A stretch of DNA of 64,000 bases from Clostridia bacterium (GTDB taxonomy: Bacteria > Bacillota > Clostridia > Christensenellales > Borkfalkiaceae), in NCBI GenBank assembly GCA_017463105.1, contig JAFTPU010000003.1, forward strand, positions 30,384 to 94,383, given 5' to 3'. The position numbers and the translations under genes are program-made. Of the stretch, positions 1 through 64,000 are shown piece by piece. Under the pieces are notes generated by a model, which did no database searches, was not told the DNA's origin, and saw only the letters and a list, made by a program, of their open reading frames with translations. Within the stretch, counting starts at the first letter, position 1. Each line of letters opens with the position of its first letter.

Positions 1-602
1 TCTACCCGCGCGGGTTCGGGGCGAACGCCTACGTGCTCACGGCGGACAATAAAAACGCGATCGTGATCGATCCCGCGCAAAAAAGGATCGAGGGCGAGCT
101 TATCAAATTGGGTCTCACCCCCAAATACGTGCTTTTGACGCATTGCCATTTCGACCACGTCGGCGGCGTTTCCGCGTTGCAGGCGTCGGGCGCGAAGGTC
201 CTTTGCTCGGAAAAAGAAAAACCGCTCGTCGGTACGAACGCCGATCTTTTCGAAGCGTTCGGCGCGCCGAGAGAAGCCTATACGGTAGACGAAACGCTCG
301 GGGATAACGAAACGCGGACCCTTTGCGGAATCGAGATCACCGTGCTTTCGACCCCCGGGCATACGGCGGGCGGCGTTTGCTATCTCGCCGAGGACGAAAC
401 GGGAAAATACCTCTTCACGGGCGACACGCTGTTTGCGGGCAGTATCGGCAGAACGGACTTTCCGACGGGCGATCTTTCCGCATTGCGCCAAAGTTTGAGG
501 CGACTTTCCGCGCTCGGAGATATGCCCGTCTATTCGGGGCATGGCGACGAGACCACGCTGGAGACCGAACGCAAGACCAATCCGTTTTTGACGGATCTGT
601 AA
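1..602 (+). CDS. MBL-fold metallohydrolase (glyoxalase II-like), 5' end outside window
   Basis: Zinc-dependent hydrolase of the metallo-beta-lactamase fold, of the small glyoxalase II/YqgX-like type. The reading frame is open from base 3 to the stop at 600-602, so the start lies upstream of the window; the visible GTG at 33 falls inside the usual first beta strand and is probably internal. The metal-binding motif THCHFDH is at about bases 138-158, followed by a later His (GHTAGG), the Asp of TGDTLF and a C-terminal SGHGD, which together supply the expected ligands. The substrate cannot be told from sequence. hemZ follows after 9 bases, so the two are probably cotranscribed. Confidence 0.88.
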   Translation, partial: YPRGFGANAYVLTADNKNAIVIDPAQKRIEGELIKLGLTPKYVLLTHCHFDHVGGVSALQASGAKVLCSEKEKPLVGTNADLFEAFGAPREAYTVDETLGDNETRTLCGIEITVLSTPGHTAGGVCYLAEDETGKYLFTGDTLFAGSIGRTDFPTGDLSALRQSLRRLSALGDMPVYSGHGDETTLETERKTNPFLTDL

Positions 603-611
603 GGAATAACT

Positions 612-1988
612 ATGCTCACCACCAACTGTACATTTTTGGAAAACGAACTTCTCGACGCAGCGCGGCTGTTTAAAAACCGTCCGCAGTCGATCGTCCACGC
701 CTTCCGTTTCGAAGAGGGCGTGTTTTTCAACGATTTCACGGTGGATAACGAGCGTTTTTCTTTTGAAGATAGGGGGCAGGTACGCGACGAACTTATTTTC
801 AAACGCCTCGAACGCCGTTTCGCCAAGCTCCGTTTATACGAAATTTTAAGTAAAAAATACGGCGAGGAAATGCCGTGGGGCGCGCTCACGGGGATCCGTC
901 CCACCAAGCTTGCCTATACGGAGACGGAGCAGGGCAACGATTACGTTTCCCTCTTTAGGCAAATGCACGTAAAAGAGGAAAATATCCGTCTCGTCGAAAG
1001 GGTGCTCGAAACGCAAAAGGGAATTTACGAAAAAAAGGACGGCAACACCGACGTGTTCGTTTCTCTGCCGTTTTGCCCCACCAAATGCGCCTATTGCTCG
1101 TTTATCACCGCGCCCATCGACAAGACCCGCGCCTTTTTGCCCGCCTATCTTACGTGTCTCGAAAAGGAGCTTGCCGCGGCGACGGACAGCGTGGGAAGGC
1201 TTCGGAGCGTGTATATCGGCGGCGGTACGCCGTTTGCGCTCGACGCGCCCGATCTGGAACGGGTACTCAAAGCCACCGCGCCCATTTTGGAAAAATTCGA
1301 TCCCAAGGCGGAATACACCGTCGAAGCGGGTCGGCCCGACGTTTTCGACGAGGACAAGCTCCGCCTTTTGAAGGATTACGGCGTGACGAGGATCTGTATC
1401 AATCCGCAGACCTTTTCGGACGAAACCTTGCGAAAAATAGGCAGGAAACACACCGTCGCGGATTTTTATAACGCATACGCGCTTTCGGAAAAGTACGGTT
1501 TTTCCGTCAATATCGACCTCATCGCGGGGTTGACGGACGAGCGCGTGGACACCTTCGAAGACGGCGTTAAAAAAGCGGTCGCGACGGGCGCGGACAATAT
1601 CACGGTGCATTGTCTTTCCTTGAAATCGGGCGCGAAGCTGAAGGAGGAGACCTCGTATATCGAAAACGATTTCATCTCGACCATGGTGGCGTCTTCCCGC
1701 GAAATACTCGCGCGGGCAGGCTATGCGCCCTATTATATGTACCGTCAGAAATATCAGGCGGGAAACAACGAGAACGTGGGCTGGACGAAGTCGGGTAAGG
1801 CGTGCACGTACAATATCGACGTCATGGAGGAGACCGCGGACAATCTCGCGGCGGGCGCCAACGCGATTTCCAAACGCGTATATAACGAAAAGGGACTGAT
1901 CACCCGTTTCGCTTCGCAGAAGGATCTGAAAACGTATATCGAAAATATCGACGGGATCATTGCCAAAAAACGGAAATTTTTCGAATAA
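612..1988 (+). CDS. hemZ: Coproporphyrinogen dehydrogenase HemZ-like radical SAM protein
   Basis: 458-residue radical SAM enzyme of the HemN/HemZ group. The 4Fe-4S motif CPTKCAYC is at about residues 154-161, followed by the SAM-binding GGGTP and a HemN-type core. The roughly 150-residue N-terminal extension before the radical SAM domain, with its GIRPTK element, is typical of Firmicutes HemZ. The family is annotated as oxygen-independent coproporphyrinogen III oxidase, but many anaerobes carry it without a full haem pathway, so the substrate here is uncertain. The ATG at 612 has an AAGGA ribosome-binding site overlapping the stop of the upstream hydrolase, which supports this start and translational coupling. 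Confidence 0.85.
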   Translation: MLTTNCTFLENELLDAARLFKNRPQSIVHAFRFEEGVFFNDFTVDNERFSFEDRGQVRDELIFKRLERRFAKLRLYEILSKKYGEEMPWGALTGIRPTKLAYTETEQGNDYVSLFRQMHVKEENIRLVERVLETQKGIYEKKDGNTDVFVSLPFCPTKCAYCSFITAPIDKTRAFLPAYLTCLEKELAAATDSVGRLRSVYIGGGTPFALDAPDLERVLKATAPILEKFDPKAEYTVEAGRPDVFDEDKLRLLKDYGVTRICINPQTFSDETLRKIGRKHTVADFYNAYALSEKYGFSVNIDLIAGLTDERVDTFEDGVKKAVATGADNITVHCLSLKSGAKLKEETSYIENDFISTMVASSREILARAGYAPYYMYRQKYQAGNNENVGWTKSGKACTYNIDVMEETADNLAAGANAISKRVYNEKGLITRFASQKDLKTYIENIDGIIAKKRKFFE

Positions 1989-2023
1989 AGCGCGGAAAAA
2001 AGTAAAAAAGCCGTTAAATTCGG

Positions 2024-2052
2024 TTTACATTCTCAAAAGAATGTGGTAAAAT
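2024..2052 (+). promoter_or_regulatory. Sigma-A promoter of rpsO
   Basis: TTTACA (2024-2029), 17-bp spacer, TAAAAT (2047-2052). It lies 85 bp before the rpsO start and gives a leader of about 78 nt. Confidence 0.75.
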
Positions 2053-2136
2053 AGTAGCAACGGTCGCAAAGAGAATCGAATCTCCACGTTACCCTTTGCG
2101 ATACGGGATAAAATTTCCATAGGAGGATAAAAAGAA

Positions 2137-2391
2137 ATGGAAAAGAAGGAAATCATTGCAAAATTTGCAAACCACGAAGGCGACACGGGTTCGCCTGAAG
2201 TACAGATCGCTTTGCTTACGCAGAGGATCAACCACCTTAACGAGCATCTTAAGGAACACAAGCAGGACAACCACTCCCGCCGCGGTCTTTTGAAAATGGT
2301 CGGTAAGCGTCGTGGTCTGCTCGACTATCTCAAAGAGAAAGACATCGCGAGATACAGAGCGATCGTTGAAGCTTTAGGGCTTCGTAAATAA
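2137..2391 (+). CDS. rpsO: 30S ribosomal protein S15
   Basis: 84-residue S15, which binds 16S rRNA helices h20-h22 early in small-subunit assembly. The conserved core ([14 protein letters not shown], then DNHSRRGLL and [10 protein letters not shown]) is complete; the protein is only a few residues shorter than the usual 88-89. A strong AGGAGG site sits 9 bases before the ATG. It has its own promoter and terminator and is followed by pnp, the usual rpsO-pnp order. S15 often represses its own mRNA, and the 78-nt leader leaves room for that, but no specific operator was identified. Confidence 0.97.
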
Positions 2392-2402
2392 TGCGAAACG
2401 CG

Positions 2403-2432
2403 AAAGAGCGGGTGTTTTAACTCGCTCTTTTT
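2403..2432 (+). terminator. Intrinsic terminator after rpsO
   Basis: Ten-pair stem (2403-2412 with 2421-2430, one G-T wobble) around an 8-base loop, followed by a short T run. Confidence 0.75.
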
Positions 2433-2505
2433 CGTGGAGAAAGAAGAACACGCGGACAAGCTTTCGGCAAAGCGGACTTCGCGGGGCTTCTTTTCAAATA
2501 AAACT

Positions 2506-2528
2506 GCCTACCGTCGGGCGACGTAGGC
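2506..2528 (+). promoter_or_regulatory. Hairpin in pnp leader
   Basis: GCCTAC (2506-2511) pairs with GTAGGC (2523-2528), with a further GTC/GAC pairing inside, 41 bases before the pnp start. There is no T run, so it is not a terminator. It may be a processing or autoregulatory stem-loop like those known in other pnp leaders; the function is inferred. Confidence 0.45.
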
Positions 2529-2568
2529 GGACAAGAACAAAAAAGAATAGACAAGGAGAAAAACAATT

Positions 2569-4668
2569 ATGCCGGATTTGAAGAATTACAAAGTATTTAA
2601 AACAGATTATGCGGGGAAAGAACTCGTCGTAGAGATCGGTAAGTACGCGGAACAGGCGAACGGCGCTTGCTTGGTACGTTGCGGTGAAACGGCGGTAAAC
2701 GTAACGGTATGTATGTCGGAAACGGCGAGAGAGGGTATGGATTTCTTCCCCCTTTCCGTAGACTACGAAGAAAAAATGTTCGCCGTGGGCAAGATCCCCG
2801 GCGGCTTCAAAAAGCGCGAGGGCAGAGCGTCGGATAAGGCTATTTTGACCAGCCGTCTGATCGACAGACCCATTCGTCCCCTGTTCCCGAAGGGAATTTT
2901 CAACGACGTAGTGGTGGTTGCGACCGCGCTTTCCGTCGATCCCGATATCTCGCCCGAGCCTCTTGCCATGATCGGCTCGTCCGTTGCGCTTTCGATCTCC
3001 GATATTCCTTGGGCAGGTCCCACGGGCTCGGTAGTCGTCGGTATGGTAGACGGTAAATACGTTATCAACCCCAACGTGGAGGAGAGAGCAAAGAGCGCGA
3101 TCCACCTCAATTTGGCGGGTACGAAGGACGCGATCCTCATGATCGAGGCGGGCGCAAACGAAGTTACCGACGCGGAAATGGTCGGCGCGATCATGTTCGG
3201 TCACGAAGAGATCAAAAAGATCTGCGCATGGATCGAAGGTATCGCAAAAGAAGTCGGCAAGCCCAAGAAGGAAATGGAGTTCTACCATATCCCCGAGGAC
3301 CTCGACGCTGCGGTAAAAGAATACGGTTACGCAAAACTCGAAGCGGCGCTCGATACGTTCGACCGTCAGGAAAGACAGGCTCGTCAGGCGGCGGCGGAAG
3401 CGGAGATCGTCGAACACTTCTCAACGATTTATCCCGATCAGATCCGCGAAGTGAAGGATTCCATCTACTATATCGTAAAGGGAATCGTCCGCGCGAAGAT
3501 CTTCGATAAGGGTATCCGTCCCGACGGCAGAGGCTTGAAAGAAGTCCGTCCTATTTGGTGCGAGCACGGCGTGTTGCCCAGAGTACACGGTTCGGCTGTG
3601 TTCACCCGCGGTCAGACGCAAGCGCTCACCACCTGTACCCTCGGTATGCTCGGCGAAGCGCAGAGAATGGAAGGTCTCGACGAAGAAGAAGAAAAGAGAT
3701 ATATGCACCAATACAACTTCCCCGGCTATTGCACGGGCGAAGCGAAGCCCCTCAGAAGCCCGGGCCGCCGCGAGATCGGTCACGGCGCTTTGGCGGAACG
3801 CGCGCTCGTTCCCGTAATTCCCGAACCCTCGGAATTCCCTTACGCGATCCGCGTCGTATCGGACATCATGTCCTCGAACGGTTCGTCGTCGATGGCTTCC
3901 GTTTGCGGCTCGACGATGGCGCTCATGGACGCAGGCGTTCCCATCAAGGCGCCCGTCGCAGGTTGCGCAATGGGTCTTATCAAGGATCCCGAAACGGGCA
4001 AATACGTTATCATGACGGATATTCAGGGTCTCGAGGACTTCCTCGGCGATATGGACTTCAAGGTGGCTGGTACGGAAAAAGGTATCACGGCTATCCAAAT
4101 GGATATCAAGATCAAAGGTATTTCCGAGCAGATCATGCTCGACGCGATCGCGCAAGCGCAGGACGCGAGAAGATTCATTTTGGGTAAGATGCTCGAATGT
4201 ATCCCCGAAGTAAAGGAAGAGCTTTCCGTATACGCGCCCAAGATCGTCACCTTCAAGATCAATCCCGAAAAGATCGGCGACGTCGTCGGCAAACAGGGCA
4301 AGGTCATCAACAAGATCATCGAACAAACGGGCACGAAGATCGATATCGAAGAAGACGGTACCGTATGTATCGCGTGCTACGGCGACGTGGCGAACGCGAA
4401 TCGCGCGAAAGCGATCGTCGAATCGATCGCGCACGATCCCGAAGTGGGCGATATGTTCGTAGGCGTCGTTGTGAGAATTTTGTCCAAGGTCGGCGCGTTC
4501 GTGGAATTTGCGCCCGGTAAGGACGGCATGATCCACATTTCGAAGCTTTCCGAACAGAGAGTGAATCAGGTCGAGGACGTACTCAACATCGGCGACAAGG
4601 TGAAAGTAGAGATCATCAAGATCGGCGAAAAGGGCATCGATCTGCGCCTTCTCGAAAAGATGGACTAA
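2569..4668 (+). CDS. pnp: Polyribonucleotide nucleotidyltransferase (PNPase)
   Basis: 699-residue phosphorolytic 3'-5' exoribonuclease, a trimeric RNA-degradation enzyme. Two RNase PH-like domains are visible, the second containing SNGSSSMASVCG and DMDFKVAGTEKG. A KH domain follows with its GXXG loop in IGDVVGKQGK, and the S1 domain at the C-terminus includes VGAFVEFAPGKDGMIHISKLS. Length and domain order match the family. The ATG at 2569 follows a GGAG site. It is downstream of rpsO but separated by that gene's terminator and a leader hairpin, and ends in a strong terminator. Confidence 0.97.
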   Translation: MPDLKNYKVFKTDYAGKELVVEIGKYAEQANGACLVRCGETAVNVTVCMSETAREGMDFFPLSVDYEEKMFAVGKIPGGFKKREGRASDKAILTSRLIDRPIRPLFPKGIFNDVVVVATALSVDPDISPEPLAMIGSSVALSISDIPWAGPTGSVVVGMVDGKYVINPNVEERAKSAIHLNLAGTKDAILMIEAGANEVTDAEMVGAIMFGHEEIKKICAWIEGIAKEVGKPKKEMEFYHIPEDLDAAVKEYGYAKLEAALDTFDRQERQARQAAAEAEIVEHFSTIYPDQIREVKDSIYYIVKGIVRAKIFDKGIRPDGRGLKEVRPIWCEHGVLPRVHGSAVFTRGQTQALTTCTLGMLGEAQRMEGLDEEEEKRYMHQYNFPGYCTGEAKPLRSPGRREIGHGALAERALVPVIPEPSEFPYAIRVVSDIMSSNGSSSMASVCGSTMALMDAGVPIKAPVAGCAMGLIKDPETGKYVIMTDIQGLEDFLGDMDFKVAGTEKGITAIQMDIKIKGISEQIMLDAIAQAQDARRFILGKMLECIPEVKEELSVYAPKIVTFKINPEKIGDVVGKQGKVINKIIEQTGTKIDIEEDGTVCIACYGDVANANRAKAIVESIAHDPEVGDMFVGVVVRILSKVGAFVEFAPGKDGMIHISKLSEQRVNQVEDVLNIGDKVKVEIIKIGEKGIDLRLLEKMD

Positions 4669-4685
4669 ACGTAAACACGAAAGAA

Positions 4686-4713
4686 AAAACACCGACTTTA
4701 GGTCGGTGTTTTT
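4686..4713 (+). terminator. Intrinsic terminator after pnp
   Basis: Perfect 11-bp stem (4686-4696 with 4702-4712), 5-base loop, T tract at the 3' arm. Confidence 0.9.
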
Positions 4714-4748
4714 CACGTAAATCGGGGGTGTATATGCTCGATGAAGGA

Positions 4749-4777
4749 TTGACAAATCTCTATAAGTGTAGTATAAT
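4749..4777 (+). promoter_or_regulatory. Consensus sigma-A promoter of the glycosyltransferase gene
   Basis: TTGACA (4749-4754), 17-bp spacer, TATAAT (4772-4777), a perfect match. It overlaps the upstream in-frame start candidates at 4728 and 4776, so translation must begin downstream, at 4809. Confidence 0.9.
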
Positions 4778-4808
4778 GAAAGAAAATAATGCAAAGGATC
4801 AAGAAAAA

Positions 4809-5753
4809 ATGAAGATTTCTCTGATCATACCCTGCTACAACGAAGCGGAGGCGTTGCCGACCTTTTACGGGGAACTCGACCGCGTTACCCGCGAAATGTC
4901 CGATTACGAATTCGAGCTTCTGTTTATCGACGACGGCTCGAAGGACAAAACGCTGGAAATTTTAAAGGAGAAGGCTGCGCAGGACAGCCGCGTGACCTAC
5001 ATTTCCTTTTCCCGTAACTTCGGGAAGGAAGCGGCGATGTACGCGGGCTTTTGTAACGTAACGGGCGATTACGCCGCGACCATGGACGCGGATATGCAGG
5101 ATCCGCCCTCGCTTTTGCCCGAGATGATGAAGATACTCGAAACGGGCGAATACGACAGCGTGGCGACCCGCCGCGAAACGCGCAAGGGCGAACCGAAGGT
5201 GCGTTCGTTTTTCGCGCGCAGATTTTATAAGCTGATGAAGCGCATTTCCGACGTCGATATCGTCGACGGCGCACGCGATTTCCGATTGATGAAGCGGAGC
5301 ATGGTCGATTCGATCGTATCGATGAGCGAAAGCAACCGTTTTTCGAAGGGGATATTCGGCTGGATCGGCTTCAAGACTTATTGGCTTCCGTACGAAAACG
5401 TGGAACGCGTGGCGGGCAAGAGTAAATGGAGTTTTTGGAAGCTTTTGAAATATTCTTTCGAGGGGATATTCAATTTTTCCGACGCGCCCTTGAAATTCGC
5501 GTCGTGGACGGGTTTCTTTTTTATGTTCGTTTCGCTCGTGATGACGCTGGTGGTGTTTATCCGCACGCTGGCTTTCGGCGATCCCGTCTCGGGTTGGCCC
5601 TCGCTCGTGTGTATTATCCTGTTCGTCGGCGGCGTGCAATTGTTCTGCCTCGGCGTGATAGGGCAATATATTTCCAAGATCTATAAGGAAACCAAACGCC
5701 GACCGCAGTATATCGTGGCGCAAACGAACAAAGAGGATATCGTGAAGAAGTAA
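4809..5753 (+). CDS. Membrane glycosyltransferase family 2 (GtrB/DPM1-like)
   Basis: 314-residue GT2 enzyme related to polyprenyl-phosphate sugar transferases. The N-terminal GT-A domain begins SLIIPCYNEAEALP and has the metal/sugar-binding DADMQDPP (here after TM-free sequence typical of the DPM1/GtrB group) and DGARDFRLM. Two transmembrane segments follow at about residues 230-255 and 265-290, as in GtrB-like proteins that load a sugar onto undecaprenyl phosphate. The start at 4809 is chosen because the promoter covers the upstream ATGs; AAGGA lies about 10 bases before it. It is monocistronic, bounded by terminators. Sugar and lipid are not determined. Confidence 0.9.
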   Translation: MKISLIIPCYNEAEALPTFYGELDRVTREMSDYEFELLFIDDGSKDKTLEILKEKAAQDSRVTYISFSRNFGKEAAMYAGFCNVTGDYAATMDADMQDPPSLLPEMMKILETGEYDSVATRRETRKGEPKVRSFFARRFYKLMKRISDVDIVDGARDFRLMKRSMVDSIVSMSESNRFSKGIFGWIGFKTYWLPYENVERVAGKSKWSFWKLLKYSFEGIFNFSDAPLKFASWTGFFFMFVSLVMTLVVFIRTLAFGDPVSGWPSLVCIILFVGGVQLFCLGVIGQYISKIYKETKRRPQYIVAQTNKEDIVKK

Positions 5754-5754
5754 T

Positions 5755-5788
5755 TAAAAAGCTTACCCGAAAAGGTAAGCTTTTTTAA
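5755..5788. terminator. Bidirectional terminator between convergent genes
   Basis: Stem TTAAAAAGCTTACC (5754/5755-5767) with GGTAAGCTTTTTT (5774-5786), loop of 6. A runs on the left and T runs on the right allow it to serve both the glycosyltransferase gene and leftward mnmG. Confidence 0.85.
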
Positions 5789-7657
5789 TTATCTCGTTGC
5801 CAGCCACACCATCAACACGGATACGTCGGCGGGGTTTACGCCCGAGATCCTGCCCGCCTGTCCAAGGTTCAACGGTCTTACTCGGTTGAGCTTTTCCCGC
5901 GCTTCCAAACGCAAGCCCAGAATCTCGTCGTAGTCGATGTCGGCGGGCAACGTTTTGTCCTCCAAACGCTTCGCACGCTCGATCTGTTCCAGACCCTGCT
6001 TTAAATAACCCTCGTATTTCACGGTGATCTCCGCCGTTTCCAATACGTCCTTCGAGTATTCCCCGAATACGTTGAAATGCGCCATGATATCCTTTAAAGG
6101 CACGGAACGTTTGAGCATGTCCGCGTACGAAACGCTGCCGCTCGTCGCGCCGTAGCCGTATTTTTCCAAAAACGCCGTAGCTTCCTTTTGACCCACCCGT
6201 GTACGCAACGAATCGAGTAATTGCCCGTATTTCTCCTTTCGCGCGAGGTATCTTTGATACCGTTCTTCCGTGACGAGTCCGCATGCGTAGCCTTTTTCCG
6301 TCAGACGGAAATCGGCATTGTCCTGTCGCAGACAAATGCGGTGTTCGGCGCGCGAGGTCATCATTCGGTACGGCTCGTCCGTGCCCTTCGTTACAAGGTC
6401 GTCGATAAGCACCCCGATATACGCCTCGTCGCGGCGCAGGACGAGCGGGGGAAGTCCGCGAAGCTTGAGCGAGGCGTTCAAGCCCGCCATCAGTCCCTGT
6501 GCGGCGGCTTCTTCATAGCCCGAAGTGCCGTTGATCTGTCCCGCCGTGTATACGCCCTCGATTTTTTTGAATTCCAGCGTGGGAAGAACGTCGAGCGTAT
6601 CGATACAATCGTATTCGATCGCGTAGCCGTAGCGCATGATATCGGCGTTTTCGAGCCCCGCCACGGACGAATACATCGCCCGCTGTACGTCGTGCGGCAT
6701 CGAGGTCGACATACCCTGCACGTACACTTCCAAAGTGTCCGCGCCCTCGGGCTCGAGAAATATTTGGTGCCGCTCCTTATCCTTGAACCGTACGACCTTC
6801 GTTTCTATCGAGGGACAATACCGAGGTCCTGTCGATACGATCGTGCCGTTATAAAGGGGGGAACGCTCGAGATTTTCGAGAATTACCCCGTGCGTTTGCA
6901 AATTCGTGTAGGTGAGATAGCACGGCATTTTGTTTTCGGGCGGCGCGTCGTGCATGAACGAGAAAGGATAGATATCCGTATCCCCGTTCTGTATCTCGCA
7001 TTTCGAATAGTCGATCGTTCGCGAATCCAAGCGCGCGGGCGTACCCGTTTTAAACCGCCGTACGTGGAAACCGAGCGCAATAAGGCTTTCCGTTAAACGG
7101 TTGGCGGGCGCGAACCCGTTCGGACCCGATTTTTGCACGACCTGCCCCGTGATCGTCTCGCCGTTTAAGTACACGCCCGTGCAAAGTATCACGGCGCGGC
7201 AGGAAATAATGCCGCCGTAGGTGGTCTTGACGCCCGTACATTTGCCGTTTTCGGTCAATATTTCCGCCGCTTCCGCCTGAATGATACGGAGATTCGGAGT
7301 GTTTTCCAACACCCGCTTCATTTCTTTATGATATGCGTTTTTATCCGATTGCGCGCGCAGACTCTGTACCGCCGCGCCCTTGCCCACGTTGAGCATACGG
7401 ATCTGTAAGGCGGTATCGTCGGCGACGATGCCCATCTGCCCGCCGAGCGCGTCGATCTCGCGGACGAGATGTCCTTTCGCCGTACCGCCGATCGAGGGAT
7501 TACAGGGTAAAAACGCGATACTGTCGAGGTTGAGGGTCAAAAGCGCGGTCTTGATCTCCGTGCGCGCTAACGCCAGCGCCGCCTCGCAACCCGCGTGCCC
7601 CGCGCCGATAACCGCCGCCTCTGCGGCATATTCCAAAAACGAAACTGAATTTTTCAT
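5789..7657 (-). CDS. mnmG: tRNA uridine-5-carboxymethylaminomethyl(34) synthesis enzyme MnmG
   Basis: 622-residue FAD protein that, with MnmE, modifies U34 of certain tRNAs. The N-terminal dinucleotide-binding motif GAGHAGCEAA is at about residues 18-27, and the family signatures PCNPSIGGTAKGH, GQINGTSGYEEAAAQG and MTSRAEHR are all present. Length is normal. It is the last gene of a leftward pair with dnaA, 140 bp downstream of it. mnmG is commonly close to oriC in Firmicutes, although its usual partners mnmE and rsmG are not in this window. Confidence 0.97.
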   Translation of the reverse strand: MKNSVSFLEYAAEAAVIGAGHAGCEAALALARTEIKTALLTLNLDSIAFLPCNPSIGGTAKGHLVREIDALGGQMGIVADDTALQIRMLNVGKGAAVQSLRAQSDKNAYHKEMKRVLENTPNLRIIQAEAAEILTENGKCTGVKTTYGGIISCRAVILCTGVYLNGETITGQVVQKSGPNGFAPANRLTESLIALGFHVRRFKTGTPARLDSRTIDYSKCEIQNGDTDIYPFSFMHDAPPENKMPCYLTYTNLQTHGVILENLERSPLYNGTIVSTGPRYCPSIETKVVRFKDKERHQIFLEPEGADTLEVYVQGMSTSMPHDVQRAMYSSVAGLENADIMRYGYAIEYDCIDTLDVLPTLEFKKIEGVYTAGQINGTSGYEEAAAQGLMAGLNASLKLRGLPPLVLRRDEAYIGVLIDDLVTKGTDEPYRMMTSRAEHRICLRQDNADFRLTEKGYACGLVTEERYQRYLARKEKYGQLLDSLRTRVGQKEATAFLEKYGYGATSGSVSYADMLKRSVPLKDIMAHFNVFGEYSKDVLETAEITVKYEGYLKQGLEQIERAKRLEDKTLPADIDYDEILGLRLEAREKLNRVRPLNLGQAGRISGVNPADVSVLMVWLATR

Positions 7658-7674
7658 AACTTAAAGTAAAGGGT

Positions 7675-7776
7675 CAAGGGACATTGTCCCTTGCGGGAGG
7701 TTGAGGGCGGAGCCCTCGCATTTTTTCAGCCCCAATAAAGCAAAGCGAAGCTTTGCGCCGATACCGCGGAGCGGTA
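7675..7776. repeat. Cluster of short triloop palindromes between dnaA and mnmG
   Basis: Four palindromes with three-base loops: 7675-7693 (8-bp arms), 7703-7717 (6), 7740-7756 (7) and 7762-7776 (6). The same pattern recurs in other gaps at about 29.2, 30.6, 59.7 and 60.6 kb. No coding potential is seen between 7658 and 7797. Confidence 0.7.
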
Positions 7777-7797
7777 GGTCCCGTCAGGGAAAATAAC

Positions 7798-9132
7798 TTA
7801 CTTCTTCAAAACGATATTCTTGATATCGTCGATCTCTTTCGCGATCTTATCGTTCAGCTTTTCCAGCTTTTCCATTTTGTCGCGCGCGTACATGATCGTC
7901 GTATGATCGCGCCCGCCCAGCGTTTTGCCGATGAAATCGAGGGGAAGCGACAGCATTTCGCACATGAGATACGCGCAGATCTGCCGCGCTTTCGCAAGAT
8001 CGGCTTTTTTGCCCTTGCCGAGTAGATCTTCCCTCGATTGCTTAAAATAAGAACATACCGCGGAAATGATCTTGTCGGGCGTTACGTCCTCCTGTTCCTC
8101 GCTCTCGTTCACCGATTCGTTCAACGCCTGCTTGGCAAGGCTGAGCGTGATCGGCTCCTCGTGCAGCTTGCTTGCGAAGATGACCTTCGTCAGTCTGCCC
8201 TCGAGCGTACGCACGTCGTGCCCCGAGTTTTGCGCGAGAAGCTCCAAAACGTCGTCGGGAACCACGCATTTGCGATCGAGCGCTTTCCGCTTCAAAATGG
8301 CGATCTTCGTTTCCGTGGAGGGCGGCTGGATATCCGCGATCATGCCCCCCTCGAAACGGGTGCGCAATCTGTCCTCCAAGGTCGCGATCTCCTTCGGCGG
8401 ACGGTCGGAGGTGAGCACGATCTGCTTACTTTGCGCGGACAGCTCGTTGAAGGTGTGGAAGAACTCCTCCTGTACCTGCGTTTTGTTTTTCAGAAACTGT
8501 ACGTCGTCGATCATCAAAACGTCCACGTTTCTGTAATGCAAGCGGAACCGCGCGCCGTTCTTTTGCGTGATCGAATCGATAAACTCGTTCAGGAAATTTT
8601 CGCAGGTCGTGTACAGCACCTTTTTTTCGGGCGCGCGACGGGCGAGATCGTTGGCGATCGCGTGCATGAGGTGCGTCTTTCCCAAGCCCGATTCCCCGTA
8701 GATAAAGAGGGGATTGAAGGTCTCCCCGGGATTTTCCGCCACCGCTTTCGCCGCCGCGTAAACGAACTTCGTTCCCGGACCCACGACGAAAGAATCGAAG
8801 GTGAAATTTTTATTGATAGGGGAGGGAGTGAACGCGTCGAACGCGTCCTCTTCCGCGTCCAACGTGAACACGTCGCTCCCGTCCACGACAAGGCGGAAAT
8901 CGCTTACGCCGAGATCGCATTTTACGATCGCCTCGCGCAGCTTGTCCGCGAATTTGTTCATGATCGTTTCCGCGTTGGTGTCCGAGGAGGATCTCAAAAT
9001 GATCTTCCTCCCCGAGATATCGACGGGGTCGAGATATTTGAAAAGGTGGTCGTAGGAAATCGGCGAAATGATATTTTTCGCCCGTTCGCTGATCTGTTTC
9101 CATACGTATTGAAGTTGCGTACTTTCTGCCAT
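7798..9132 (-). CDS. dnaA: Chromosomal replication initiator protein DnaA
   Basis: 444-residue AAA+ initiator. Domain I is at residues 1-80, followed by a short linker. Domain III has Walker A GESGLGKT at 146-153, Walker B VLMIDDVQFL and sensor LTSDRPP; domain IV carries the DnaA-box-binding signature GGRDHTTIMYARDKM. Length is typical. It is divergent from recF across a 138-bp AT-rich gap; dnaN, which usually follows dnaA, is absent from this window. A TTATCCCCA, one base off the DnaA-box consensus, lies just upstream at 9140-9148 and could mediate autoregulation. Confidence 0.98.
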   Translation of the reverse strand: MAESTQLQYVWKQISERAKNIISPISYDHLFKYLDPVDISGRKIILRSSSDTNAETIMNKFADKLREAIVKCDLGVSDFRLVVDGSDVFTLDAEEDAFDAFTPSPINKNFTFDSFVVGPGTKFVYAAAKAVAENPGETFNPLFIYGESGLGKTHLMHAIANDLARRAPEKKVLYTTCENFLNEFIDSITQKNGARFRLHYRNVDVLMIDDVQFLKNKTQVQEEFFHTFNELSAQSKQIVLTSDRPPKEIATLEDRLRTRFEGGMIADIQPPSTETKIAILKRKALDRKCVVPDDVLELLAQNSGHDVRTLEGRLTKVIFASKLHEEPITLSLAKQALNESVNESEEQEDVTPDKIISAVCSYFKQSREDLLGKGKKADLAKARQICAYLMCEMLSLPLDFIGKTLGGRDHTTIMYARDKMEKLEKLNDKIAKEIDDIKNIVLKK

Positions 9133-9186
9133 AACGTTTTTATCCCCATTTACAGATTATTTTTTCTCTTTTTACCGTTTATAATC

Positions 9187-9221
9187 TTGAAATTTGAAAA
9201 ATTATTTGATATAATTATAAT
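9187..9221 (+). promoter_or_regulatory. Two overlapping sigma-A promoters of recF
   Basis: TTGAAA (9187-9192)-17 bp-TATAAT (9210-9215), and TTGAAA (9194-9199)-16 bp-TATAAT (9216-9221). The whole dnaA-recF gap (9133-9270) is AT-rich with one near-consensus DnaA box; the dnaA promoter itself could not be placed with confidence. Confidence 0.7.
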
Positions 9222-9270
9222 ACAAAATTCGAGGAAAAGAAAGCGATTTCGGGCGGTTTTTTCAAGGATT

Positions 9271-10356
9271 ATGCAAATAAAAAAATTATTCCTTCAAAAT
9301 TTCAGAAATTACGAAAAGGAAACGTTCGCTTTTTCCGACGGCTTGAACGTGCTTTTCGGCAAAAACGCGCAGGGGAAAACCAACTGCGCCGAAGCCGTTT
9401 TCTATCTTTGCACGGGCGCGTCGCTGCGTATCCGCCACGACAAACAGCTCGTGAAAATAGGCGCGGAATCGGCAAAGATCACCGCCGAGGCGGAAAACCG
9501 TTACGGCAGGGTCACGATCGAAGCCGATATCTTCGAAAACAAACGCGAGATCAGGGTCAACGGCACGAAAATCACCAAAAACGCCGATCTGATGGGACAT
9601 ATCAACAGCGTGTTCTTCTCCCCCGGCGAGCTTCGCCTCATTCAGGACGGACCCGACGAACGCCGTCGGTTTATGAATATTTCCATTTCCCAAACCTCGC
9701 CCGCGTATTACACCGCGCTTCTTCGGTATAACAAAATACTCGATCAACGCAACGCGCTCCTTAAAAATTCCGATTATTCCCTCGTTTTGGACACCCTGCC
9801 CGTATGGGACGAACAGCTTTGCAAATACGCCGCGACGGTGGTCAAAAAACGCGCGGAATTTTTGGACAAGCTCGCTCCGTACGCCAAGGAACTGCACGCG
9901 TATCTGACGGACGGCGCGGAGGAGCTCGTCGTTCGTCCCGATAAAAAATACGAGGGGGACGAGGACGAGATCGCCAAAACGCTTTTGCGCAGACTTTCCA
10001 ACAATTACGACAAAGACCTTCGTCTGGGCTTTACGACGGTGGGACCGCATCGCGACGATCTGGACGTGCTGATCTCGGGCGTCGACGCCAAGGCGTACGC
10101 CTCGCAGGGACAGACCCGCACGGCGGCGCTTTCGATGAAGCTCGCGGAAGTGCGGATATTCAAAGACCTTTCGGGCGAATATCCTATCCTCGTGCTCGAC
10201 GACGTGATGAGCGAGCTCGATCTTCCCCGCAGAAAGAAGCTGTTGCAACGTATCCACGGCATACAGACCATTCTGACCTGCACGCACGCCGAACGCGTTC
10301 TGTACGGCACGGAATGTAACAAGATCCGTATCGAAGGCGGACGCATCAAAGAATAA
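9271..10356 (+). CDS. recF: DNA replication and repair protein RecF
   Basis: 361-residue ABC-type ATPase that helps load RecA at single-strand gaps. The N-terminus MQIKKLFLQNFRNY is diagnostic. Walker A is FGKNAQGKTN at about residues 30-39, the signature lies in YASQGQTRTAALSMKLAE, and Walker B/D-loop is PILVLDDVMSELD. The frame stays open far upstream of 9271, but that part is antisense to dnaA and unlike RecF; the ATG at 9271 after AAGGA gives the normal family length. It is divergent from dnaA. The VanW-like gene follows 48 bp downstream. Confidence 0.96.
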   Translation: MQIKKLFLQNFRNYEKETFAFSDGLNVLFGKNAQGKTNCAEAVFYLCTGASLRIRHDKQLVKIGAESAKITAEAENRYGRVTIEADIFENKREIRVNGTKITKNADLMGHINSVFFSPGELRLIQDGPDERRRFMNISISQTSPAYYTALLRYNKILDQRNALLKNSDYSLVLDTLPVWDEQLCKYAATVVKKRAEFLDKLAPYAKELHAYLTDGAEELVVRPDKKYEGDEDEIAKTLLRRLSNNYDKDLRLGFTTVGPHRDDLDVLISGVDAKAYASQGQTRTAALSMKLAEVRIFKDLSGEYPILVLDDVMSELDLPRRKKLLQRIHGIQTILTCTHAERVLYGTECNKIRIEGGRIKE

Positions 10357-10404
10357 AATCCCTCGCCCGCGCCCATACTGTCAAAGCGTAAAGAGGACAG
10401 GGGA

Positions 10405-11211
10405 ATGGGAAAATTACGTGGAATTTTCATAAAATTACTCACGCCCGTTTTAGCGGGCGTGTTTTCCTTTGCGTGCGCTTTGTCCGCTTTGCCCGCGCTT
10501 TTCCCGTCCGCCGCCCCGTCCGAAAAATGGGAAAAGCTGTCCTCTTATACGACTTATTTTAACGCGGAGGACAAGGGCAGGAGCGGCAACATCGTCACCG
10601 CCGCTTCGCTCATCGACGGTATCACCGTACAGGCGTACGGCGAGTTTTCCTTTAACCAAACGGTCGGTCGGCGTACGGCGGAGGCGGGCTTTCAACAGGC
10701 GAAGATCATCGTGAACGGCGAATACGTGCTGGGCGTCGGCGGCGGAGTGTGTCAGGTGAGCACCACGCTCTATAACGCCGCGCTCAAATCGGGTTTGGAG
10801 ATCGTCGAGTTCCATCCGCACTCTTTGCAAGTGCCTTACGTTGCGCCCTCGCGCGACGCGATGGTATCCACCGAAAGCGATCTCAAATTTTTCAACCCCT
10901 ACGCAAACCCCGTCCGCCTTTCCGCGCAGGTGTTCGACGGCGGGATAAGGGTATCCTTTTACGGGAAAAACGAGGGGGACAGGTACGAGATCACCGCTTC
11001 CGTGCTCGCCGAGATCCCGCCGCCTCCGCCCATCGTAAAGGAGGGGGAGACGGAGGGCATACTCCGTTCTCCGAAAAACGGAGTGAAGAGCGAGGCGTAT
11101 CTGGAACGCTATCGCGGCGACAAGCTTTTGTCCCGAAAACGCCTCCGCGAGGACGAGTATCGCCCCGTTCAAGGGATACTCGTCAAAAAAATCGGAAATA
11201 CGACCGATTAA
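10405..11211 (+). CDS. VanW-like family protein, exported
   Basis: 268 residues. The N-terminal hydrophobic segment at about residues 10-33 is a signal peptide or membrane anchor. The VanW domain follows, with SFNQTVGRRTAEAGFQ and the conserved GGGVCQVSTTLYNAALKSG, then HPHSLQVPY. The domain is named after a gene of vancomycin-resistance clusters but is widespread in Clostridia in chromosomal genes of unknown role, probably at the cell envelope; a resistance role should not be inferred. It begins 48 bp after recF with AGGGGA before the ATG, so cotranscription is likely. Confidence 0.85.
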   Translation: MGKLRGIFIKLLTPVLAGVFSFACALSALPALFPSAAPSEKWEKLSSYTTYFNAEDKGRSGNIVTAASLIDGITVQAYGEFSFNQTVGRRTAEAGFQQAKIIVNGEYVLGVGGGVCQVSTTLYNAALKSGLEIVEFHPHSLQVPYVAPSRDAMVSTESDLKFFNPYANPVRLSAQVFDGGIRVSFYGKNEGDRYEITASVLAEIPPPPPIVKEGETEGILRSPKNGVKSEAYLERYRGDKLLSRKRLREDEYRPVQGILVKKIGNTTD

Positions 11212-11225
11212 ATTGCTTCAAACGA

Positions 11226-11254
11226 TTGTGTTTTCTCCGAAAAAATGTTATAAT
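11226..11254 (+). promoter_or_regulatory. Sigma-A promoter of asnS
   Basis: TTGTGT (11226-11231), 17-bp spacer, extended TGTTATAAT with the -10 at 11249-11254. The leader of about 90 nt carries a hairpin (ACGAAAAG with CTTTTCGT, near 11294-11317) and is too short for a T-box. Confidence 0.75.
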
Positions 11255-11351
11255 AAAAAAGTATAAAATCAGGAAAAGTAACGCCTTTTGCTTACGAAAA
11301 GAAAAAAGCTTTTCGTGGCGAGGATAAAAATTATGCAAAGGCAGGTTGATT

Positions 11352-12743
11352 ATGGAGAGGATACAACTCAAAGAACTTAACGCAAATCTTTCCGCGTACG
11401 ACGGCAAAGCCGTTACGGTAGCGGGTTGGGCGAGAACGATCCGCGATTCGAAAGCGTTCGGCTTTATCGAACTCAACGACGGCAGCTGTTTCAAGAGCAC
11501 GCAGATCGTGTTCGAGCGCGCAAACCTTGAAAATTACGAGGAGATCGCGCACACCAACGTGGGTGCGGCGCTCATCGTCAAAGGTATCGTGGTGCTCACG
11601 CCCGAAAACAAACAACCCTACGAGATCAAAGCGACGGAGGTTATCGTCGAAGGGGAATCGACGCCCGATTATCCCTTGCAGAAAAAACGCCACTCCGTCG
11701 AGTTTTTGCGCGAGATCGCCTATCTGAGACCGAGGACGAACCTCTTCGGCGCGGCGTTCCGTATCCGCAGCGAAGCGGCGATCGCCATTCATAAATTCTT
11801 CAACGACCGCGGCTTCGTGTACGTGCATACGCCCATCATCACGGGGAGCGACTGCGAGGGCGCGGGCGCGATGTTTCAGGTAACGACGCTCGATCTTTCC
11901 GCGGAGAAAAAGGCGGGCGAGCCCGATTATAAAGAGGATTTCTTCGGCAAGAAAGCGGCGCTCACCGTTTCGGGACAGCTCAACGCCGAAACGTACGCGA
12001 TGGCGTTCGGCAACGTATATACGTTCGGTCCCACCTTCCGCGCGGAACATTCCAACACGGCGCGCCATGCGGCGGAATTTTGGATGATCGAGCCGGAAAT
12101 GGCGTTCTGCGACCTTGCGGGCGATATGGACGTGGCGGAAGCGATGGTAAAATACGTGATCGATTACGTAAGCGAAACGTGCAAAGACGAGCTGAACTTC
12201 CTCAATCAATTCGTGGACAAAGGCTTGCTCGAACGTCTGAAAAACGTTTCCGAAAACGCGTTCGTGCGTCTGACGTATACGGAAGCGATCGAGATACTGA
12301 AGCAGAACGCAGACAAATTCGACGATAAAAATATTTTCTGGGGCAAGGATCTGCAAAGCGAGCACGAACGTTTCCTCACCGAGCAGGTGTATAAAAAGCC
12401 CGTATTCCTCACCGATTATCCGAAGGAGATCAAGGCGTTCTATATGAAACAGAATCCCGACGGCAAGACGGTGGCGGCGGCAGACCTTCTCGTGCCGGGG
12501 ATCGGCGAGCTTGTCGGCGGCTCGCAGAGAGAAGAAAATTACGACAAGCTGTATAACCGTATCAAGGAGCTGGGCATGGATCCCGAGGATTATTCGTGGT
12601 ATCTCGATCTGCGCAAATACGGCGGCACGACGCACAGCGGTTTCGGGCTGGGCTTCGAAAGAATGGTAATGTATTTGACGGGGATATCGAATATCCGCGA
12701 CGTCGTACCGTACCCTCGTACGTTCGGCGATTTGAAATACTAA
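11352..12743 (+). CDS. asnS: Asparaginyl-tRNA synthetase
   Basis: 463-residue class IIb synthetase charging tRNA-Asn. An N-terminal OB-fold anticodon-binding domain (about residues 1-110) precedes the catalytic core. Motif 2 ([20 protein letters not shown]) has the AsnRS-type features rather than those of AspRS, and motif 3 reads [15 protein letters not shown]. The ATG at 11352 is preferred over the in-frame TTG at 11346, with AGGCAGG upstream. A short out-of-frame reading frame (11333-11380) overlaps the start. It has its own promoter and no clear terminator before plsX. Confidence 0.96.
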
Positions 12744-12805
12744 AAGAGTGAAGTTTTCACTTTTAAGCCCCGCTTAAAAAATTCACTTGTAATCAGGAGA
12801 ACATT

Positions 12806-13861
12806 ATGACGAAAATCATCATTGACGCAATGGGCGGCGACTACGCGCCCAAACAGCAGGTGGCGGGCGCAGTCAACGCCTTGCAAAACGATAAGGATCT
12901 GTATCTGATCCTCGTCGGCGACGAGGCGCAGATCAAAGCCGAGCTCGCCGATAAAAACTACGACGCTTCGCGCATGGAGATCGTACATACCACCGAGACG
13001 ATCGGCATGGAGGAGATCCCCACGAAAGCCGTCAAGACGAAAAAGGATTCCTCCCTCGTCGTGGCGTTCCGTATGCTCAAGGAGGGCAAGGCGGACGGAC
13101 TCGTTTCCTCCGGCTCGACGGGCGCGGTGCTCACTGCGGGCGTACTTATTTTAGGCAGATTGAAGGGCGTTTCCCGTCCCGCGCTCTGCCCCGCGATCCC
13201 CAATTATAGGGGCGAAAGCACCTTCCTTTGCGATTGCGGTGCAAATCTCGAATGTAAACCGATCAATCTTATCCATTTCGCCGTGATGGCGACGGCGTAC
13301 GCACAGGCGGTGTACGGCGTGAAAAGTCCACGCGTGGGCTTGCTCAACAACGGCACGGAGGACCATAAGGGGCTTCTTTTGCAACAGGAGACGCACGCGC
13401 TTCTCAAAAATATCGACTGTATCAATTATACGGGCAACGCGGAGGCGCGCGAGCTGATGTACGGCGAGCTCGACGTAATGGTTGCGGACGGCTTCACGGG
13501 CAATATCGCGATGAAGGCGATCGAGGGCTGCGGAAAAACGGTGTCCACTATTTTGAAACGCGAATATAAACGCAATCTTTGGACGAAGATAGGCGCTTTG
13601 CTTTCGGGCGGCGTGATCAAAAACATCAAAGGCTCGCTCGATTACGAAAGCAAGGGCGGCGCGATGTTTCTCGGCTTGAATAAAGCGGTGGTGAAAGGGC
13701 ACGGCAATTCGAAAGCCCGCGCGTTCGAGGTCTGCATTTCGCAGGCGGCAAACGCCGTGCGTGGGGATATGGTCGCCAAGATGAAAGCGATGATCGACGC
13801 CGTCAATATCGACGCGCTGGCAAAACCCGCCGAAGCGGCGGCGGAAAACGGTGCGCAATAA
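12806..13861 (+). CDS. plsX: Phosphate acyltransferase PlsX
   Basis: 351-residue enzyme converting acyl-ACP to acyl-phosphate for phosphatidic acid synthesis. The family hallmarks are IIDAMGGDYAPK at the start, SSGSTGAVLTAG, ALCPAIPN, and VADGFTGNIAMKAIEG. AGGAG lies before the ATG. It heads the group plsX-rnc-smc-ftsY; the acpP gene often found between plsX and rnc is missing here. The stop is one base before the rnc start, so the two are tightly coupled. Confidence 0.96.
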   Translation: MTKIIIDAMGGDYAPKQQVAGAVNALQNDKDLYLILVGDEAQIKAELADKNYDASRMEIVHTTETIGMEEIPTKAVKTKKDSSLVVAFRMLKEGKADGLVSSGSTGAVLTAGVLILGRLKGVSRPALCPAIPNYRGESTFLCDCGANLECKPINLIHFAVMATAYAQAVYGVKSPRVGLLNNGTEDHKGLLLQQETHALLKNIDCINYTGNAEARELMYGELDVMVADGFTGNIAMKAIEGCGKTVSTILKREYKRNLWTKIGALLSGGVIKNIKGSLDYESKGGAMFLGLNKAVVKGHGNSKARAFEVCISQAANAVRGDMVAKMKAMIDAVNIDALAKPAEAAAENGAQ

Positions 13862-13862
13862 T

Positions 13863-14546
13863 ATGGACTTCCCGTATGCGGAGGTCGAGCAAAAGCTCGG
13901 CTACGTTTTCCATAATAAAAAACTTTTGCAACAGGCGTTTACCCATTCGTCCTATTCCAACCGTTACGGCACGGGCGATAACGAACGCATGGAATATCTC
14001 GGCGACTCGGTGTTGCAGCTGATCGTCACCGAATGGCAGTATCGCAACGACGCGCAAGCCTCGGAGGGGAAGCTCACCGCCAAGCGACAGAAGCTCGTTT
14101 GCAAGGACGCGCTCGACAGCGCGGTGGACGCGCTCGGGATTTGGCAATATTTGCTCGCTTCGGGTACGGAATACAACGTGCGGGGCAAGGCGAAATCCAG
14201 CCTTTTCGAGGCAGTCGCGGCGGCGATCTATCTCGACGGCGGGTATAAGGCGGCGAAGAGATTCGTGCTCGAACACGGCAACGTGCATTTCGACGTGCAG
14301 GTGGGCAATCCCAAAGGCGAACTGAAAGAATTTTTGGAAAAGCGCGGAGCGGAAGAGCCCGTTTATGAAGTGGAAAAAACGGGCAAGGACAACAGCCCCT
14401 ATTTCCATTGCGTCGCGTATGCGCTCGGCGAAAGCGCGAAAGGGGAAGGAAGAACGAAAAAGGAAGCGGAAGCCACCGCGGCGGCGCGCCTTTTGTGGGA
14501 GCTGGAAAAGAGAACGCAGTCCCCCGTAAAAAAGAGAAAAAAATAA
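13863..14546 (+). CDS. rnc: Ribonuclease III
   Basis: 227-residue double-strand-specific endoribonuclease for rRNA and mRNA processing. The RNase III signature ERMEYLGDSV is at residues 41-50, with the second acidic site in SSLFEAVAAAIYLDGG. The dsRNA-binding domain occupies about residues 155-222 (NPKGELKEFLEKRG, then GRTKKEAEATAAARLL). The ATG at 13863 directly follows the plsX stop; an in-frame GTG at 13851 overlapping plsX is the alternative. A basic C-terminal tail (KKRKK) ends the protein. Confidence 0.96.
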   Translation: MDFPYAEVEQKLGYVFHNKKLLQQAFTHSSYSNRYGTGDNERMEYLGDSVLQLIVTEWQYRNDAQASEGKLTAKRQKLVCKDALDSAVDALGIWQYLLASGTEYNVRGKAKSSLFEAVAAAIYLDGGYKAAKRFVLEHGNVHFDVQVGNPKGELKEFLEKRGAEEPVYEVEKTGKDNSPYFHCVAYALGESAKGEGRTKKEAEATAAARLLWELEKRTQSPVKKRKK

Positions 14547-14578
14547 AGTATATAGATATATATAACAAGGAGTACATT

Positions 14579-17500
14579 TTGGATTTAAAGGAAATACGAC
14601 TCGTCGGCTTTAAATCGTTTGCCGACAAAACGACGATCCGTTTCGAGGAGGGCGTTACCTGTATCGTAGGTCCCAACGGGTGCGGGAAAAGTAACGTAGC
14701 GGACGCGGTGCGCTGGGTGCTCGGCGAACAGTCGGCGAAATCTCTGCGCGGTACGAATATGCAGGACGTTATCTTCGGCGGTACGCTGGAGCGCAAACCG
14801 CAGTCCTCTTGCGAGGTCACGCTCGTTTTCGACAACACCAATCGCATTTTCGATATCGACGTGCCCGAAGTGGCGATGACCCGCCGTTTACAGCGCGCGG
14901 GCGAGGATAAATTCGAAAGTAAATATCTCATCAACGGTCAGCCGAGCAGATTGAAAGATCTCGTTACGCTTTTCCACGGTATCGGCTTGGGCAAAGAGGG
15001 GTATTCGATCATAGGGCAGGGCAAGGTCGAACAGATCATGAACGCCAAGCCCGAGGACCGTCGTCTGATCTTCGAGGAGGCGACGGGGCTTATGGTTTAT
15101 AAATCCCGTAAGCAGGAGATCGAAAGAAAGATCGAGGATTCCAACGAGAATCTTTTCATTTACAGCCAGCGTATCGACGAAGCGCAGCGCCGCTTGGGTC
15201 CTCTTTCCAAACAGGCGGCGGCGGCGAAAGAATACAACGAATATTCCGAATCGCTCAAGCTCAACGAGGCGAATACGTACATATATCGCTACGAGAACGC
15301 GGAAAACGAAAAGGGCAAGTTCAAAAAGGACATTTCGACCATTTCCGACAAGATCATCGACCTCAACACGCAGATCGAGCTGATCAACCGCAGATTGGAC
15401 GAGAACCGCGAAAAGATCGGACAAGCCGATCTCCGCTTGACCGAGCTCAACGACAAGCGCGTGGAATTGTCCGTCGGAAACGAGAGAAAGGACGGCGAGC
15501 TGCGTCTTGCGCGCGAGCGTATCAAGACCTACCGTTCGCAGATCGAAGCGGCGACGGAGATGCTCGAGGCGAGCAAAACGCGTATCGGCGAGATCGACGA
15601 CGAGATCGCCGTAACGCAGAGGAAGAACGCGGAGGATACGAAGCGTATCGCGGAGATAGAGACGCAGACGGAGGTCTTGCGTTCGGCGATCGCCGCGCTG
15701 GATAAGAAGATCGAAGTGTTCGAAAGGCTGTCGGACGAAAACCGTTTGAGCCAGCTTTCGACGGCGGACGATCTTTCCGAACTGAAGAAAAACCTCGGTA
15801 CGCTCGAGGCGAGAATGGAGGCGGTCAAGGACAGGATCGCCGAGCTGGAAGCCGCGCTCAAAAAGACGGAGGACAGAAAGGAACGCCTTTCCGACGAGCT
15901 CGATTCGGTGAGAAAGGACCTTGGCAATCTGAAAAAATTCACCTCGACGGGCATGAAGGATTTCGAGGAGAAGCAGGAAGAAGCCCGCGAAATGCAGCTC
16001 ACGATCAACGATTTCAATCAGGAGCTGTTCAACGCAAACGGTCAGATCGCGTCTTTGAGAGAAAATCTCGAAATGTATATCAGTTTGAAAAACCGTTTCG
16101 AGGGCTATAAAGAATCGGTAAGGAGATTGCTTTCCGTATCCAAGACGAACGGCGAGATCGGCAAACACCTGCGCGGCGCGTTGGCGGACGTCGTTTCTAC
16201 CGAGCAGAGATACGAAACGGCAATCGAAACGGCTTTTGGCGGCGCGATGCAGAACGTCGTCACCCCCACGGCGGACGACGCGAAATATCTCATCGAATAT
16301 CTGAAACGCACGGGCGGCGGTATCGTCACGTTCCTGCCCGTAGCAAGCATGCGCCCCCGTCCCGATTCCCGCGAGATCAGACGCGCGCTCGACGAACGCG
16401 GCGCGATGGGGCTTGCGACCGAGCTCGTGCACTACGACGACTATTATTATAACGTGATCTCGAACTTGCTCGGCAATACGCTTATTTGCGACAATATCGC
16501 CAACGCGACGACGATCGCGAAGAAGTACGGCAACACGTTCAAGATCGTGACGCTCGACGGCGATCTGATCGCGACCAGCGGTTCGATGACGGGCGGCAGC
16601 AGAGGCAAAAACACGGGCTCGCTCCTTTCCAACGAGCGTAAGATACAGGAATGTAAAGACAATATCGCCCGTAAGCAAAAATATATCGAGAAACTGAAAG
16701 CGGCGATCGCGGACAGCGAAAAAGCCAAGGCGGAAGCGGAGGCGGCGGTCGATAAACTGCGTGAAAAATATCAGGGCGCGAACAGCGAGATCGCGGGGCT
16801 TTTGCAGCGCGAAACGGCGCTCGTGCAACAGCTCGAGGAGGCGGAAAGCGACGTGGAAACGTACGCGCAAGCGCTCGGCGAGCTGAAACTGAAGCTGAAC
16901 GAACTGCAATCGGAAGAGGCGAATTCGTCGCTCAGCGAAGAGGAGATCAGATCCCGTCAACGCGGCGCGGAACAGCAGATCGAAAATCAGCGCAGTCAGT
17001 GCGATTCGTTCAAGGAAGAACGTGCGGAAAAGAGCGAAACGCTGAGAAAAGCAGAGATCGAATACGCGTCCCTGCGTTCGGCGGTCGACAAGCAAGCGGA
17101 GACGGTCGCAAGACTTACGGTAGAGAAAGAAGAACTCGTCAAACGTATTCTGGATATGGAATACGAAAAGACGGAAACGCAGACCAAACTCAACGGTTTG
17201 GAAGCGGAAGCGGCGGAAAAAGAGCTCACCGACGAGGAGAAAGCGGCGGTACAGGCGATCGTCGACGAGATCGCGCGCATATCCAAGGAAAAGGAAGAGA
17301 TCAACGCCCGTCAGTTGGCGCTCGAAGAGGAAAAGACCTCTTTGCAGGAAACGCTTACGAAACAGAGCGACAAGCGGTATAAATGCGAGCTGGAGATCTC
17401 CAAGATCGACACCAACCTCGAAAACCTGCGTCTGCGCGTAGAGGAGGCTTACGGACTCGATTACGAGGGCTGTCTGCCGATGAGAAAGGACGATTTCAAC

Positions 17501-18187
17501 GCAGAGGAAGCGGCGAACGTGATCGCGGCGTTAAAACGCAAGATCACGATGCTCGGCGCGGTCAACCCCAATGCCGTGGAGGAATACGAATACGAAAAAA
17601 CGCATTGCGACGAGATGGTGACCCAGCGCGACGATTTGCAGAAAGCGATCGACGACCTGCAATCCGCGCTCGATCAGATCCGCGCGGAGATGTTGCGTAT
17701 CTTCAACGAGGGCTTCGAGAAGATCAACGAAAACTTCAAGATCACCTTCAAGGAACTCTTCGGCGGCGGCAAGGCGGAGCTCCAGATCAACTACGAGGAA
17801 GGCGAGGATCCGCTGAACGCGGGTATCGAGATCGTGGCTTGCCCTCCCGGCAAAAAACTGACGAAGATCTCGCTTCTGTCGGGCGGCGAAAGAGCGTTGA
17901 CGGCGATCGCGATCCTGTTTGCGATCCTCAGATCGCACCCGATGCCCTTCTGTATTCTGGACGAGATCGAAGCGGCGCTCGACGATGCGAACGTGGACAG
18001 ATTCGCTTCGTATCTGAAACGCTTTGCGGAAGAAACGCAGTTTATCGTCATCACGCACAGAAAGCCGACGATGAACCAAGCGGACAGCCTTTTCGGCGTC
18101 ACCATGCAGGAAAAGGGCGTGTCGAAGATCGTATCCGTCAAGCTTGCGGAAGTAGAAAGCAAGCTGGGCGCAGGCACGGTAGAATAA
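14579..18187 (+). CDS. smc: Chromosome segregation protein SMC
   Basis: 1202-residue condensin subunit. Walker A GPNGCGKS is at residues 31-38, followed by a long coiled coil, a hinge at about 510-690, a return coiled coil, the C-motif LLSGGERALTAIA and Walker B PFCILDEIEAALDD. The start is an unusual TTG at 14579, chosen because a good AAGGAG lies six bases before it and translation then begins DLKEIRLVGFKSFADK, the normal SMC N-terminus; upstream in-frame starts would run back through rnc. The stop abuts a heptamer repeat. Confidence 0.96.
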   Translation: MDLKEIRLVGFKSFADKTTIRFEEGVTCIVGPNGCGKSNVADAVRWVLGEQSAKSLRGTNMQDVIFGGTLERKPQSSCEVTLVFDNTNRIFDIDVPEVAMTRRLQRAGEDKFESKYLINGQPSRLKDLVTLFHGIGLGKEGYSIIGQGKVEQIMNAKPEDRRLIFEEATGLMVYKSRKQEIERKIEDSNENLFIYSQRIDEAQRRLGPLSKQAAAAKEYNEYSESLKLNEANTYIYRYENAENEKGKFKKDISTISDKIIDLNTQIELINRRLDENREKIGQADLRLTELNDKRVELSVGNERKDGELRLARERIKTYRSQIEAATEMLEASKTRIGEIDDEIAVTQRKNAEDTKRIAEIETQTEVLRSAIAALDKKIEVFERLSDENRLSQLSTADDLSELKKNLGTLEARMEAVKDRIAELEAALKKTEDRKERLSDELDSVRKDLGNLKKFTSTGMKDFEEKQEEAREMQLTINDFNQELFNANGQIASLRENLEMYISLKNRFEGYKESVRRLLSVSKTNGEIGKHLRGALADVVSTEQRYETAIETAFGGAMQNVVTPTADDAKYLIEYLKRTGGGIVTFLPVASMRPRPDSREIRRALDERGAMGLATELVHYDDYYYNVISNLLGNTLICDNIANATTIAKKYGNTFKIVTLDGDLIATSGSMTGGSRGKNTGSLLSNERKIQECKDNIARKQKYIEKLKAAIADSEKAKAEAEAAVDKLREKYQGANSEIAGLLQRETALVQQLEEAESDVETYAQALGELKLKLNELQSEEANSSLSEEEIRSRQRGAEQQIENQRSQCDSFKEERAEKSETLRKAEIEYASLRSAVDKQAETVARLTVEKEELVKRILDMEYEKTETQTKLNGLEAEAAEKELTDEEKAAVQAIVDEIARISKEKEEINARQLALEEEKTSLQETLTKQSDKRYKCELEISKIDTNLENLRLRVEEAYGLDYEGCLPMRKDDFNAEEAANVIAALKRKITMLGAVNPNAVEEYEYEKTHCDEMVTQRDDLQKAIDDLQSALDQIRAEMLRIFNEGFEKINENFKITFKELFGGGKAELQINYEEGEDPLNAGIEIVACPPGKKLTKISLLSGGERALTAIAILFAILRSHPMPFCILDEIEAALDDANVDRFASYLKRFAEETQFIVITHRKPTMNQADSLFGVTMQEKGVSKIVSVKLAEVESKLGAGTVE

Positions 18188-18250
18188 ATGCAAAATGCAA
18201 AATGATTGAATAATTTACAATAATTTCGCATTTAACGTTTTGCATTTTTT
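18188..18250 (+). repeat. Heptamer-repeat palindromic element, copy 1 (smc/ftsY)
   Basis: Two ATGCAAA units start at the base after the smc stop, followed by ATGATTGAATAATTT and a right end (GCATTTAACGTTTTGCATTT) complementary to the left end, closing in T residues. The folded transcript could act as a terminator. Four related copies occur in the window. Confidence 0.75.
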
Positions 18251-18276
18251 AAGCAATATAATTAAGGACGTTTATA

Positions 18277-19173
18277 ATGGGATTATTCGGTAAACTTTTC
18301 GGCGCGCTGAAAAAGACGAAAACGGCGTTTTCGGAAAAACTTCGCGTACTGTTTTCCAAAAATAAGCTCGGCAACGAGTTTTACGAGGAGCTCGAAGAGA
18401 TCCTCATTTCCTCCGACGTGTCGGTAACGACGGCGGAGGAGGTCGTCGATCGCGTAAAAGCACAGGCGATCGCGGAAAGACTTAAGGACGAAGCGTACGT
18501 GACGAACCTGCTTCGCGGCGTACTCACCGATATGCTGGAGGAATCGGAGGTCGAACCGCCCTCTTACCCCTGCGTGATCATGCTAGTCGGCGTGAACGGC
18601 GTAGGCAAGACGACGACGGTGGGCAAGCTCGCGCACTATTTCCTTTCCAAAGGCAAAACGGTGACGGTGGCGGCGGCGGACACCTTCCGCGCGGCGGCGA
18701 GCGAACAGCTTTCCGTTTGGGCGGAGCGCGCGAAAGTGCGTATCGTCAAGCACGAGGAAGGGAGCGATCCCTCCGCGGTCATCTTCGACGCGGTCTCCTC
18801 GGCGAAAGCCAAGAAAACGGACGTCGTGATCGTCGATACGGCGGGAAGATTGCACGTAAAAGACAATTTGATGAACGAATTGCGTAAAATGGATAGAGTC
18901 GTCAAACGCGAATATCCCGAAGCGGACTTTTTGAAGCTGCTCGTGCTCGACGCGACGACGGGGCAGAATGCGGTCAATCAGGCGCGCGTATTCGACGAGG
19001 CGGTGGAGCTGGACGGTATCGTTTTGACGAAGCTGGACGGCACGGCGAAGGGCGGCTTCGTATTCTCCCTCTCGTCCGAGCTTTCTTTGCCCGTGATCTT
19101 CGCGGGCGTGGGCGAGAAGATGGACGATCTCGAGGCTTTTGACAGTAAAGAGTTTGTGAACGCGATATTGTAA
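18277..19173 (+). CDS. ftsY: Signal recognition particle receptor FtsY
   Basis: 298-residue SRP GTPase at the membrane. A short N domain (about residues 20-90) has only a small amphipathic N-terminus and no long acidic A region, as in many Firmicutes. The G domain has G1 GVNGVGKTTT at about 105-114, DTFRAAASEQL, DTAGRLH and TKLDGTAKGG. AAGGA lies about 9 bases before the ATG. It follows smc, the usual order. The stop again abuts a heptamer repeat. Confidence 0.97.
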   Translation: MGLFGKLFGALKKTKTAFSEKLRVLFSKNKLGNEFYEELEEILISSDVSVTTAEEVVDRVKAQAIAERLKDEAYVTNLLRGVLTDMLEESEVEPPSYPCVIMLVGVNGVGKTTTVGKLAHYFLSKGKTVTVAAADTFRAAASEQLSVWAERAKVRIVKHEEGSDPSAVIFDAVSSAKAKKTDVVIVDTAGRLHVKDNLMNELRKMDRVVKREYPEADFLKLLVLDATTGQNAVNQARVFDEAVELDGIVLTKLDGTAKGGFVFSLSSELSLPVIFAGVGEKMDDLEAFDSKEFVNAIL

Positions 19174-19252
19174 ATGCAAAATGCAAAATGCAAAATGCAA
19201 AATTGCGGTATTATTTTAAATTTTACATTTTCCACGCTTTTTGCGTGGAAAA
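19174..19252 (-). repeat. Heptamer-repeat element, copy 2, inverted (ftsY/ABC)
   Basis: Four perfect ATGCAAA units (19174-19201) abut the ftsY stop, followed by ATTGCGGTA and AAATTTTACATTTT, which match the reverse complement of the right part of the copy at 56624. A separate hairpin (TTTTCCACGC with GCGTGGAAAA, 19228-19252) follows just before the ABC gene's ribosome-binding site. Confidence 0.7.
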
Positions 19253-19274
19253 AAATCAACGAGAAGGAGAACGT

Positions 19275-19979
19275 ATGTCCCATATTATCGAATGTGAAAA
19301 TCTTACGAAAAAATACGGGGATTGCCTTGCGCTCAACGCGCTGGATTTCCGTATTCCCGACAAGGGCGGTATCGTCGCGTTGTTGGGTCCCAACGGTAGC
19401 GGAAAGACCACCCTCATCAAACTGTTGACGGGTCTGCTTTCGCCTACGGAGGGTACGGTGCGTATCGCGGGAAAGCCCATAGGCGTGGAAACCAAATCGA
19501 TCGTTTCCTATCTCTCCGACGCGCATTCCCTCAATAATAAGTATACGGTCAAGCAGGAGCTGGAATATTTCAACGATTTCTTCACCGATTTCGACAAGGA
19601 AAAAGCCCTGCAAATGATCCGCGAGCTGGGCGTGGACGAAAAGAAAAAGATAAAAGCCCTTTCCAAGGGTACCAAGGAAAAGCTTTCGCTGATCCTCACG
19701 CTGGCGAGAAACGCGCGCGTGTTTATTCTCGACGAACCGATCGCAGGCGTCGATCCCGCCGCACGCGATTACATATTGCAAACCATTCTCTCTCATAAAA
19801 ACGAAAACTCGACGATGATCATCAGTACGCATCTCATTGCGGAGATCGAAAACTACTTCGATTACGTGCTGTTTTTAAAGGAAGGCAACGTCATTCTGCA
19901 CGGCAATGCGGACGAGATCCGCGCCCGCGAAGGCAAAACGATCGACGAGCTGTTCAGGGAGGTGTTCAGATGGATGTAA
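19275..19979 (+). CDS. ABC transporter ATP-binding protein
   Basis: 234-residue ATPase of the ABC-2/YtrB-like type. Walker A is LLGPNGSGKTT at about residues 36-46. The Q-loop region is unusual (SYLSDAHSL), the signature is weak (ALSKGTKEKLS in place of LSGGQ), Walker B is VFILDEPIAGVDP, and an H-loop (STHL) is present. The degenerate signature is common in the YtrB-like group. The start at 19275 follows GAAGGAG. It overlaps the permease gene by 10 bases, so they form one exporter of unknown substrate. Confidence 0.9.
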   Translation: MSHIIECENLTKKYGDCLALNALDFRIPDKGGIVALLGPNGSGKTTLIKLLTGLLSPTEGTVRIAGKPIGVETKSIVSYLSDAHSLNNKYTVKQELEYFNDFFTDFDKEKALQMIRELGVDEKKKIKALSKGTKEKLSLILTLARNARVFILDEPIAGVDPAARDYILQTILSHKNENSTMIISTHLIAEIENYFDYVLFLKEGNVILHGNADEIRAREGKTIDELFREVFRWM

Positions 19980-20995
19980 AAGGATTCGGACCCGTGTTCG
20001 AGGAATTTGAAAAAGACCCGCAAAAACCCGTCGAAACGACGGCGGAAACGCAAACGGAAACGACGGAAGAAACGGCAACGCCCGCACCTGCGATAGAGCA
20101 GCTTTCGATCGACGAGCTCGCGCCCGCGGCGGAACCGATCGTTGCGGAAACGGCGGTAAGACCCGAGTTTTCGTTGCCCGAAAGCGATTATAACAAAAAG
20201 GGCTCGCTGAAAAAAGTGCGCGGCAGAATGATGAAAAAACTGCTCAAATACGAGTTCCGCGCCATTTTCCCCGCGCTGTTTATCGGTATGGCGATCCTGC
20301 TCGGCTTGACGGTGCTGATGATCGTTTTGCTCAACGTGCCGTTGAACGATAACCTTGCGTTCTTCACGATCATGTCCGCGCTTCTGTACGTGTATACGTT
20401 GCTCGCGGTGATAATCGTCTCGTTCGGCGTGGCGATCAAACGGTACGATAAAAACTTTTTCAAAGAGGAAGGATATCTCACTTTCAGTATTCCCGCGTCG
20501 ATGGAGGAGCACGTGCTTGCCAAGCATCTGAGCGGCGCCATCGCCACCCTGATCGGCATCGCGGCTTCCCTCGTCAGCTTGGGCATATTGTTCGCGTTCG
20601 GATTGGGCGACGTTTTCGAATCGTTGGGCGGTATCCAAACGGAGAGCTCGATCGGAAATCCCGTTTCGTTCGCGTTCGAGCTTCTCGAGGGCTTGATCCT
20701 CTTTGCGGAATCGCTTGCAGGCGTTTATTGCGTGGCGGGCGCGCTTACCTGCTGGGGACAGAAATTCAAGAAAAAACGCTCGATCGTGCTCCGCGTGCTG
20801 ATCGTGTACGTGCTGCTTGTGATCTTGGAATCGGTATTCCTGAATTTGCTCGACGCGTCGTTTATCGAATTTTTCTATACGACGGCGGGCACGCACGTTT
20901 GGAATTGGTTGCAGATACTGCTTTACGCGGGCGTTATCGCGCTGAGCGTGTGGTATGAGCTTCGCACGCTGAAAAAGAAGCTGAACCTCAAATAA
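19970..20995 (+). CDS. ABC-2-like permease with long hydrophilic N-terminus
   Basis: 341-residue partner of the preceding ATPase. About 75 residues rich in Glu, Thr, Pro and Ala precede a conserved MMKKLLKYEFRAIFPA start, then about six transmembrane segments (about residues 95-330). The acidic cytoplasmic head is unusual; an internal start at the MMKK methionines, near base 20228, would remove it, but no strong ribosome-binding site was noted there while the upstream ATG overlaps the ATPase gene in the usual coupled manner. Substrate unknown. Confidence 0.8.
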   Translation: MDVKGFGPVFEEFEKDPQKPVETTAETQTETTEETATPAPAIEQLSIDELAPAAEPIVAETAVRPEFSLPESDYNKKGSLKKVRGRMMKKLLKYEFRAIFPALFIGMAILLGLTVLMIVLLNVPLNDNLAFFTIMSALLYVYTLLAVIIVSFGVAIKRYDKNFFKEEGYLTFSIPASMEEHVLAKHLSGAIATLIGIAASLVSLGILFAFGLGDVFESLGGIQTESSIGNPVSFAFELLEGLILFAESLAGVYCVAGALTCWGQKFKKKRSIVLRVLIVYVLLVILESVFLNLLDASFIEFFYTTAGTHVWNWLQILLYAGVIALSVWYELRTLKKKLNLK

Positions 20996-21003
20996 GGATA
21001 CGT

Positions 21004-21669
21004 ATGAAAATAGACATTTTAACGCTGTTTCCCGAAATGTTTTCGGCAATGCAAGAGAGCATTTTGGGCAGGGCGCAAAAGGACGGCAAAATCGAGATCA
21101 ATATCGTAAACCTCCGCGATTATACGGAGGATAAGCATTTGAAATGCGACGATTATCCGTTCGGCGGCGGCGCGGGCATGGTGATGATGCCCCAGCCGAT
21201 CGGCAGTGCGATCGAAGCGCTCGACCCTGAACATAAAGCCCGCCGCATTTATACTTCGCCCAAGGGCGAGGTGTTCCGCCAGCAAAAGGTATTCGAGCTA
21301 CTCGAATACGAGCATTTGATCTTGCTTTGCGGGCATTACGAGGGAGTCGATCAACGCGCGATCGACCTGTTTATCGACGAGGAGATCTCGATCGGGGATT
21401 ACGTTTTAACGGGCGGAGAATTGCCCGCCATGGTGATCGCGGACTGCGTATCGCGATACGTGGACGGCGTGATCAGCGCGTCGTCGCTCGTAGACGAAAG
21501 CTTTTCGGAGAACCTGCTCGAATATCCGCAGTATACCCGTCCGCAGGAATACAGGGGCTTGACGGTGCCCGAGGTGTTGCGCAGCGGCGACCACGCCAAG
21601 GTCGATAAATGGCGCAGGGAACAGGCGATCGAGCTGACGAAAAAACGCCGTCCCGACCTGTTAAAATAA
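21004..21669 (+). CDS. trmD: tRNA (guanine-N1)-methyltransferase TrmD
   Basis: 221-residue SPOUT enzyme making m1G37 in tRNAs. Knot signatures LLCGHYEGVDQR and EISIGDYVLTGGELPAMV are intact, as is YTRPQEYRG. The C-terminus is a little shorter than the usual 235-245 residues. It begins 8 bp after the permease gene, with AAGGA before the ATG. The usual neighbours rpsP, rimM and rplS are absent, but rbgA, rnhB and yraN follow in the conventional order. Confidence 0.96.
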   Translation: MKIDILTLFPEMFSAMQESILGRAQKDGKIEINIVNLRDYTEDKHLKCDDYPFGGGAGMVMMPQPIGSAIEALDPEHKARRIYTSPKGEVFRQQKVFELLEYEHLILLCGHYEGVDQRAIDLFIDEEISIGDYVLTGGELPAMVIADCVSRYVDGVISASSLVDESFSENLLEYPQYTRPQEYRGLTVPEVLRSGDHAKVDKWRREQAIELTKKRRPDLLK

Positions 21670-21682
21670 AAGGAAAACGAAG

Positions 21683-22543
21683 ATGAAAAACATACAGTGG
21701 TTCCCGGGACACATGACCAAAGCCATGCGGGACATGGAAGCCAAGCGCGATCTTTGCGACGGCGTCGTATGCGTGCTCGACGCCCGCGCGCCCATCGCTT
21801 CCGTAAATAAAAATTTCAAAAAGATATTCGGGGCGAAACCCGTACTTTACGTATTGAACAAAGCCGACCTTTCCGACGCGTCGAAAACGGACGGCTTTTT
21901 AAAGCTGTTCGAGGAAAAGGGCAAATATTGCGTGAAATGCGATTCCACAAATCCCGCCTCCAAGCGTTTTTTATTGCAAAAATTAAACGAGATCACGCAG
22001 GAAAAACGCGCTCGCGCGGAAGCGAAGGGCGTAAACCGCACCTTCCGTTTCATGGTGGCGGGCATACCGAATACGGGCAAGAGTACGCTCGTGAATCTGA
22101 TCAGCGGTCAAAAGCGGGCGAAAACGGGCGATAAAGCGGGGGTCACGCGCGACGTACGGTGGCTCCGTTGCGGAGCGTTCGATCTGCTCGACACTCCCGG
22201 CACGATGCCGCCTTCCTTCGACGATCAGTACCACGCGAAACATTTGGCGTATATCGGGAGTATCAACGACGACATTTTGGATATGGACGATATCGCGTTG
22301 GAGCTTTTGGGCGAGCTTGCGGAGAAATATCCGCAGTATCTCACCGAGCGTTACGGCATCACCGATTACAGCGAAAAGCTGGGTATGTACGAGGCGCTTT
22401 GCAAGCGCAGAGGTTTCATTTTGCGCGGCGGCGAATTCGATTACGAGCGCGGCGCAAAAGCGTTAATCGACGATTTCCGAAAAGGTCGTATCGGCAAGAT
22501 CGGTCTGGAAAATCCCGCTGATTACGGCGATTTTGAATTTTAA
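21683..22543 (+). CDS. rbgA: Ribosome biogenesis GTPase RbgA (YlqF)
   Basis: 286-residue circularly permuted GTPase for late 50S assembly. The G4 motif LNKADL (about residue 57) comes before G1 GIPNTGKST (about residue 132) and G3 DTPG, as expected of YlqF. It starts IQWFPGHMTKAMRDME, a family hallmark. AGGAAAACGA precedes the ATG, and it lies 13 bp after trmD. Confidence 0.96.
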   Translation: MKNIQWFPGHMTKAMRDMEAKRDLCDGVVCVLDARAPIASVNKNFKKIFGAKPVLYVLNKADLSDASKTDGFLKLFEEKGKYCVKCDSTNPASKRFLLQKLNEITQEKRARAEAKGVNRTFRFMVAGIPNTGKSTLVNLISGQKRAKTGDKAGVTRDVRWLRCGAFDLLDTPGTMPPSFDDQYHAKHLAYIGSINDDILDMDDIALELLGELAEKYPQYLTERYGITDYSEKLGMYEALCKRRGFILRGGEFDYERGAKALIDDFRKGRIGKIGLENPADYGDFEF

Positions 22544-22558
22544 GGACAAGGGAAACAG

Positions 22559-23179
22559 ATGAAAAAGCAGTGGAACGCAGAAGAAAAATTGGTTTACGAG
22601 CGTGCTTTATCGGCGCAGGGATATAACTATATCGCGGGCGTGGACGAGGTGGGCAGAGGTCCGCTGGCGGGTCCCGTCGTTTGCGCGGTGGCGATCATGC
22701 CGCTCGAAGCGGATAAGATCATCGAGGGGATCGACGACAGTAAAAAGCTTTCCGCCAAAAAACGGGAACAGCTTGCCGAAAAGATCAAGGAGACCGCTCT
22801 TTGCTATACGATCGTAGAGATAGACGAAAAGCAGATCGACGAGATCAATATTTTAGAGGCGACGAGGCTGGGTATGAAACGCGCGATCGAAAGCCTTGCT
22901 ATCGCTCCCGATACCGTGCTTACCGACGGGAATATGACGATCGATATTTCCTTTCCGCAAAAGAGCGTTATCCACGGCGACGCGCTGTCCTATTCCATCG
23001 GCGCGGCGAGCATCATCGCCAAGGTGCACAGGGATAAGCTGATGGACGAATACGCGAAAATTTACCCGCAATACGCCTTCGAACAGAACAAGGGCTACGG
23101 CACGGCGGCGCATATCGGCGCAATAAAGGAGTTCGGTTTATGTCCCATTCACCGCAGGACCTTCACAAAAAAGTTTTAG
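22559..23179 (+). CDS. rnhB: Ribonuclease HII
   Basis: 206-residue enzyme removing RNA from RNA-DNA hybrids. The catalytic motif AGVDEVGRGPLAGPV begins at residue 26 (Asp29, Glu30), with further acidic residues in LTDGNM and in AKVHRDKLMDEYA. Length is normal. It sits 15 bp after rbgA, with AAGGACAAGGG ahead of the ATG. Its 3' end overlaps the next gene, yraN, by 40 bases in another frame. Confidence 0.96.
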   Translation: MKKQWNAEEKLVYERALSAQGYNYIAGVDEVGRGPLAGPVVCAVAIMPLEADKIIEGIDDSKKLSAKKREQLAEKIKETALCYTIVEIDEKQIDEINILEATRLGMKRAIESLAIAPDTVLTDGNMTIDISFPQKSVIHGDALSYSIGAASIIAKVHRDKLMDEYAKIYPQYAFEQNKGYGTAAHIGAIKEFGLCPIHRRTFTKKF

Positions 23180-23499
23180 GCAAAAAGGGCGAAAGACTCG
23201 TCGAAGCCTACTTGAAAAAGCAGAAATATAAAATACTCGAGCGCAACTACCGCACGCCGTTCGGGGAGGCGGATATCATCGCCGAGGACGGGGACGAGAT
23301 CGCGTTTATCGAAGTGAAAGCGCGGACCTCGGATAAATACGGCGCGCCGCGCGAAGCGGTGGGCAAAGAAAAGCAACGCAGATATTATCAAATAGCGGAA
23401 ACGTATTGGCTGAAAACGGGCAAAGAACCGAACGCCCGCTTCGACGTGGCGGAGGTTTTTGCGGACGGCAGTATCGAATACTATAAAAACGCCTTTTGA
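23140..23499 (+). CDS. yraN: YraN/UPF0102 family endonuclease-like protein
   Basis: 119 residues. UPF0102 proteins have a restriction-endonuclease-like core; here the probable active-site pattern is seen in NYRTPFGEADIIAED and IAFIEVKART. The function is unknown in most bacteria, with some evidence elsewhere for Holliday-junction processing. The ATG at 23140 lies inside rnhB, giving a 40-base overlap; it follows GGAG, so translational coupling is likely. Confidence 0.9.
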   Translation: MSHSPQDLHKKVLGKKGERLVEAYLKKQKYKILERNYRTPFGEADIIAEDGDEIAFIEVKARTSDKYGAPREAVGKEKQRRYYQIAETYWLKTGKEPNARFDVAEVFADGSIEYYKNAF

Positions 23500-23536
23500 C
23501 AATAAAAACGCTTTTTTTACAAAAGGCGTTTTTATT
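23486..23536 (+). terminator. Intrinsic terminator at the end of yraN
   Basis: The last codons of yraN (AAAACGCCTTTTG, 23487-23499) pair with CAAAAGGCGTTTT (23520-23532), followed by TATTTTTT. An alternative shorter stem using a second AAAAACGC copy in the loop is also possible. Confidence 0.8.
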
Positions 23537-23600
23537 TTTTGACAAAATACATGTTATAATAGCCTCAAGCCCTTGAAACATAAGGGCTCGAGGCATTTTT

Positions 23601-24377
23601 ATGGTCGTCTACATCGAATACGCGTTTGCGGAAAATTTCCTTATCGATCTCGTGCTTTCGTATCTTTCCTTAAAGGCGTCGAAATCGAAAATACGGATAA
23701 AAAATCTTCTGTTTTCCGCTTTTATCGGAGGGGCGTTCGCGCTCGTTTTTCCGCTTTTGACTCTGCCCGAATTTCTCGCGTTTTTGCTTAAATTTTCCGT
23801 CGGACTTCTTTTATGTTTGCTCGCGTTCGGACGGGTAAAAAGCAAAAAGGACGGGGGCAGGTATGCGTTCACGGCGGTTTGCTTCTTTTGCTTAACGGCG
23901 CTTTTCGGCGGCGCGCTCATAGGCGTTGGGGTAAGCGGCGCGTTCGTGTGGCTCGGCTTGGCGTTTTTAAGCGTGTTTGCGTTGGGATTCGTCAAAAAGC
24001 TGTACGAAAAACGGGCGCGGGCAAAGTTTATCTACGATTGTACGATTGCCTATAAGCAAAGAGAGATCGGTGTTTCCGCCTTTTACGACAGCGGAAATTT
24101 CGCGCTCTATAACGGCGTGCCCGTTTGCTTCGTTTCGCCCGTGATCGCGTTTGAGTTTTACGAGGCGGACGGGGGAGAAACGCATGCGGAAACCACGATA
24201 AAGACGATGAGCGGGGAGAAAAAGGTACGCCTTTTCAAAGGGGCTTTGGAGATAAAAGAAAAGGCGGGCGTTTTTGAGGTGCGGGAGGTATATTTTGCCG
24301 TTTCGCCGAATATGTTATCGAGAGAGTACGAGTTGCTTTTGAATTCCCGTATTTTTGAAGAGAGGACAAGGTTATGA
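23601..24377 (+). CDS. spoIIGA: Sporulation sigma-E factor processing peptidase SpoIIGA
   Basis: 258-residue membrane aspartic protease that cleaves pro-sigma-E in the mother cell. About five N-terminal transmembrane helices (residues 1-132) precede the protease domain. The catalytic motif DSGN is at 163-166 and is followed by [10 protein letters not shown]. It is shorter than the Bacillus protein (about 309 residues) but normal for Clostridia. Its stop overlaps the sigE start as ATGA. Upstream is an extended -10 (TGTTATAAT, 23552-23560) without a well-spaced -35, which would fit activator dependence. Confidence 0.93.
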
Positions 24378-25099
24378 AATTTTCGGAAGTGTTGCGGATC
24401 TTTTTGCAGAAGATCGATTTTGCGGAAGCGAAAAATACGGTGGATTACGTTTGCGGGAGCGGGGAAGCGTTGCCCCTGCCCTTATCCCCCGAGGAGGAGG
24501 GCGAGACGCTTCGACTTATGGCGGAGGGCGAGGAAGGCGAACGCGAAAAGGCGAAGTCGGAGCTCATTCAACGAAACTTACGTCTCGTGGTGTACATAGC
24601 CAAGAAATTCGATAATACGGGCGTAGAGAACGACGATTTGATATCTATCGGCACGATAGGGCTTATCAAGGCGATCAATTCGTTTCGGACGGATAAAAAC
24701 ATTAAGCTGGCGACGTACGCCTCGCGGTGTATCGAAAACGAGATTCTGATGTATTTGCGCCGAACGGCGAGGCTAAAAAGCGAGGTGTCCTTCGACGAAC
24801 CGCTCAACACCGATTTCGAGGGGAACGAGCTTTTGTTGTCCGACGTTTTGGGAACTTCCGCCGACAGCGTATACGGGGAGATAGAAGCGAGCGCGGAGCG
24901 GGCGCAATTAAAGGAGGCGTTGAAAAAATTATCCGAGCGGGAACGGAAGATCATGTTTTTGCGGTTTGGCTTGGGCGGGGGCGAGGAGATGACGCAAAAG
25001 GACGTAGCGGATATGCTGGGCATTTCGCAAAGCTACATTTCGCGCTTGGAAAAGAAGATCATTCTGCGGTTGAAAAAAGAAATCGCAAAAATGGAATAG
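24374..25099 (+). CDS. sigE: RNA polymerase sporulation sigma factor SigE (pro-form)
   Basis: 241-residue pro-sigma-E. The pro-sequence occupies about residues 1-28, ending just before [11 protein letters not shown], which aligns with the cleavage region known from Bacillus. Region 2 contains [15 protein letters not shown]-like and [13 protein letters not shown] sequence and [13 protein letters not shown]; region 4 has [22 protein letters not shown]. The start overlaps the spoIIGA stop by four bases, so the protease and its substrate are made together. sigG, usually next in Bacillus, is not present; a terminator follows. Confidence 0.96.
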
Positions 25100-25102
25100 A
25101 CG

Positions 25103-25134
25103 AAAAAGCGGGGCAGAAAAGCTCCGCTTTTTGT
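25103..25134 (+). terminator. Intrinsic terminator after sigE
   Basis: Twelve-pair stem (25103-25114 with 25121-25132, one G-T), 6-base loop, T5 in the 3' arm. Confidence 0.88.
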
Positions 25135-25151
25135 ATAATGATAAAAAATCG

Positions 25152-25180
25152 TTGACAAAGTATGCCAAAGGTGGTAAAAT
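25152..25180 (+). promoter_or_regulatory. Sigma-A promoter of the structured leader and LRR gene
   Basis: TTGACA (25152-25157), 17-bp spacer, TAAAAT (25175-25180). The predicted start point, about 25187, coincides with the first strand of the leader's closing stem. Confidence 0.88.
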
Positions 25181-25185
25181 GAAAA

Positions 25186-25360
25186 TGCGACATAATTAAA
25201 TAAATTTGCTGCTATAAGTATATACTTCTTTGGTAGAAGTGTAGCTTTTTCGCGTTACAATCTTATAGCAGTTGATTGTTTCTTTAATTGTGTCGCAGCA
25301 AAGCGAAAAGACATTTTTACAGGTGTCGTTTCGTTTTTGCGGAGCGACATTTTTTATTTT
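25186..25360 (+). ncRNA. Structured leader RNA with terminator (candidate riboswitch or attenuator)
   Basis: The leader begins with a 15-nt strand (25186-25200) that pairs along its whole length, with one G-T wobble, with 25283-25297. Inside lie a perfect 10-bp stem (25209-25218 with 25262-25271) and a 6-bp hairpin (25224-25229 with 25235-25240, loop TTGGT). A second structure, 25291-25349, is a long interrupted hairpin closed by TGTCGC/GCGACA and followed by TTTTTTATTTT, an intrinsic terminator ending 13 bases before the gene's start. Bases 25291-25296 belong to both the closing stem and the terminator, so the two folds compete. It matches no riboswitch class I recognise. Confidence 0.7.
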
Positions 25361-25373
25361 ACAGGAGGGCTTT

Positions 25374-26993
25374 ATGAAGAAAACGAAGAAATTTTTGTTG
25401 GCGGTACTGTCTATCTTGACGGCAGGGTTTTGTTTATTCGGTGCGACGGGTTGCGATTTTTTGAGCGGCGACGATAGTAAAAAAAGTGAATATTCGCAGA
25501 CGGACGATAGCGAGGAAGAAAGCGAAACGGAAACCGATACCGAGGACGCGGAAGAAAGCGAAACGGACGATAGCGAAGAGGAGAACGAGGTCGATGAAAG
25601 CATCGATACGGAAGAGGAAACGGATAAATACAGCGTAGGATTGACATATAAATTAAGCGAAGATAATTATAATTATGTTGTGAAAAGAATTGGTACGTGT
25701 AAGGATACGGATATTGTTATTCCTGAGAAATATAAAGGCTTGCCCGTTGTGGGGATTGGGACTTATGCTTTTACCGATTGCAGTAACATAACAAGCATAA
25801 CGATACCTGACAGTATTTTGAGTATGGGGGATTATGCTTTTAGCGGCTGCGACAACTTAACAAGCGTATATTATATGGGTAATATAAAAGGCTGGTGTAA
25901 TATAAGGGGATTATCTACTCTTATGGCAAATGACGTGGATTTATATATTGAAAACGAGTTGGTTGCGGGCGAGTTAATTATTCCCGATGGCATTACGAAT
26001 ATTAGGAATTGTGCGTTTTATTATTGTGATGAATTAACGAGCGTAATAATACCTGATAGCGTTATGAATATTGGAGAATGGAGCTTTAAAAATTGTATTG
26101 GCTTAATGAATGTAGTAATACCCGATAGTGTAAAAAGCATTGGTTATATGGCGTTCTATGATTGTTGTAATTTAACGACGATAGCGATGACTGAAAGCGT
26201 AACGAGTGTTGGCGGGTATGCGTTCTATAATACGGGATATTATAACAATGAAAACAATTGGGAAAACGGCGTGCTGTATTTAGATGGTTGGCTTTTGCAC
26301 ACAAAGATAGATATTGTTTCAGGCGATTACATTGTAAAGGAGGGAACAAAAGGAATTGCAGGTGATGCATTTTCTGATTGCAATGAATTATTGAGCGTAA
26401 TAATACCCGACAGTGTAACGAGCATTGGGGATGGTGCGTTCGAGGATTGTAGTAAATTAACAAGTATCACGCTACCCGATAATATTACAGTTATTTCTTG
26501 GGGATTGTTTTGGGATTGCAGTAGTTTAACGAGTGTTACGATACCTGACAATATAACGGACATTAAGGCGTATGCGTTCTATGGCTGCTGTAGATTAAAA
26601 AACATAACGATACCCGATAGCGTTATAACTATTGGAGAAAGTGCATTCTCTTGGTGTGAATACTTAAAAAGCGTAAGTATCGGCAAGAATGTTGCGAGTA
26701 TTGGGGATAGTGCGTTTGAATGTTGTTTTAGTTTAACAAGTATCACGATACCCGATAGTGTGACGAGTATTGGAGATAGTGCATTTGAAACTTGTCATCG
26801 ATTAACTGACGTAACAATTGGTAACGGGACGATATGTATTGGGGAAGAAGCTTTTAGTTATTGTAGTAAATTAACAAGTATTACTTTCAACGGTACGGTG
26901 GAGGAATGGAATGCCGTCGAAAAAGGTACGGATTGGAATTATTGCGTTCCCGCGACTAAGGTCGTTTGCACGGACGGGGAAGTGGCATTGTAA
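25374..26993 (+). CDS. BspA-like leucine-rich-repeat lipoprotein
   Basis: 539 residues. The signal peptide ends in a lipobox with Cys27 (GATGC), predicting a lipid-anchored surface protein. A Glu/Ser/Asp/Thr-rich linker (about residues 28-85) leads to about a dozen LRR_5/BspA-type repeats of roughly 23 residues (pattern: SITIPDSV..IGDSAF..C..L), and a C-terminal cap ends near EEWNAVEKG. Such proteins are often adhesins. The ATG at 25374 follows AGGAGG. The repeat region is visibly AT-richer than its neighbours, suggesting transfer or repeat expansion from another source. Expression is probably gated by the upstream leader terminator. Confidence 0.88.
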   Translation: MKKTKKFLLAVLSILTAGFCLFGATGCDFLSGDDSKKSEYSQTDDSEEESETETDTEDAEESETDDSEEENEVDESIDTEEETDKYSVGLTYKLSEDNYNYVVKRIGTCKDTDIVIPEKYKGLPVVGIGTYAFTDCSNITSITIPDSILSMGDYAFSGCDNLTSVYYMGNIKGWCNIRGLSTLMANDVDLYIENELVAGELIIPDGITNIRNCAFYYCDELTSVIIPDSVMNIGEWSFKNCIGLMNVVIPDSVKSIGYMAFYDCCNLTTIAMTESVTSVGGYAFYNTGYYNNENNWENGVLYLDGWLLHTKIDIVSGDYIVKEGTKGIAGDAFSDCNELLSVIIPDSVTSIGDGAFEDCSKLTSITLPDNITVISWGLFWDCSSLTSVTIPDNITDIKAYAFYGCCRLKNITIPDSVITIGESAFSWCEYLKSVSIGKNVASIGDSAFECCFSLTSITIPDSVTSIGDSAFETCHRLTDVTIGNGTICIGEEAFSYCSKLTSITFNGTVEEWNAVEKGTDWNYCVPATKVVCTDGEVAL

Positions 26994-27064
26994 ATGCAGA
27001 ATGCAAAATTCAGAATGCAAAATTCAGAATGCAAAATTCAGAATGCAAAATGATTGAATAATTT
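26994..27064 (+). repeat. Heptamer-repeat element, copy 3 (longest, after the LRR gene)
   Basis: Eight consecutive 7-base units (ATGCAGA, ATGCAAA, then ATTCAGA/ATGCAAA alternating) run from 26994 to 27049, abutting the stop codon, followed by ATGATTGAATAATTT. The higher-order 14-bp alternation indicates tandem expansion. Confidence 0.8.
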
Positions 27065-27071
27065 TAAGTTA

Positions 27072-27102
27072 GGGGGTCAAGGGGCGTTATTCCTTGACCC
27101 CC
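27072..27102. repeat. Long hairpin in the gap before dnaK
   Basis: Perfect 11-bp inverted repeat (27072-27082 with 27092-27102, GGGGGTCAAGG-type arms). It resembles the GGTCAAGGG hairpin start of the 7675 cluster. The rest of 27103-27300 holds GC-rich inverted segments (GCCCCGC/GCGGGGC) and the dnaK leader; no gene and no CIRCE element is visible. Confidence 0.6.
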
Positions 27103-27252
27103 TCTTCGGGAATGATACCGTTTCTTCGAAGCCCCGCAGAAAGATAGAAAGGCTCCGCCGCGGGGCGCACCCGCCGCTTTTTTGCGCGCCGAAAAAATTT
27201 TTTTTGAATTATTGTTTAAGAGCTTAAAATCGCGGTTACATATAAACTGTAA

Positions 27253-29094
<1,842 letters not shown>

Positions 29095-29162
29095 GCTTTA
29101 ACGGTTCATCGGGTTTGGCGGAAGTCAAGCCCGTATGGATTTTATGAGTGAATAAAAAAGGA

Positions 29163-29279
29163 GCAAGCAAAGCTTGCGTTGACCGCTACGCGGTGGCAAA
29201 TCAAAGATTTGCAACTTGGGGCTTCTTTCGCGGGGGCTTCCGCCCCCCCTGCACCCCTAACGAGAAACTAAGTTTCTCG
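29163..29279. repeat. Triloop palindrome cluster between dnaK and dnaJ
   Basis: Five successive palindromes: 29163-29177 (6-bp arms), 29182-29194 (5), 29196-29212 (7), 29232-29247 (6, loop of 4) and 29261-29279 (8), mostly with three-base loops. It ends with a C-taa-G palindrome followed by ACTTCCGAT, matching the end of the 30.6-kb cluster. Confidence 0.75.
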
Positions 29280-29312
29280 ACTTCCGATCAAGAGATAAAA
29301 GGTTTTTGAGTT

Positions 29313-30458
29313 ATGGCAGAACAGAAAAAAAATTATTACGATATTCTCGGCGTGGATAAAAAGGCGACGCCCGAGGAGATCAAATCCGCGTATCGTAAAC
29401 TCGCGATGAAATATCACCCCGACCGCAACCAAGGCAACGCGGAGGCGGCGGAGAAATTCAAGGAGATCAACGAGGCGAACGAAACGCTGTCCGATCAGCA
29501 AAAGCGCGCGGCATACGATTACGAGCTGGAGCACCCCGGTATGGGCGGTTTCGGCGGCAGCGCGGGCTTCGAGGGCTTCGGCGATTTTTCCGATATTTTC
29601 AGCAATATTTTCGGCGGCGGCTTCGGCGGTTTCGGCGGCGGCGCGAGAGCGGCGCGTTCGGAGGTCGGCGAGGATATCCAACGTGAGATGACTCTGTCGT
29701 TTATGGACGCGGCGAAGGGCTGTAAAAAGACCTTTTCGTATATGCGCAACGAGCCTTGCGCGGCGTGTAAGAGTACGGGTGCGAAGAACGGTACGGAGTA
29801 CACTACTTGTTCGAAATGTCAGGGCAAGGGCGTCGTGCAGCAAGTGCAAAACACCATGTTCGGGCGGACGATCCGTCAGAGCGTTTGTCCCGATTGCGGC
29901 GGTAACGGGCGGACGATCAAGGAAAAATGTCCCGACTGTAAGGGCAAGGGGTATCAGCGCAAGGAAACGACGGTGTCGATCGATATTCCCGCGGGCGTGG
30001 ATACGAACAGCTACATGAAGAAAAAGGGTTTCGGGCAAGCCGCGCCGAACGGCGGCGTGCCGGGCGATCTGATCATCGTGTTCAGAGTCGAGCCGCACAA
30101 AATCTTTACGCGTGAACGTTTCGATTTGAAAATGGATCTGCCCATTTCTTTCAAAACGGCGGCGCTCGGCGGAACGGTAAAGGTGCCGTCCATCGACGAC
30201 ACGTTCGAGTTCACGATCCCCGAAGGCACGCAAAGCGGGCAGGTATTCACCGTACGCGGCAAGGGTATCAAATCGGCGAGAAACGGCACGGGCAATCTTA
30301 TTTTGCGCGTGATCGTGGAGGTGCCGACCAAGCTTTCGAAAGAGCAGAAGAAGGAGATCGAGCGGTTGGATAGCGATATCGAGCTGAAGCAATGCGAAAG
30401 AATGAAACGGTATTCGGATAACGTGGAAGCGTTGTACGGGGAAAAGCCGTTTAAGTAA
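29313..30458 (+). CDS. dnaJ: Chaperone protein DnaJ (Hsp40)
   Basis: 381-residue co-chaperone of DnaK. The J domain (residues about 5-70) has the HPD motif in KYHPDRNQ. A Gly/Phe-rich region follows ([12 protein letters not shown]), then four zinc-binding CxxCxGxG-type motifs: [24 protein letters not shown] and CPDCKGKG. The C-terminal substrate domains are complete. It starts after a leader containing palindromes, with only a weak ribosome-binding site near the ATG. Confidence 0.97.
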
Positions 30459-30467
30459 ATGCCGAAA

Positions 30468-30493
30468 GCGGAGCGAAAAGCTCCGCATTTTCG
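30468..30493 (+). terminator. Intrinsic terminator after dnaJ
   Basis: GCGGAGC (30468-30474), loop GAAAA, GCTCCGC (30480-30486), then ATTTT. A diverged copy with the same loop stands at 30673. Confidence 0.82.
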
Positions 30494-30496
30494 TTG

Positions 30497-30641
30497 TTCG
30501 CCATAGCGAATAACGCTTGACGGCGTGAAAGGCGCAACCTACGGTTGCTTAATTTGGGCTATGTTCCGTCCTCACGGACGGCGACTGCCGTCGGGGCGTA
30601 AAGGCTCTGCCTTTACAATCCGCAAGGAACTAAGTTCCTTG
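30497..30641. repeat. Triloop palindrome cluster after dnaJ
   Basis: Palindromes at 30497-30510 (TTCGC/GCGAA), 30534-30548 (GCAACC/GGTTGC), around 30565-30580 (CCGTCC/GGACGG), 30599-30615 (TAAAGGC/GCCTTTA) and 30623-30641 (CAAGGAAC/GTTCCTTG, loop TAA), followed by ACCTCTGAT. No coding sequence is visible in 30494-30734. Confidence 0.72.
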
Positions 30642-30672
30642 ACCTCTGATTAAAAATAACAATTCATTATTC

Positions 30673-30705
30673 AAAAGCGGGGCGAAAAGCTTCGTTTTTG
30701 TTTTT
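30673..30705 (+). terminator. Second copy of the dnaJ-type terminator
   Basis: Eleven pairs (30673-30683 with 30689-30699, three G-T), loop GAAAA, then GTTTTT. It is a diverged repeat of the terminator at 30468, on the other side of the palindrome cluster. Confidence 0.7.
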
Positions 30706-30734
30706 AATTTTTTATGTAATTTTTATTCAAAAAG

Positions 30735-30763
30735 TGGACATTGTGAAAACTATGTGATATAAT
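30735..30763 (+). promoter_or_regulatory. Sigma-A promoter of the YwaF-like pair
   Basis: TGGACA (30735-30740), 17-bp spacer, extended TGATATAAT with the -10 at 30758-30763. Confidence 0.82.
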
Positions 30764-30795
30764 AGAGTCAAGCTTGAGCGGAGTTGAAAAAACTT

Positions 30796-31662
30796 ATGAT
30801 CATAGAAATGTTTAATTTTTGGTATTTCTTCTGGATAATACTCTTTATCGGAGTGTTCTTCGGATTGTATTTTCTTTTACGAAGTAAAAGCGACAAGACG
30901 AAAAAAATCGTTTTATCCGCGATCCTTTGGTTCGGGCTTGCGCTTCATTTCCTCAAATGCTTTATTCCCCCGTACTCCACCGATCGGGCGCGGCTTTATC
31001 GCGATATTTGGTTTATCAATATCTGCGCGGCGAATATCCTGTTGTTTCCGTTTATTTTCCTTTCGAAAAATAAGTCCGCGAAAGACTATATGTTCTATAT
31101 CGGCGTGATCAGCGGGATCCTTTCGATGGTAATGCCGCTCGAGCCGATCAAAAAAGTGGATCAAGCGGCGGAAATGCTTGACGTCGTCCGTTTCTATATT
31201 CACCACGCGTTCCTGTGGATAGTGCCCCTTTTGATGGTGCTGTTAAAGCTGCATACGCTCAGTTGGAAACGGGTGTGGAAGGTGCCGTTATGTCTTTTGG
31301 GACTGTTCCTGTTTATCATGCTGAATCAGATATTCCAAAGCGAGCTGGGTTTCGTAGCCCTTCGCGGGAGTGATTTTTTTGCGATCGGTTATAAAAATAC
31401 TTCGTATATTTGGGGTCCCGACGACGCGATCGGGGAGATCATTGCGAAGTTCTGTCCCGATATTTTCAAAACGGTGCCCGTGGGGCAATATGCGGGGCAG
31501 GAAAAATATTGGCCTTTCTTCTGGTTGATCGTGCCTGCGTTCGTTCTGATAACGCCCGTCTGCTTCGGCGTTTCGCTGATCTTCGATTGGAAGAATTTCA
31601 AAGCGGACGTAATCATGTTGAAGAGCCGTATCCACGAGAAACACACGGCGAAAAAGGAGTAA
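30796..31662 (+). CDS. YwaF-like integral membrane protein (first of pair)
   Basis: 288 residues with about seven transmembrane helices. The arrangement, including FINICAANILLFPF and an HHAFLWIVPLLMVL segment, resembles the YwaF/TMEM164-like family (function unknown in bacteria). The ATG at 30796 is preferred to the TTG at 30784 because GGAG then has proper spacing. It is followed 6 bp later by a second protein of the same type, so they are cotranscribed and may form a heteromer. No catalytic motif was recognised. Confidence 0.75.
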   Translation: MIIEMFNFWYFFWIILFIGVFFGLYFLLRSKSDKTKKIVLSAILWFGLALHFLKCFIPPYSTDRARLYRDIWFINICAANILLFPFIFLSKNKSAKDYMFYIGVISGILSMVMPLEPIKKVDQAAEMLDVVRFYIHHAFLWIVPLLMVLLKLHTLSWKRVWKVPLCLLGLFLFIMLNQIFQSELGFVALRGSDFFAIGYKNTSYIWGPDDAIGEIIAKFCPDIFKTVPVGQYAGQEKYWPFFWLIVPAFVLITPVCFGVSLIFDWKNFKADVIMLKSRIHEKHTAKKE

Positions 31663-31668
31663 GCGGAT

Positions 31669-32463
31669 ATGAAAATTACTTTTCGAGATTGGATATACAG
31701 CAATTATCCCGCAAACAGCGGTATCACGGGCGCGTGGGGCGCGTTCCATATCATCACGTTGATCGTTTGCATTTTAACGATGGTAGCGATCGCCTTTCTC
31801 TTCCGCAAAAAAAGCGAAAAAACACGCCGTATCGTGTTGTTCGTGATGGCGGCGATCATTTTGGTTTTCGAGCTGTCGAGAAGAATTATCGGTATTTCGA
31901 GGGGCGGTTTGACGACGCACGATTGGTTGTATACGTTGCTTCCGCGCCCGTGGTGTGCGATCACGTGCTGGCTGGTAATGGCTTCGGTACTTGTGAACAA
32001 GCGGTTTTTGTACAATTTCACGGCGATGACGGGCATTATTTGCGCGATCATTTTCTTTGCATACCCGACGGTGGGTTTCAACAACAAATACATACTTTTC
32101 GAAAACGTATATTCGATCGGCACGCATTTCGTGTTCTTTAACGCGTGCGTGGCGTTTATCACTCTGCGTTTTACCCGTTTCGAGGTAAAGGGGAAAAAGG
32201 GTTTTACAGACGGGGCGTTGAAGGAACTGATCACGCTTGTCGTCGTATACGCGTACGCGTTTATCGAGATCTACGTTTTGAAGATCGCGACGGACCCGAT
32301 GTACTGCATGCCGAACAACGAGGCGCAGGAGATTTTGGGAATGAGCTATCCCGTATATCTCGTTTTGTATCTTTTGTTTTTGGCGGTGTATTTCAGCGGG
32401 TTCTATTTCGTGGAATATTTGGCGGCGAAAAAGAAAAACAAAAGCGCGGAGCTCGCACAATAA
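31669..32463 (+). CDS. YwaF-like integral membrane protein (second of pair)
   Basis: 264 residues with about six or seven transmembrane helices. The segment LLPRPWCAITCWLVM corresponds in position to the conserved loop of the neighbouring protein, and IGTHFVFFNACVAF to its later helix. The C-terminus is charged (AAKKKNKSAELAQ). It lies 6 bp after the preceding gene and ends in a terminator. Its role is unknown; tandem divergent paralogues suggest a two-subunit membrane unit. Confidence 0.75.
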   Translation: MKITFRDWIYSNYPANSGITGAWGAFHIITLIVCILTMVAIAFLFRKKSEKTRRIVLFVMAAIILVFELSRRIIGISRGGLTTHDWLYTLLPRPWCAITCWLVMASVLVNKRFLYNFTAMTGIICAIIFFAYPTVGFNNKYILFENVYSIGTHFVFFNACVAFITLRFTRFEVKGKKGFTDGALKELITLVVVYAYAFIEIYVLKIATDPMYCMPNNEAQEILGMSYPVYLVLYLLFLAVYFSGFYFVEYLAAKKKNKSAELAQ

Positions 32464-32479
32464 ATTATAAGGACAACGA

Positions 32480-32509
32480 AAAAGGACTTGCTCGCTTGCA
32501 AGTCCTTTT
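32480..32509. terminator. Bidirectional terminator between convergent genes
   Basis: Perfect 12-bp stem (32480-32491 with 32498-32509), 6-base loop, with A4/T4 at the ends serving the YwaF pair and the leftward esterase gene. Confidence 0.88.
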
Positions 32510-32514
32510 AAAAT

Positions 32515-33597
32515 TTATTTTATTTTTTTGAGGGCTTTTTTCAAGACGGGGAGCACCTTTTTCGCCATTCTATAGAAGCCCAGATCGTTGGGGTGGCAGG
32601 TGTCGACGGCGCATGCGTCGCGGTCTTCTTTGCCGTTGAAGGATTGCCCGTCTATAAACCATACGCGTTTATCGCCTCGCTTTTTCGCCGTCAGATAGGT
32701 ATTGTAAATAACTTGTCGGCGAAGCGCGCTGTCGGTAGGGTTGCGGTCGCAATCGGGCTTGGAAATAAAGATCACGGGCGTATTCTTGTGCGCTTTACGT
32801 ATCGCCTCGTATAAGGGCAGGTGGGTCGCTTGCAGGTGCTCCGCCGTGGGGGCGTTGTGGTCGTAGTCGATCACGTATACGGCAGGGTCTTGCGCGGCGA
32901 GATGATCGATCATTGCTTGTTCTCCTTTCGCGTTACCCGAGAAGCCGAGATTTAAAATGTCGCAATCCAGCCAACGGGAAAGATGAGAAATATAATCGTT
33001 GCCGGGGCGGGAGGCGCAACCGCCCTGCGTGATCGAGCTACCGTAGAAGAGTACGGGCTTTTGGTATTTATAGGGCTTGGGACGTTGCAACGAGCAACCC
33101 TTTTTCAGTCCGATAAACAGCTTGTTTACGCCGTTATAAAGGGGAAAGTACAAGTCGATATCCCGTGCAAAAACGGTTTCGAATCGGCGTATGCCTTCGA
33201 AAGCGATCTTGCCGTCGACGACGGGCGTAGCGGCGGGGACGTGCGAGGGAGCGCACATATACGCGAATTTACCGTCGGCGTAGAGGGAAAATCCGTGCGA
33301 GCCTACATAGGGCATATGCGGCATCGGAAGCTCTGCGGGGGCGACGCAACGTATCGCTACATAGGGCGAGTCCGTGATAAAGCGAAGCCGTCCGCCTGCC
33401 GTATGGGACGTAAGGAAATAAACGCCATTGCTGACGGCTTTTGCCGTTTCGAGGGGCATGCGGAGGTACCGTTCCGCCGTTTCGTCGTAATATATGCCGT
33501 GAAGCGAAAACGCGTCCTCGTCGGCGGCATGCCATTCGAGGTCGGGTTCGTTGACGGCGGCGAGTTTAAAATTTTTATCGATTTCGGTAAGTTTCAT
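32515..33597 (-). CDS. SGNH/GDSL-family esterase with N-terminal beta domain
   Basis: 360 residues. An N-terminal beta-rich module (about residues 1-165) precedes a SGNH hydrolase domain. Block I is YGSSITQGGCASRPG (nucleophile Ser near residue 188), block II contains NLGFSGNAKGE, and the C-terminal catalytic pair lies in CAVDTCHPNDLGF. There is no signal peptide, so it is probably cytoplasmic. Related enzymes deacetylate or de-esterify carbohydrates; the substrate is not determined. It has its own promoter with an overlapping 16-bp palindrome. Confidence 0.85.
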   Translation of the reverse strand: MKLTEIDKNFKLAAVNEPDLEWHAADEDAFSLHGIYYDETAERYLRMPLETAKAVSNGVYFLTSHTAGGRLRFITDSPYVAIRCVAPAELPMPHMPYVGSHGFSLYADGKFAYMCAPSHVPAATPVVDGKIAFEGIRRFETVFARDIDLYFPLYNGVNKLFIGLKKGCSLQRPKPYKYQKPVLFYGSSITQGGCASRPGNDYISHLSRWLDCDILNLGFSGNAKGEQAMIDHLAAQDPAVYVIDYDHNAPTAEHLQATHLPLYEAIRKAHKNTPVIFISKPDCDRNPTDSALRRQVIYNTYLTAKKRGDKRVWFIDGQSFNGKEDRDACAVDTCHPNDLGFYRMAKKVLPVLKKALKKIK

Positions 33598-33638
33598 TTC
33601 TCTTATTTTCCCTAGCGTTTTTTATTATTTACCTTTCG

Positions 33639-33670
33639 TTTATGATATCATAAATTCCCTGAAATGTAAA
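33639..33670 (-). promoter_or_regulatory. Promoter and palindromic operator candidate of the esterase gene
   Basis: Leftward TTTACA (33670-33665), 17-bp spacer, TATCAT (33647-33642). The -10 lies inside a perfect 16-bp palindrome (33639-33654, TTTATGATATCATAAA), a plausible repressor site. Confidence 0.6.
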
Positions 33671-33712
33671 TATACAAAAAACTCGCATTTTTGCACTATT
33701 TAATCGCGCAAT

Positions 33713-34582
33713 TTATGCGAACAGCGGGGGCAGTACGAGGGCGGCGATCACGATCGCGCCGAGGGCGATACGGTACCAGCCGAACGGTTTGAAGTCGTGC
33801 TTTTTCACGAAATTCATGAGGAATTTGATGGCGAGCATCGAAACGGCGAAAGCGACCGCCGCGCCGATAAGAAGATATCCGAGCTCGGGACCCGTAAAGC
33901 CGCCGCTTTCCAAAAAGAATTTCAGAAGCTTGATCGCGCTGGCGCCCGCCATGACGGGGATCGCCAAATAGAAGGTGAATTCCGCGCCCGCGGGACGGGC
34001 GACGCCGATGAGGAGCGCGCCGAGAATGGTCGCGCCCGAGCGGGAGGTGCCGGGGATAAGCGAAAGCACCTGAAACGCGCCGATGATAAGGGCGTGCTTA
34101 TAGGAGATATCCGCCGTCGTTTTCAAGGGCAATTCCTTGTTTTTGTTCCTGTTTTCCACAATGATAAACGCCACGCCGTAGAGAATGAGCGTGAGAGAAA
34201 TAACGAGAGGGGTATGCAGATATTTTTCGAGCAGATCGTCGAAGAGAATACCGATCACGCCCGCGGGAACGCAAGCGACGAGTACCTTACCCCAAAGATT
34301 CAAAATGTCCTTATCGAGCACGATCTTGCCCTGTGCGTCTCCCGTCTGCGTTTGCTTGTGCCAAGGGAAAAGCTTGTGCCAAAATAGCGCGACGACGGCG
34401 AGGATAGCGCCGAGCTGGATCACGACGAAGAACATTTCCTTGAACTCCGCGCGGGCGTTTAACGTGAGCGTGGGAACGGCGTCCGCAAGCAGCATGTGTC
34501 CCGTGCTGGAAATAGGCAACCATTCCGTGATGCCCTCGACGAAGCCGAAAAGCAATACTTTTAAAATCTCGATGATCTCCAT
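33713..34582 (-). CDS. uppP: Undecaprenyl-diphosphatase UppP (BacA)
   Basis: 289-residue membrane phosphatase recycling undecaprenyl pyrophosphate for peptidoglycan and teichoic acid synthesis. The two active-site motifs are intact: EGITEWLPISSTGHM at about residues 16-30 and PGTSRSGATI in the middle. About eight transmembrane segments. Its start is preceded by a sigma-A promoter. The family was first noted through bacitracin tolerance on overexpression, but this is the normal housekeeping enzyme. Confidence 0.96.
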   Translation of the reverse strand: MEIIEILKVLLFGFVEGITEWLPISSTGHMLLADAVPTLTLNARAEFKEMFFVVIQLGAILAVVALFWHKLFPWHKQTQTGDAQGKIVLDKDILNLWGKVLVACVPAGVIGILFDDLLEKYLHTPLVISLTLILYGVAFIIVENRNKNKELPLKTTADISYKHALIIGAFQVLSLIPGTSRSGATILGALLIGVARPAGAEFTFYLAIPVMAGASAIKLLKFFLESGGFTGPELGYLLIGAAVAFAVSMLAIKFLMNFVKKHDFKPFGWYRIALGAIVIAALVLPPLFA

Positions 34583-34612
34583 AAATTACTCCGCTGAAAA
34601 GTTTACGGATAA

Positions 34613-34641
34613 ATTATAACACAAACGCGCGGGTAAAGCAA
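34613..34641 (-). promoter_or_regulatory. Sigma-A promoter of uppP
   Basis: Leftward TTGCTT (34641-34636), 17-bp spacer, extended TGTTATAAT with the -10 at 34618-34613. Confidence 0.78.
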
Positions 34642-34715
34642 GGCGGGAGAGGGGATATTTCCAAGAAAAAAATGAAAAAACAGCACGAAAAACGCAAAAA
34701 ACTTTCAATTAAGTA

Positions 34716-34744
34716 TTGCATTTGTCGAAAAAATATGGTATAAT
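34716..34744 (+). promoter_or_regulatory. Sigma-A promoter of cspA
   Basis: TTGCAT (34716-34721), 17-bp spacer, extended TGGTATAAT with the -10 at 34739-34744. The leader of about 100 nt is long for so small a gene, as is usual for cold-shock mRNAs. Confidence 0.82.
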
Positions 34745-34852
34745 AATAAACGTATCGGGGTGGAAAGCGATATTTTTTGCACGTTTGACGGTTTTGCGCG
34801 TGAAAAGCGACTTCCGCACGTTGCAAAAAAATTTTTATCGGGAGGACCGAAG

Positions 34853-35065
34853 ATGAGTCAAGGAACTGTGAAATGGTTCAATGCAGAGAAGGGGTATGGC
34901 TTTATAGCCAACGACGAGGGCGGCGACGACGTGTTCGTACATTTTTCCGCGATCGTAGCGGAAGGATACAGACGCCTGAAAGAGGGACAGAAGGTTTCGT
35001 TCGAGATCGAAACGGACCCTAAAAATCCCGCGAAGCTCCGCGCGACGAACGTGGTAGCGTTGTGA
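34853..35065 (+). CDS. cspA: Cold-shock domain protein
   Basis: 70-residue OB-fold RNA chaperone. RNP1 (KGYGFI) and RNP2 (VFVHF) are intact, and the start [11 protein letters not shown] is diagnostic. It is a single-gene unit with its own promoter and terminator. The ATG at 34853 follows GGGAGGA. The symbol cspA is generic; which paralogue this is cannot be told. Confidence 0.96.
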
Positions 35066-35073
35066 GACAAAAG

Positions 35074-35106
35074 AACCGCGCCGTGAAAGAGGGCGCGGTT
35101 TTTTCA
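35074..35106 (+). terminator. Intrinsic terminator after cspA
   Basis: AACCGCGCC (35074-35082) pairs with GGCGCGGTT (35092-35100), followed by T4 (six T in a row in all). Confidence 0.92.
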
Positions 35107-35135
35107 TGCGGCGCGGAAAAATTGGGCGTGAAAGA

Positions 35136-35164
35136 TTGACAAACGCGACGCTTTGTCGTATAAT
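35136..35164 (+). promoter_or_regulatory. Consensus sigma-A promoter of galK
   Basis: TTGACA (35136-35141), 17-bp spacer, TATAAT (35159-35164): a perfect match. Confidence 0.93.
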
Positions 35165-35218
35165 GGAAGCGTGGCGGTACGCACCATAAAAGAGGAAAAA
35201 GAAACGAGGTTTTGAGAA

Positions 35219-36376
35219 ATGGAAAAAGAAGAAGCGAAAAAACGTTTTTACGAGGCATTCGGCGCGGAGGCGACCGACCTGTTTACGGCGGCGGGCAGGA
35301 TCAACGTGATCGGCGAGCACGTCGATTATTGCGGGGGAAAGGTATTTCCCGCGGCGCTCAATCTCCGTTGTAATATTTACGCGCGAAAAACGGGCGGAAA
35401 TACGATCCGCCTTGCCTTTCGCGGTATCGAGGGCGTAGTGGAGCTGGATATATCGAGGCTTGACGATTATCGCGATCTGAAGATCGGCAACTATCAGGCG
35501 GGCGTGGCGTATTTCATGCAGGAAAAGGGCGTTGCGCTCGTGGGGTGCGAGCTGTATTACGATTGTACGGTGCCTTTTGGCAGCGGGCTTTCGTCCTCGG
35601 CGGCGATCGAGGTGGCGACGGCGGTAGCGCTTTACGAGTACGCAGGCGTGGCGTACGATAAGGTGGAGGTCGCTTTGCTTTCGCAAAAAGCGGAGAATCT
35701 GTACGCGGGCGTGAACTGCGGGATCATGGATCAATTCGCTTCGGCGATGGGCAAGAAAGATCACGCGGTGTTGCTCGATTGTTCGACGCTCGAATACGAA
35801 TACGTGCCCCTGCAATTGGGGGACTATTGTCTCGTGGTGGCGAACTGCAACAAGCCGCACAATCTTGTGGAGAGCAAATACAACGTGCGACGTCAAGAGG
35901 TGGAGACCGCGCTCAAAGCGGTGCAGACGGTGAAGGACGTAAAGAATCTCGCCGAGCTTACCCCGAAGGATTTCGCGGAAGTGAAATATCTTTTGTCGGG
36001 CGTGGTGGCGAAGCGTGCGGAGCACGTGGTGATGGAATGCGACCGCGTACATAAGGCGGTCGACGCGCTCAAGGCGGGGGATCTTGCCGAGCTGGGTCGG
36101 CTTTTGAACGAGAGTCATTACAGCCTTTGCGAGCTGTACGAGGTGACGGGCAAGGAGCTCGACACGTTGTCGGGGCTGGCGCGCAAGGAAGCCGAATGTT
36201 TGGGCTCGCGTATGATCGGCGCGGGCTTCGGCGGGTGCACGATCTCGATCGTGAAAAAGTCGGCGGTGGACGGATTTATCCGTCGCGTGGGCGCGGCGTA
36301 CGCCGAAGCGATCGGGTACAAGGCGAGTTTTTATGAGACCTCGATTGAGGACGGTATCACCGTATCTAAGATTTAA
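35219..36376 (+). CDS. galK: Galactokinase (GHMP kinase)
   Basis: 385-residue GHMP-family sugar kinase of the Leloir pathway. The galactokinase signature GRINVIGEHVDY is at residues 26-37, the ATP-binding PFGSGLSSSAA lies near residue 120, and GAGFGGCTISIV closes the C-terminal motif. Length matches GalK. No galE or galT neighbour is in the window; the gene stands alone between a perfect promoter and a terminator, so galactose specificity is by family resemblance and related substrates are possible. Confidence 0.9.
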   Translation: MEKEEAKKRFYEAFGAEATDLFTAAGRINVIGEHVDYCGGKVFPAALNLRCNIYARKTGGNTIRLAFRGIEGVVELDISRLDDYRDLKIGNYQAGVAYFMQEKGVALVGCELYYDCTVPFGSGLSSSAAIEVATAVALYEYAGVAYDKVEVALLSQKAENLYAGVNCGIMDQFASAMGKKDHAVLLDCSTLEYEYVPLQLGDYCLVVANCNKPHNLVESKYNVRRQEVETALKAVQTVKDVKNLAELTPKDFAEVKYLLSGVVAKRAEHVVMECDRVHKAVDALKAGDLAELGRLLNESHYSLCELYEVTGKELDTLSGLARKEAECLGSRMIGAGFGGCTISIVKKSAVDGFIRRVGAAYAEAIGYKASFYETSIEDGITVSKI

Positions 36377-36402
36377 AACGTTGCCGTATTAATGAAAAAC
36401 GA

Positions 36403-36438
36403 AAAACCACGGTTGCATAGCCTTGTAACCGTGGTTTT
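36403..36438. terminator. Bidirectional terminator between galK and the leftward CCA enzyme
   Basis: Perfect 12-bp stem (36403-36414 with 36427-36438), 12-base loop, A4/T4 ends. Confidence 0.9.
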
Positions 36439-36458
36439 GTATCGTCGGGAGCGATGAT

Positions 36459-37823
36459 CTACTTTTGATTGTGGGGAAGATAGCTTTTGGCGAGCTTGCA
36501 AAGGCGTTCCTTTTTATTATCCGTCGGATGAACGGCGGCGTGGACAAGCAACGCTTTTAATACGACGGCTATCTGCGCGGGCGGGATATCCGCAGAGAGG
36601 AGGTCTTTGCCCGTGACGGCAAGCTCTTTCAAGGCGAGGGGCGCGCCCTCCGTTTGCATTTTGTTTAAAAGATTTTTCCAGCGTACGCAGGTGGGTGCGG
36701 GGGAAAGATCGTCCGTACAGGCGGAAAAGTCCGCCTGTTTTACGAGAAGCAGCTTTTCGAGCGTGGGCGCGTTCGTCGCGAAGAAACGGCGGAGTTTGCT
36801 TTCTTTCGTCTTGCAATCGAAATCGTACATGTGCAGACGGACGAGGGTCTGCGTTTCCGCGATCAGTTTTTTCGGAGCTTTGAGGCGGGAAAGTATTTCG
36901 CCCGCGATCCGTTCGCCCTCTTCGGGGTGGGCGTAGGAATTGCCGTCGCGGACGGCGCAAAAGGGTTTGCCCACGTCGTGCAAAAGCGCGGCAAAGCGCA
37001 CGCTTTCTTCCGCGTACATGGCGGCGCGGAGGGAGTGTTCGAGAACGTCGTATTTGTGAAAATCGGCGCGTTGCGCCATGCCCTTGCCGAGGGTGAGTTC
37101 GGGCAGGATACGGGCGAGCACGCCCGTTTGTTCCAGCAATTCGAGACCTCGATAATGACCGTATTTCACGCCGTATTTTTTATCGGCGAAAAGGAGCGAG
37201 GAAAGCTCGGCGAATATCCGTTCGGGGGAAATATCGTCGATGAGCGCGGCGTTTTTCGTTGCACCCGCGAGACATTCCGCGTCGGGAGAAAAGCCGAGCT
37301 GTGCGCTTTGGCGGGCAAGGCGCATCAAGCGGAGTCCGTCCTCGCCGAATACCTTTTCGGCGGGCGCGACGGTGGCGAGCCGTTTTTCTTTAATGGCGGA
37401 AATTCCGTTTAACGGGTCGACGTAGCGGGCGTTTGCGATATCGTAATACACGGCGTTACAGGTGAAGTCTCTACGCCGCGCGTCGAGGTCGATATCGTCC
37501 GTGAAGAAGATATCCACGGGGACGTGTACGCCGCGTACGTATTTATCCGAGCGGAAACGGCTGTACTCGTAATCGTTTCCTTCGCCGTCCGTCAGCTTCA
37601 CCGTACCCGTGTTTTTGTAGACCGCTTTTGCTTCGAAACCGTGCGCCGTAGCAAGGGTGACGAGGCTTTCCGCGGGGAGCGTCGAGGCTATATCCCAATC
37701 GCGCGCGCCGTTTTGCGGGGTGAAGTCGGAAAGGAAATCGCGCACGCTGCCGCCCACGGCGTAGAGGGGTTCGGGGCAATCTTCGGCAAGGCGTATTAAA
37801 TTTTTCGGGATAATTCGTTGCAT
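36459..37823 (-). CDS. cca: CCA tRNA nucleotidyltransferase / poly(A) polymerase family protein with HD domain
   Basis: 454 residues. The nucleotidyltransferase head carries GGSVRD (residues 24-29) and the metal-binding carboxylates in ARDWDIAS; RRRDFTCNAVYYD and RLMRLARQSAQLGF are further family signatures. An HD domain follows (AALLHDVGKP, near residue 285). It belongs to the class II nucleotidyltransferases that add CCA to tRNA. The one tRNA gene here already encodes CCA, so a repair role is likely. Poly(A) polymerase activity cannot be ruled out. Confidence 0.88.
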   Translation of the reverse strand: MQRIIPKNLIRLAEDCPEPLYAVGGSVRDFLSDFTPQNGARDWDIASTLPAESLVTLATAHGFEAKAVYKNTGTVKLTDGEGNDYEYSRFRSDKYVRGVHVPVDIFFTDDIDLDARRRDFTCNAVYYDIANARYVDPLNGISAIKEKRLATVAPAEKVFGEDGLRLMRLARQSAQLGFSPDAECLAGATKNAALIDDISPERIFAELSSLLFADKKYGVKYGHYRGLELLEQTGVLARILPELTLGKGMAQRADFHKYDVLEHSLRAAMYAEESVRFAALLHDVGKPFCAVRDGNSYAHPEEGERIAGEILSRLKAPKKLIAETQTLVRLHMYDFDCKTKESKLRRFFATNAPTLEKLLLVKQADFSACTDDLSPAPTCVRWKNLLNKMQTEGAPLALKELAVTGKDLLSADIPPAQIAVVLKALLVHAAVHPTDNKKERLCKLAKSYLPHNQK

Positions 37824-37890
37824 AAGGGGTGCCTTTGAAAAAAATTTTGCAAAACTTTAATAATAAAAGTATATCAAAATCAAAAATAAA

Positions 37891-37919
37891 TTGCAATTCT
37901 TGACGAAGTGTTATATAAT
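37891..37919 (+). promoter_or_regulatory. Sigma-A promoter of the lipid kinase gene
   Basis: TTGCAA (37891-37896), 17-bp spacer, TATAAT (37914-37919). Confidence 0.82.
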
Positions 37920-37980
37920 AGAAATATAAAAAATTTTTCGGCGGGCGGGTGTCGTTTTCCGAAATACGAGTATACGCAGG

Positions 37981-38853
37981 ATGAAACTTTATCATATTAT
38001 ATCCAACCCGATCGCGGGAAAGCACAGATCGGAGAAAAATCTGAAAATCACGCAGAGTCTGTTCGAATCGCGCGGGGTGGCGTATGAAACGCATCTATCC
38101 GAGCGGGAGAAGGACGCGACGCGGATCGTGAGGGAGCTCACCGAGGCGGGGGAAACGGAGATCGTGGCGCTCGGCGGCGACGGGACTTTGCACGAGGTGC
38201 TCAACGGTATTGCCGATCCCACGGCTTGCAATTTGGGGCTGATCCCGTCGGGGACCGGGAACGACTTTGCGGAAAAGATCGGGCTGTCTCTGAATGCGGA
38301 GGAGGCTGTGAAAATCATTTTGGACGGCGAAGCGAAGCAGACCGATTATTTGGAGGTCGGCGGCGTACGGTGTATGAACGTGGCGGGTTTGGGTATGGAC
38401 GTGGACGTTCTGGAACGGTGTAAAAGGGGCAAGATGAAAGGGAAGATCAAGTATCTTCTGAGTTTGGTGCAGAGTCTGTTCGCGTTCAAGGGGTATCGCG
38501 TGGAGATCGAAGCGGCGGGCGAAAAGGAAACGCGGGACGTGTTGATCGCGGCGGCGTGCAACGGTTCGCAGTTCGGCGGCGGAATACAGATTTGCCCGAC
38601 GGCAGACGTGGCGGACGGGAAGCTGGACGCGATCGTGATCGATTGTATCGGCGGGAAGTGGAACATTATCAAGGCGTTTATCACGCTGATGAAGGGAAAG
38701 GTGCTCGAATATCCTTTGGTGAAGCATATTGTGTGTGATAAATTGCATTTTCTGCCCGAAACGCCGTGCACGGTGCAATTGGACGGGGAGCTGTACAAGG
38801 ATTTGGATTTCGAAGTGAAGCTTCGCCGCGGTTTGCGGTTTTACAGACCGTAA
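37981..38853 (+). CDS. Diacylglycerol kinase family lipid kinase (YegS/DgkB-like)
   Basis: 290-residue soluble lipid kinase. The nucleotide-binding signature ALGGDGTLHEVLNG is near residue 65 and is followed by LIPSGTGNDFA, both diagnostic of the DAGK catalytic domain. The C-terminal beta-rich domain includes NGSQFGGGIQICPTADVADG. It may recycle diacylglycerol from lipoteichoic acid synthesis, as DgkB does, but specificity is not shown. It has its own promoter; a PP2C gene follows 55 bp downstream, probably cotranscribed. Confidence 0.9.
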   Translation: MKLYHIISNPIAGKHRSEKNLKITQSLFESRGVAYETHLSEREKDATRIVRELTEAGETEIVALGGDGTLHEVLNGIADPTACNLGLIPSGTGNDFAEKIGLSLNAEEAVKIILDGEAKQTDYLEVGGVRCMNVAGLGMDVDVLERCKRGKMKGKIKYLLSLVQSLFAFKGYRVEIEAAGEKETRDVLIAAACNGSQFGGGIQICPTADVADGKLDAIVIDCIGGKWNIIKAFITLMKGKVLEYPLVKHIVCDKLHFLPETPCTVQLDGELYKDLDFEVKLRRGLRFYRP

Positions 38854-38908
38854 GGGCGGGGCAGATATGCGATGAAACGCCGTAGACGGCGGAAACGGAG
38901 AGGAGCGT

Positions 38909-39994
38909 ATGACGCAGGGAACGTATAAAAAATTATTCGACGCGATGCCGGAAGGGGTGTTTGTGTTCGACGATAAATTACGCGTTAAGTTTGTGAACGC
39001 GGCGTTTCGGCGTTCCGTTTCGGACAACGGAAGAAAGAGCGGTACGCTTTCGGAAACGCTCGGGTGCGGGGAAAAAGGGAAATGCGGAGAAAGCCCCGCA
39101 TGCGAATATTGCGCGTTTATGCGGACGATGCGCGCGGCGGTAGAGGAACGGTCGGAAAAGACGGAAACGGTGCACACGACGGTGAAGCGTTCGGGACGGA
39201 CGGACAAGGTGTCCGTGCGTATCCGTATCCTGCCCGCCGACGAAAAGGGCAAGCTGTTTTTGGGGCTCACGGACGGTACGTTCCAAACGGAGATGGAGCG
39301 GGAGCTTCTTTCCGCGCAAAAAATGCAACAGCGGTTATTGCCTGCGGGGAAAAGTATGGGCGGCGTGCCGTATTCGTATATGTATATTCCGTGCTTCGGC
39401 GTGGGGGGAGATCTGCCCGACGTGTACGAGCTGGACGGGCAGACCTACGGCGTGCTTGCCGACGTGTCGGGCAAGGGGATTTCCGCGGGTATGCTGTCGG
39501 CGTTCGTGAAAGCGGGGTTCGATAGAAAACAGCCCGATCTTGCCAAGGCGCTTTCCACGTTGAATTTGAAATTTAACGAGCTTAATCAGGACGAACGCTC
39601 GTATATCACGGTGGCGGCGGTACGCATTGACGAGGCGGAAAAGAAGCTCCGTTACGCGGTGGCGGGGCATAACGCGCCGATACTTTTGAAAAATTCGCTC
39701 GGGATCAACGAAATCGAGTCGCCCGCGCCGCCCATTTCGACGTGGATGCCCGATTTTGTGTACCGCGAAAACGAATTGCCGTTTGAAAAGGGCGATTTGT
39801 TGGTCTTGCTTACGGACGGCGTGACGGAGTGTACGAACGCGAAGGGCGAGCAGTTCGGGATCGAACGCGCGGAGAGCGTATTGTTGCAATCGCTGAGCGC
39901 GGAGGATTTTATCGGCAAGCTGAAAACGGCGTTAGGGGTATTCAGCGGGGGGCAGTTCTCGGACGATATCACGGCGATCGCGTTCGATCTGTAA
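38909..39994 (+). CDS. PAS-domain PP2C/SpoIIE-type serine phosphatase with cysteine cluster
   Basis: 361 residues. An N-terminal PAS-like domain (about residues 8-115) contains an unusual cysteine cluster (LGCGEKGKCGESPACEYC, four cysteines within 18 residues). A linker helix follows, then an RsbU/SpoIIE phosphatase domain with GVGGDLPDVYELDG, ADVSGKGISAGML and the C-terminal SDDITAIAFDL that supply the metal-binding aspartates. Family members act on anti-sigma-factor antagonists or other phosphoserine switches. The cysteines could hold an iron-sulphur or zinc site for redox sensing; that is inference. AGGAG precedes the ATG. Confidence 0.85.
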   Translation: MTQGTYKKLFDAMPEGVFVFDDKLRVKFVNAAFRRSVSDNGRKSGTLSETLGCGEKGKCGESPACEYCAFMRTMRAAVEERSEKTETVHTTVKRSGRTDKVSVRIRILPADEKGKLFLGLTDGTFQTEMERELLSAQKMQQRLLPAGKSMGGVPYSYMYIPCFGVGGDLPDVYELDGQTYGVLADVSGKGISAGMLSAFVKAGFDRKQPDLAKALSTLNLKFNELNQDERSYITVAAVRIDEAEKKLRYAVAGHNAPILLKNSLGINEIESPAPPISTWMPDFVYRENELPFEKGDLLVLLTDGVTECTNAKGEQFGIERAESVLLQSLSAEDFIGKLKTALGVFSGGQFSDDITAIAFDL

Positions 39995-40047
39995 AGTTTT
40001 TGCGGAATATTTTTTCCGATAAATCGTAAAAAATCAGTCAAAAACAG

Positions 40048-40076
40048 TTGACAAAAGCGGGAAAACGATTTATACT
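40048..40076 (+). promoter_or_regulatory. Sigma-A promoter of tRNA-Arg
   Basis: TTGACA (40048-40053), 17-bp spacer, TATACT (40071-40076), 34 bp before the tRNA. Confidence 0.88.
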
Positions 40077-40109
40077 ATATAAGCAATTTGATTGAATGCT
40101 CTTATGGAT

Positions 40110-40186
40110 GCACTGTTAGCTCAACTGGATAGAGCGTTGGTCTACGGAACCAAAGGCTAGGAGTTCGAACCTCTTACGGTGCACCA
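40110..40186 (+). tRNA. tRNA-Arg (anticodon ACG)
   Basis: 77 nt with encoded CCA. Acceptor GCACTGT pairs with ACGGTGC (one G-T); the D arm is GCTC/GAGC; the anticodon stem TTGGT/ACCAA encloses loop CTACGGA, giving anticodon ACG; the T arm has TTCGAAC. It is a single-gene unit with its own promoter and terminator. The downstream side carries a decayed AT-rich gene, consistent with past integration next to the tRNA. Confidence 0.96.
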
Positions 40187-40244
40187 ACCTAACACACGTC
40201 CATTACCTTGAATTGATAGGTATTGCGGCGTGTGTTTGGTTTTT
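40186..40244 (+). terminator. Terminator of the tRNA-Arg transcript
   Basis: Thirteen-position stem (40186-40198 with 40229-40241, one mismatch) with a second small hairpin (TACCT/AGGTA) in its large loop, followed by T residues. Confidence 0.75.
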
Positions 40245-40264
40245 ACGGCATTTTTGATAAACAA

Positions 40265-40305
40265 TAACGGCGTGGTAGTTTTGCTATCACGCCGTTAAGT
40301 TTTTA
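40265..40305. terminator. Strong hairpin after the decayed gene
   Basis: Fourteen-bp stem (40265-40278 with 40284-40297, one G-T), 5-base loop, flanked by a T run on the right (GTTTTTA). It follows the 3' end of the leftward pseudogene and could stop transcription from both sides. Confidence 0.75.
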
Positions 40306-41043
40306 TTAGTCCAACCTTGTAACCCAAGCTTTATCAAATTTTAATGCTTTCAAAATACTTGCTTTGTCTAATTTTTCAGGAATCCTTATTTTTAAGCGGT
40401 ATCTCTCGTTGGGGCTTTCTTCTATAATGGTAAACTGGCTTCCGTGTGGTTGCCAAGTAAATTTGTGGATATGTTCATCTTTGGTATATCCCTCTAAATT
40501 ACCACGGCTATCCATTCAAAAGTATATTGGTCAGCATCATAGCGAACAGTTTCCGTTTCAAAAATCAAATATTCGCTGTAATCCAAACCTTTAACTAACA
40601 CAACCGTTCGTGCGAATTTGAAATATTGACGTATTCCAGAAACTCGTTCATTCCAAATATCCAAAACCATTTTACCGATTGAGTTAGGCTCAGTTTCTGT
40701 AATTCTGTCAACCCCAAAACCTATATGTAGGCGAGTTTCTTCCACTAATCAAGCGCACGGTTTTTTGATTGCCAATATTGCTACTTGCTTTAACAGTTTT
40801 TGCACTCCAACAGCAATTATCCAAAACAACATCATCTAATCCTACATTAGAAGGTCGCCATTCTGCCCCTATGCAGTTCGCAAATATTTGCTCCCACTCA
40901 TTTCCTTCCAGGGACATTGTGTCTTTGGTTGTCAACATATAAACAATTTCTTCGGCGAATTTTTCAATAAAAGCGGAAGGAAATTTGTTGATTTGATAAG
41001 GTGGTACTGCCTTATTGACTGTTCTTAATTTAGGTTCAGCCAT
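40306..41043 (-). pseudogene. Frameshifted gene of unknown family beside tRNA-Arg
   Basis: Three overlapping leftward reading frames (41043-40708, 40745-40494, 40515-40306) form one protein of about 240 residues broken by two apparent frameshifts, near 40720 (in GGTTTTGGGG) and near 40500-40510. The pieces join naturally: SGRNSPTY leads into FGVDRITETEPN, and YTFEW into MDSRGNLEGYTKDEH. The start at 41043 has a GGAG site. DNA is AT-rich compared with neighbours. It vaguely recalls restriction-endonuclease-type proteins (DIWNERV, HKFTWQPHGSQFT), but I cannot name the family. Decay or sequencing error would both explain the breaks. Confidence 0.7.
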
Positions 41044-41164
41044 ATAATTTCTCCAACGCGTATTTGTACATTATACCATATTAAACAAAAAAAGTACAGC
41101 GTTCTAAAATAATTTTGAATTATATTTCAATTTAAAATTTTATAGATTTTTTTGCAAAAAACGT

Positions 41165-41193
41165 TTGCGAAAATTTCAAAAATGTGTTAAAAT
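41165..41193 (+). promoter_or_regulatory. Sigma-A promoter of the MATE gene
   Basis: TTGCGA (41165-41170), 17-bp spacer, extended TGTTAAAAT with the -10 at 41188-41193. The upstream part of this gap (41044-41160) is AT-rich without a recognisable gene. Confidence 0.72.
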
Positions 41194-41215
41194 GTCAAAC
41201 AGTGAGTAGTCGAAA

Positions 41216-41252
41216 GGCGTAAGTCCAACTAAAAGGACTTGCGCCGTTTTTT
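41216..41252 (+). terminator. Terminator in the leader of the MATE gene (attenuator)
   Basis: Eleven-pair stem (41216-41226 with 41235-41245, one G-T), 8-base loop, then GTTTTTT. It stands between the promoter and the start codon at 41271, so most transcripts should stop there unless it is relieved. Confidence 0.8.
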
Positions 41253-41270
41253 ACGTCTTGGAGGTATAAA

Positions 41271-42674
41271 ATGACGGAAAACAAAATGGGCGTTGAAAAG
41301 GTAGGTAAGCTGATCATGGCAATGGGATTGCCTATGATTCTCTCTATGGTTTTACAGGCGCTTTATAACGTTGTCGATACGATGTTCGTTATCAATATGG
41401 GCGAAGAGGGCGCGTTGGGGAATTTGGCGTTGTCCGCCGCGTTCCCCGTACAGATCATGATGATCGCGATCGGCGTCGGTTCGGGCGTGGGCATTAACGC
41501 GATGCTTTCCAAAAATCTCGGGGAGGGGAACAAGGAAACCGTCGATAAGATCGCGGGGAACGGTATTTTTCTGATCGCCGTATTTTATGCGGTGTTTCTG
41601 CTTTTCGGGGCGTTTCTTTCAAAACCGTACATGCGCTTGATGTCGGATAACGAGACCGTCGTCGAAATGGGAACGGAATATTTGAAGATATGCTGCTGTA
41701 TTTCCATCGGTTCGATCGGCTTTGCCGTAGCCGAACGCTTCCTTATCGCGACGGGGAAAACTTTGTTTTCCATGCTTTCGCAGGTCGCGGGGGCGATCAC
41801 GAATATCGTTCTCGATTACGTATTTATCTATCCTTTGCAAATGGGGATCGCGGGGGCGGCTTACGCGACCGTGATCGGGCAGATCGTTTCGTTTTTGCTT
41901 GCCATGATATTGCACTACGCCACGAACAAGGAGATTGGCGGGAATCCCAAGTATATCAAGCCCGAAGGGGGCATTATCAAAAATATTTACAGGATCGGAT
42001 TCCCCGCGTTTCTGATGCAGGGTATGCTCGCGCTCATGATGTTCGGGGTGCTTCTCATCATCGGAACGATCGACGACGTATATACGGTCAATCTGCTTTC
42101 GGGCAGCTACGGCATTTATTATAAGCTTATGCAGATCGCTCTGTTCGCTTCGTTCGGCTTGTCCAACACCCTCATTACCGTGACCTCTTACAATTACGGC
42201 ATGGGGGACGGAAAGCGGGTGACGGAAACGATAAAATACGGCGTGATCGATTCGGTCGTCGTGACCGCGATCCTCACCGTTTTATATCAGGCGTTCGCCG
42301 CGCCGATCTCCGAGCTTTTCGCGTTGACGATTGAGGAATCGTCTATCGTGGCGAAGAGCGATATCCTCGAAACGTGCCGCCTTGCGCTACACATAGCGAC
42401 GATCGGCTACGTTTTTATGGGGTTCAGCGTTGCCGTGCAAGGCGTTTTACAGGGCTTTAACGAGGTGTACTCGCCGTTGATCATTTCCGCCTTGAGACTG
42501 ATCGTTTTGGTCCTGCCCATCGCGTTTTTGTTTACGCTGAGCTTCGACGTTTCCGCGCTTATTTGGTGGACGTTCCCGATCGCGGAAGCGGTGACGGCGG
42601 TCGTCTCATACTTCCTCTTGAAAAGATCGGTGAAAAAGAATCTCGGGCGCGGACAGAGCGCGCCTTCCGTATGA
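41271..42674 (+). CDS. MATE family efflux transporter
   Basis: 467-residue multidrug and toxin extrusion protein with twelve predicted transmembrane segments in two homologous halves. The first helix region reads LIMAMGLPMILSMVLQALYN, followed by VDTMFVINMGEEGALGNLALS, both typical of the DinF/NorM-like branch. It works as a cation-driven antiporter; the substrate is unknown. The ATG follows TTGGAGG. A terminator in its leader suggests expression is inducible. Confidence 0.93.
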   Translation: MTENKMGVEKVGKLIMAMGLPMILSMVLQALYNVVDTMFVINMGEEGALGNLALSAAFPVQIMMIAIGVGSGVGINAMLSKNLGEGNKETVDKIAGNGIFLIAVFYAVFLLFGAFLSKPYMRLMSDNETVVEMGTEYLKICCCISIGSIGFAVAERFLIATGKTLFSMLSQVAGAITNIVLDYVFIYPLQMGIAGAAYATVIGQIVSFLLAMILHYATNKEIGGNPKYIKPEGGIIKNIYRIGFPAFLMQGMLALMMFGVLLIIGTIDDVYTVNLLSGSYGIYYKLMQIALFASFGLSNTLITVTSYNYGMGDGKRVTETIKYGVIDSVVVTAILTVLYQAFAAPISELFALTIEESSIVAKSDILETCRLALHIATIGYVFMGFSVAVQGVLQGFNEVYSPLIISALRLIVLVLPIAFLFTLSFDVSALIWWTFPIAEAVTAVVSYFLLKRSVKKNLGRGQSAPSV

Positions 42675-42712
42675 AATTTATCCTGTTTTCACATAAAAAC
42701 AACGGTAAATCC

Positions 42713-42741
42713 TTGCGTTTTTGATTTTTTTGCGGTATAAT
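42713..42741 (+). promoter_or_regulatory. Sigma-A promoter of the amidohydrolase gene
   Basis: TTGCGT (42713-42718), 17-bp spacer, TATAAT (42736-42741). Confidence 0.78.
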
Positions 42742-42771
42742 TTTTGTAACAAACCCAAAGGGAAAAGGAAA

Positions 42772-43557
42772 ATGAAAGAGTACCGCATTATAGATTTCCA
42801 CACGCATCCGTTTACCGCGACCTCGAATAATATCTGTCACCATATCGAGCATTGCGATATGTCGATCGAAAATACGAAGAGGGACTTGCGGGGAATGGGG
42901 GTCGAAACGATCTGCGGGTCGGTGATCGGGCGGTTATACGGCGACAAACCGTATACCTTCGACGACGTGCGCGCCGTCAACGACGAGGCGTTGCGCTTGC
43001 GCGAGGCGTACGGCGATTTTTATTACCCCGGATTTCACGTGCATCCGAAGTTTGTGAAGGAGTCGATCGCGGAGATCGAACGGTTTCACGCGCTCGGCTT
43101 CCGTCTGATCGGCGAGCTCGTGCCGTATTTGCAGGATTGGTCGGATTATTCCGACTCTGCGTTTTTCGAGATATTGGAGGCGGCGGAGGCGCATAAAATG
43201 GTCGTCAGCTTCCACTCGATGGGCGAGGACGAGATGGACGAAATGGTGAAACGTTTTAAAAACCTGACGCTGGTGGCGGCGCACCCCGGGGAAAAGTCTG
43301 CGTTTTTGCGACATTTGAAGCGTATGGAGACGAGTGAAAATTATTATCTCGACACGTCGGGGACGGGCGTTTTCCGCCATGGCGTGTTGCGGCGGGGGAT
43401 AGACGAGTTCGGTGCGGAGCGTTTTATTTACGGGTCGGATTATCCCGTTTGCAATCCCGCGGGTTTTATCGGCGCGGTGGCGTTGGATTTCCTACTTTCC
43501 GAAGAGGAAAAGGAAAAAATATTCTATAAAAACGCGCAAAGACTTTTGAAGCTGTAA
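42772..43557 (+). CDS. Amidohydrolase-family (TIM-barrel) metal-dependent hydrolase
   Basis: 261 residues of the amidohydrolase 2 type. The first metal motif DFHTHPF is at residues 8-14, further conserved histidines occur in HVHPKF, SFHSMG and AAHPGEKS, and the final aspartate lies in YGSDYPVCNP. Family members include decarboxylases and lactonases; the reaction here is not known. The ATG at 42772 has AAAGG about 6 bases upstream. It is a single-gene unit with promoter and terminator. Confidence 0.88.
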   Translation: MKEYRIIDFHTHPFTATSNNICHHIEHCDMSIENTKRDLRGMGVETICGSVIGRLYGDKPYTFDDVRAVNDEALRLREAYGDFYYPGFHVHPKFVKESIAEIERFHALGFRLIGELVPYLQDWSDYSDSAFFEILEAAEAHKMVVSFHSMGEDEMDEMVKRFKNLTLVAAHPGEKSAFLRHLKRMETSENYYLDTSGTGVFRHGVLRRGIDEFGAERFIYGSDYPVCNPAGFIGAVALDFLLSEEEKEKIFYKNAQRLLKL

Positions 43558-43572
43558 CGGAAAACGGGTAAT

Positions 43573-43615
43573 AAAAAAGGCGTGGTACCGACGGGCGTCG
43601 GGACTACGCTTTTTT
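43573..43615 (+). terminator. Intrinsic terminator after the amidohydrolase gene
   Basis: AAAAAAG...CGTGGT pairs with ACTACGCTTTTTT (43603-43615) with one bulge, with an inner CCGACG/CGTCGG stem (43588-43601). Confidence 0.82.
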
Positions 43616-43634
43616 GTTGAAAGTGAAGCGGGCG

Positions 43635-43676
43635 GAAAAATAACCCCGCGGGATATCCCACGGGGTCGCTTTTTGT
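43635..43676. terminator. Terminator of the leftward rpsF-ssb-rpsR operon
   Basis: Eleven-base-arm inverted repeat (43643-43666, ACCCCG...CGGGGT with a central GATATC), with A-rich sequence on the left giving TTATTTTT on the leftward transcript; a T5 run on the right may serve the other strand. Confidence 0.8.
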
Positions 43677-43689
43677 TTCGACGCTTTTA

Positions 43690-43938
43690 TTACTCGCCTT
43701 TGAAGGGGAGAAGCGCGGCGATTCTTGCACGCTTGATCGCTTTTGCAAGAAGTCTCTGGTGCGCTGCGCACGTACCGCTCATTCTGCGGGGCAAAATTTT
43801 GCCGCCCTCGGAAATGAATTTCTTCAAGCGATTAACGTCTTTATAGTCGATCGCTTCGAGCTTTTCCTGACAGAATGCGCATACCTTTTTACGGGGCGCT
43901 TTTTTATATACCTTTTTTACGGGTGCCTTTTCTTCCAT
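43690..43938 (-). CDS. rpsR: 30S ribosomal protein S18
   Basis: 82-residue S18, the partner of S6 in the small-subunit platform. The core [15 protein letters not shown]...[15 protein letters not shown] is complete, with a CxxC at residues 20-23 that may bind zinc. It is the last gene of the leftward rpsF-ssb-rpsR operon, 42 bp after ssb, with AAGGAG before the start. Confidence 0.97.
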
Positions 43939-43980
43939 GACGTGTCTCCTTTTAGAATTTTGTTCCCTTAAGCGAAAGGC

Positions 43981-44403
43981 TTAGAAGGGAATGTCGCTGT
44001 CGTCGTCCATTGCTTGCAAAACGGGTTTACGCTTTTGCGCGGACTGACGGGGCGCTTCGGCTACTTCGTCGAACGAATCGCCGTTTGCTTTGGGCGTGAG
44101 GAATTCTACGTCCTGCGCGATGATATCGACCGCAGTGCGTTTTACGCCCTGATTGTCCTCATAGTTGCGAAGCTGAATGCTTCCCACTACGGCAACCTTG
44201 TTGCCTTTTTTGGTATAACGCGCGATCGTTTCCGCCATAGCGCGCCATGCGGTACAATTGAAAAAGTCCGTCTGACGTTCGCCGTCCTGCGAGGAATAGT
44301 TCCTGTTTACGGCGATGGAGAAATGACAAACCGCAACGCCGCTTGCCGTTTCGGTAAGCTCGGGGTCACGCGTTAAGTTTCCGATCAAAAATACTTTGTT
44401 CAT
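43981..44403 (-). CDS. ssb: Single-stranded DNA-binding protein
   Basis: 140-residue SSB. The OB fold spans residues 1-105 (start NKVFLIGNLTRDPEL, RQTDFFNCTAWRAMAETIARY), followed by a short linker and the acidic tip DDDSDIPF that recruits repair and replication proteins. It lies between rpsF and rpsR, the standard order. The ribosomal-protein leader probably controls its expression too. Confidence 0.97.
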   Translation of the reverse strand: MNKVFLIGNLTRDPELTETASGVAVCHFSIAVNRNYSSQDGERQTDFFNCTAWRAMAETIARYTKKGNKVAVVGSIQLRNYEDNQGVKRTAVDIIAQDVEFLTPKANGDSFDEVAEAPRQSAQKRKPVLQAMDDDSDIPF

Positions 44404-44422
44404 AAATTTTCCACCAAATCAA

Positions 44423-44704
44423 TTAGAGTTTCGTGATCAAGCGTCTTACAACGTCTGCGTCGATACCCGCAACGCGTTTAAGCTCTTCAACGATCTTACC
44501 GTTTGCTTCGAACGTCATAAGCACGTAGTACGCTTCGGTTTTGTAGTTGATGGGGTAAGGGGTTTTCTTCGTGCCCCACTTGTCAGTGGAAACGACGTTA
44601 CCGCCCATCGCCTTAACGACCTCTTCATACTTAGCGACTTTGGCATCCTTAGCTTCGTCCGTCAACGCGTTGTTGATCAGATACAGCATTTCGTATTTAG
44701 CCAT
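44423..44704 (-). CDS. rpsF: 30S ribosomal protein S6
   Basis: 93-residue S6, the first gene of the rpsF-ssb-rpsR operon. Conserved features are YEMLYLINNALTDE at the start, then WGTKKTPYPINYKTEAYYVLM and VRRLITKL at the end. GGGAGGTG precedes the ATG. The leader contains a stable hairpin and CCG elements of the kind bound by the S6-S18 complex in other Firmicutes. Confidence 0.97.
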   Translation of the reverse strand: MAKYEMLYLINNALTDEAKDAKVAKYEEVVKAMGGNVVSTDKWGTKKTPYPINYKTEAYYVLMTFEANGKIVEELKRVAGIDADVVRRLITKL

Positions 44705-44728
44705 TTTTTCACCTCCCGGTCTTATTCG

Positions 44729-44746
44729 GCATATCTTCCGATATGC
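44729..44746 (-). promoter_or_regulatory. Hairpin in the rpsF leader (S6:S18 autoregulation candidate)
   Basis: GCATATC/GATATGC perfect 7-bp stem with a 4-base loop, followed on the transcript by CCGAATAAGACCGGGAGG, placing CCG motifs next to the ribosome-binding site. Many bacteria use an S6:S18-binding leader with conserved CCG here; the match is by position and motif only. Confidence 0.5.
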
Positions 44747-44782
44747 AAGGTTTTAACGCGGCTCGCTTAGCCGTGTAGAGAT

Positions 44783-44811
44783 ATTATATCCCATTTGGGA
44801 AAAATAGTCAA
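44783..44811 (-). promoter_or_regulatory. Sigma-A promoter of the rpsF operon
   Basis: Leftward TTGACT (44811-44806), 17-bp spacer, TATAAT (44788-44783). Confidence 0.88.
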
Positions 44812-44903
44812 TCGATTTTACACACTTTTAAAGGAAATTAAAGATTATTTTCCCGATTTTTGCCGAAAAAAGAGGAAAGACTCGCTTTCCTCTCGATAGT
44901 TTG

Positions 44904-47213
44904 TTAAGGGTTCAGCGTAGTAGCGGCGTCGAGCGCATATTCGATAAGCCGCGAAATCGTCATTTTCGCGATCATCTCATTATTTGCCAGCTTGTTTTTT
45001 TGCTCGTCCGACAAATCGATGATCTCGTCTTCAACGAGCGTCTCGAGGGTCGCTTTCTGGATATTTCTCGTCATATTATCCATCATCGCCGACATACCGT
45101 CAGACTCGCCGTCTTTCGTTTCACCCGCGATCTTATAATCGAGCCGTTCGTTTCCGTTTTCGTCCGTAAGCAGGTATTTCCAGCTTCCCTTTAATACGCG
45201 GTGACCTTCCGTCGCCGTGCCTTTAATATAATATTTGCCGTCCGTTTCGTTATATACGAGCGGGTTGCCGTTAGCGTCGATGAAATAGCTGGTCGTTACG
45301 GCGTTGTCGCCCTCGCCCTCCGTGACTTCCGTCGTTTTATAGATATCGTCTTCAAACACTTGACCGACGGTGAGGTTGGCTACCGCGTCGGGAAGCTCGG
45401 CGATCGTTTCGTTTTGCAAATGCTTCAAAATTTTGTTGTTTTCAAGCCCGCTGTCTGCGCCGAGCACGTCGGATATCGTCAGACGGTCTTTGAGCTTGGA
45501 GAAGATAGGGGGATTTTTGCCTTTCAGATCGCCGAGGTGGGTGTGGTCGAATTCCACTTCCGTTACGCCGTCCTCTTTAAAAACGTAATACAGATCGGCA
45601 CTGTCGTAATCCGCATTTTCGGGGAGCAGATCTTTATGGATAGAGACCGTTTCCCCGTCGTTGGGTTTCAGTACGTATTTCGTATCGTTGACGGTATAAT
45701 AAAGAATTTCGTTCTCCTCGGTGACCTTCGTGTTTGCGATCAGTACGTCGCCGTATTCGTTGTAAACGGCGTAGGTATAGGTCCCGTCCCCGTTTTGGGT
45801 CTTACGTACGGCGACCTGTTCTTGCAACATATCGACTTCTTTCGTCGTTTCGTTTATCACATAATGCAAGCCCTCTTTGCCGTAGAGCATATACATGACC
45901 ACTTTATCGTCGGGGGAAGCTGTTACGATATCGGAAAGATAAACTTCGTTGATTAAATCGCCGCCCTTTTCGCGCAGGTCGCGAATGGTGCGGGGCTCGG
46001 CTCCGCCGGGCTTCGGTACGATCGTTCTGTTGTCGCCCTCGCCCACGAGATCATAATCGACACCCTCCACGCCGTACGCGAGGGAAATGAGGAATTTTTC
46101 CGAGGTTCCCGTGATATTCAAGGCGTCTTTCAGCGCGATGCAGTTGATCAGATCGTTCGCGTCGTTCAGCGAGCCGACCGTCGTTTTTTGGAAATCGATC
46201 GGTTTCGTACATTCCGCGTCCTCGTAGACAAGGTAGTGCGCGGGGGTGCTCGGGTCGGTTTTGAGGTATTGGGTCGTTTGCGTTTCGTCGTCGTTTGCGA
46301 AAACGAGCTTATAAACGCCGTCCTCCGTAAGCGGCGTACATTCGCCGTCGAATTCCACGTCCATGTCGTCGTAGGGGACAAACGAGCCGTCCTCCGCCGT
46401 TTCGAGGATATAATAGAGCTGTTTCATCGTTACCGTGCCGTCGGCGTTTTTCGTATAGCGGTGGTCTGCGCCGTACGCAAGCGAGCTTATGATCGAATCG
46501 TTCGTGTCGATATCCATGATCGAATCGAGGGGCAGAGAGTTGATACGGTCGTCCAAATCGGCGGAGATAAGGTCCTCGACGGTGAGCGGCGTATCGTTTT
46601 CGTTCGCGCCGTAGAGGATCGTTTTCATGATACCCGTCACTTCCGTGCCCGAAAGGGAATGGATCAGCTCGCCCGCTTCCATAGAATAGATCGCGTCGGT
46701 GATATAGTCGAGGAGGTATTTGTCGGGATACGATTCCATTTCGCCGTCGGGTTTGATGATGATACGCTTCATCATCTCGTCGCCGTCTACCTTAATGCCG
46801 TAGGTGGAAAGCAGGTATACCACGCCCGAGTCTTTCACGGCGGGGTCGCCCTTTATCAGCGTTTCGATATACGGGGAAATTTCGTTTAAGTCGTTCAGCG
46901 TGCCCGTGCCCGCCCGCACTTCCGAAATGGCGGCTGCGGCGTCGCCCACGAGTTCGTACACCGTCTTTTCGCCGTAACTGCCGTTTATGTATTGCGTATA
47001 ATCGATATCGGTGGGAAGATAGCCGTTGACGAGCTCGAAGCCCTTTTTGATCTGCATTTTCGCGACGATATAATAAACGCCGCCCGCCACGCCGCCTAAG
47101 CCCGCGATAATACCGATGATAATGCCGAGTATCAAAGCGACCAATTTACCTAAGAAGCCGCCCTTTTTCTTGACGATCACTTCGGGTTCGTATTGCATAT
47201 TTCTGTCACTCAT
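44904..47213 (-). CDS. Large membrane-anchored repeat protein of unknown function
   Basis: 769 residues. A single N-terminal transmembrane helix (about residues 20-50, glycine-rich) anchors a long acidic extracytoplasmic region. That region has at least three diverged copies of a unit with the pattern DL...I....L.DI......II..LAYG..G..Y, at about residues 205-250, 360-405 and 430-475, separated by beta-rich stretches such as NGDGTYTYAVYNEYGD. No catalytic motif was recognised. The start at 47213 has a GAGGAG site about 11 bases upstream. It looks like a surface or cell-wall-associated protein. Confidence 0.72.
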   Translation of the reverse strand: MSDRNMQYEPEVIVKKKGGFLGKLVALILGIIIGIIAGLGGVAGGVYYIVAKMQIKKGFELVNGYLPTDIDYTQYINGSYGEKTVYELVGDAAAAISEVRAGTGTLNDLNEISPYIETLIKGDPAVKDSGVVYLLSTYGIKVDGDEMMKRIIIKPDGEMESYPDKYLLDYITDAIYSMEAGELIHSLSGTEVTGIMKTILYGANENDTPLTVEDLISADLDDRINSLPLDSIMDIDTNDSIISSLAYGADHRYTKNADGTVTMKQLYYILETAEDGSFVPYDDMDVEFDGECTPLTEDGVYKLVFANDDETQTTQYLKTDPSTPAHYLVYEDAECTKPIDFQKTTVGSLNDANDLINCIALKDALNITGTSEKFLISLAYGVEGVDYDLVGEGDNRTIVPKPGGAEPRTIRDLREKGGDLINEVYLSDIVTASPDDKVVMYMLYGKEGLHYVINETTKEVDMLQEQVAVRKTQNGDGTYTYAVYNEYGDVLIANTKVTEENEILYYTVNDTKYVLKPNDGETVSIHKDLLPENADYDSADLYYVFKEDGVTEVEFDHTHLGDLKGKNPPIFSKLKDRLTISDVLGADSGLENNKILKHLQNETIAELPDAVANLTVGQVFEDDIYKTTEVTEGEGDNAVTTSYFIDANGNPLVYNETDGKYYIKGTATEGHRVLKGSWKYLLTDENGNERLDYKIAGETKDGESDGMSAMMDNMTRNIQKATLETLVEDEIIDLSDEQKNKLANNEMIAKMTISRLIEYALDAATTLNP

Positions 47214-47273
47214 AATTTTTCGCGCTCCTCGGTCGCAAGCGGAAGTTCGCCCGCGACAATATTATACGGTATC

Positions 47274-47302
47274 ATTATAAACCAAACGAAGGGAAAATGC
47301 AA
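47274..47302 (-). promoter_or_regulatory. Sigma-A promoter of the large repeat-protein gene
   Basis: Leftward TTGCAT (47302-47297), 17-bp spacer, TATAAT (47279-47274). Confidence 0.78.
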
Positions 47303-47313
47303 GTATTTCCGTG

Positions 47314-47349
47314 AAAAAAACAGGCGGCAACGCAGGAAAAGGTTGCCGC
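47314..47349 (-). terminator. Intrinsic terminator after the phosphoribosyltransferase gene
   Basis: Leftward GCGGCAAC/GTTGCCGC 8-bp stem (47349-47342 with 47331-47324), 10-base loop, followed by CTGTTTTTTT. Confidence 0.88.
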
Positions 47350-47371
47350 AAGCGTATTTTTTTGTCAAATT

Positions 47372-47911
47372 TTACTTAAAGAGGGGAATTTTTGCCAGAT
47401 AAACGACGTCCGTTCTGTCCGCCGCGTCCGCTTCGGCGAGCACGAAAGCTTTCTTATGTACGATCCCGCCCGCTTTTTCGACGAGCTTTTCAAGACCTTT
47501 CAGCGACGCGCCCGTGGAGATCACGTCGTCCACGATGCCCACTTTTTTGCCTTTGAGAAGATCGGCGTCGTGGCGGGAAAGATAGAAGGTCTGCGCCTTA
47601 CCCGTCGTGATAGACGATTCGATCGTCAGCTCGATTCCGTCTTGCATATACAGTTTTTTGGATTTTCTCGCTACGGCATAGTATCTTTGCCCCAGCTCGC
47701 GCGCCGCGCAGTGGGTGAGCTGTAAGCCCTTGGATTCGGCGGTGAGAAGCACGTCGCAATCCCCGAGCCGTTTTGCGAGTTGCTTGCCGCAATGTTCGGT
47801 GAGTTCGCTGTCGCCGTGCAGATTGAAAAAGGCGATCGAAACGCCGCCGGGCAGGGGCAGAACGGGCATTTTGACTTCGAAGCCTTCGATATCAACGGTA
47901 TGGTATTTCAT
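47372..47911 (-). CDS. Phosphoribosyltransferase (adenine/xanthine PRTase-like)
   Basis: 179-residue type I PRTase. The PRPP-binding loop VGIVDDVISTGASL is near residue 125, and TAESKGLQLTHCAARELG supplies the conserved region ahead of it. The shape resembles Apt/PurR-C-type enzymes rather than Hpt, but the substrate base is not certain. The ATG at 47911 is preferred over the GTG at 47920 because GAGGAG then has normal spacing. It has its own promoter and terminator. Confidence 0.85.
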   Translation of the reverse strand: MKYHTVDIEGFEVKMPVLPLPGGVSIAFFNLHGDSELTEHCGKQLAKRLGDCDVLLTAESKGLQLTHCAARELGQRYYAVARKSKKLYMQDGIELTIESSITTGKAQTFYLSRHDADLLKGKKVGIVDDVISTGASLKGLEKLVEKAGGIVHKKAFVLAEADAADRTDVVYLAKIPLFK

Positions 47912-47944
47912 AATTTTCACTCCTCATTGGAAATTTCCGTATTT

Positions 47945-47973
47945 ATTGTATCACAATTTTTCGGGAATGTAAA
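47945..47973 (-). promoter_or_regulatory. Sigma-A promoter of the phosphoribosyltransferase gene
   Basis: Leftward TTTACA (47973-47968), 17-bp spacer, TACAAT (47950-47945). Confidence 0.75.
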
Positions 47974-48001
47974 CGTTTTTTCGCGATTTTGCGCGGCTCG
48001 A

Positions 48002-48030
48002 TTGACTTTTTTTTCTCGCCGTGCTACAAT
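48002..48030 (+). promoter_or_regulatory. Sigma-A promoter of recX
   Basis: TTGACT (48002-48007), 17-bp spacer, TACAAT (48025-48030). Confidence 0.8.
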
Positions 48031-48063
48031 GGAGGGGAAGAAAGAGAAAAGGAGCGTACGGGT

Positions 48064-48687
48064 TTGAACGAAATTACGGCGATCACGCCGCAGGTGAAAG
48101 ACAAGAGGCGGTGCAATATTTTCGTGGACGGGCGGTTTTGTTGCGGGCTGACCTTGGAAGCGACGGTAAAGAACCGTTTGAAGGTGGGACAGATAGTATC
48201 CCCCGAAAAGCTGTCCGAAATTCAACTCGAAAGCGAGAAGAATACCGCGCTCGACAAGGCGCTTACGCACGTTTCCGCTACGCGCAAAACGGAAAAGCAA
48301 GTGCGGGAATTTTTAAGCGGAAAGGGGTATTTGCCCGCCGTGATCGATTATGCGATCGAAAAAATGAAAGGGTACAATTTTCTCAACGACGGGGAGTACG
48401 CGGAGGCGTACGTGGAATCGGCGGGAAAGAAAAAGGGCAGTCGGTTGATCAAAATGGAGCTGAAAGCCAAAGGCGTGTCGGAAACGGAGATAGACGAGGC
48501 TTTATCCGCCGTGGACGGCGAGGCGCAGGAGGACGCGGCGAAGGCGATATTATACAAGTATATGCGGGGAAAGACGGCGGACAGGGAGACCTTGCAAAAA
48601 GCGTATCGGCATCTGATGGGCAAGGGCTTCGAATACGACGTAGCAAAAGCGGCGCTGGCGTCTTTGGGCGAGCTCGACGAGGAGTAA
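48064..48687 (+). CDS. recX: Regulatory protein RecX
   Basis: 207-residue modulator of RecA filaments. It consists of tandem three-helix RecX repeats, seen in TEKQVREFLSGKGYLPAVID, in GSRLIKMELKAKGVSETEID and in AYRHLMGKGFEYDVAKAAL. A TTG at 48064 is taken as the start, 10 bases after AAAAGGAG; there is no suitable ATG nearby. recA is not in the window. It heads a run recX-birA-nnr with short gaps. Confidence 0.88.
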   Translation: MNEITAITPQVKDKRRCNIFVDGRFCCGLTLEATVKNRLKVGQIVSPEKLSEIQLESEKNTALDKALTHVSATRKTEKQVREFLSGKGYLPAVIDYAIEKMKGYNFLNDGEYAEAYVESAGKKKGSRLIKMELKAKGVSETEIDEALSAVDGEAQEDAAKAILYKYMRGKTADRETLQKAYRHLMGKGFEYDVAKAALASLGELDEE

Positions 48688-48707
48688 ACGGGCAGGGCAG
48701 GTATGCG

Positions 48708-49406
48708 ATGAAAGAAAAAAACGGGTATACGATAGAGCGGTTTGAAAGCATTGCCTCGACGAACGATTATGCAAAGGCGCGGCGCGGGGAAAAGCGGGAT
48801 CTGATCGTGATCGCGAGGTCGCAGACGGGCGGACGCGGGACGAAGGGCAGGAGCTTTTCTTCCGCGGAGGGCGGGCTGTATCTGACCGCGCTTACCTTTT
48901 ACGAAAATTTTCCTGCGGAAAGGGCTTTTACGATCATGCAGAACGCGGCGGCGGCAGTGTGCGAAACGCTCGTCGGATTCGGGCTTGCGCCGAAGATCAA
49001 GTGGCCCAACGATATTTACGTGAACGGGAAAAAGATCTGCGGGATATTGATCGAGAACACCTTTTCGGGCGGGAACGTGGCTTCGTCGATCGTGGGGATC
49101 GGGTTGAATATCCGCAACGAATTGCCCGAGGAATTGGCGGATATCGCCACGACGGTGCGGGCGGAGGGGAAGGACGTCTCCGTGGCGGCGGCGGAGGAAG
49201 CGTTGATCGGCAAGCTGTGCGAAAAGGCGACGGCGAAAAAATACGGAGGCTATCTGGGCTGGTTGGGCGAGGAGACGACTCTTCTCGTCGGAGAAGAGAA
49301 GCGGCGGGCGAAATTGCTGGGCGTGGACGCGGCGGGCGCGTTGATCGCGGAGACGGAAAAAGGAGTGGAAACGTTCGCTTCGGCGGAGGTTTCGTTGAGG
49401 ATATAA
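48708..49406 (+). CDS. birA: Biotin-[acetyl-CoA-carboxylase] ligase
   Basis: 232-residue biotin protein ligase of the short type, without the N-terminal DNA-binding domain of bifunctional BirA, so it is presumably not a repressor. Catalytic motifs: STNDYAK, the GRGTKGRSF loop that holds biotinyl-AMP, and KWPNDIYVNGKKICGIL. A small C-terminal SH3-like domain is present. It starts 20 bp after recX and ends 2 bp before nnr. Confidence 0.92.
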   Translation: MKEKNGYTIERFESIASTNDYAKARRGEKRDLIVIARSQTGGRGTKGRSFSSAEGGLYLTALTFYENFPAERAFTIMQNAAAAVCETLVGFGLAPKIKWPNDIYVNGKKICGILIENTFSGGNVASSIVGIGLNIRNELPEELADIATTVRAEGKDVSVAAAEEALIGKLCEKATAKKYGGYLGWLGEETTLLVGEEKRRAKLLGVDAAGALIAETEKGVETFASAEVSLRI

Positions 49407-49408
49407 AA

Positions 49409-50917
49409 ATGGATTACGTATTGGATAACGCGCAGATGCGGGAGGCAGACGAATACACGATAAACGGGCTCGGCGTTCCCTCGCTCGTTTTGATGGAACG
49501 TGCGGGCGAGGCGCTCGCAAAGCGGGCGGAGGAATCGGCGCCGACGGGCGCGATACTCTGCGTTTGCGGGGGCGGGAACAACGGCGGCGACGGGTTCGTG
49601 TGCGCAAGACTTTTAAAGGCGTGCGGGCGGGAGGTGACCGTCGTGTGTTTCGCTGAACGCAAAAGCGACGATTGCGCGGAAAATCATCGGAAATTTCTCG
49701 CCGTGGGCGGGGAGGTCGTTGCCGTATTCCCGAAAAAGGCGTTCGCGCTCGTGGTCGATTGTTTGCTCGGTACGGGATTTAAGGGGGCGCCGAGCGAAGC
49801 GTACGCGGCGGCGATAAAGGAGATAAACGGATATAAGGCGCGGGGCGCGAGGGTGCTGAGCGCGGATATCCCGTCGGGCGTACACGGCGACGGGCGCGTG
49901 CAAAAAACGGCGGTGTGCGCGGACGAGACTCTGTGTATCGGCGAATATAAAACGGGCGTATTTTTCGGCGACGGGATCGATTTTGCGGGAAAGGTCCTGC
50001 GGGCGGATATCGGGATACGATTGCCGCGTGAAAAGGAGAAATACGCAACGCTTGTTTCGCGGGAGGAGATAGCGGCGCTGTTGCCCAAACGCAAGCGCAA
50101 CACGCACAAGGGCTGTTACGGCAGGGCGGCGATCGTCGCGGGGAGCGTCGAATACACGGGCGCGGCGTATCTTGCGACGGCGGCGTGTCTGCGGTCGGGC
50201 GCGGGGTATACCGCGCTTTTCGTTCCGAAAGGCTTGCTGACTCATTATATGCTGAAGGCTCCCGAAGCGTTGCTCGTAGCCTCAAACGAGGGGGACAGGT
50301 ACGAGTTTAACGCAAGAAAAATGCAGGAGCTTACCGCATACGATTCGGTCGCGTACGGTATGGGTATGGGAGCGAGTATCGCGGTGGCGGAAGGCGCGCT
50401 TTGGTTGCTCGGTAACTATACGGGAACGTTGATTTTGGACGCGGATGCGTTGAACTCGTTTGCCTTTTTCGGACGGGAAAAGCTGGCGAAAGCGTTTGCG
50501 CAAAAAAAATGCGACGTCGTGCTGACGCCGCATATCAAGGAGTTTGCAAGGCTTTCGGAGGAAAGCGTCGGGACGATCTCGGAGAAGGGATTCGACGCGC
50601 CCGAGGCGTTTGCGAAAACGCACGGAGTGACGGTGCTTTTGAAAAACGCCGTATCTGTCGTAACGGACGGGGAACGCACGGCTTTGAATACCGCGGGTAC
50701 GGCGGGACAAGCCAAGGGCGGCAGCGGCGACGTGCTCGCGGGCGTGATCGCGGGGCTTTGCGCGCAGGGCTTGTCCGGCTTCGACGGCGCAAGGGCGGGC
50801 GCGTATCTCGTGGGAAAGGCGGCGGAGATCGCCGCAAAAGAGCAAGGGGAATATTCTTTGCTCGCAACCGATACGATCGAGCGTTTGGGGAAAGCGTTTT
50901 TATCCCTTTACGAATAG
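49409..50917 (+). CDS. nnr: Bifunctional NAD(P)H-hydrate epimerase / ADP-dependent dehydratase
   Basis: 502-residue metabolite-repair enzyme. The N-terminal YjeF epimerase domain (residues 1-215) has VPSLVLMERAG and CGGGNNGGDGFVCARLL. The C-terminal ribokinase-like dehydratase (about 225-500) has HKGCYGRAAIVAGS, DADALNSFA and the ATP/ADP site KGGSGDVLAGVIAG. Length is normal for the fused form. It follows birA by 2 bp. Its 3' end overlaps by 10 bases the end of a leftward gene. Confidence 0.95.
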   Translation: MDYVLDNAQMREADEYTINGLGVPSLVLMERAGEALAKRAEESAPTGAILCVCGGGNNGGDGFVCARLLKACGREVTVVCFAERKSDDCAENHRKFLAVGGEVVAVFPKKAFALVVDCLLGTGFKGAPSEAYAAAIKEINGYKARGARVLSADIPSGVHGDGRVQKTAVCADETLCIGEYKTGVFFGDGIDFAGKVLRADIGIRLPREKEKYATLVSREEIAALLPKRKRNTHKGCYGRAAIVAGSVEYTGAAYLATAACLRSGAGYTALFVPKGLLTHYMLKAPEALLVASNEGDRYEFNARKMQELTAYDSVAYGMGMGASIAVAEGALWLLGNYTGTLILDADALNSFAFFGREKLAKAFAQKKCDVVLTPHIKEFARLSEESVGTISEKGFDAPEAFAKTHGVTVLLKNAVSVVTDGERTALNTAGTAGQAKGGSGDVLAGVIAGLCAQGLSGFDGARAGAYLVGKAAEIAAKEQGEYSLLATDTIERLGKAFLSLYE

Positions 50918-51657
50918 CCGAAAATGCGGATACACGCCGCCGCGACGAGGAGTAACGTTCCCGAAACGAGATAGTAATAAGGGAAAGGCGTGATCAGCGA
51001 GCTGAGCAGGATCAGCGCGCCGCCGACGAGAAAGCGTCGGCTGTTGCTTTTCGCAAAGCAAGCGCGGAGATGAAATTTGCTTTTTTTCGTCGCGACGTCC
51101 TCGCCGAGATAGGTTTTCGGCAGCGCGTTTTCGGCGCGGAGAAGTCGGAATACGTCGTCGCCCGCGCGAACCTGAATATTCAACCGCGCGCAAAGGCGGA
51201 GGGCGGATTCCTCGATCTCGTTGCAAAGGAGTATTTTTTGTTTTTGCGTTTTTAAGCGGGAGATCGCCGCGACCTCGTCGGGGGTAACGGGCGAAAAGCG
51301 AAAATTGAGGAAATAAAAATTTTCCTGCCCGACGAGGCGGAGCTTGCCCATGCGCTTTACGTCCTCCCGTTGACGGAGCACGTTATAAAACAGGGCGCTT
51401 TTTTTCTCGTCGGAAAGGAGGGAGAGGTGCAGAAGGAGCTTTTGCTTTAGAGCCTCGTCCGATCTTTTGAGGAAAAAACGTCTGCGTTTGTGCGTAAGCC
51501 ATGCGCCGATCGCCGCGGCGGCGAGGGCACCGCAGATCAAGGCGAGGAACAGGGCGGGGACGAGGTCGATGCCGAGATAACGGAAAAGGCACAGCGTAAA
51601 GACCGCCGCCGTGAAAAAGGTGAAAAGTATATCCGAAATATAAGCCGATTTTTTCAT
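50908..51657 (-). CDS. Membrane protein of unknown function, two helical pairs around a soluble domain
   Basis: 249 residues. Two transmembrane helices at about residues 8-55 are followed by a soluble central domain (about 60-205) and a second hydrophobic pair at about 212-245. The central domain contains LRLVGQENFYFLNFRFSPV and KTQKQKILLCNEIEESAL; a nuclease-like or Rossmann-like fold is imaginable but no motif is decisive. The ATG at 51657 was chosen as the first with the hydrophobic segment directly after it. The gene converges on nnr and overlaps it by 10 bases. Confidence 0.68.
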   Translation of the reverse strand: MKKSAYISDILFTFFTAAVFTLCLFRYLGIDLVPALFLALICGALAAAAIGAWLTHKRRRFFLKRSDEALKQKLLLHLSLLSDEKKSALFYNVLRQREDVKRMGKLRLVGQENFYFLNFRFSPVTPDEVAAISRLKTQKQKILLCNEIEESALRLCARLNIQVRAGDDVFRLLRAENALPKTYLGEDVATKKSKFHLRACFAKSNSRRFLVGGALILLSSLITPFPYYYLVSGTLLLVAAACIRIFGYS

Positions 51658-51692
51658 GTTTTGATTTTTGACGGATTTTTTGTATTTTAAAC

Positions 51693-51721
51693 TTGAAAAA
51701 AACGAAAATATATAGTATAAT
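51693..51721 (+). promoter_or_regulatory. Sigma-A promoter of the nadD-yqeK-rsfS gene
   Basis: TTGAAA (51693-51698), 17-bp spacer, TATAAT (51716-51721). Confidence 0.82.
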
Positions 51722-51768
51722 GGTAGAAAGGTAATGCCGAAAAAAGAAGCAGGAGAAAGGAGAAGGGT

Positions 51769-53352
51769 ATGAGGATAGGGATATTCGGCGGGTCGTTCGA
51801 CCCCGTGCATATGGAACATATCCGTCTCGCGGAAAGCGCGGTGAAAACGCTCGCGCTCGACAAGCTTTTCGTGATGCCCGCTTTCGCGCCCCCGCACAAA
51901 AAAGGAAAGATACTTTCTCCCGATCACGACCGTTTGCAGATGTGCCGATGGGCGTTTGCGGGCAGGGAAAAGATCGAGGTCAGCGATTACGAAATTAAAA
52001 AAGAGGGCACAAGTTATACCTATCTCACCTGTCGGTATTTTCGTGAAAAGTATCCGAATGCGGAGCTGTTTTGGCTGGTCGGTACGGATATGTTGCGGAA
52101 TTTCCCGACGTGGAAAAATCCCGAGAGCATTTTAAACGACGTAACGCTCGCCGTTTGCGCGCGCAACGAAAAGGTGGGTTGGGCGGAAGCGGAAGAAGAG
52201 AAATTTTACGAAAGATTCGGCAAAAAATTCGAGGTGATCGGGTATAACGGCGCGGACGTGTCGTCTACGAAATTGCGCGTAATGGCGGGGGCAGGTATCG
52301 ATCTAACGCCTTATACGGACGAAAAAACGGCGGCGTATATAAAAGAGAAAAAACTCTACGAAATACCGAACGCGAAGGAAGCCTTGTCTCTCGAAAAGCA
52401 AAGCCGTGCGGCGCACAGTCTGCGCGTGGCTTTTCTCGCGGCGGAGCGCGCGGGCGCGCTCGGGATACCCGAACGGCAGGCGATCGCCGCCGCGCTGTTT
52501 CACGATTGCGGAAAGAACGTGCCGATCGGAAGTCCTCTTTTAAAAGGGTTTCGGAAGCGGAAGGAATGGGGGGATATCCCGCCGCCCGTTCTGCATCAGT
52601 TTACGGGCGCGTATCTTGCGCGAAAGGCGTTCGGTGTGACGGACGAAAAAATATTGGACGCGATCCGCTATCATACGAGCGGAAAGAAAAAAATGACGGC
52701 GCTGGGAAAGCTTGTGTTTCTTGCCGATATGGTCGAGGAAGAGCGAGCGTACGAAGGCGTCGAAGTGTTGCGGGAACTGTTTCACGAGAAACGGAAGGGC
52801 GCAAGAGGGCTGGATAAATGCCTGTCGGAGGCATTGAAGCAGACGGTGGAATTTTTGCAAAAAAAAGAAGCGGAGATATATCCGCTGACGGTGGAGGCGT
52901 GCCGATATTATGAAAACGCCGAAAAAAGAGACGACGGAAAAACGGAGGACTGTATGGAAAACAACAATACGACGAGTAAAGAATTGGCGCTTGCGGTATG
53001 CAATGCGCTGTCGGACAAACGGGGCAAGGATATCGTGTGCCTGTACGTGCGCGAAAAGACGGATCTTTGCGATTATTTCGTGATCGCAAGCGGGAGCAAC
53101 GCGCCGCAGATCAAGGCGATGGGCGAACGGGTGGAGGAGCTGATCGAAAAGGACCTCGGCTTGGTGCCCTCGCGGACGGAGGGCGTGCGCGACGGGCGTT
53201 GGGCGGTGATCGATTACGGCGACGTGATCGTGCATATCTTCAACGACGAAACGCGGCTTTTCTACCACCTCGAAAGGCTTTGGACGGACGGGGGGAATCT
53301 CGAACGTTACGACGAAAAGACGGGCAAGCTGGAAAGCGTTTCCCATTCTTGA
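51769..53352 (+). CDS. nadD: NadD-YqeK-RsfS in one reading frame
   Basis: 527 codons without a stop. Residues 1-200 are nicotinate-nucleotide adenylyltransferase (GIFGGSFDPVHMEH, then VGTDMLRNFPTWKN and SSTKLR). Residues about 205-385 are a YqeK-type HD phosphohydrolase (AHSLRV, ALFHDCGKNVP), probably a diadenosine tetraphosphatase. From residue 396 the sequence is ribosomal silencing factor RsfS (SKELALAVCNALSDKRG, DYFVIASGSNAPQIKAM). A GGAGG site and in-frame ATG at 52954 would allow RsfS to be made separately as well. NadD-YqeK fusions are known; continuation into RsfS is unusual. A -1/+1 sequencing error cannot be excluded. Confidence 0.88.
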   Translation: MRIGIFGGSFDPVHMEHIRLAESAVKTLALDKLFVMPAFAPPHKKGKILSPDHDRLQMCRWAFAGREKIEVSDYEIKKEGTSYTYLTCRYFREKYPNAELFWLVGTDMLRNFPTWKNPESILNDVTLAVCARNEKVGWAEAEEEKFYERFGKKFEVIGYNGADVSSTKLRVMAGAGIDLTPYTDEKTAAYIKEKKLYEIPNAKEALSLEKQSRAAHSLRVAFLAAERAGALGIPERQAIAAALFHDCGKNVPIGSPLLKGFRKRKEWGDIPPPVLHQFTGAYLARKAFGVTDEKILDAIRYHTSGKKKMTALGKLVFLADMVEEERAYEGVEVLRELFHEKRKGARGLDKCLSEALKQTVEFLQKKEAEIYPLTVEACRYYENAEKRDDGKTEDCMENNNTTSKELALAVCNALSDKRGKDIVCLYVREKTDLCDYFVIASGSNAPQIKAMGERVEELIEKDLGLVPSRTEGVRDGRWAVIDYGDVIVHIFNDETRLFYHLERLWTDGGNLERYDEKTGKLESVSHS

Positions 53353-53356
53353 GAAT

Positions 53357-53653
53357 TTATTTGAATTTGATCTGCTTCGGTTCGCCGAAGCTCGATTTCG
53401 TGCGGCGTTTCCGCTCGACGATATAATAGATCGGCTCTCCCGTTTCTTTCGGGGGAGCTTTTTTTTCGGGCGGCGCGGGCGGCGGGTCTTTCTTTTCGGC
53501 GTTTTCCGATTTGGCGGTCTGTTCCTTCCGCCACGTTTGTCCGAATTTGGCGAGGCGGACAAGGTGTACGAAAAAGAAGCACAAGGCGAAGATCAGGGAA
53601 AGCCATAAAATGCCGAACGCGGAGGATATCAATAATGCGTTTGCGTATTTCAT
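53357..53653 (-). CDS. Small single-span membrane protein, proline/lysine-rich tail
   Basis: 98 residues. One transmembrane helix at about residues 5-32, then a cytoplasmic tail rich in Lys, Glu and Pro (KKDPPPAPPEKKAPP) ending in YYIVERKRRTKSS and a basic end. Function unknown. It converges on the NadD-YqeK-RsfS gene with a 4-base gap and is divergent from the DeoC-like gene. Confidence 0.6.
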   Translation of the reverse strand: MKYANALLISSAFGILWLSLIFALCFFFVHLVRLAKFGQTWRKEQTAKSENAEKKDPPPAPPEKKAPPKETGEPIYYIVERKRRTKSSFGEPKQIKFK

Positions 53654-53734
53654 AAGTACAGTATACCTCGTTTATTCTGTCATAAATTGGCTGAAATTGG
53701 AATAAATGGAAACGCTTTGTCGCATACTCAAACT

Positions 53735-54619
53735 ATGGAAAAGCAAACGCAAACAAACGGAATTCTTACGAAAGCGGAAAACGGAGCGGTACTGACGGCG
53801 GCGGAGGCGGAGGAATTCCGCGCATATAAACGCAAAAAGCGTATCGCGGAGGTGACGGGCGCGCTCGCACGGTCGGAAGCGGGCATAGGAAACGGCGAGG
53901 ACGTACAGCGGGTGTGCGAACGGGCGGTAAGGCTCAGACAGGCGGCGGTGCGGCTTCCGCTTACCAAGCTGAGCATGGCGGCGTATTATCTGAAAACGAG
54001 CGGCGTCAAGCTCGATTGCACCGTGGGCGGCGACGGGGAAACGCTCGCGAAGGTGAAGGCGTACGAGGCGAAGCTCGCCGTGAAACGGGGCGCGGGGGAG
54101 ATAACCGTAGCCGTTACGCCGTCGTTCCTCGATTCCTGCCGTTATAACGAGATCAGGCGGGAACTGAAAAAAGTGCGGCGCGCCGTTGGGCGGGCGACGT
54201 TGAAGGTGCGCATGGAAAAGACCTCGTCGCCGACGACGGTAGCGCGGGTGGCGCGGCTTGCGAGCGACGCCGGCGCGGCGTTTTTCAGCGTGCCGTATTT
54301 TCCCGGCTGCGAACGGATCCGCGTGGATATGACGAACGGCTGTAAGCTGGAGGTATCGGGCGTAAACACGGCGGAGCTGCTTAAAAGCTTGATCGCCGCG
54401 GGCGTGGGACGCGTCGTTACCGAGCGGGCATGGGAGATCTATTCCGAATGGATACGGGAGGCAAACGAGGAACCGATCGCAAGCGAGGTCAAGCCGAAAA
54501 CGGAGGAAAAGCCCGCGTCGGCGCCGACGACCGTCGGAAAATTGCTTGTAACGAGTAAGCCCGATCCCGAAACGGATTACCGTTGCCGATTGGAGGGGTC
54601 GGATCTGAAATTTTTATAA
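53735..54619 (+). CDS. Degenerate deoxyribose-phosphate aldolase (DeoC)-like protein
   Basis: 294 residues. The middle (about residues 75-245) follows the DeoC TIM-barrel pattern: LDCTVGGDGETLAKVKAYEA matches the VCTVIGFP...TKVKAYEA region, then GAGEITVAV, ATLKVRMEKT and a final SGVNTAELLKSLIAAGVGRV. The Schiff-base lysine strand (normally VKTSTG) reads FFSVPYFPG, the second lysine (VKASGGI) reads LEVSGVN, and the proton-relay Asp strand reads VAV, so aldolase activity is unlikely. Flanking charged tails are extra. The ATG at 53735 lacks a clear ribosome-binding site; TTG 53687 is the alternative. Role unknown. Confidence 0.65.
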   Translation: MEKQTQTNGILTKAENGAVLTAAEAEEFRAYKRKKRIAEVTGALARSEAGIGNGEDVQRVCERAVRLRQAAVRLPLTKLSMAAYYLKTSGVKLDCTVGGDGETLAKVKAYEAKLAVKRGAGEITVAVTPSFLDSCRYNEIRRELKKVRRAVGRATLKVRMEKTSSPTTVARVARLASDAGAAFFSVPYFPGCERIRVDMTNGCKLEVSGVNTAELLKSLIAAGVGRVVTERAWEIYSEWIREANEEPIASEVKPKTEEKPASAPTTVGKLLVTSKPDPETDYRCRLEGSDLKFL

Positions 54620-54675
54620 GAGGAGAAAATGCGCCCGCTTTCATAAGGGCGCGTTTTCTTGCATAAAATAGGGAT

Positions 54676-55383
54676 ATGAAACGAACTGTTTTTGCATTTA
54701 TAACGGCGACGATGGCGGCTTTCGTGGCTGCCTTGGGGCTTTGCGTGCGCGTGCTCAGCGCGCCCAAAACGGTGTTTTCGCTTGCGGACGAGGGAATGAA
54801 GATCGTCGTGGACGCGGGGCACGGCGGGATCGACGGCGGGGTGACGGGTATCCGTACGGGCGTAAAGGAAAGCGACGTCAATCTTTCGGTCTCGCTCGTT
54901 TTGAAAGAGGTGCTCGAGGACATGGGCTTCGAGGTGGTCTTGACGCGTAAGACGGAGGGCGGCTTGTACGGCGCGCCGACGAAGGGATTTAAACGGCGGG
55001 ATATGGAAAAGCGAAAAGAGATTATAGAGGAGACCGATCCCGCGCTTGTTATTTCCGTGCATCAGAACCGTTATCCCGCGCAATCGGTGCGCGGCGGACA
55101 GGTGTTTTATCGCAAGGACGATCCGCCGTGCGAGAAGTTTGCGCTTGCGCTTCAGGAGCGACTCAACGGGCTGTACGAGGGCGAGGGCGTGAAAACGCGA
55201 AAAGCGACGGCGGCGGAGTATTATATGCTTGCTTGTACGGACGCGCCGTCGGTGATCGTGGAGTGCGGTTTTTTATCCAATGCGGCGGACGAAAAGCTCC
55301 TGACGGACGCGAGCTGGCAAAGAAAATTAGCGGACGCAATCGCGGCGGGGGTGATGGCGTATCTTTCCGATTCGATCGCGTAA
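54676..55383 (+). CDS. cwlD: N-acetylmuramoyl-L-alanine amidase, CwlD-like
   Basis: 235-residue zinc amidase with an N-terminal signal/anchor segment (about residues 5-28). Amidase_3 motifs: VVDAGHGGIDGGVTG (zinc His49), KESDVNL (zinc Glu), ISVHQN (zinc His) and VIVECGFLSN (catalytic Glu). Length and the single-domain layout match CwlD, which makes muramic-delta-lactam in the spore cortex; this fits the other sporulation genes, though a vegetative amidase is possible. A GGAT-type weak ribosome-binding site precedes the ATG. Confidence 0.85.
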   Translation: MKRTVFAFITATMAAFVAALGLCVRVLSAPKTVFSLADEGMKIVVDAGHGGIDGGVTGIRTGVKESDVNLSVSLVLKEVLEDMGFEVVLTRKTEGGLYGAPTKGFKRRDMEKRKEIIEETDPALVISVHQNRYPAQSVRGGQVFYRKDDPPCEKFALALQERLNGLYEGEGVKTRKATAAEYYMLACTDAPSVIVECGFLSNAADEKLLTDASWQRKLADAIAAGVMAYLSDSIA

Positions 55384-55400
55384 AAAACCCGTCGAATTGC

Positions 55401-55429
55401 TTGTAATTTGACTTCGGTTGTGCTATAAT
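55401..55429 (+). promoter_or_regulatory. Sigma-A promoter of mrnC
   Basis: TTGTAA (55401-55406), 17-bp spacer, extended TGCTATAAT with the -10 at 55424-55429. Confidence 0.78.
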
Positions 55430-55456
55430 AAAGAGAAGAAAAAAATACGGGTGGAT

Positions 55457-55888
55457 ATGGAAACGCAAAAGATGGACAAAACCGCGGCGGCGCAGATCAA
55501 TCCCGTGACGCTCGCATTTTTGGGCGACGCGGTGTATACGCTGTATATACGCGACAGGTTGGTGCGCTCGGGTACGGGCAAAGCGGCGGAGCTTCAGCGC
55601 GCGGCGGCGAAGGTCGTTTCCGCACGCGGGCAAAGCGCGTTTTTGGAACGGGTGTTGCCGCTCTTTACCGAGGAGGAGACGGACGTTTTTCGCAGGGGCA
55701 GAAACGCGAAAAAGGCGACGAAAAGCAAGCATGCGAGCGTAGCGGAATACAGCCGTTCGACGGGCTTCGAGGCGGTGATCGGGTTTTTGTATCTCACGGG
55801 CGAATACGAGCGGATAGGTTATCTTTTCGCACAAGTTGACGAGGAAGAACTGAAAGGACAAGCGGCGGAAAAGGCGTATAAGCCGTAA
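55457..55888 (+). CDS. mrnC: Mini-ribonuclease III
   Basis: 143-residue RNase III-like catalytic domain without a dsRNA-binding domain; it matures 23S rRNA in Firmicutes. Motifs: LAFLGDAVYTLYIRDRLV, KHASVAEYSRSTGFEAVIGFLYL, with the acidic metal ligands in place. The ATG at 55457 is used; a GTG at 55451 is the alternative. rlmB follows 18 bp downstream and sigH after that, the conserved mrnC-rlmB-sigH order. Confidence 0.93.
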   Translation: METQKMDKTAAAQINPVTLAFLGDAVYTLYIRDRLVRSGTGKAAELQRAAAKVVSARGQSAFLERVLPLFTEEETDVFRRGRNAKKATKSKHASVAEYSRSTGFEAVIGFLYLTGEYERIGYLFAQVDEEELKGQAAEKAYKP

Positions 55889-55906
55889 ACGCAAGAGGAA
55901 AAGGAT

Positions 55907-56623
55907 ATGAAAACGGAAGGCAGAAACGCAGTGCTCGAGCTGCTGAAAACGGGAAAAAACATAGACAAGCTGTTGATCGAAAAGGGCGCGCAGGGCTCGG
56001 CTTCGATGATTTTTGCGGAGGCGAGGAAGCGCAATATCCGCGTGCAGTTCGTGGACAAGCAGGTGCTGGATAAAGAGAGCGTTTCCCGTCATCATCAAGG
56101 CGTGATCGCGTTCACGACCGATTACGAATATTACGATCTGGACGAGATCATCGCGGAAAAGAAGAGCGAGAAGGGCGGCTTTATCGTGCTTTGCGACGGA
56201 ATCGAGGACGTGCATAATCTCGGCAGTATCATCCGTGTGGCGGAGTGCGCGGGCGCGGACGGCGTGGTGATCCCCAAATCGGGCAGTGCGTCGGTGACGG
56301 AAAGCGTGATCCGTATTTCCGCGGGCGCGGCGGAGCATATGAAGGTGGCGAAGGTGCCGAATCTGAACCAAGCGGTCGAAACGTTGCAGAAGAACGGCTA
56401 TTGGGTGTACGCGCTCGAGGCCGGCGGCGAGGACATATACAAGGAAAAATTCGAGGGTAACGTAGCCCTTGTCGTCGGCGGCGAGGACAGCGGCGTGAAG
56501 CGGTTGACGAAAGAGAAATGCGACAAGATATTGTCGTTGCCCTTGCAAGGCAAGGTCAATTCCCTCAACGCGTCGGTGGCGCTGGGCATCGCGGCGTACG
56601 AGGTAGTACGCAATCGTTTATAA
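55907..56623 (+). CDS. rlmB: 23S rRNA (guanosine-2'-O-)-methyltransferase RlmB-like (SpoU family)
   Basis: 238-residue SPOUT methyltransferase. An N-terminal substrate-binding domain (EGRNAVLELLKTGKN) precedes the knot: LCDGIEDVHNLGSIIRVAECAGADGV, VVGGEDSGVKRL and LPLQGKVNSLNASVALGIAAYE. AGGAAAAGGA lies before the ATG. The exact target may be 23S G2251 or another 2'-O site. The stop abuts a heptamer repeat. Confidence 0.92.
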   Translation: MKTEGRNAVLELLKTGKNIDKLLIEKGAQGSASMIFAEARKRNIRVQFVDKQVLDKESVSRHHQGVIAFTTDYEYYDLDEIIAEKKSEKGGFIVLCDGIEDVHNLGSIIRVAECAGADGVVIPKSGSASVTESVIRISAGAAEHMKVAKVPNLNQAVETLQKNGYWVYALEAGGEDIYKEKFEGNVALVVGGEDSGVKRLTKEKCDKILSLPLQGKVNSLNASVALGIAAYEVVRNRL

Positions 56624-56693
56624 ATGTAAAATGTAAAATGCAGAATGCAAAATGATTGAATAATTTATAAATTTTACCGCAATTTTGCATTTA
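56624..56693 (+). repeat. Heptamer-repeat palindromic element, copy 4 (rlmB/sigH)
   Basis: Four units (ATGTAAA, ATGTAAA, ATGCAGA, ATGCAAA) abut the rlmB stop, followed by ATGATTGAATAATTT and a right end, TTTTACCGCAATTTTGCATTT, complementary to the left. A triloop palindrome (TTTCAC-gta-GTGAAA, 56707-56721) follows before sigH. Confidence 0.8.
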
Positions 56694-56766
56694 TCGGAAA
56701 CTTCACTTTCACGTAGTGAAAAATTCACTGGAATTTCGCTTTTAATGAGAAACGGAGAGATAAATT

Positions 56767-57357
56767 ATGCGCGAGGTACGGGCAACGGACGAAGCGCTTG
56801 CGCTACGGGCGCAAGAGGGCGACAGTACGGCGGAACAGGAATTGCTGTTGCGCTATACGAAGCTCGTCCGTTATCACGCGCGACGGTATTTCCTTGTCGG
56901 CGGGGAGGCGGAGGACCTTATTCAGGAAGGCATGATCGGTCTGTTTCAGGCGATCCGCGGCTACAGACCCAAGGCGGAGGGCGGACAGAATTTCAAAAAC
57001 TTCGCCCACATGTGCGTGGGGCGGCAGATCATCGACGCAGTGAAAAAGGCGACGAGTAAGAAAAATCAGCCGCTCAACGATTACGTTTCCGTGGCGGACA
57101 CCGAAACGTTGCTTTCCGATTCCGACCCCGACGAGATACTCATATCCGCCGAGGACAGGCGCGCGCTGGAGGACATGATGAGCCGCGTGCTGACGGACAC
57201 CGAGTTCAAGGTGTTCACGGTGTATATGAACGGCGCGAGCTGCGCGGAGATCTGCGAGATCACGGGCAAGACGCAAAAGAGCGTGGACAACGCCGTACAG
57301 CGCAGTAAACGCAAGCTGGTGCAGGCGTTGCGGCGCAAGGCAAACGACGAAAGATAA
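56767..57357 (+). CDS. sigH: RNA polymerase sigma factor SigH (Spo0H)
   Basis: 196-residue sigma factor for the transition to stationary phase and early sporulation. Region 2 contains RYFLVGGEAEDLIQEGMIGLFQAIRGY-type sequence and FAHMCVGRQIIDAVKKATSKK, followed by PLNDYVSV, which is characteristic of SigH. Region 4 ends with GKTQKSVDNAVQRSKRKL. GGAGAG lies before the ATG. It follows mrnC-rlmB, as in Bacillus, though rae1 (yacP) is missing. Confidence 0.95.
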   Translation: MREVRATDEALALRAQEGDSTAEQELLLRYTKLVRYHARRYFLVGGEAEDLIQEGMIGLFQAIRGYRPKAEGGQNFKNFAHMCVGRQIIDAVKKATSKKNQPLNDYVSVADTETLLSDSDPDEILISAEDRRALEDMMSRVLTDTEFKVFTVYMNGASCAEICEITGKTQKSVDNAVQRSKRKLVQALRRKANDER

Positions 57358-57369
57358 CGGAGGAGAAAT

Positions 57370-59148
57370 ATGGCGTATCTGGCATTATACCGTGCGTTCA
57401 GACCGACGACGCTCGACGGCGTCGTGCGGCAGGAGCACGTCGTCACCGTACTTAAAAATCAGATCGCGACGGGCAGGATCGGGCACGCGTATCTGTTTTG
57501 CGGACCGCGCGGTACGGGGAAAACGAGTATTGCGAAAATTTTTGCGGCGGCGATCAATTGCGAAGATCCGAAAAACGGCTCCGCTTGCGGGAAATGCGCG
57601 GCGTGCAAAGCGCTTGCCGATCCGTCCAATCTCGATATTTCCGAGATCGACGCGGCGTCGAACAACGGCGTCGACGAAATGCGCGACCTTCGGGAAAAGG
57701 TGCAGTATCCGCCCGTGGCGTGCCGATACAAAGTGTATATCATCGACGAGGTGCATATGCTTTCGCCCGGGGCGTTCAACGCGCTTTTGAAAACGTTGGA
57801 GGAGCCGCCCGCGCACGCGGTGTTTATCCTTGCGACGACCGAGGCGGCGAAGATCCCCGCGACCATTCTTTCGCGGTGTATGCGCTTCGATTTCAAGCTT
57901 ATTCCCCAAGCCGACCTCGAGGAACGGCTCCGATTCGTATTCGACAAGATCGGTAAAAAGTACGAGGCGGAGGCGATCTCCGCGATCGCTCGCGCGGGCG
58001 CGGGAAGCGTGCGCGATATGCTGTCGATCGCCGATACCTGCGTGAGTTATTCGAGCGGTGCGCTCACTTACGCGGACGTGACGGCGGTGCTGGGCGGCGC
58101 GGATTTTTCGGGCGTGGCAAACTTTTGCGAGGCGGTGCTTTGCGGCGACGGCGGCAGAGCGTTCGAAAGCGCGGAAAAATTTTTGTCCGCGGGTAAAAGC
58201 GTGGGCGTGCTGATCAAGGATATCATGAATTTCTTCAATTCCTGTGCGGTGGCGAAGCTTTGCCGCGACGGGAAAAACATACTCGCGCTTCCCGACGAGT
58301 CGTACGCGGAGGTGGAGCGGATCGCGAAAACCGCCGACCCGCACGCGTTGCTCCGCGCGACGGAGATATTTGCGGAAGTGGAGCAGTCGGTGAAATATTC
58401 CGCGTCCCCGCGTGTGCTGTTCGAGACGGCGGTGTTGAAAGCGAGTATGCCGAAAACCGATTACGATATCGAGGCGTTGCTTGCGCGTATCTCCGCGTTG
58501 GAAAAGGCGATCGAAACGGGCGTAGTCGTGCAAAACGAAGGGGGCAGGGTCGAGACGAACGCGAGCGCGGCGGAAAAAGCCGTCGCCGTCGAGCCCAAGG
58601 AGACCGTGCCTTCGAAGGAAGAATACGACGAGCCCGAATACGGGAGCGTGGGGTACGAAGAAGCGCCGCCCGACGAGGAAGAGACGGGCGGAAACGTGTA
58701 CTTCGATTCGAGCTTTACGCCTGTGCCGCCCGTAAAAAAAGAGCCGCCGAAAGCGGCGGAGATCGCTCCGCCCGAAAGGGAAAAGGAAACGAAAGCGGCG
58801 GTAAGCTCCGTACGTACCGCGCCGATCGGGGACGCGAAGGCGACGTTCGGCACGTTTTTGAGATATTTACGGAAAACGGGCAAGAGCGGCGTGGTATTCG
58901 CGATCTGTATGGATCTCGATTACGCGTACGAGGGGGATACTTTCGTGCTGTACACGGAAAGCGAGACGATCTACCGTTCGCTTTCCAAGCCCGAGCATTA
59001 CGCGTTGATCCGCGATTCGTTCGCGGGGGTGGGGATTTCGGAAAGCGGTTTTGCGGTGCGCCTCAAGGGCAAGCAATCGGACGATTTCAATAAACGCGTC
59101 GAAGAACTCAAAGAGACGTTCGGCGGCGTGAAGATCGAAATAAAATAA
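57370..59148 (+). CDS. dnaX: DNA polymerase III subunit gamma/tau
   Basis: 592-residue clamp-loader ATPase. Walker A is GPRGTGKTS at residues 45-53; four zinc-binding cysteines lie in the stretch of about 65-83 (CGKCAACKAL); Walker B/DExx is YIIDEVHMLSPGAFNALLKTLEE. The tail from about residue 390 is acidic and proline-rich, followed by a C-terminal polymerase-binding domain (FGTFLRYLRKTGKSGVVFAI). It starts 12 bp after sigH with GGAGG, and ybaB and recR follow, the conserved dnaX-ybaB-recR group. Confidence 0.97.
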   Translation: MAYLALYRAFRPTTLDGVVRQEHVVTVLKNQIATGRIGHAYLFCGPRGTGKTSIAKIFAAAINCEDPKNGSACGKCAACKALADPSNLDISEIDAASNNGVDEMRDLREKVQYPPVACRYKVYIIDEVHMLSPGAFNALLKTLEEPPAHAVFILATTEAAKIPATILSRCMRFDFKLIPQADLEERLRFVFDKIGKKYEAEAISAIARAGAGSVRDMLSIADTCVSYSSGALTYADVTAVLGGADFSGVANFCEAVLCGDGGRAFESAEKFLSAGKSVGVLIKDIMNFFNSCAVAKLCRDGKNILALPDESYAEVERIAKTADPHALLRATEIFAEVEQSVKYSASPRVLFETAVLKASMPKTDYDIEALLARISALEKAIETGVVVQNEGGRVETNASAAEKAVAVEPKETVPSKEEYDEPEYGSVGYEEAPPDEEETGGNVYFDSSFTPVPPVKKEPPKAAEIAPPEREKETKAAVSSVRTAPIGDAKATFGTFLRYLRKTGKSGVVFAICMDLDYAYEGDTFVLYTESETIYRSLSKPEHYALIRDSFAGVGISESGFAVRLKGKQSDDFNKRVEELKETFGGVKIEIK

Positions 59149-59175
59149 AAAAGAAAGATCGGAGGAAAAACGAAA

Positions 59176-59508
59176 ATGGCAGGATTCAAAGGCGGAAACG
59201 GCGGAATGCAGAATCTGATGCGTCAGGCGCAGAAGATGCAGGAAGAGATGGAAAAGACGGCGGAGCTTTTAGACGATTGGGAGATCGTCGGCACGGCGGC
59301 GAGCGAAGCGGTGGTCGTGTATATGAACGCGAAGAAGATCATCAACGGTATCGAGCTGGACGAAAGCGTCGTCGATCCCACGGACGTGGAAATGCTGGAG
59401 GACCTTATCATGGCGGCGATCAACGACGGTTACGCAAAAGCCGATAAAGTTTACGAGGAAAAAATGGGCAAGTACGGCGACATGGGTGCGCTCGGCGGAA
59501 TGCTTTGA
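59176..59508 (+). CDS. ybaB: YbaB/EbfC family nucleoid-associated protein
   Basis: 110-residue dimeric DNA-binding protein. The typical N-terminal glycine/methionine-rich start (GGNGGMQNLMRQAQKMQEEM) and the segment DVEMLEDLIMAAINDGYAKA are present. GGAGG lies before the ATG, 27 bp after dnaX. It is thought to work with RecR/DnaX in repair or nucleoid structure. It is separated from recR by 275 bp of repeats, unusual for this group. Confidence 0.93.
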   Translation: MAGFKGGNGGMQNLMRQAQKMQEEMEKTAELLDDWEIVGTAASEAVVVYMNAKKIINGIELDESVVDPTDVEMLEDLIMAAINDGYAKADKVYEEKMGKYGDMGALGGML

Positions 59509-59511
59509 TAA

Positions 59512-59550
59512 GTGCAAAATGCAGAATACAAAATGATGGGATGATTTTAC
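59512..59550 (+). repeat. Heptamer-repeat element, copy 5 (degenerate, after ybaB)
   Basis: GTGCAAA, ATGCAGA, ATACAAA, ATGATGG, then GATGATTTTAC, starting three bases after the ybaB stop. It is a diverged copy of the elements at 18188, 19174, 26994 and 56624. Confidence 0.65.
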
Positions 59551-59580
59551 ACCCCCTCCGCCTCGTTGCGTTCGGCATCA

Positions 59581-59717
59581 CCCCCCCCCCCCTTGTGCGG
59601 GAGAAGGCACTCCTTCCACCGCTAACGCGGTCCCCTTCCCTCTAAGAGGGAGGCATAAAGGCTCCCGTCTTGCCTTCCGTCAAGGCTCCCTCCCCGAGGG
59701 AGCTGTCACGAAGTGAC
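59581..59717. repeat. C12 tract and palindromic repeat (GAGGGAG-type) before recR
   Basis: A run of 12 C (59581-59592) is followed by short palindromes: ACCGC/GCGGT, GCTCCCTC-ccc-GAGGGAGC (59685-59703) and GTCAC-gaa-GTGAC (59705-59717), then CGAGGGAG. This CTCCCTC/GAGGGAG type of repeat occurs widely in gut Firmicutes intergenic regions. No gene is seen in 59551-59783. Confidence 0.75.
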
Positions 59718-59783
59718 CGAGGGAGTCGCTTTGCGTCAAATCGAGGGCGTAGAAAAACGAAAATTATAATAAAAAGGTACTGA

Positions 59784-60377
59784 ATGGACATTTTTATCGA
59801 ACCGATCGGAAAGCTCGTCAACGAGTTTTCCAAATTGCCCGGGGTGGGCAAAAAAACGGCGCAACGTTACGCCTATAAAGTGATCGATATGCCCGAGGCG
59901 GAGGCGCGCGCTTTCGCCGACGCCATAATCGGCGTGAAACGCAAGGTCAGATATTGCAAGGTCTGCGGCAACTTCACCGAAGAGGACGAATGCGCTATCT
60001 GCCGCATGCGCGATAAAAGCGTGATCTGCGTGGTCAAAGAGCCCAAGGACGTCGCGGCGATCGAAAAGCTTCGCGAATTCAAGGGCGTATATCACGTTTT
60101 GCACGGCGTGATCGATCCCCTCGCGGGGGTCGGTCCGAACGATATTCGCATACGCGAGCTTCTCGCCCGAATCCAAGAGGGCGGCGTAAAAGAGGTGATC
60201 GTGGCGACCAATCCCGACGTATCGGGCGACGCGACGGCGATGTATATCGCAAAGCTCGTCAAGCCGCTGGACGTGACGGTGACGCGGCTTGCGCACGGTA
60301 TTCCCGTCGGTTCGGAGATCGAATACACCGACGACGTGACGCTTGCCCGCGCGTTTGTGGAACGTAATACTATTTAA
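59784..60377 (+). CDS. recR: Recombination protein RecR
   Basis: 197-residue member of the RecFOR pathway. A helix-hairpin-helix ([15 protein letters not shown]) at residues 16-31 precedes a four-cysteine zinc finger (Cys58, 61, 70, 73), and a Toprim domain follows ([14 protein letters not shown]-like start, then [15 protein letters not shown]). The ATG at 59784 has AAAAGG ahead. Its gene RecF partner is at 9.3 kb. It ends in a palindromic terminator. Confidence 0.96.
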
Positions 60378-60391
60378 CGAAAGCACAAAAT

Positions 60392-60421
60392 AAAAATCCC
60401 AACCGATCGGTTGGGATTTTT
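60392..60421. terminator. Palindromic terminator after recR
   Basis: Perfect 15-bp self-complementary arms (60392-60406 with 60407-60421; AAAAATCCCAACCGA and its complement). The right arm is repeated exactly at 60773-60787. Confidence 0.85.
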
Positions 60422-60787
60422 AGCGGAGAATTTACACTTTGGTAAAAGTGCAAGCATCGCATTTGACCAGTCAAATGCAAATGGGCTAAGCCCAAACCCT
60501 TATACAAACAGAAAGAGCAAACACACCAAGATGAAAATCTTGTATGTCTGCTCTTTTTCTGTTGGTTTTAGTTTAGAGTTATGAGGCTCGCGAGTTGCTC
60601 TGCAACTCTTTCGCCGTTATGAATTTGCTGCGCAAATGTTATGATATGATTGCCCTTGCAGCTTAAAATTTGGCGAAGCCAATCATAGCTATTCGGAGCA
60701 TATCATAACTCATAACTTGCCCGTAAGGGCAATCATAGCTTAGCGTGATTTGTCTGTTAAGGACATCCGCTGTCGGTTGGGATTTTT
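60407..60787. mobile_element. Palindrome-rich segment bounded by a 15-bp direct repeat
   Basis: TCGGTTGGGATTTTT occurs at 60407-60421 and 60773-60787. Between them lie 351 AT-rich bases with many hairpins: a long stem (60507-60519 with 60549-60563), triloop palindromes 60592-60608, 60623-60637 and 60670-60682, and 60717-60732 with a loop of four. Repeated TTATGA/TCATAA words join them. There is no coding frame. It looks like a small non-autonomous insertion or a duplication product splitting recR from its former downstream sequence. Confidence 0.55.
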
Positions 60788-60802
60788 CTTATACGTTACG
60801 CC

Positions 60803-62317
60803 TTAATAATCGTAATTGTTACTATCGTCGGAAGAGCTGCCGTCGCTCGAGGACGAAGTTTCCGTCGCGTAGCCGAGCTTTGCGGCTTTCTTCGCCGCTT
60901 TGATCTGCTTGCGGAGCTTTCTTCTGAGTCTGCCGTAGTAGAAGATCACGAACAGGAACAGCACGATTGCCACTACGAACGATACGATCGAGCCGGATAC
61001 AAAGCTTACGTCGATCATGCTCATCATACCGACCATTTCTTCTACTTCGGCTGCGCTCATACCCATAGACATAAGCGTGTCGGGATTTGTGAACGCAGAG
61101 AATGCCGCAGAGGGAAGAAGTACGAGCACGAGGCAAGGCAACCAACCGAGCAGGATAGGAAGCTTCAATTTGATTGCGTTGTTCTTCGCACCGAGTTTAA
61201 CCAAAATTTTAAGGATGAGGTACGCCCACGTGAAGAAGGTGAAGAGGATCACGTATGCAAGTGCCTGCATAACCATTGCGATGGAGTCAACCATTTCCTG
61301 ATCCGCGCCCAATTCTTCCATGATCATGTCGCGGATTTTGGTTTTAAGCTGTTCAACTGAATTGCCTTGGCTGTCGCCGCTCTCTTCCGCCGAGCTGCTC
61401 GCCGTATATGTAACTTTTACGGGTGCGATTGCAACGCTACCTTCGTTTTCACTTTCGCCTTCCGATTCGTTCATTACCTGCAACAGCACGTCTGCAAGGA
61501 CTTCGTCAAGGTTGATTTCGCCTTCTTCGTTGGCGATCTCCGTCAACATTTCTTCAATTTCTGCGCGGAGCTCTTCTTCGTCTTCCTCGCTAAGCTGCAT
61601 ATCTTCAAATTCGGGATAATCGTCTTTGAGGTCTTCAAGCTTGCCCATAGCCTCTTGGACCATATTGACTACGTCGTCGGAGATTTCTTCCACGCCTACG
61701 CCGCTTTCAAGCTTAGCCATAACGTCGTTAAGGCTGTTGTCGATGAAAGCGTCCATATCCGTTCTTTCGAAAATATCGTCCACTTCGCTTTCGTCGAATT
61801 CTTCGCCGAGCGTGGTCTTGATTTGCGTGCGGACTTCGGATTTTACCTTTTGCTTTGCCATCGCTTTCGTCGCGTTGGTAATAATTTGCGTCATCGGCTC
61901 GTAAATGGTGTCTACGAGGTTGTCGATGATGTTGCCGAGCAAGGTTTCCACTGCCTCCGTCGAATCGCCCGAAAGGGAGCCCAAAAGGTCAGCCGTTTTC
62001 AGTTCGATGCTGATTTTCAGCGTGATACCGTCGCCTACTATTTCCTCGATCTGATCTTGGATCTCTTCCTGCTCGGAAGTCAAAAGTTCGTCGTCAGAGT
62101 TTTCTTCGTCGGAGCTTTCTTCGTCGGAGCTTTCTTCACTGCTACCGTCTTGCATCATATCGCCCATCATCGTTCCGACCGTTTCAGCGTTTAAGGTGTA
62201 AGCAAGCTCCACCTTCCAGAACGGCATAAAGAAATATGCCACGATCGAAAGAATGCAAAGGACGGAAATGATCAAATTGCAGATAGCAATTTTCTTTTTC
62301 AAAGGGTTCTTTGCCAT
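60803..62317 (-). CDS. Acidic membrane protein of unknown function
   Basis: 504 residues. One N-terminal transmembrane helix (about residues 10-33) leads to a long, very acidic, helix-rich extracytoplasmic region with a Ser/Glu/Asp run (about 58-78) encoded by 15-bp tandem repeats. Three further transmembrane helices lie at about residues 355-470, then a basic stretch and a serine-rich C-terminus (SSSSDGSSSDDSNNYDY). No enzymatic motif. The ATG at 62317 follows a GGAGG site. Possibly an envelope stress or adhesion protein, but this is a guess. Confidence 0.7.
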   Translation of the reverse strand: MAKNPLKKKIAICNLIISVLCILSIVAYFFMPFWKVELAYTLNAETVGTMMGDMMQDGSSEESSDEESSDEENSDDELLTSEQEEIQDQIEEIVGDGITLKISIELKTADLLGSLSGDSTEAVETLLGNIIDNLVDTIYEPMTQIITNATKAMAKQKVKSEVRTQIKTTLGEEFDESEVDDIFERTDMDAFIDNSLNDVMAKLESGVGVEEISDDVVNMVQEAMGKLEDLKDDYPEFEDMQLSEEDEEELRAEIEEMLTEIANEEGEINLDEVLADVLLQVMNESEGESENEGSVAIAPVKVTYTASSSAEESGDSQGNSVEQLKTKIRDMIMEELGADQEMVDSIAMVMQALAYVILFTFFTWAYLILKILVKLGAKNNAIKLKLPILLGWLPCLVLVLLPSAAFSAFTNPDTLMSMGMSAAEVEEMVGMMSMIDVSFVSGSIVSFVVAIVLFLFVIFYYGRLRRKLRKQIKAAKKAAKLGYATETSSSSDGSSSDDSNNYDY

Positions 62318-62375
62318 TATAATAATACCTCCACATACGCGCGCCCGCGTTTCATTATTTTATCACGTAATTATC

Positions 62376-62404
62376 ATTTTAGCACTATAACGCGCAAAAG
62401 TCAA
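62376..62404 (-). promoter_or_regulatory. Sigma-A promoter of the acidic membrane protein gene
   Basis: Leftward TTGACT (62404-62399), 17-bp spacer, TAAAAT (62381-62376). Confidence 0.82.
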
Positions 62405-62458
62405 CGAATTTTGTTGAATTGGTAAATAATAACTCAAAAAAATTCGTTTTTTTTCGCT

Positions 62459-62489
62459 TGCATAATTTCCCCGTGTATTCGGCAAATTA
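62459..62489 (+). promoter_or_regulatory. Sigma-G-type promoter of the spoVA operon
   Basis: TGCATA (62459-62464), 18-bp spacer, CAAATTA (62483-62489). The -35 fits the forespore consensus TGMATA exactly and the -10 fits CATAMTA at five of seven positions; spoVA genes are sigma-G dependent in known spore formers. Confidence 0.6.
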
Positions 62490-62512
62490 AAGATGACGGG
62501 AGGTGGATCGGC

Positions 62513-62617
62513 GTGAGACGCATAAAAACGTATGAAAACGAGGGCAGGACGCGAGACGAACGGGAAACCTGTTTTCCCGCCGCAAACGAGCGAACGAAGG
62601 GGGCAGGTACGAGATGA
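62513..62617 (+). CDS. Possible 34-residue leader peptide of the spoVA operon
   Basis: A GTG-started frame preceded at 6 bases by GGGAGGTGG, the best ribosome-binding site in the operon, and ending in an ATGA overlap with the spoVAC start. The peptide is highly charged (RRIKTYENEGRTRDER) with one Cys and no hydrophobic segment. The strong site and overlap support translation and coupling to spoVAC. I recognise no family. Confidence 0.5.
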   Translation: MRRIKTYENEGRTRDERETCFPAANERTKGAGTR

Positions 62618-63066
62618 CGGGAAAAAACAGAGAAAATTACAACAAAAATTACATTGCGTACGTGAACTCGTTCGATCCGCCTACGCAACACTTTAAAAAC
62701 TGTTACCGCGCTTTTTTGGTCGGCGGTTTTATCTGTTGTATCGGGCAGTTTTTGCGGTATATATTCGAGGGCGCGTTCGGGCTTAGCGGCGACGAGCTGT
62801 CGGGCGCGGTAAGCGTGGTGCTCATTTTTTTGGGCACGCTTTTGACGGGACTCGGCGTATACGATCGTATCGGTAAAAACGCGGGCGCGGGGTCGATCGT
62901 GCCGATCACGGGCTTTGCCAACAGCGTGGCTTCGCCCGCGATCGAGTTCAAAACGGAGGGGCTGGTGTACGGTATGGCGGCGAAGATGTTCATCGTCGCG
63001 GGACCGATCATCGTTTACGGAGTGCTGGCGGGCACGCTCGTCGGGCTCATCTATCTGTTTTTGTGA
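62614..63066 (+). CDS. spoVAC: Stage V sporulation protein AC
   Basis: 150-residue membrane subunit of the SpoVA channel that moves dipicolinic acid across the inner spore membrane. About four transmembrane segments, with conserved LSGAVSVVLIFLGTLLTGLG, a central IVPITGFANSVASPAIEFKTEG and a hydrophobic C-terminal helix. Length matches the family. spoVAA and spoVAB are absent, as in Clostridia. The start overlaps the upstream small frame by four bases. Confidence 0.95.
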   Translation: MTGKNRENYNKNYIAYVNSFDPPTQHFKNCYRAFLVGGFICCIGQFLRYIFEGAFGLSGDELSGAVSVVLIFLGTLLTGLGVYDRIGKNAGAGSIVPITGFANSVASPAIEFKTEGLVYGMAAKMFIVAGPIIVYGVLAGTLVGLIYLFL

Positions 63067-63076
63067 GGGCGGGGAT

Positions 63077-63715
63077 ATGCAAACGATATTTTTTAAAAAT
63101 CAGCCGCGGATCGTTTCGAGCGGTACGATCGCGGGACCGAAGGAATGTGCGGGCGTAGTGGGAAAATTCGTCGATAAGGGCTTGACGGACGATATGTTCG
63201 GGGAAAGCACGTACGAAAAGGCGGAGTGCAAGATGCTTGCGTTTGCCATTACGCAGGCGATCAAAAACGCGGAATTGACGGAAAAGGAGATCGATCTTCT
63301 GATCTCGGGCGATCTTTTGAATCAGATCATTTCCGCGTCGTTTGCCGCGCGCGATTTCGATTTTCCCTTTCTCGGCGTGTACGGAGCGTGCTCGACGATG
63401 GCGGAAAGCATGGCGATCGCGGCGGCTTTCGTTAATGCGGGGTATCATAAGCGGATCGTGGCGGCAACGGGCAGTCATTTTTCGTCCGCGGAACGGCAGT
63501 ATAGGTATCCGCTCGAGTTAGGGTGTACCCGTCCGCCGCAGTCGCAATGGACGGTGACGGGCGCGGGCGGCGTCGTGATTGCGGATAAGTCGGAGTGTGA
63601 TTCGACGGTGGCGATCACCGCCGCGACGATCGGGAAAGTGGTTGATTTCGGGATCACGGACGTGAACAATATGGGCGCGGCAATGGCACCCTTTATGGGT
63701 ATAATAGAACCATAG
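63077..63715 (+). CDS. spoVAD: Stage V sporulation protein AD, truncated by inserted sequence
   Basis: 212 codons of a thiolase-fold protein that normally has about 335-340 residues. The present part is full length to the middle of the fold: SGTIAGPKECAG, SGDLLNQIISASFAARDF, FLGVYGACSTMAESMAIAAAF and TDVNNMGAAMAP. Family proteins continue AAADTI after AMAP; here the frame goes FMGIIEP and stops. DNA also changes to AT-rich at base 63692. The C-terminal half is not in the window. Either the gene is dead or it is rejoined by excision during sporulation. Confidence 0.9.
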   Translation: MQTIFFKNQPRIVSSGTIAGPKECAGVVGKFVDKGLTDDMFGESTYEKAECKMLAFAITQAIKNAELTEKEIDLLISGDLLNQIISASFAARDFDFPFLGVYGACSTMAESMAIAAAFVNAGYHKRIVAATGSHFSSAERQYRYPLELGCTRPPQSQWTVTGAGGVVIADKSECDSTVAITAATIGKVVDFGITDVNNMGAAMAPFMGIIEP

Positions 63716-63803
63716 TAGGATGACGTAAGAATTTTTTATAGCAAAGAATACATAAAAAGGAGGCGGAAACGTAGGAAAATAAAGGGAATCTTACTATAAG
63801 CCG

Positions 63804-63838
63804 AGCGTGTAGAGATATAAAATCTACGCGCTTTTTTT
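63804..63838 (+). terminator. Terminator within the inserted sequence
   Basis: Ten-pair stem (63804-63813 with 63823-63832, one G-T), 9-base loop, followed by TTTTTT. Confidence 0.8.
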
Positions 63839-63863
63839 ATTGTCAAAAAACAAGGAGGAACCT

Positions 63864-64000
63864 ATGCTAAAAGAAACGAATTTGGACGGCGTGAAATCGG
63901 TAGCAAGAATGTTATTAATGATACCAATTCGTGAAACGCCGTATTCACCTGCGGTGGTGCAACATCCGTTTACGTCTTGTGGAATCGCATCGTTGAATAA
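63864..64000 (+). CDS. N-terminus of a mobile-element-associated hypothetical protein
   Basis: Frame open from an ATG at 63864, five bases after AAGGAGG, to the window end (45 codons). The peptide contains PIRETPYSPAVVQHPFTSCG; a PYSP..VQHPFTSSGI block is one I associate, from memory, with hypothetical proteins of clostridial conjugative or phage-like elements. Function unknown. It supports the view that the sequence after 63692 is an integrated element. Confidence 0.6.
   Translation, partial: MLKETNLDGVKSVARMLLMIPIRETPYSPAVVQHPFTSCGIASLN

Follow-up and report, generated by a model that had tools for sequence, protein, structure and literature searches.

The window, that is the whole stretch of 64,000 nucleotides analysed here, corresponds to G000:C8:30384-94383 in MAG G000 (1.29 Mb, 14 contigs, 80% complete). 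It was compared with loci from its own genus (g1, 57 genomes) and from two sister genera (g4, 93 genomes; g5, 103 genomes). Near its end lies a spoVA operon in which spoVAD is broken, with the following features:

62460..62489, + strand: promoter motif of forespore type for the spoVA operon, GCATA-N18-CAAATTA (motif scan)
62614..63066, + strand: spoVAC, intact (PF03862, E 1.8e-40)
63077..63691, + strand: native 5' half of spoVAD, codons 1-205 (PF07451 3-203; GC 0.561)
63689..63691, + strand: crossover core CCC, which is codon 205 and common to attL and attR (junctions of g1 and g4/g5)
63692..63715, + strand: left end of the element with the TAG of the truncated frame (same left end in G016, G027 and G029)
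63700-63705, + strand: -10 box TATAAT in the element left end
63705-63714, + strand: left arm TAGAACCATA, the inverted match of the right-end TATGGTTCTA on contig C14
63805..63838, + strand: terminator-like hairpin with a T run (read by eye)
63864..64000, + strand: first part of an element gene that is truncated where the contig stops (sequence comparison with contig C3)

The first-pass annotation of this DNA had described a clean SpoVAD frame up to 63691 followed by AT-rich DNA with a stop, a terminator and the start of a mobile-element-like gene, and this description is confirmed; the split lies exactly at GGCACCC. The frame that starts at ATG 63077 matches positions 3-203 of 329 of PF07451 in a profile search (E 5.7e-82); its last native residues are Ala-Met-Ala-Pro, and codon 205, which ends at 63691, is followed by seven foreign codons and TAG, while GC content drops from 0.561 to 0.375 at the junction. 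The element gene at 63864 shows 64% identity over the 45 available residues to L011:5609-6349 on contig C3, for which a Pfam search gave no match. Since contig C8 (94,383 bases) ends with the window, 309 bases past the break, the rest of the element is invisible within it. Of 54 distinct stretches scanned upstream of spoVAC, 24, the window's included, contain a motif of the form G[ACT]ATR-N17/18-CA[AT]nnTA, and among the 14 from split g4 genomes 1 does; in C. difficile, spoVACDE is described as lying within the sigma-G regulon (PMC3789822).

A profile search of the MAG gave three SpoVAD matches, namely the native 5' half on C8 and two matches on contig C14. One of the latter is the 3' half that the annotation had proposed to look for (5965-6348, PF07451 201-329), which is followed by spoVAEb; the other is a complete spoVAD (4840-5835, PF07451 3-329), with a GC content of 0.427 against 0.561 and 0.549 in the native halves. 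C14 starts inside the element, and its gene order is: spoVG-like, mazF-like, DUF6870, large serine recombinase, large serine recombinase, spoVAD, attR, native 3' half, spoVAEb. The two recombinases, of 570 and 557 aa, both contain Resolvase, Recombinase and Zn_ribbon_recom domains and stand before the 3' half; the earlier suggestion of an integrated element with a site-specific recombinase is supported. The inverted recombinase arms TATGGTTCTA/TAGAACCATA, a feature of large serine recombinase elements, flank the CCC core, and three genomes (G016, G027 and G029) have an own spoVAD with the same two element ends. C8 and C14 are linked by complementary halves and matching ends; they are two contigs, and the middle of the element is absent from the MAG.

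Precise removal of the element would restore the spoVAD frame by an in-frame join of the halves. Like members of the sporulation gene-intervening class, the element is a defined one that interrupts a single sporulation gene in frame and contains a site-specific (large serine) recombinase, on the same contig as the 3' half. The class also has no other intact copy of the gene, and here the window's genome departs from it, because an intact spoVAD is borne by the element. A second intact spoVAD had been named beforehand as grounds against programmed excision; it does exist, yet it sits beside the native 3' half at the right end of the element. The idea that spoVAD of this genome needs excision is not supported: a promoter motif of its own precedes the complete spoVAD that comes with the element, so that excision is not required in the window's genome. 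The other sporulation genes, which had been said to look intact, are represented by an intact spoVAC in the window and an intact spoIVA in the MAG.

Left-end regions resembling that of the spoVAD element were also seen at L011:298-6407 (C3) and in L012 near 9966 (C12), where they lie near a tRNA-Leu and a tRNA-Arg gene; the element part on C3 contains a DNA methylase, ArdA and DUF4314.

Spread of the split codon and the spare gene

spoVAD is broken at codon 205 in 40 of the 253 genomes of the three genera (g1 10/57, g4 17/93, g5 13/103). Both halves were found in 29 of them, including G051, whose contigs end exactly at the core with no element base visible, and one half only in 11 (G040, G046, G153, G165, G171, G177, G270, G272, G281, G285 and G292). 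In G149, G151, G154, G155, G168, G249 and, from another family, G707, the element is flanked by the two halves on a single contig. The same break codon in many genomes argues that the split is not one assembler's chimera. Among the best matches listed from 396 genomes drawn across the order, both halves were present in G707 (f32), G750 (f11) and G540 (f28), and a left half in G731 (f32). The window's genus includes Candidatus Scatosoma pullistercoris, whose locus L152 agrees with G002, and the loci retrieved come mostly from herbivore and bird gut samples.

Several candidates were discarded. A split in family f3 (genera g51 and g78) was dropped because in 22 of the 23 genomes examined both matches fall within one open frame of about 400-560 aa, a SpoVAD with some 60 inserted residues around position 174. 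In G409 and G547 the gene just reaches the contig end, and the same holds for G021, G036, G043 and G275. In G291 (L127, L133, L136) one 5' half and two 3' halves with different right ends were observed, which may reflect either a strain mixture or two insertions.

The spare spoVAD was compared between elements of type A, which have the ends found in the window. Pairwise, the spares of G000, G029 and G016 have dS of 0.80-0.99 and dN/dS of 0.045-0.055, and thus the spare protein has been maintained over a long divergence. The spare of the window's genome is preceded by the promoter motif GCATA-N18-CATACTA (L010:4786); from -35 to the start, the upstreams of G000 and G029 differ by one base, and upstream of the -35 no ungapped similarity between them was found. 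The broad form of this motif has 7 matches in 286,570 bases.

The integration core differs between the two kinds of gene. It reads Met-Ala-Pro-Ala (GCN CCN GCN) in 60 of the 68 native genes aligned and Met-Ser-Pro-Ser (AGT CCA AG[CT]) in 4 of 4 spares covering the core; with its core altered in this way, the element's own copy is probably avoided by the recombinase. Eight intact native g1 genes deviate (G014, G017, G022, G028, G044, G049, G053 and RGIG4556), and these may be either escapes or genes converted by the spare. In the intact native gene of G017 the core bases are those of the spares, and the change is therefore not unique to them.

Elements of type B, with other ends, occur in G031, G033, G040, G046 and G047. 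Two of them, G046 and G047, have a spoVAD copy at the left end, some 245 bases inside the junction; the assembled G047 copy is frameshifted. In G031, G033, G040 and G051 the contigs break off within the element or at its edge, and a spare was not seen there. Phage and plasmid records searched with the spare SpoVAD gave only matches below 60% identity, those listed being at 29-48%. Full-length SpoVAD is encoded in the human faecal phage records MT839037, MT837175 and MT835844, at 42-44% identity.

The clearest case is that of G029, where two contigs overlap exactly by 141 bases and place attL, the spare and attR within about 3.3 kb. This remnant contains a broken gene and the open spare, and the closed element gave no match to the two recombinases, so excision in cis looks impossible. 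Moreover, the native 3' half of G029 carries a frameshift, and no whole spoVAD other than the spare was found in this genome. We consider G029 the best evidence, as read from the assembled genes, that the spare may replace the native gene.

Elements of the sister genera

No spare was found inside the split genes of g4 and g5, and 29 of their 30 split genomes have no second intact spoVAD, as far as the assemblies go. The exception is G285, with an intact spoVAD on another contig behind a shortened recombinase. There (L140, L119) a 400-aa recombinase frame directly precedes intact spoVAD and spoVAEb, and the native 5' half with the left junction is on a separate contig; perhaps this is a locked element with a restored gene.

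Six g4/g5 elements are complete on one contig, with 8 to 36 kb between the halves. Four were annotated, G155 and G154 (five ORFs each), G168 (24) and G249 (25), and all of them carry surface-polysaccharide genes such as sugar nucleotide enzymes and glycosyltransferases (L095, L096, L089/L090, L097/L098); that of G249 has LicD, EpsG and a flippase family, and also starch and transport genes. A sporulation gene is in this way the integration site of surface-polysaccharide islands. The recombinase lies at most about 0.15 kb from the 3' half in G126, G151, G153, G154, G155, G158, G168 and G267 and farther away in G194, G164, G104, G149 and G249.

The age of the insertions and the state of the halves were assessed in pairs of genomes. 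In the nine closest pairs (of the closest 14 of 120 viewed), recombinase dS is close to host spoVA dS, for example 0.60 against 0.40-0.57 for G158-G154 and 0.40 against 0.45-0.49 for G249-G267, and for this reason the insertions look inherited. The split halves stay open in the sister genera, in a check made without the decayed 3' half of G029, which had been excluded in advance, and their dN/dS is 0.01-0.06 in seven of the nine closest pairs; the two pairs with G254 have 0.11-0.14, and spoVAEb there has 0.12. The pairs of this test share species. Comparison of pN/pS between halves and intact relatives, a weaker test, gave no sign of relaxation, with little power because most of the divergence is older than the insertions; its 33 g1 genes taken as intact include at least one duplicate pair (G010, SIG416). 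Being split yet conserved, with no other copy, the halves are presumably brought together again at some point.

The gene immediately upstream of the recombinase encodes a DUF6870 protein (PF21757) of mostly about 70 aa (64-98 aa). It is followed directly by the recombinase in 41 of the 41 IMG/VR contigs found by profile, some of them nearly identical, and DUF6870 is thus very probably a partner of the recombinase; it is a probable candidate for an excision or directionality factor. The DUF6870 profile gave no match at E 1 or better against solved structures. In the 110 bases upstream of the recombinases, sigma-A type matches reach 8-10 of 12 bases, a score taken without shuffle control.

spoIIR is a sigma-F gene in model species and served to calibrate a forespore promoter. 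In 28 of 28 evaluable g4 loci the spoIIR upstream contains GTATA-N15/16, then G[GT]C and A-rich sequence, and at 14 of the 28 sites a possible start lies 35 nt further on; a 15-nt spacing is reported for most B. subtilis sigma-F promoters (PMC5942855). A similar sequence, GTATA-N15-G[AG]nAAAA, stands exactly 35 nt before the DUF6870 ATG in G151, G154, G155, G158, G126, G249 and G254. A position-weight matrix trained on 27 spoIIR sites was scored on the DUF6870 upstreams with shuffles, and p was 0.001-0.006 for six of them, 0.02-0.12 for G104, G194, G155, G168, G040 and G164, 0.37 for G285 and 0.65 for G000.

The strict pattern, written after those upstreams had been viewed, is found before 5 of 3,182 ORFs, all of them DUF6870. 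A relaxed pattern is found before 19 of 3,492 ORFs. Thirteen of these are small genes preceding a recombinase, among 18 genes of this kind examined (the G163 gene was assigned by its sequence, and the G153 gene, with a cut start, was omitted); the other 6 belong to the approximately 3,470 remaining ORFs. Because this pattern was broadened once the outside families were known, the 13 of 18, G707 and G540 included, are partly fitted; an earlier, narrower pattern gave a forespore site in 0 of 3 outside families. Under the relaxed pattern, applied uniformly, the site is absent in G168, G194, G750, G000 and G040, the last two being the evaluable DUF6870 genes of the window's genus; the window's own element has both a spare and a DUF6870 gene without forespore site. 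With the pattern fixed beforehand, the site was found in 0 of 40 IMG/VR contigs without spoVAD, many of them short, some nearly identical and the target gene mostly not visible, and in the one contig with a spoVAD half (L326). As L326 alone has the site and alone has a spoVAD half, the forespore site goes with insertion in spoVAD.

Replacement or excision

For the window we consider it likely, from gene content and motifs, that integration at attB in spoVAD cost the cell its native gene, which would be replaced by the forespore-expressed copy of the element. A serine-recombinase integrative element has inserted site-specifically at the CCC core, codon 205 of spoVAD, and brings a diverged complete spoVAD, placed at its right end after the recombinases and ahead of the native 3' half. 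The spare would be driven by its own forespore promoter of sigma-G type, and its transcript could continue into spoVAEb; the split native gene would be replaced and not rejoined.

In the relatives in which no spare was seen, excision in the forespore is the likely course. The recombinase would be made from a sigma-A type promoter, and in the forespore sigma-F would switch on DUF6870 as directionality factor; the element would then leave, and spoVAD would be rejoined in time for sigma-G. The circle would stay in the spore, and after germination the recombinase, now without the factor, would reinsert it. We put forward this whole cycle, forespore excision by recombinase and DUF6870 with reintegration after germination, as a tentative proposal. 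The first-pass annotation had suggested excision in the forespore rather than in the mother cell; this fits the relatives better than the window's genome, which has the spare, and it is the best reading for those in which no spare was seen, where it is based on purifying selection on the split halves and on the forespore-type promoter before DUF6870. With some reserve, spoVAD may be seen as an order-wide integration site with two solutions, gene replacement or a reversible germ-line switch.

An element like skin could also be supposed for the window's genome itself, with excision during sporulation, a working rejoined native gene and the spare as incidental cargo. The relatives without visible spare look so, the G000 element contains two recombinases and a DUF6870 gene, and its native halves are open without visible relaxation (pN/pS 0.12 in both), from which it follows that the insertion may be young and that excision may also occur. 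Such a role is nevertheless unlikely, because the spare is intact, of a kind under strong selection and behind a forespore-type promoter motif, whereas the DUF6870 gene of this element lacks the forespore site and in G029 it is the native 3' half that has decayed while the spare is open.

A further possibility concerns the joined ends of the element. In 27 reconstructed attP sites from 26 genomes (G103 and G167, with misplaced register, are left out of this count), TTGACA comes from the right end and TATAAT from the left, at a spacing of 17 or 18 bases; the match to the consensus is 12/12 bases in 17 sites and 11/12 in ten, against at most 9 in attL, attR or attB. The layout fits by eye in three more families. 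An excised or circular form was seen on no contig, and the viral contigs searched contained no joined ends of the type A element. The boxes suggest a promoter that would form only on the circle and point into the left-end genes; it is suggestive only, since boxes and recombinase arms overlap and the sites are homologous to one another. In Tn4451/Tn4453, according to what Lyras and Rood reportedly described in 2000, joining of the circle ends forms a promoter that serves the recombinase gene tnpX, whereas here it would point into the left-end genes. ICEKp1 is another precedent for a promoter formed by joined ends (PMC13023037). One might then take this promoter as the main switch and the forespore site as secondary, with stochastic excision and a circle that expresses the left genes. 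The consensus matches and their recurrence in further families speak for this, but the match may partly be recombinase binding, the homologous sites are not independent, and the forespore site before DUF6870 is left unexplained, so that we hold this view to be quite improbable.

It is very improbable that spoVAD was merely inactivated by the insertion in lineages that have lost sporulation. Some g4 genomes are without spoIVA or spoIIR, and gpr (PF03418), tried as second gene for promoter calibration, matched in 0 of 61 g4 genomes, so the spore programme of g4 may be reduced. Against this, a strong spoIVA match (E < 1e-50) is present in 14 of 17 split g4 genomes and 40 of 76 other g4 genomes, spoIIR in 15 of 17 and 57 of 76, and the halves are under purifying selection over shared divergence. 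A chimera of assembly or binning, with the ends of C8 and C14 from different strains and the split an artefact, is hardly credible: the contigs do end inside the element, with its middle missing from an incomplete MAG, but the same junction recurs in numerous MAGs of independent origin, in seven of them with the two halves on a single contig, the overlap in G029 is exact and the inverted arms match on both ends.

Replacement of the native gene in the window and, tentatively, excision in its relatives would give one gene two ways for an insertion to spare the host, a spare copy or exit in the forespore. The first is visible in sequence; the second is testable, with DUF6870 (PF21757) as candidate factor and with its promoter, sites and genomes at hand. 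If it is true, the surface-polysaccharide cargo changes state once per spore cycle, and DNA is excised by programme in the spore's own genome and not in the doomed mother cell. To our knowledge, no earlier case of programmed DNA excision in the spore's own genome has been described. The elements also supply a set of serine recombinases with one common natural target and a linked family of candidate directionality factors.

Comparison with known systems

In a literature search, with subscription journals mostly outside its coverage, neither an element within spoVAD nor excision in the forespore was found described. The closest parallel is the C. difficile skin element in sigK, where the recombinase CD1231 is constitutive from sigma-A and CD1234, of 72 aa, confines excision to the mother cell via sigma-E/SpoIIID (PMC5025042). 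Both systems have a large serine recombinase with a sigma-A promoter, a split, rejoinable sporulation gene and a small protein (64-98 aa here) with, in the relatives, a compartment-specific promoter; CD1234 and DUF6870 are likened here by size and promoter and not by sequence homology. Unlike skin, which works in the mother cell on sigK, the elements described here sit in a forespore gene, with a sigma-F type promoter in the relatives, and that of the window carries a spare gene.

The gin element in gerE of Bacillus cereus is likewise a non-phage island with several serine recombinases in a split sporulation gene, but the gene is a mother-cell gene, the cargo is restriction-modification and a spare copy is not mentioned in the portion of the report available (PMC5595907). 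Mobile DNA with spoVA genes is known from spoVA2mob on Tn1546-like elements, which differs in being an additional operon that raises heat resistance and does not replace a gene split by the element itself (PMC5133452, PMC6907783).

SPbeta in spsM of Bacillus subtilis also splits a sporulation gene and is excised in sporulation; it is, however, a prophage, which leaves only in the mother cell and is kept in the spore genome (PMC4191935). The sporulation-excised elements so described sit in mother-cell genes, and because the mother cell dies, loss of the element costs nothing there (PMC4191935). The forespore genome is inherited, and for this reason an insertion in spoVAD needs either a supplied working copy or reversibility in the germ line.
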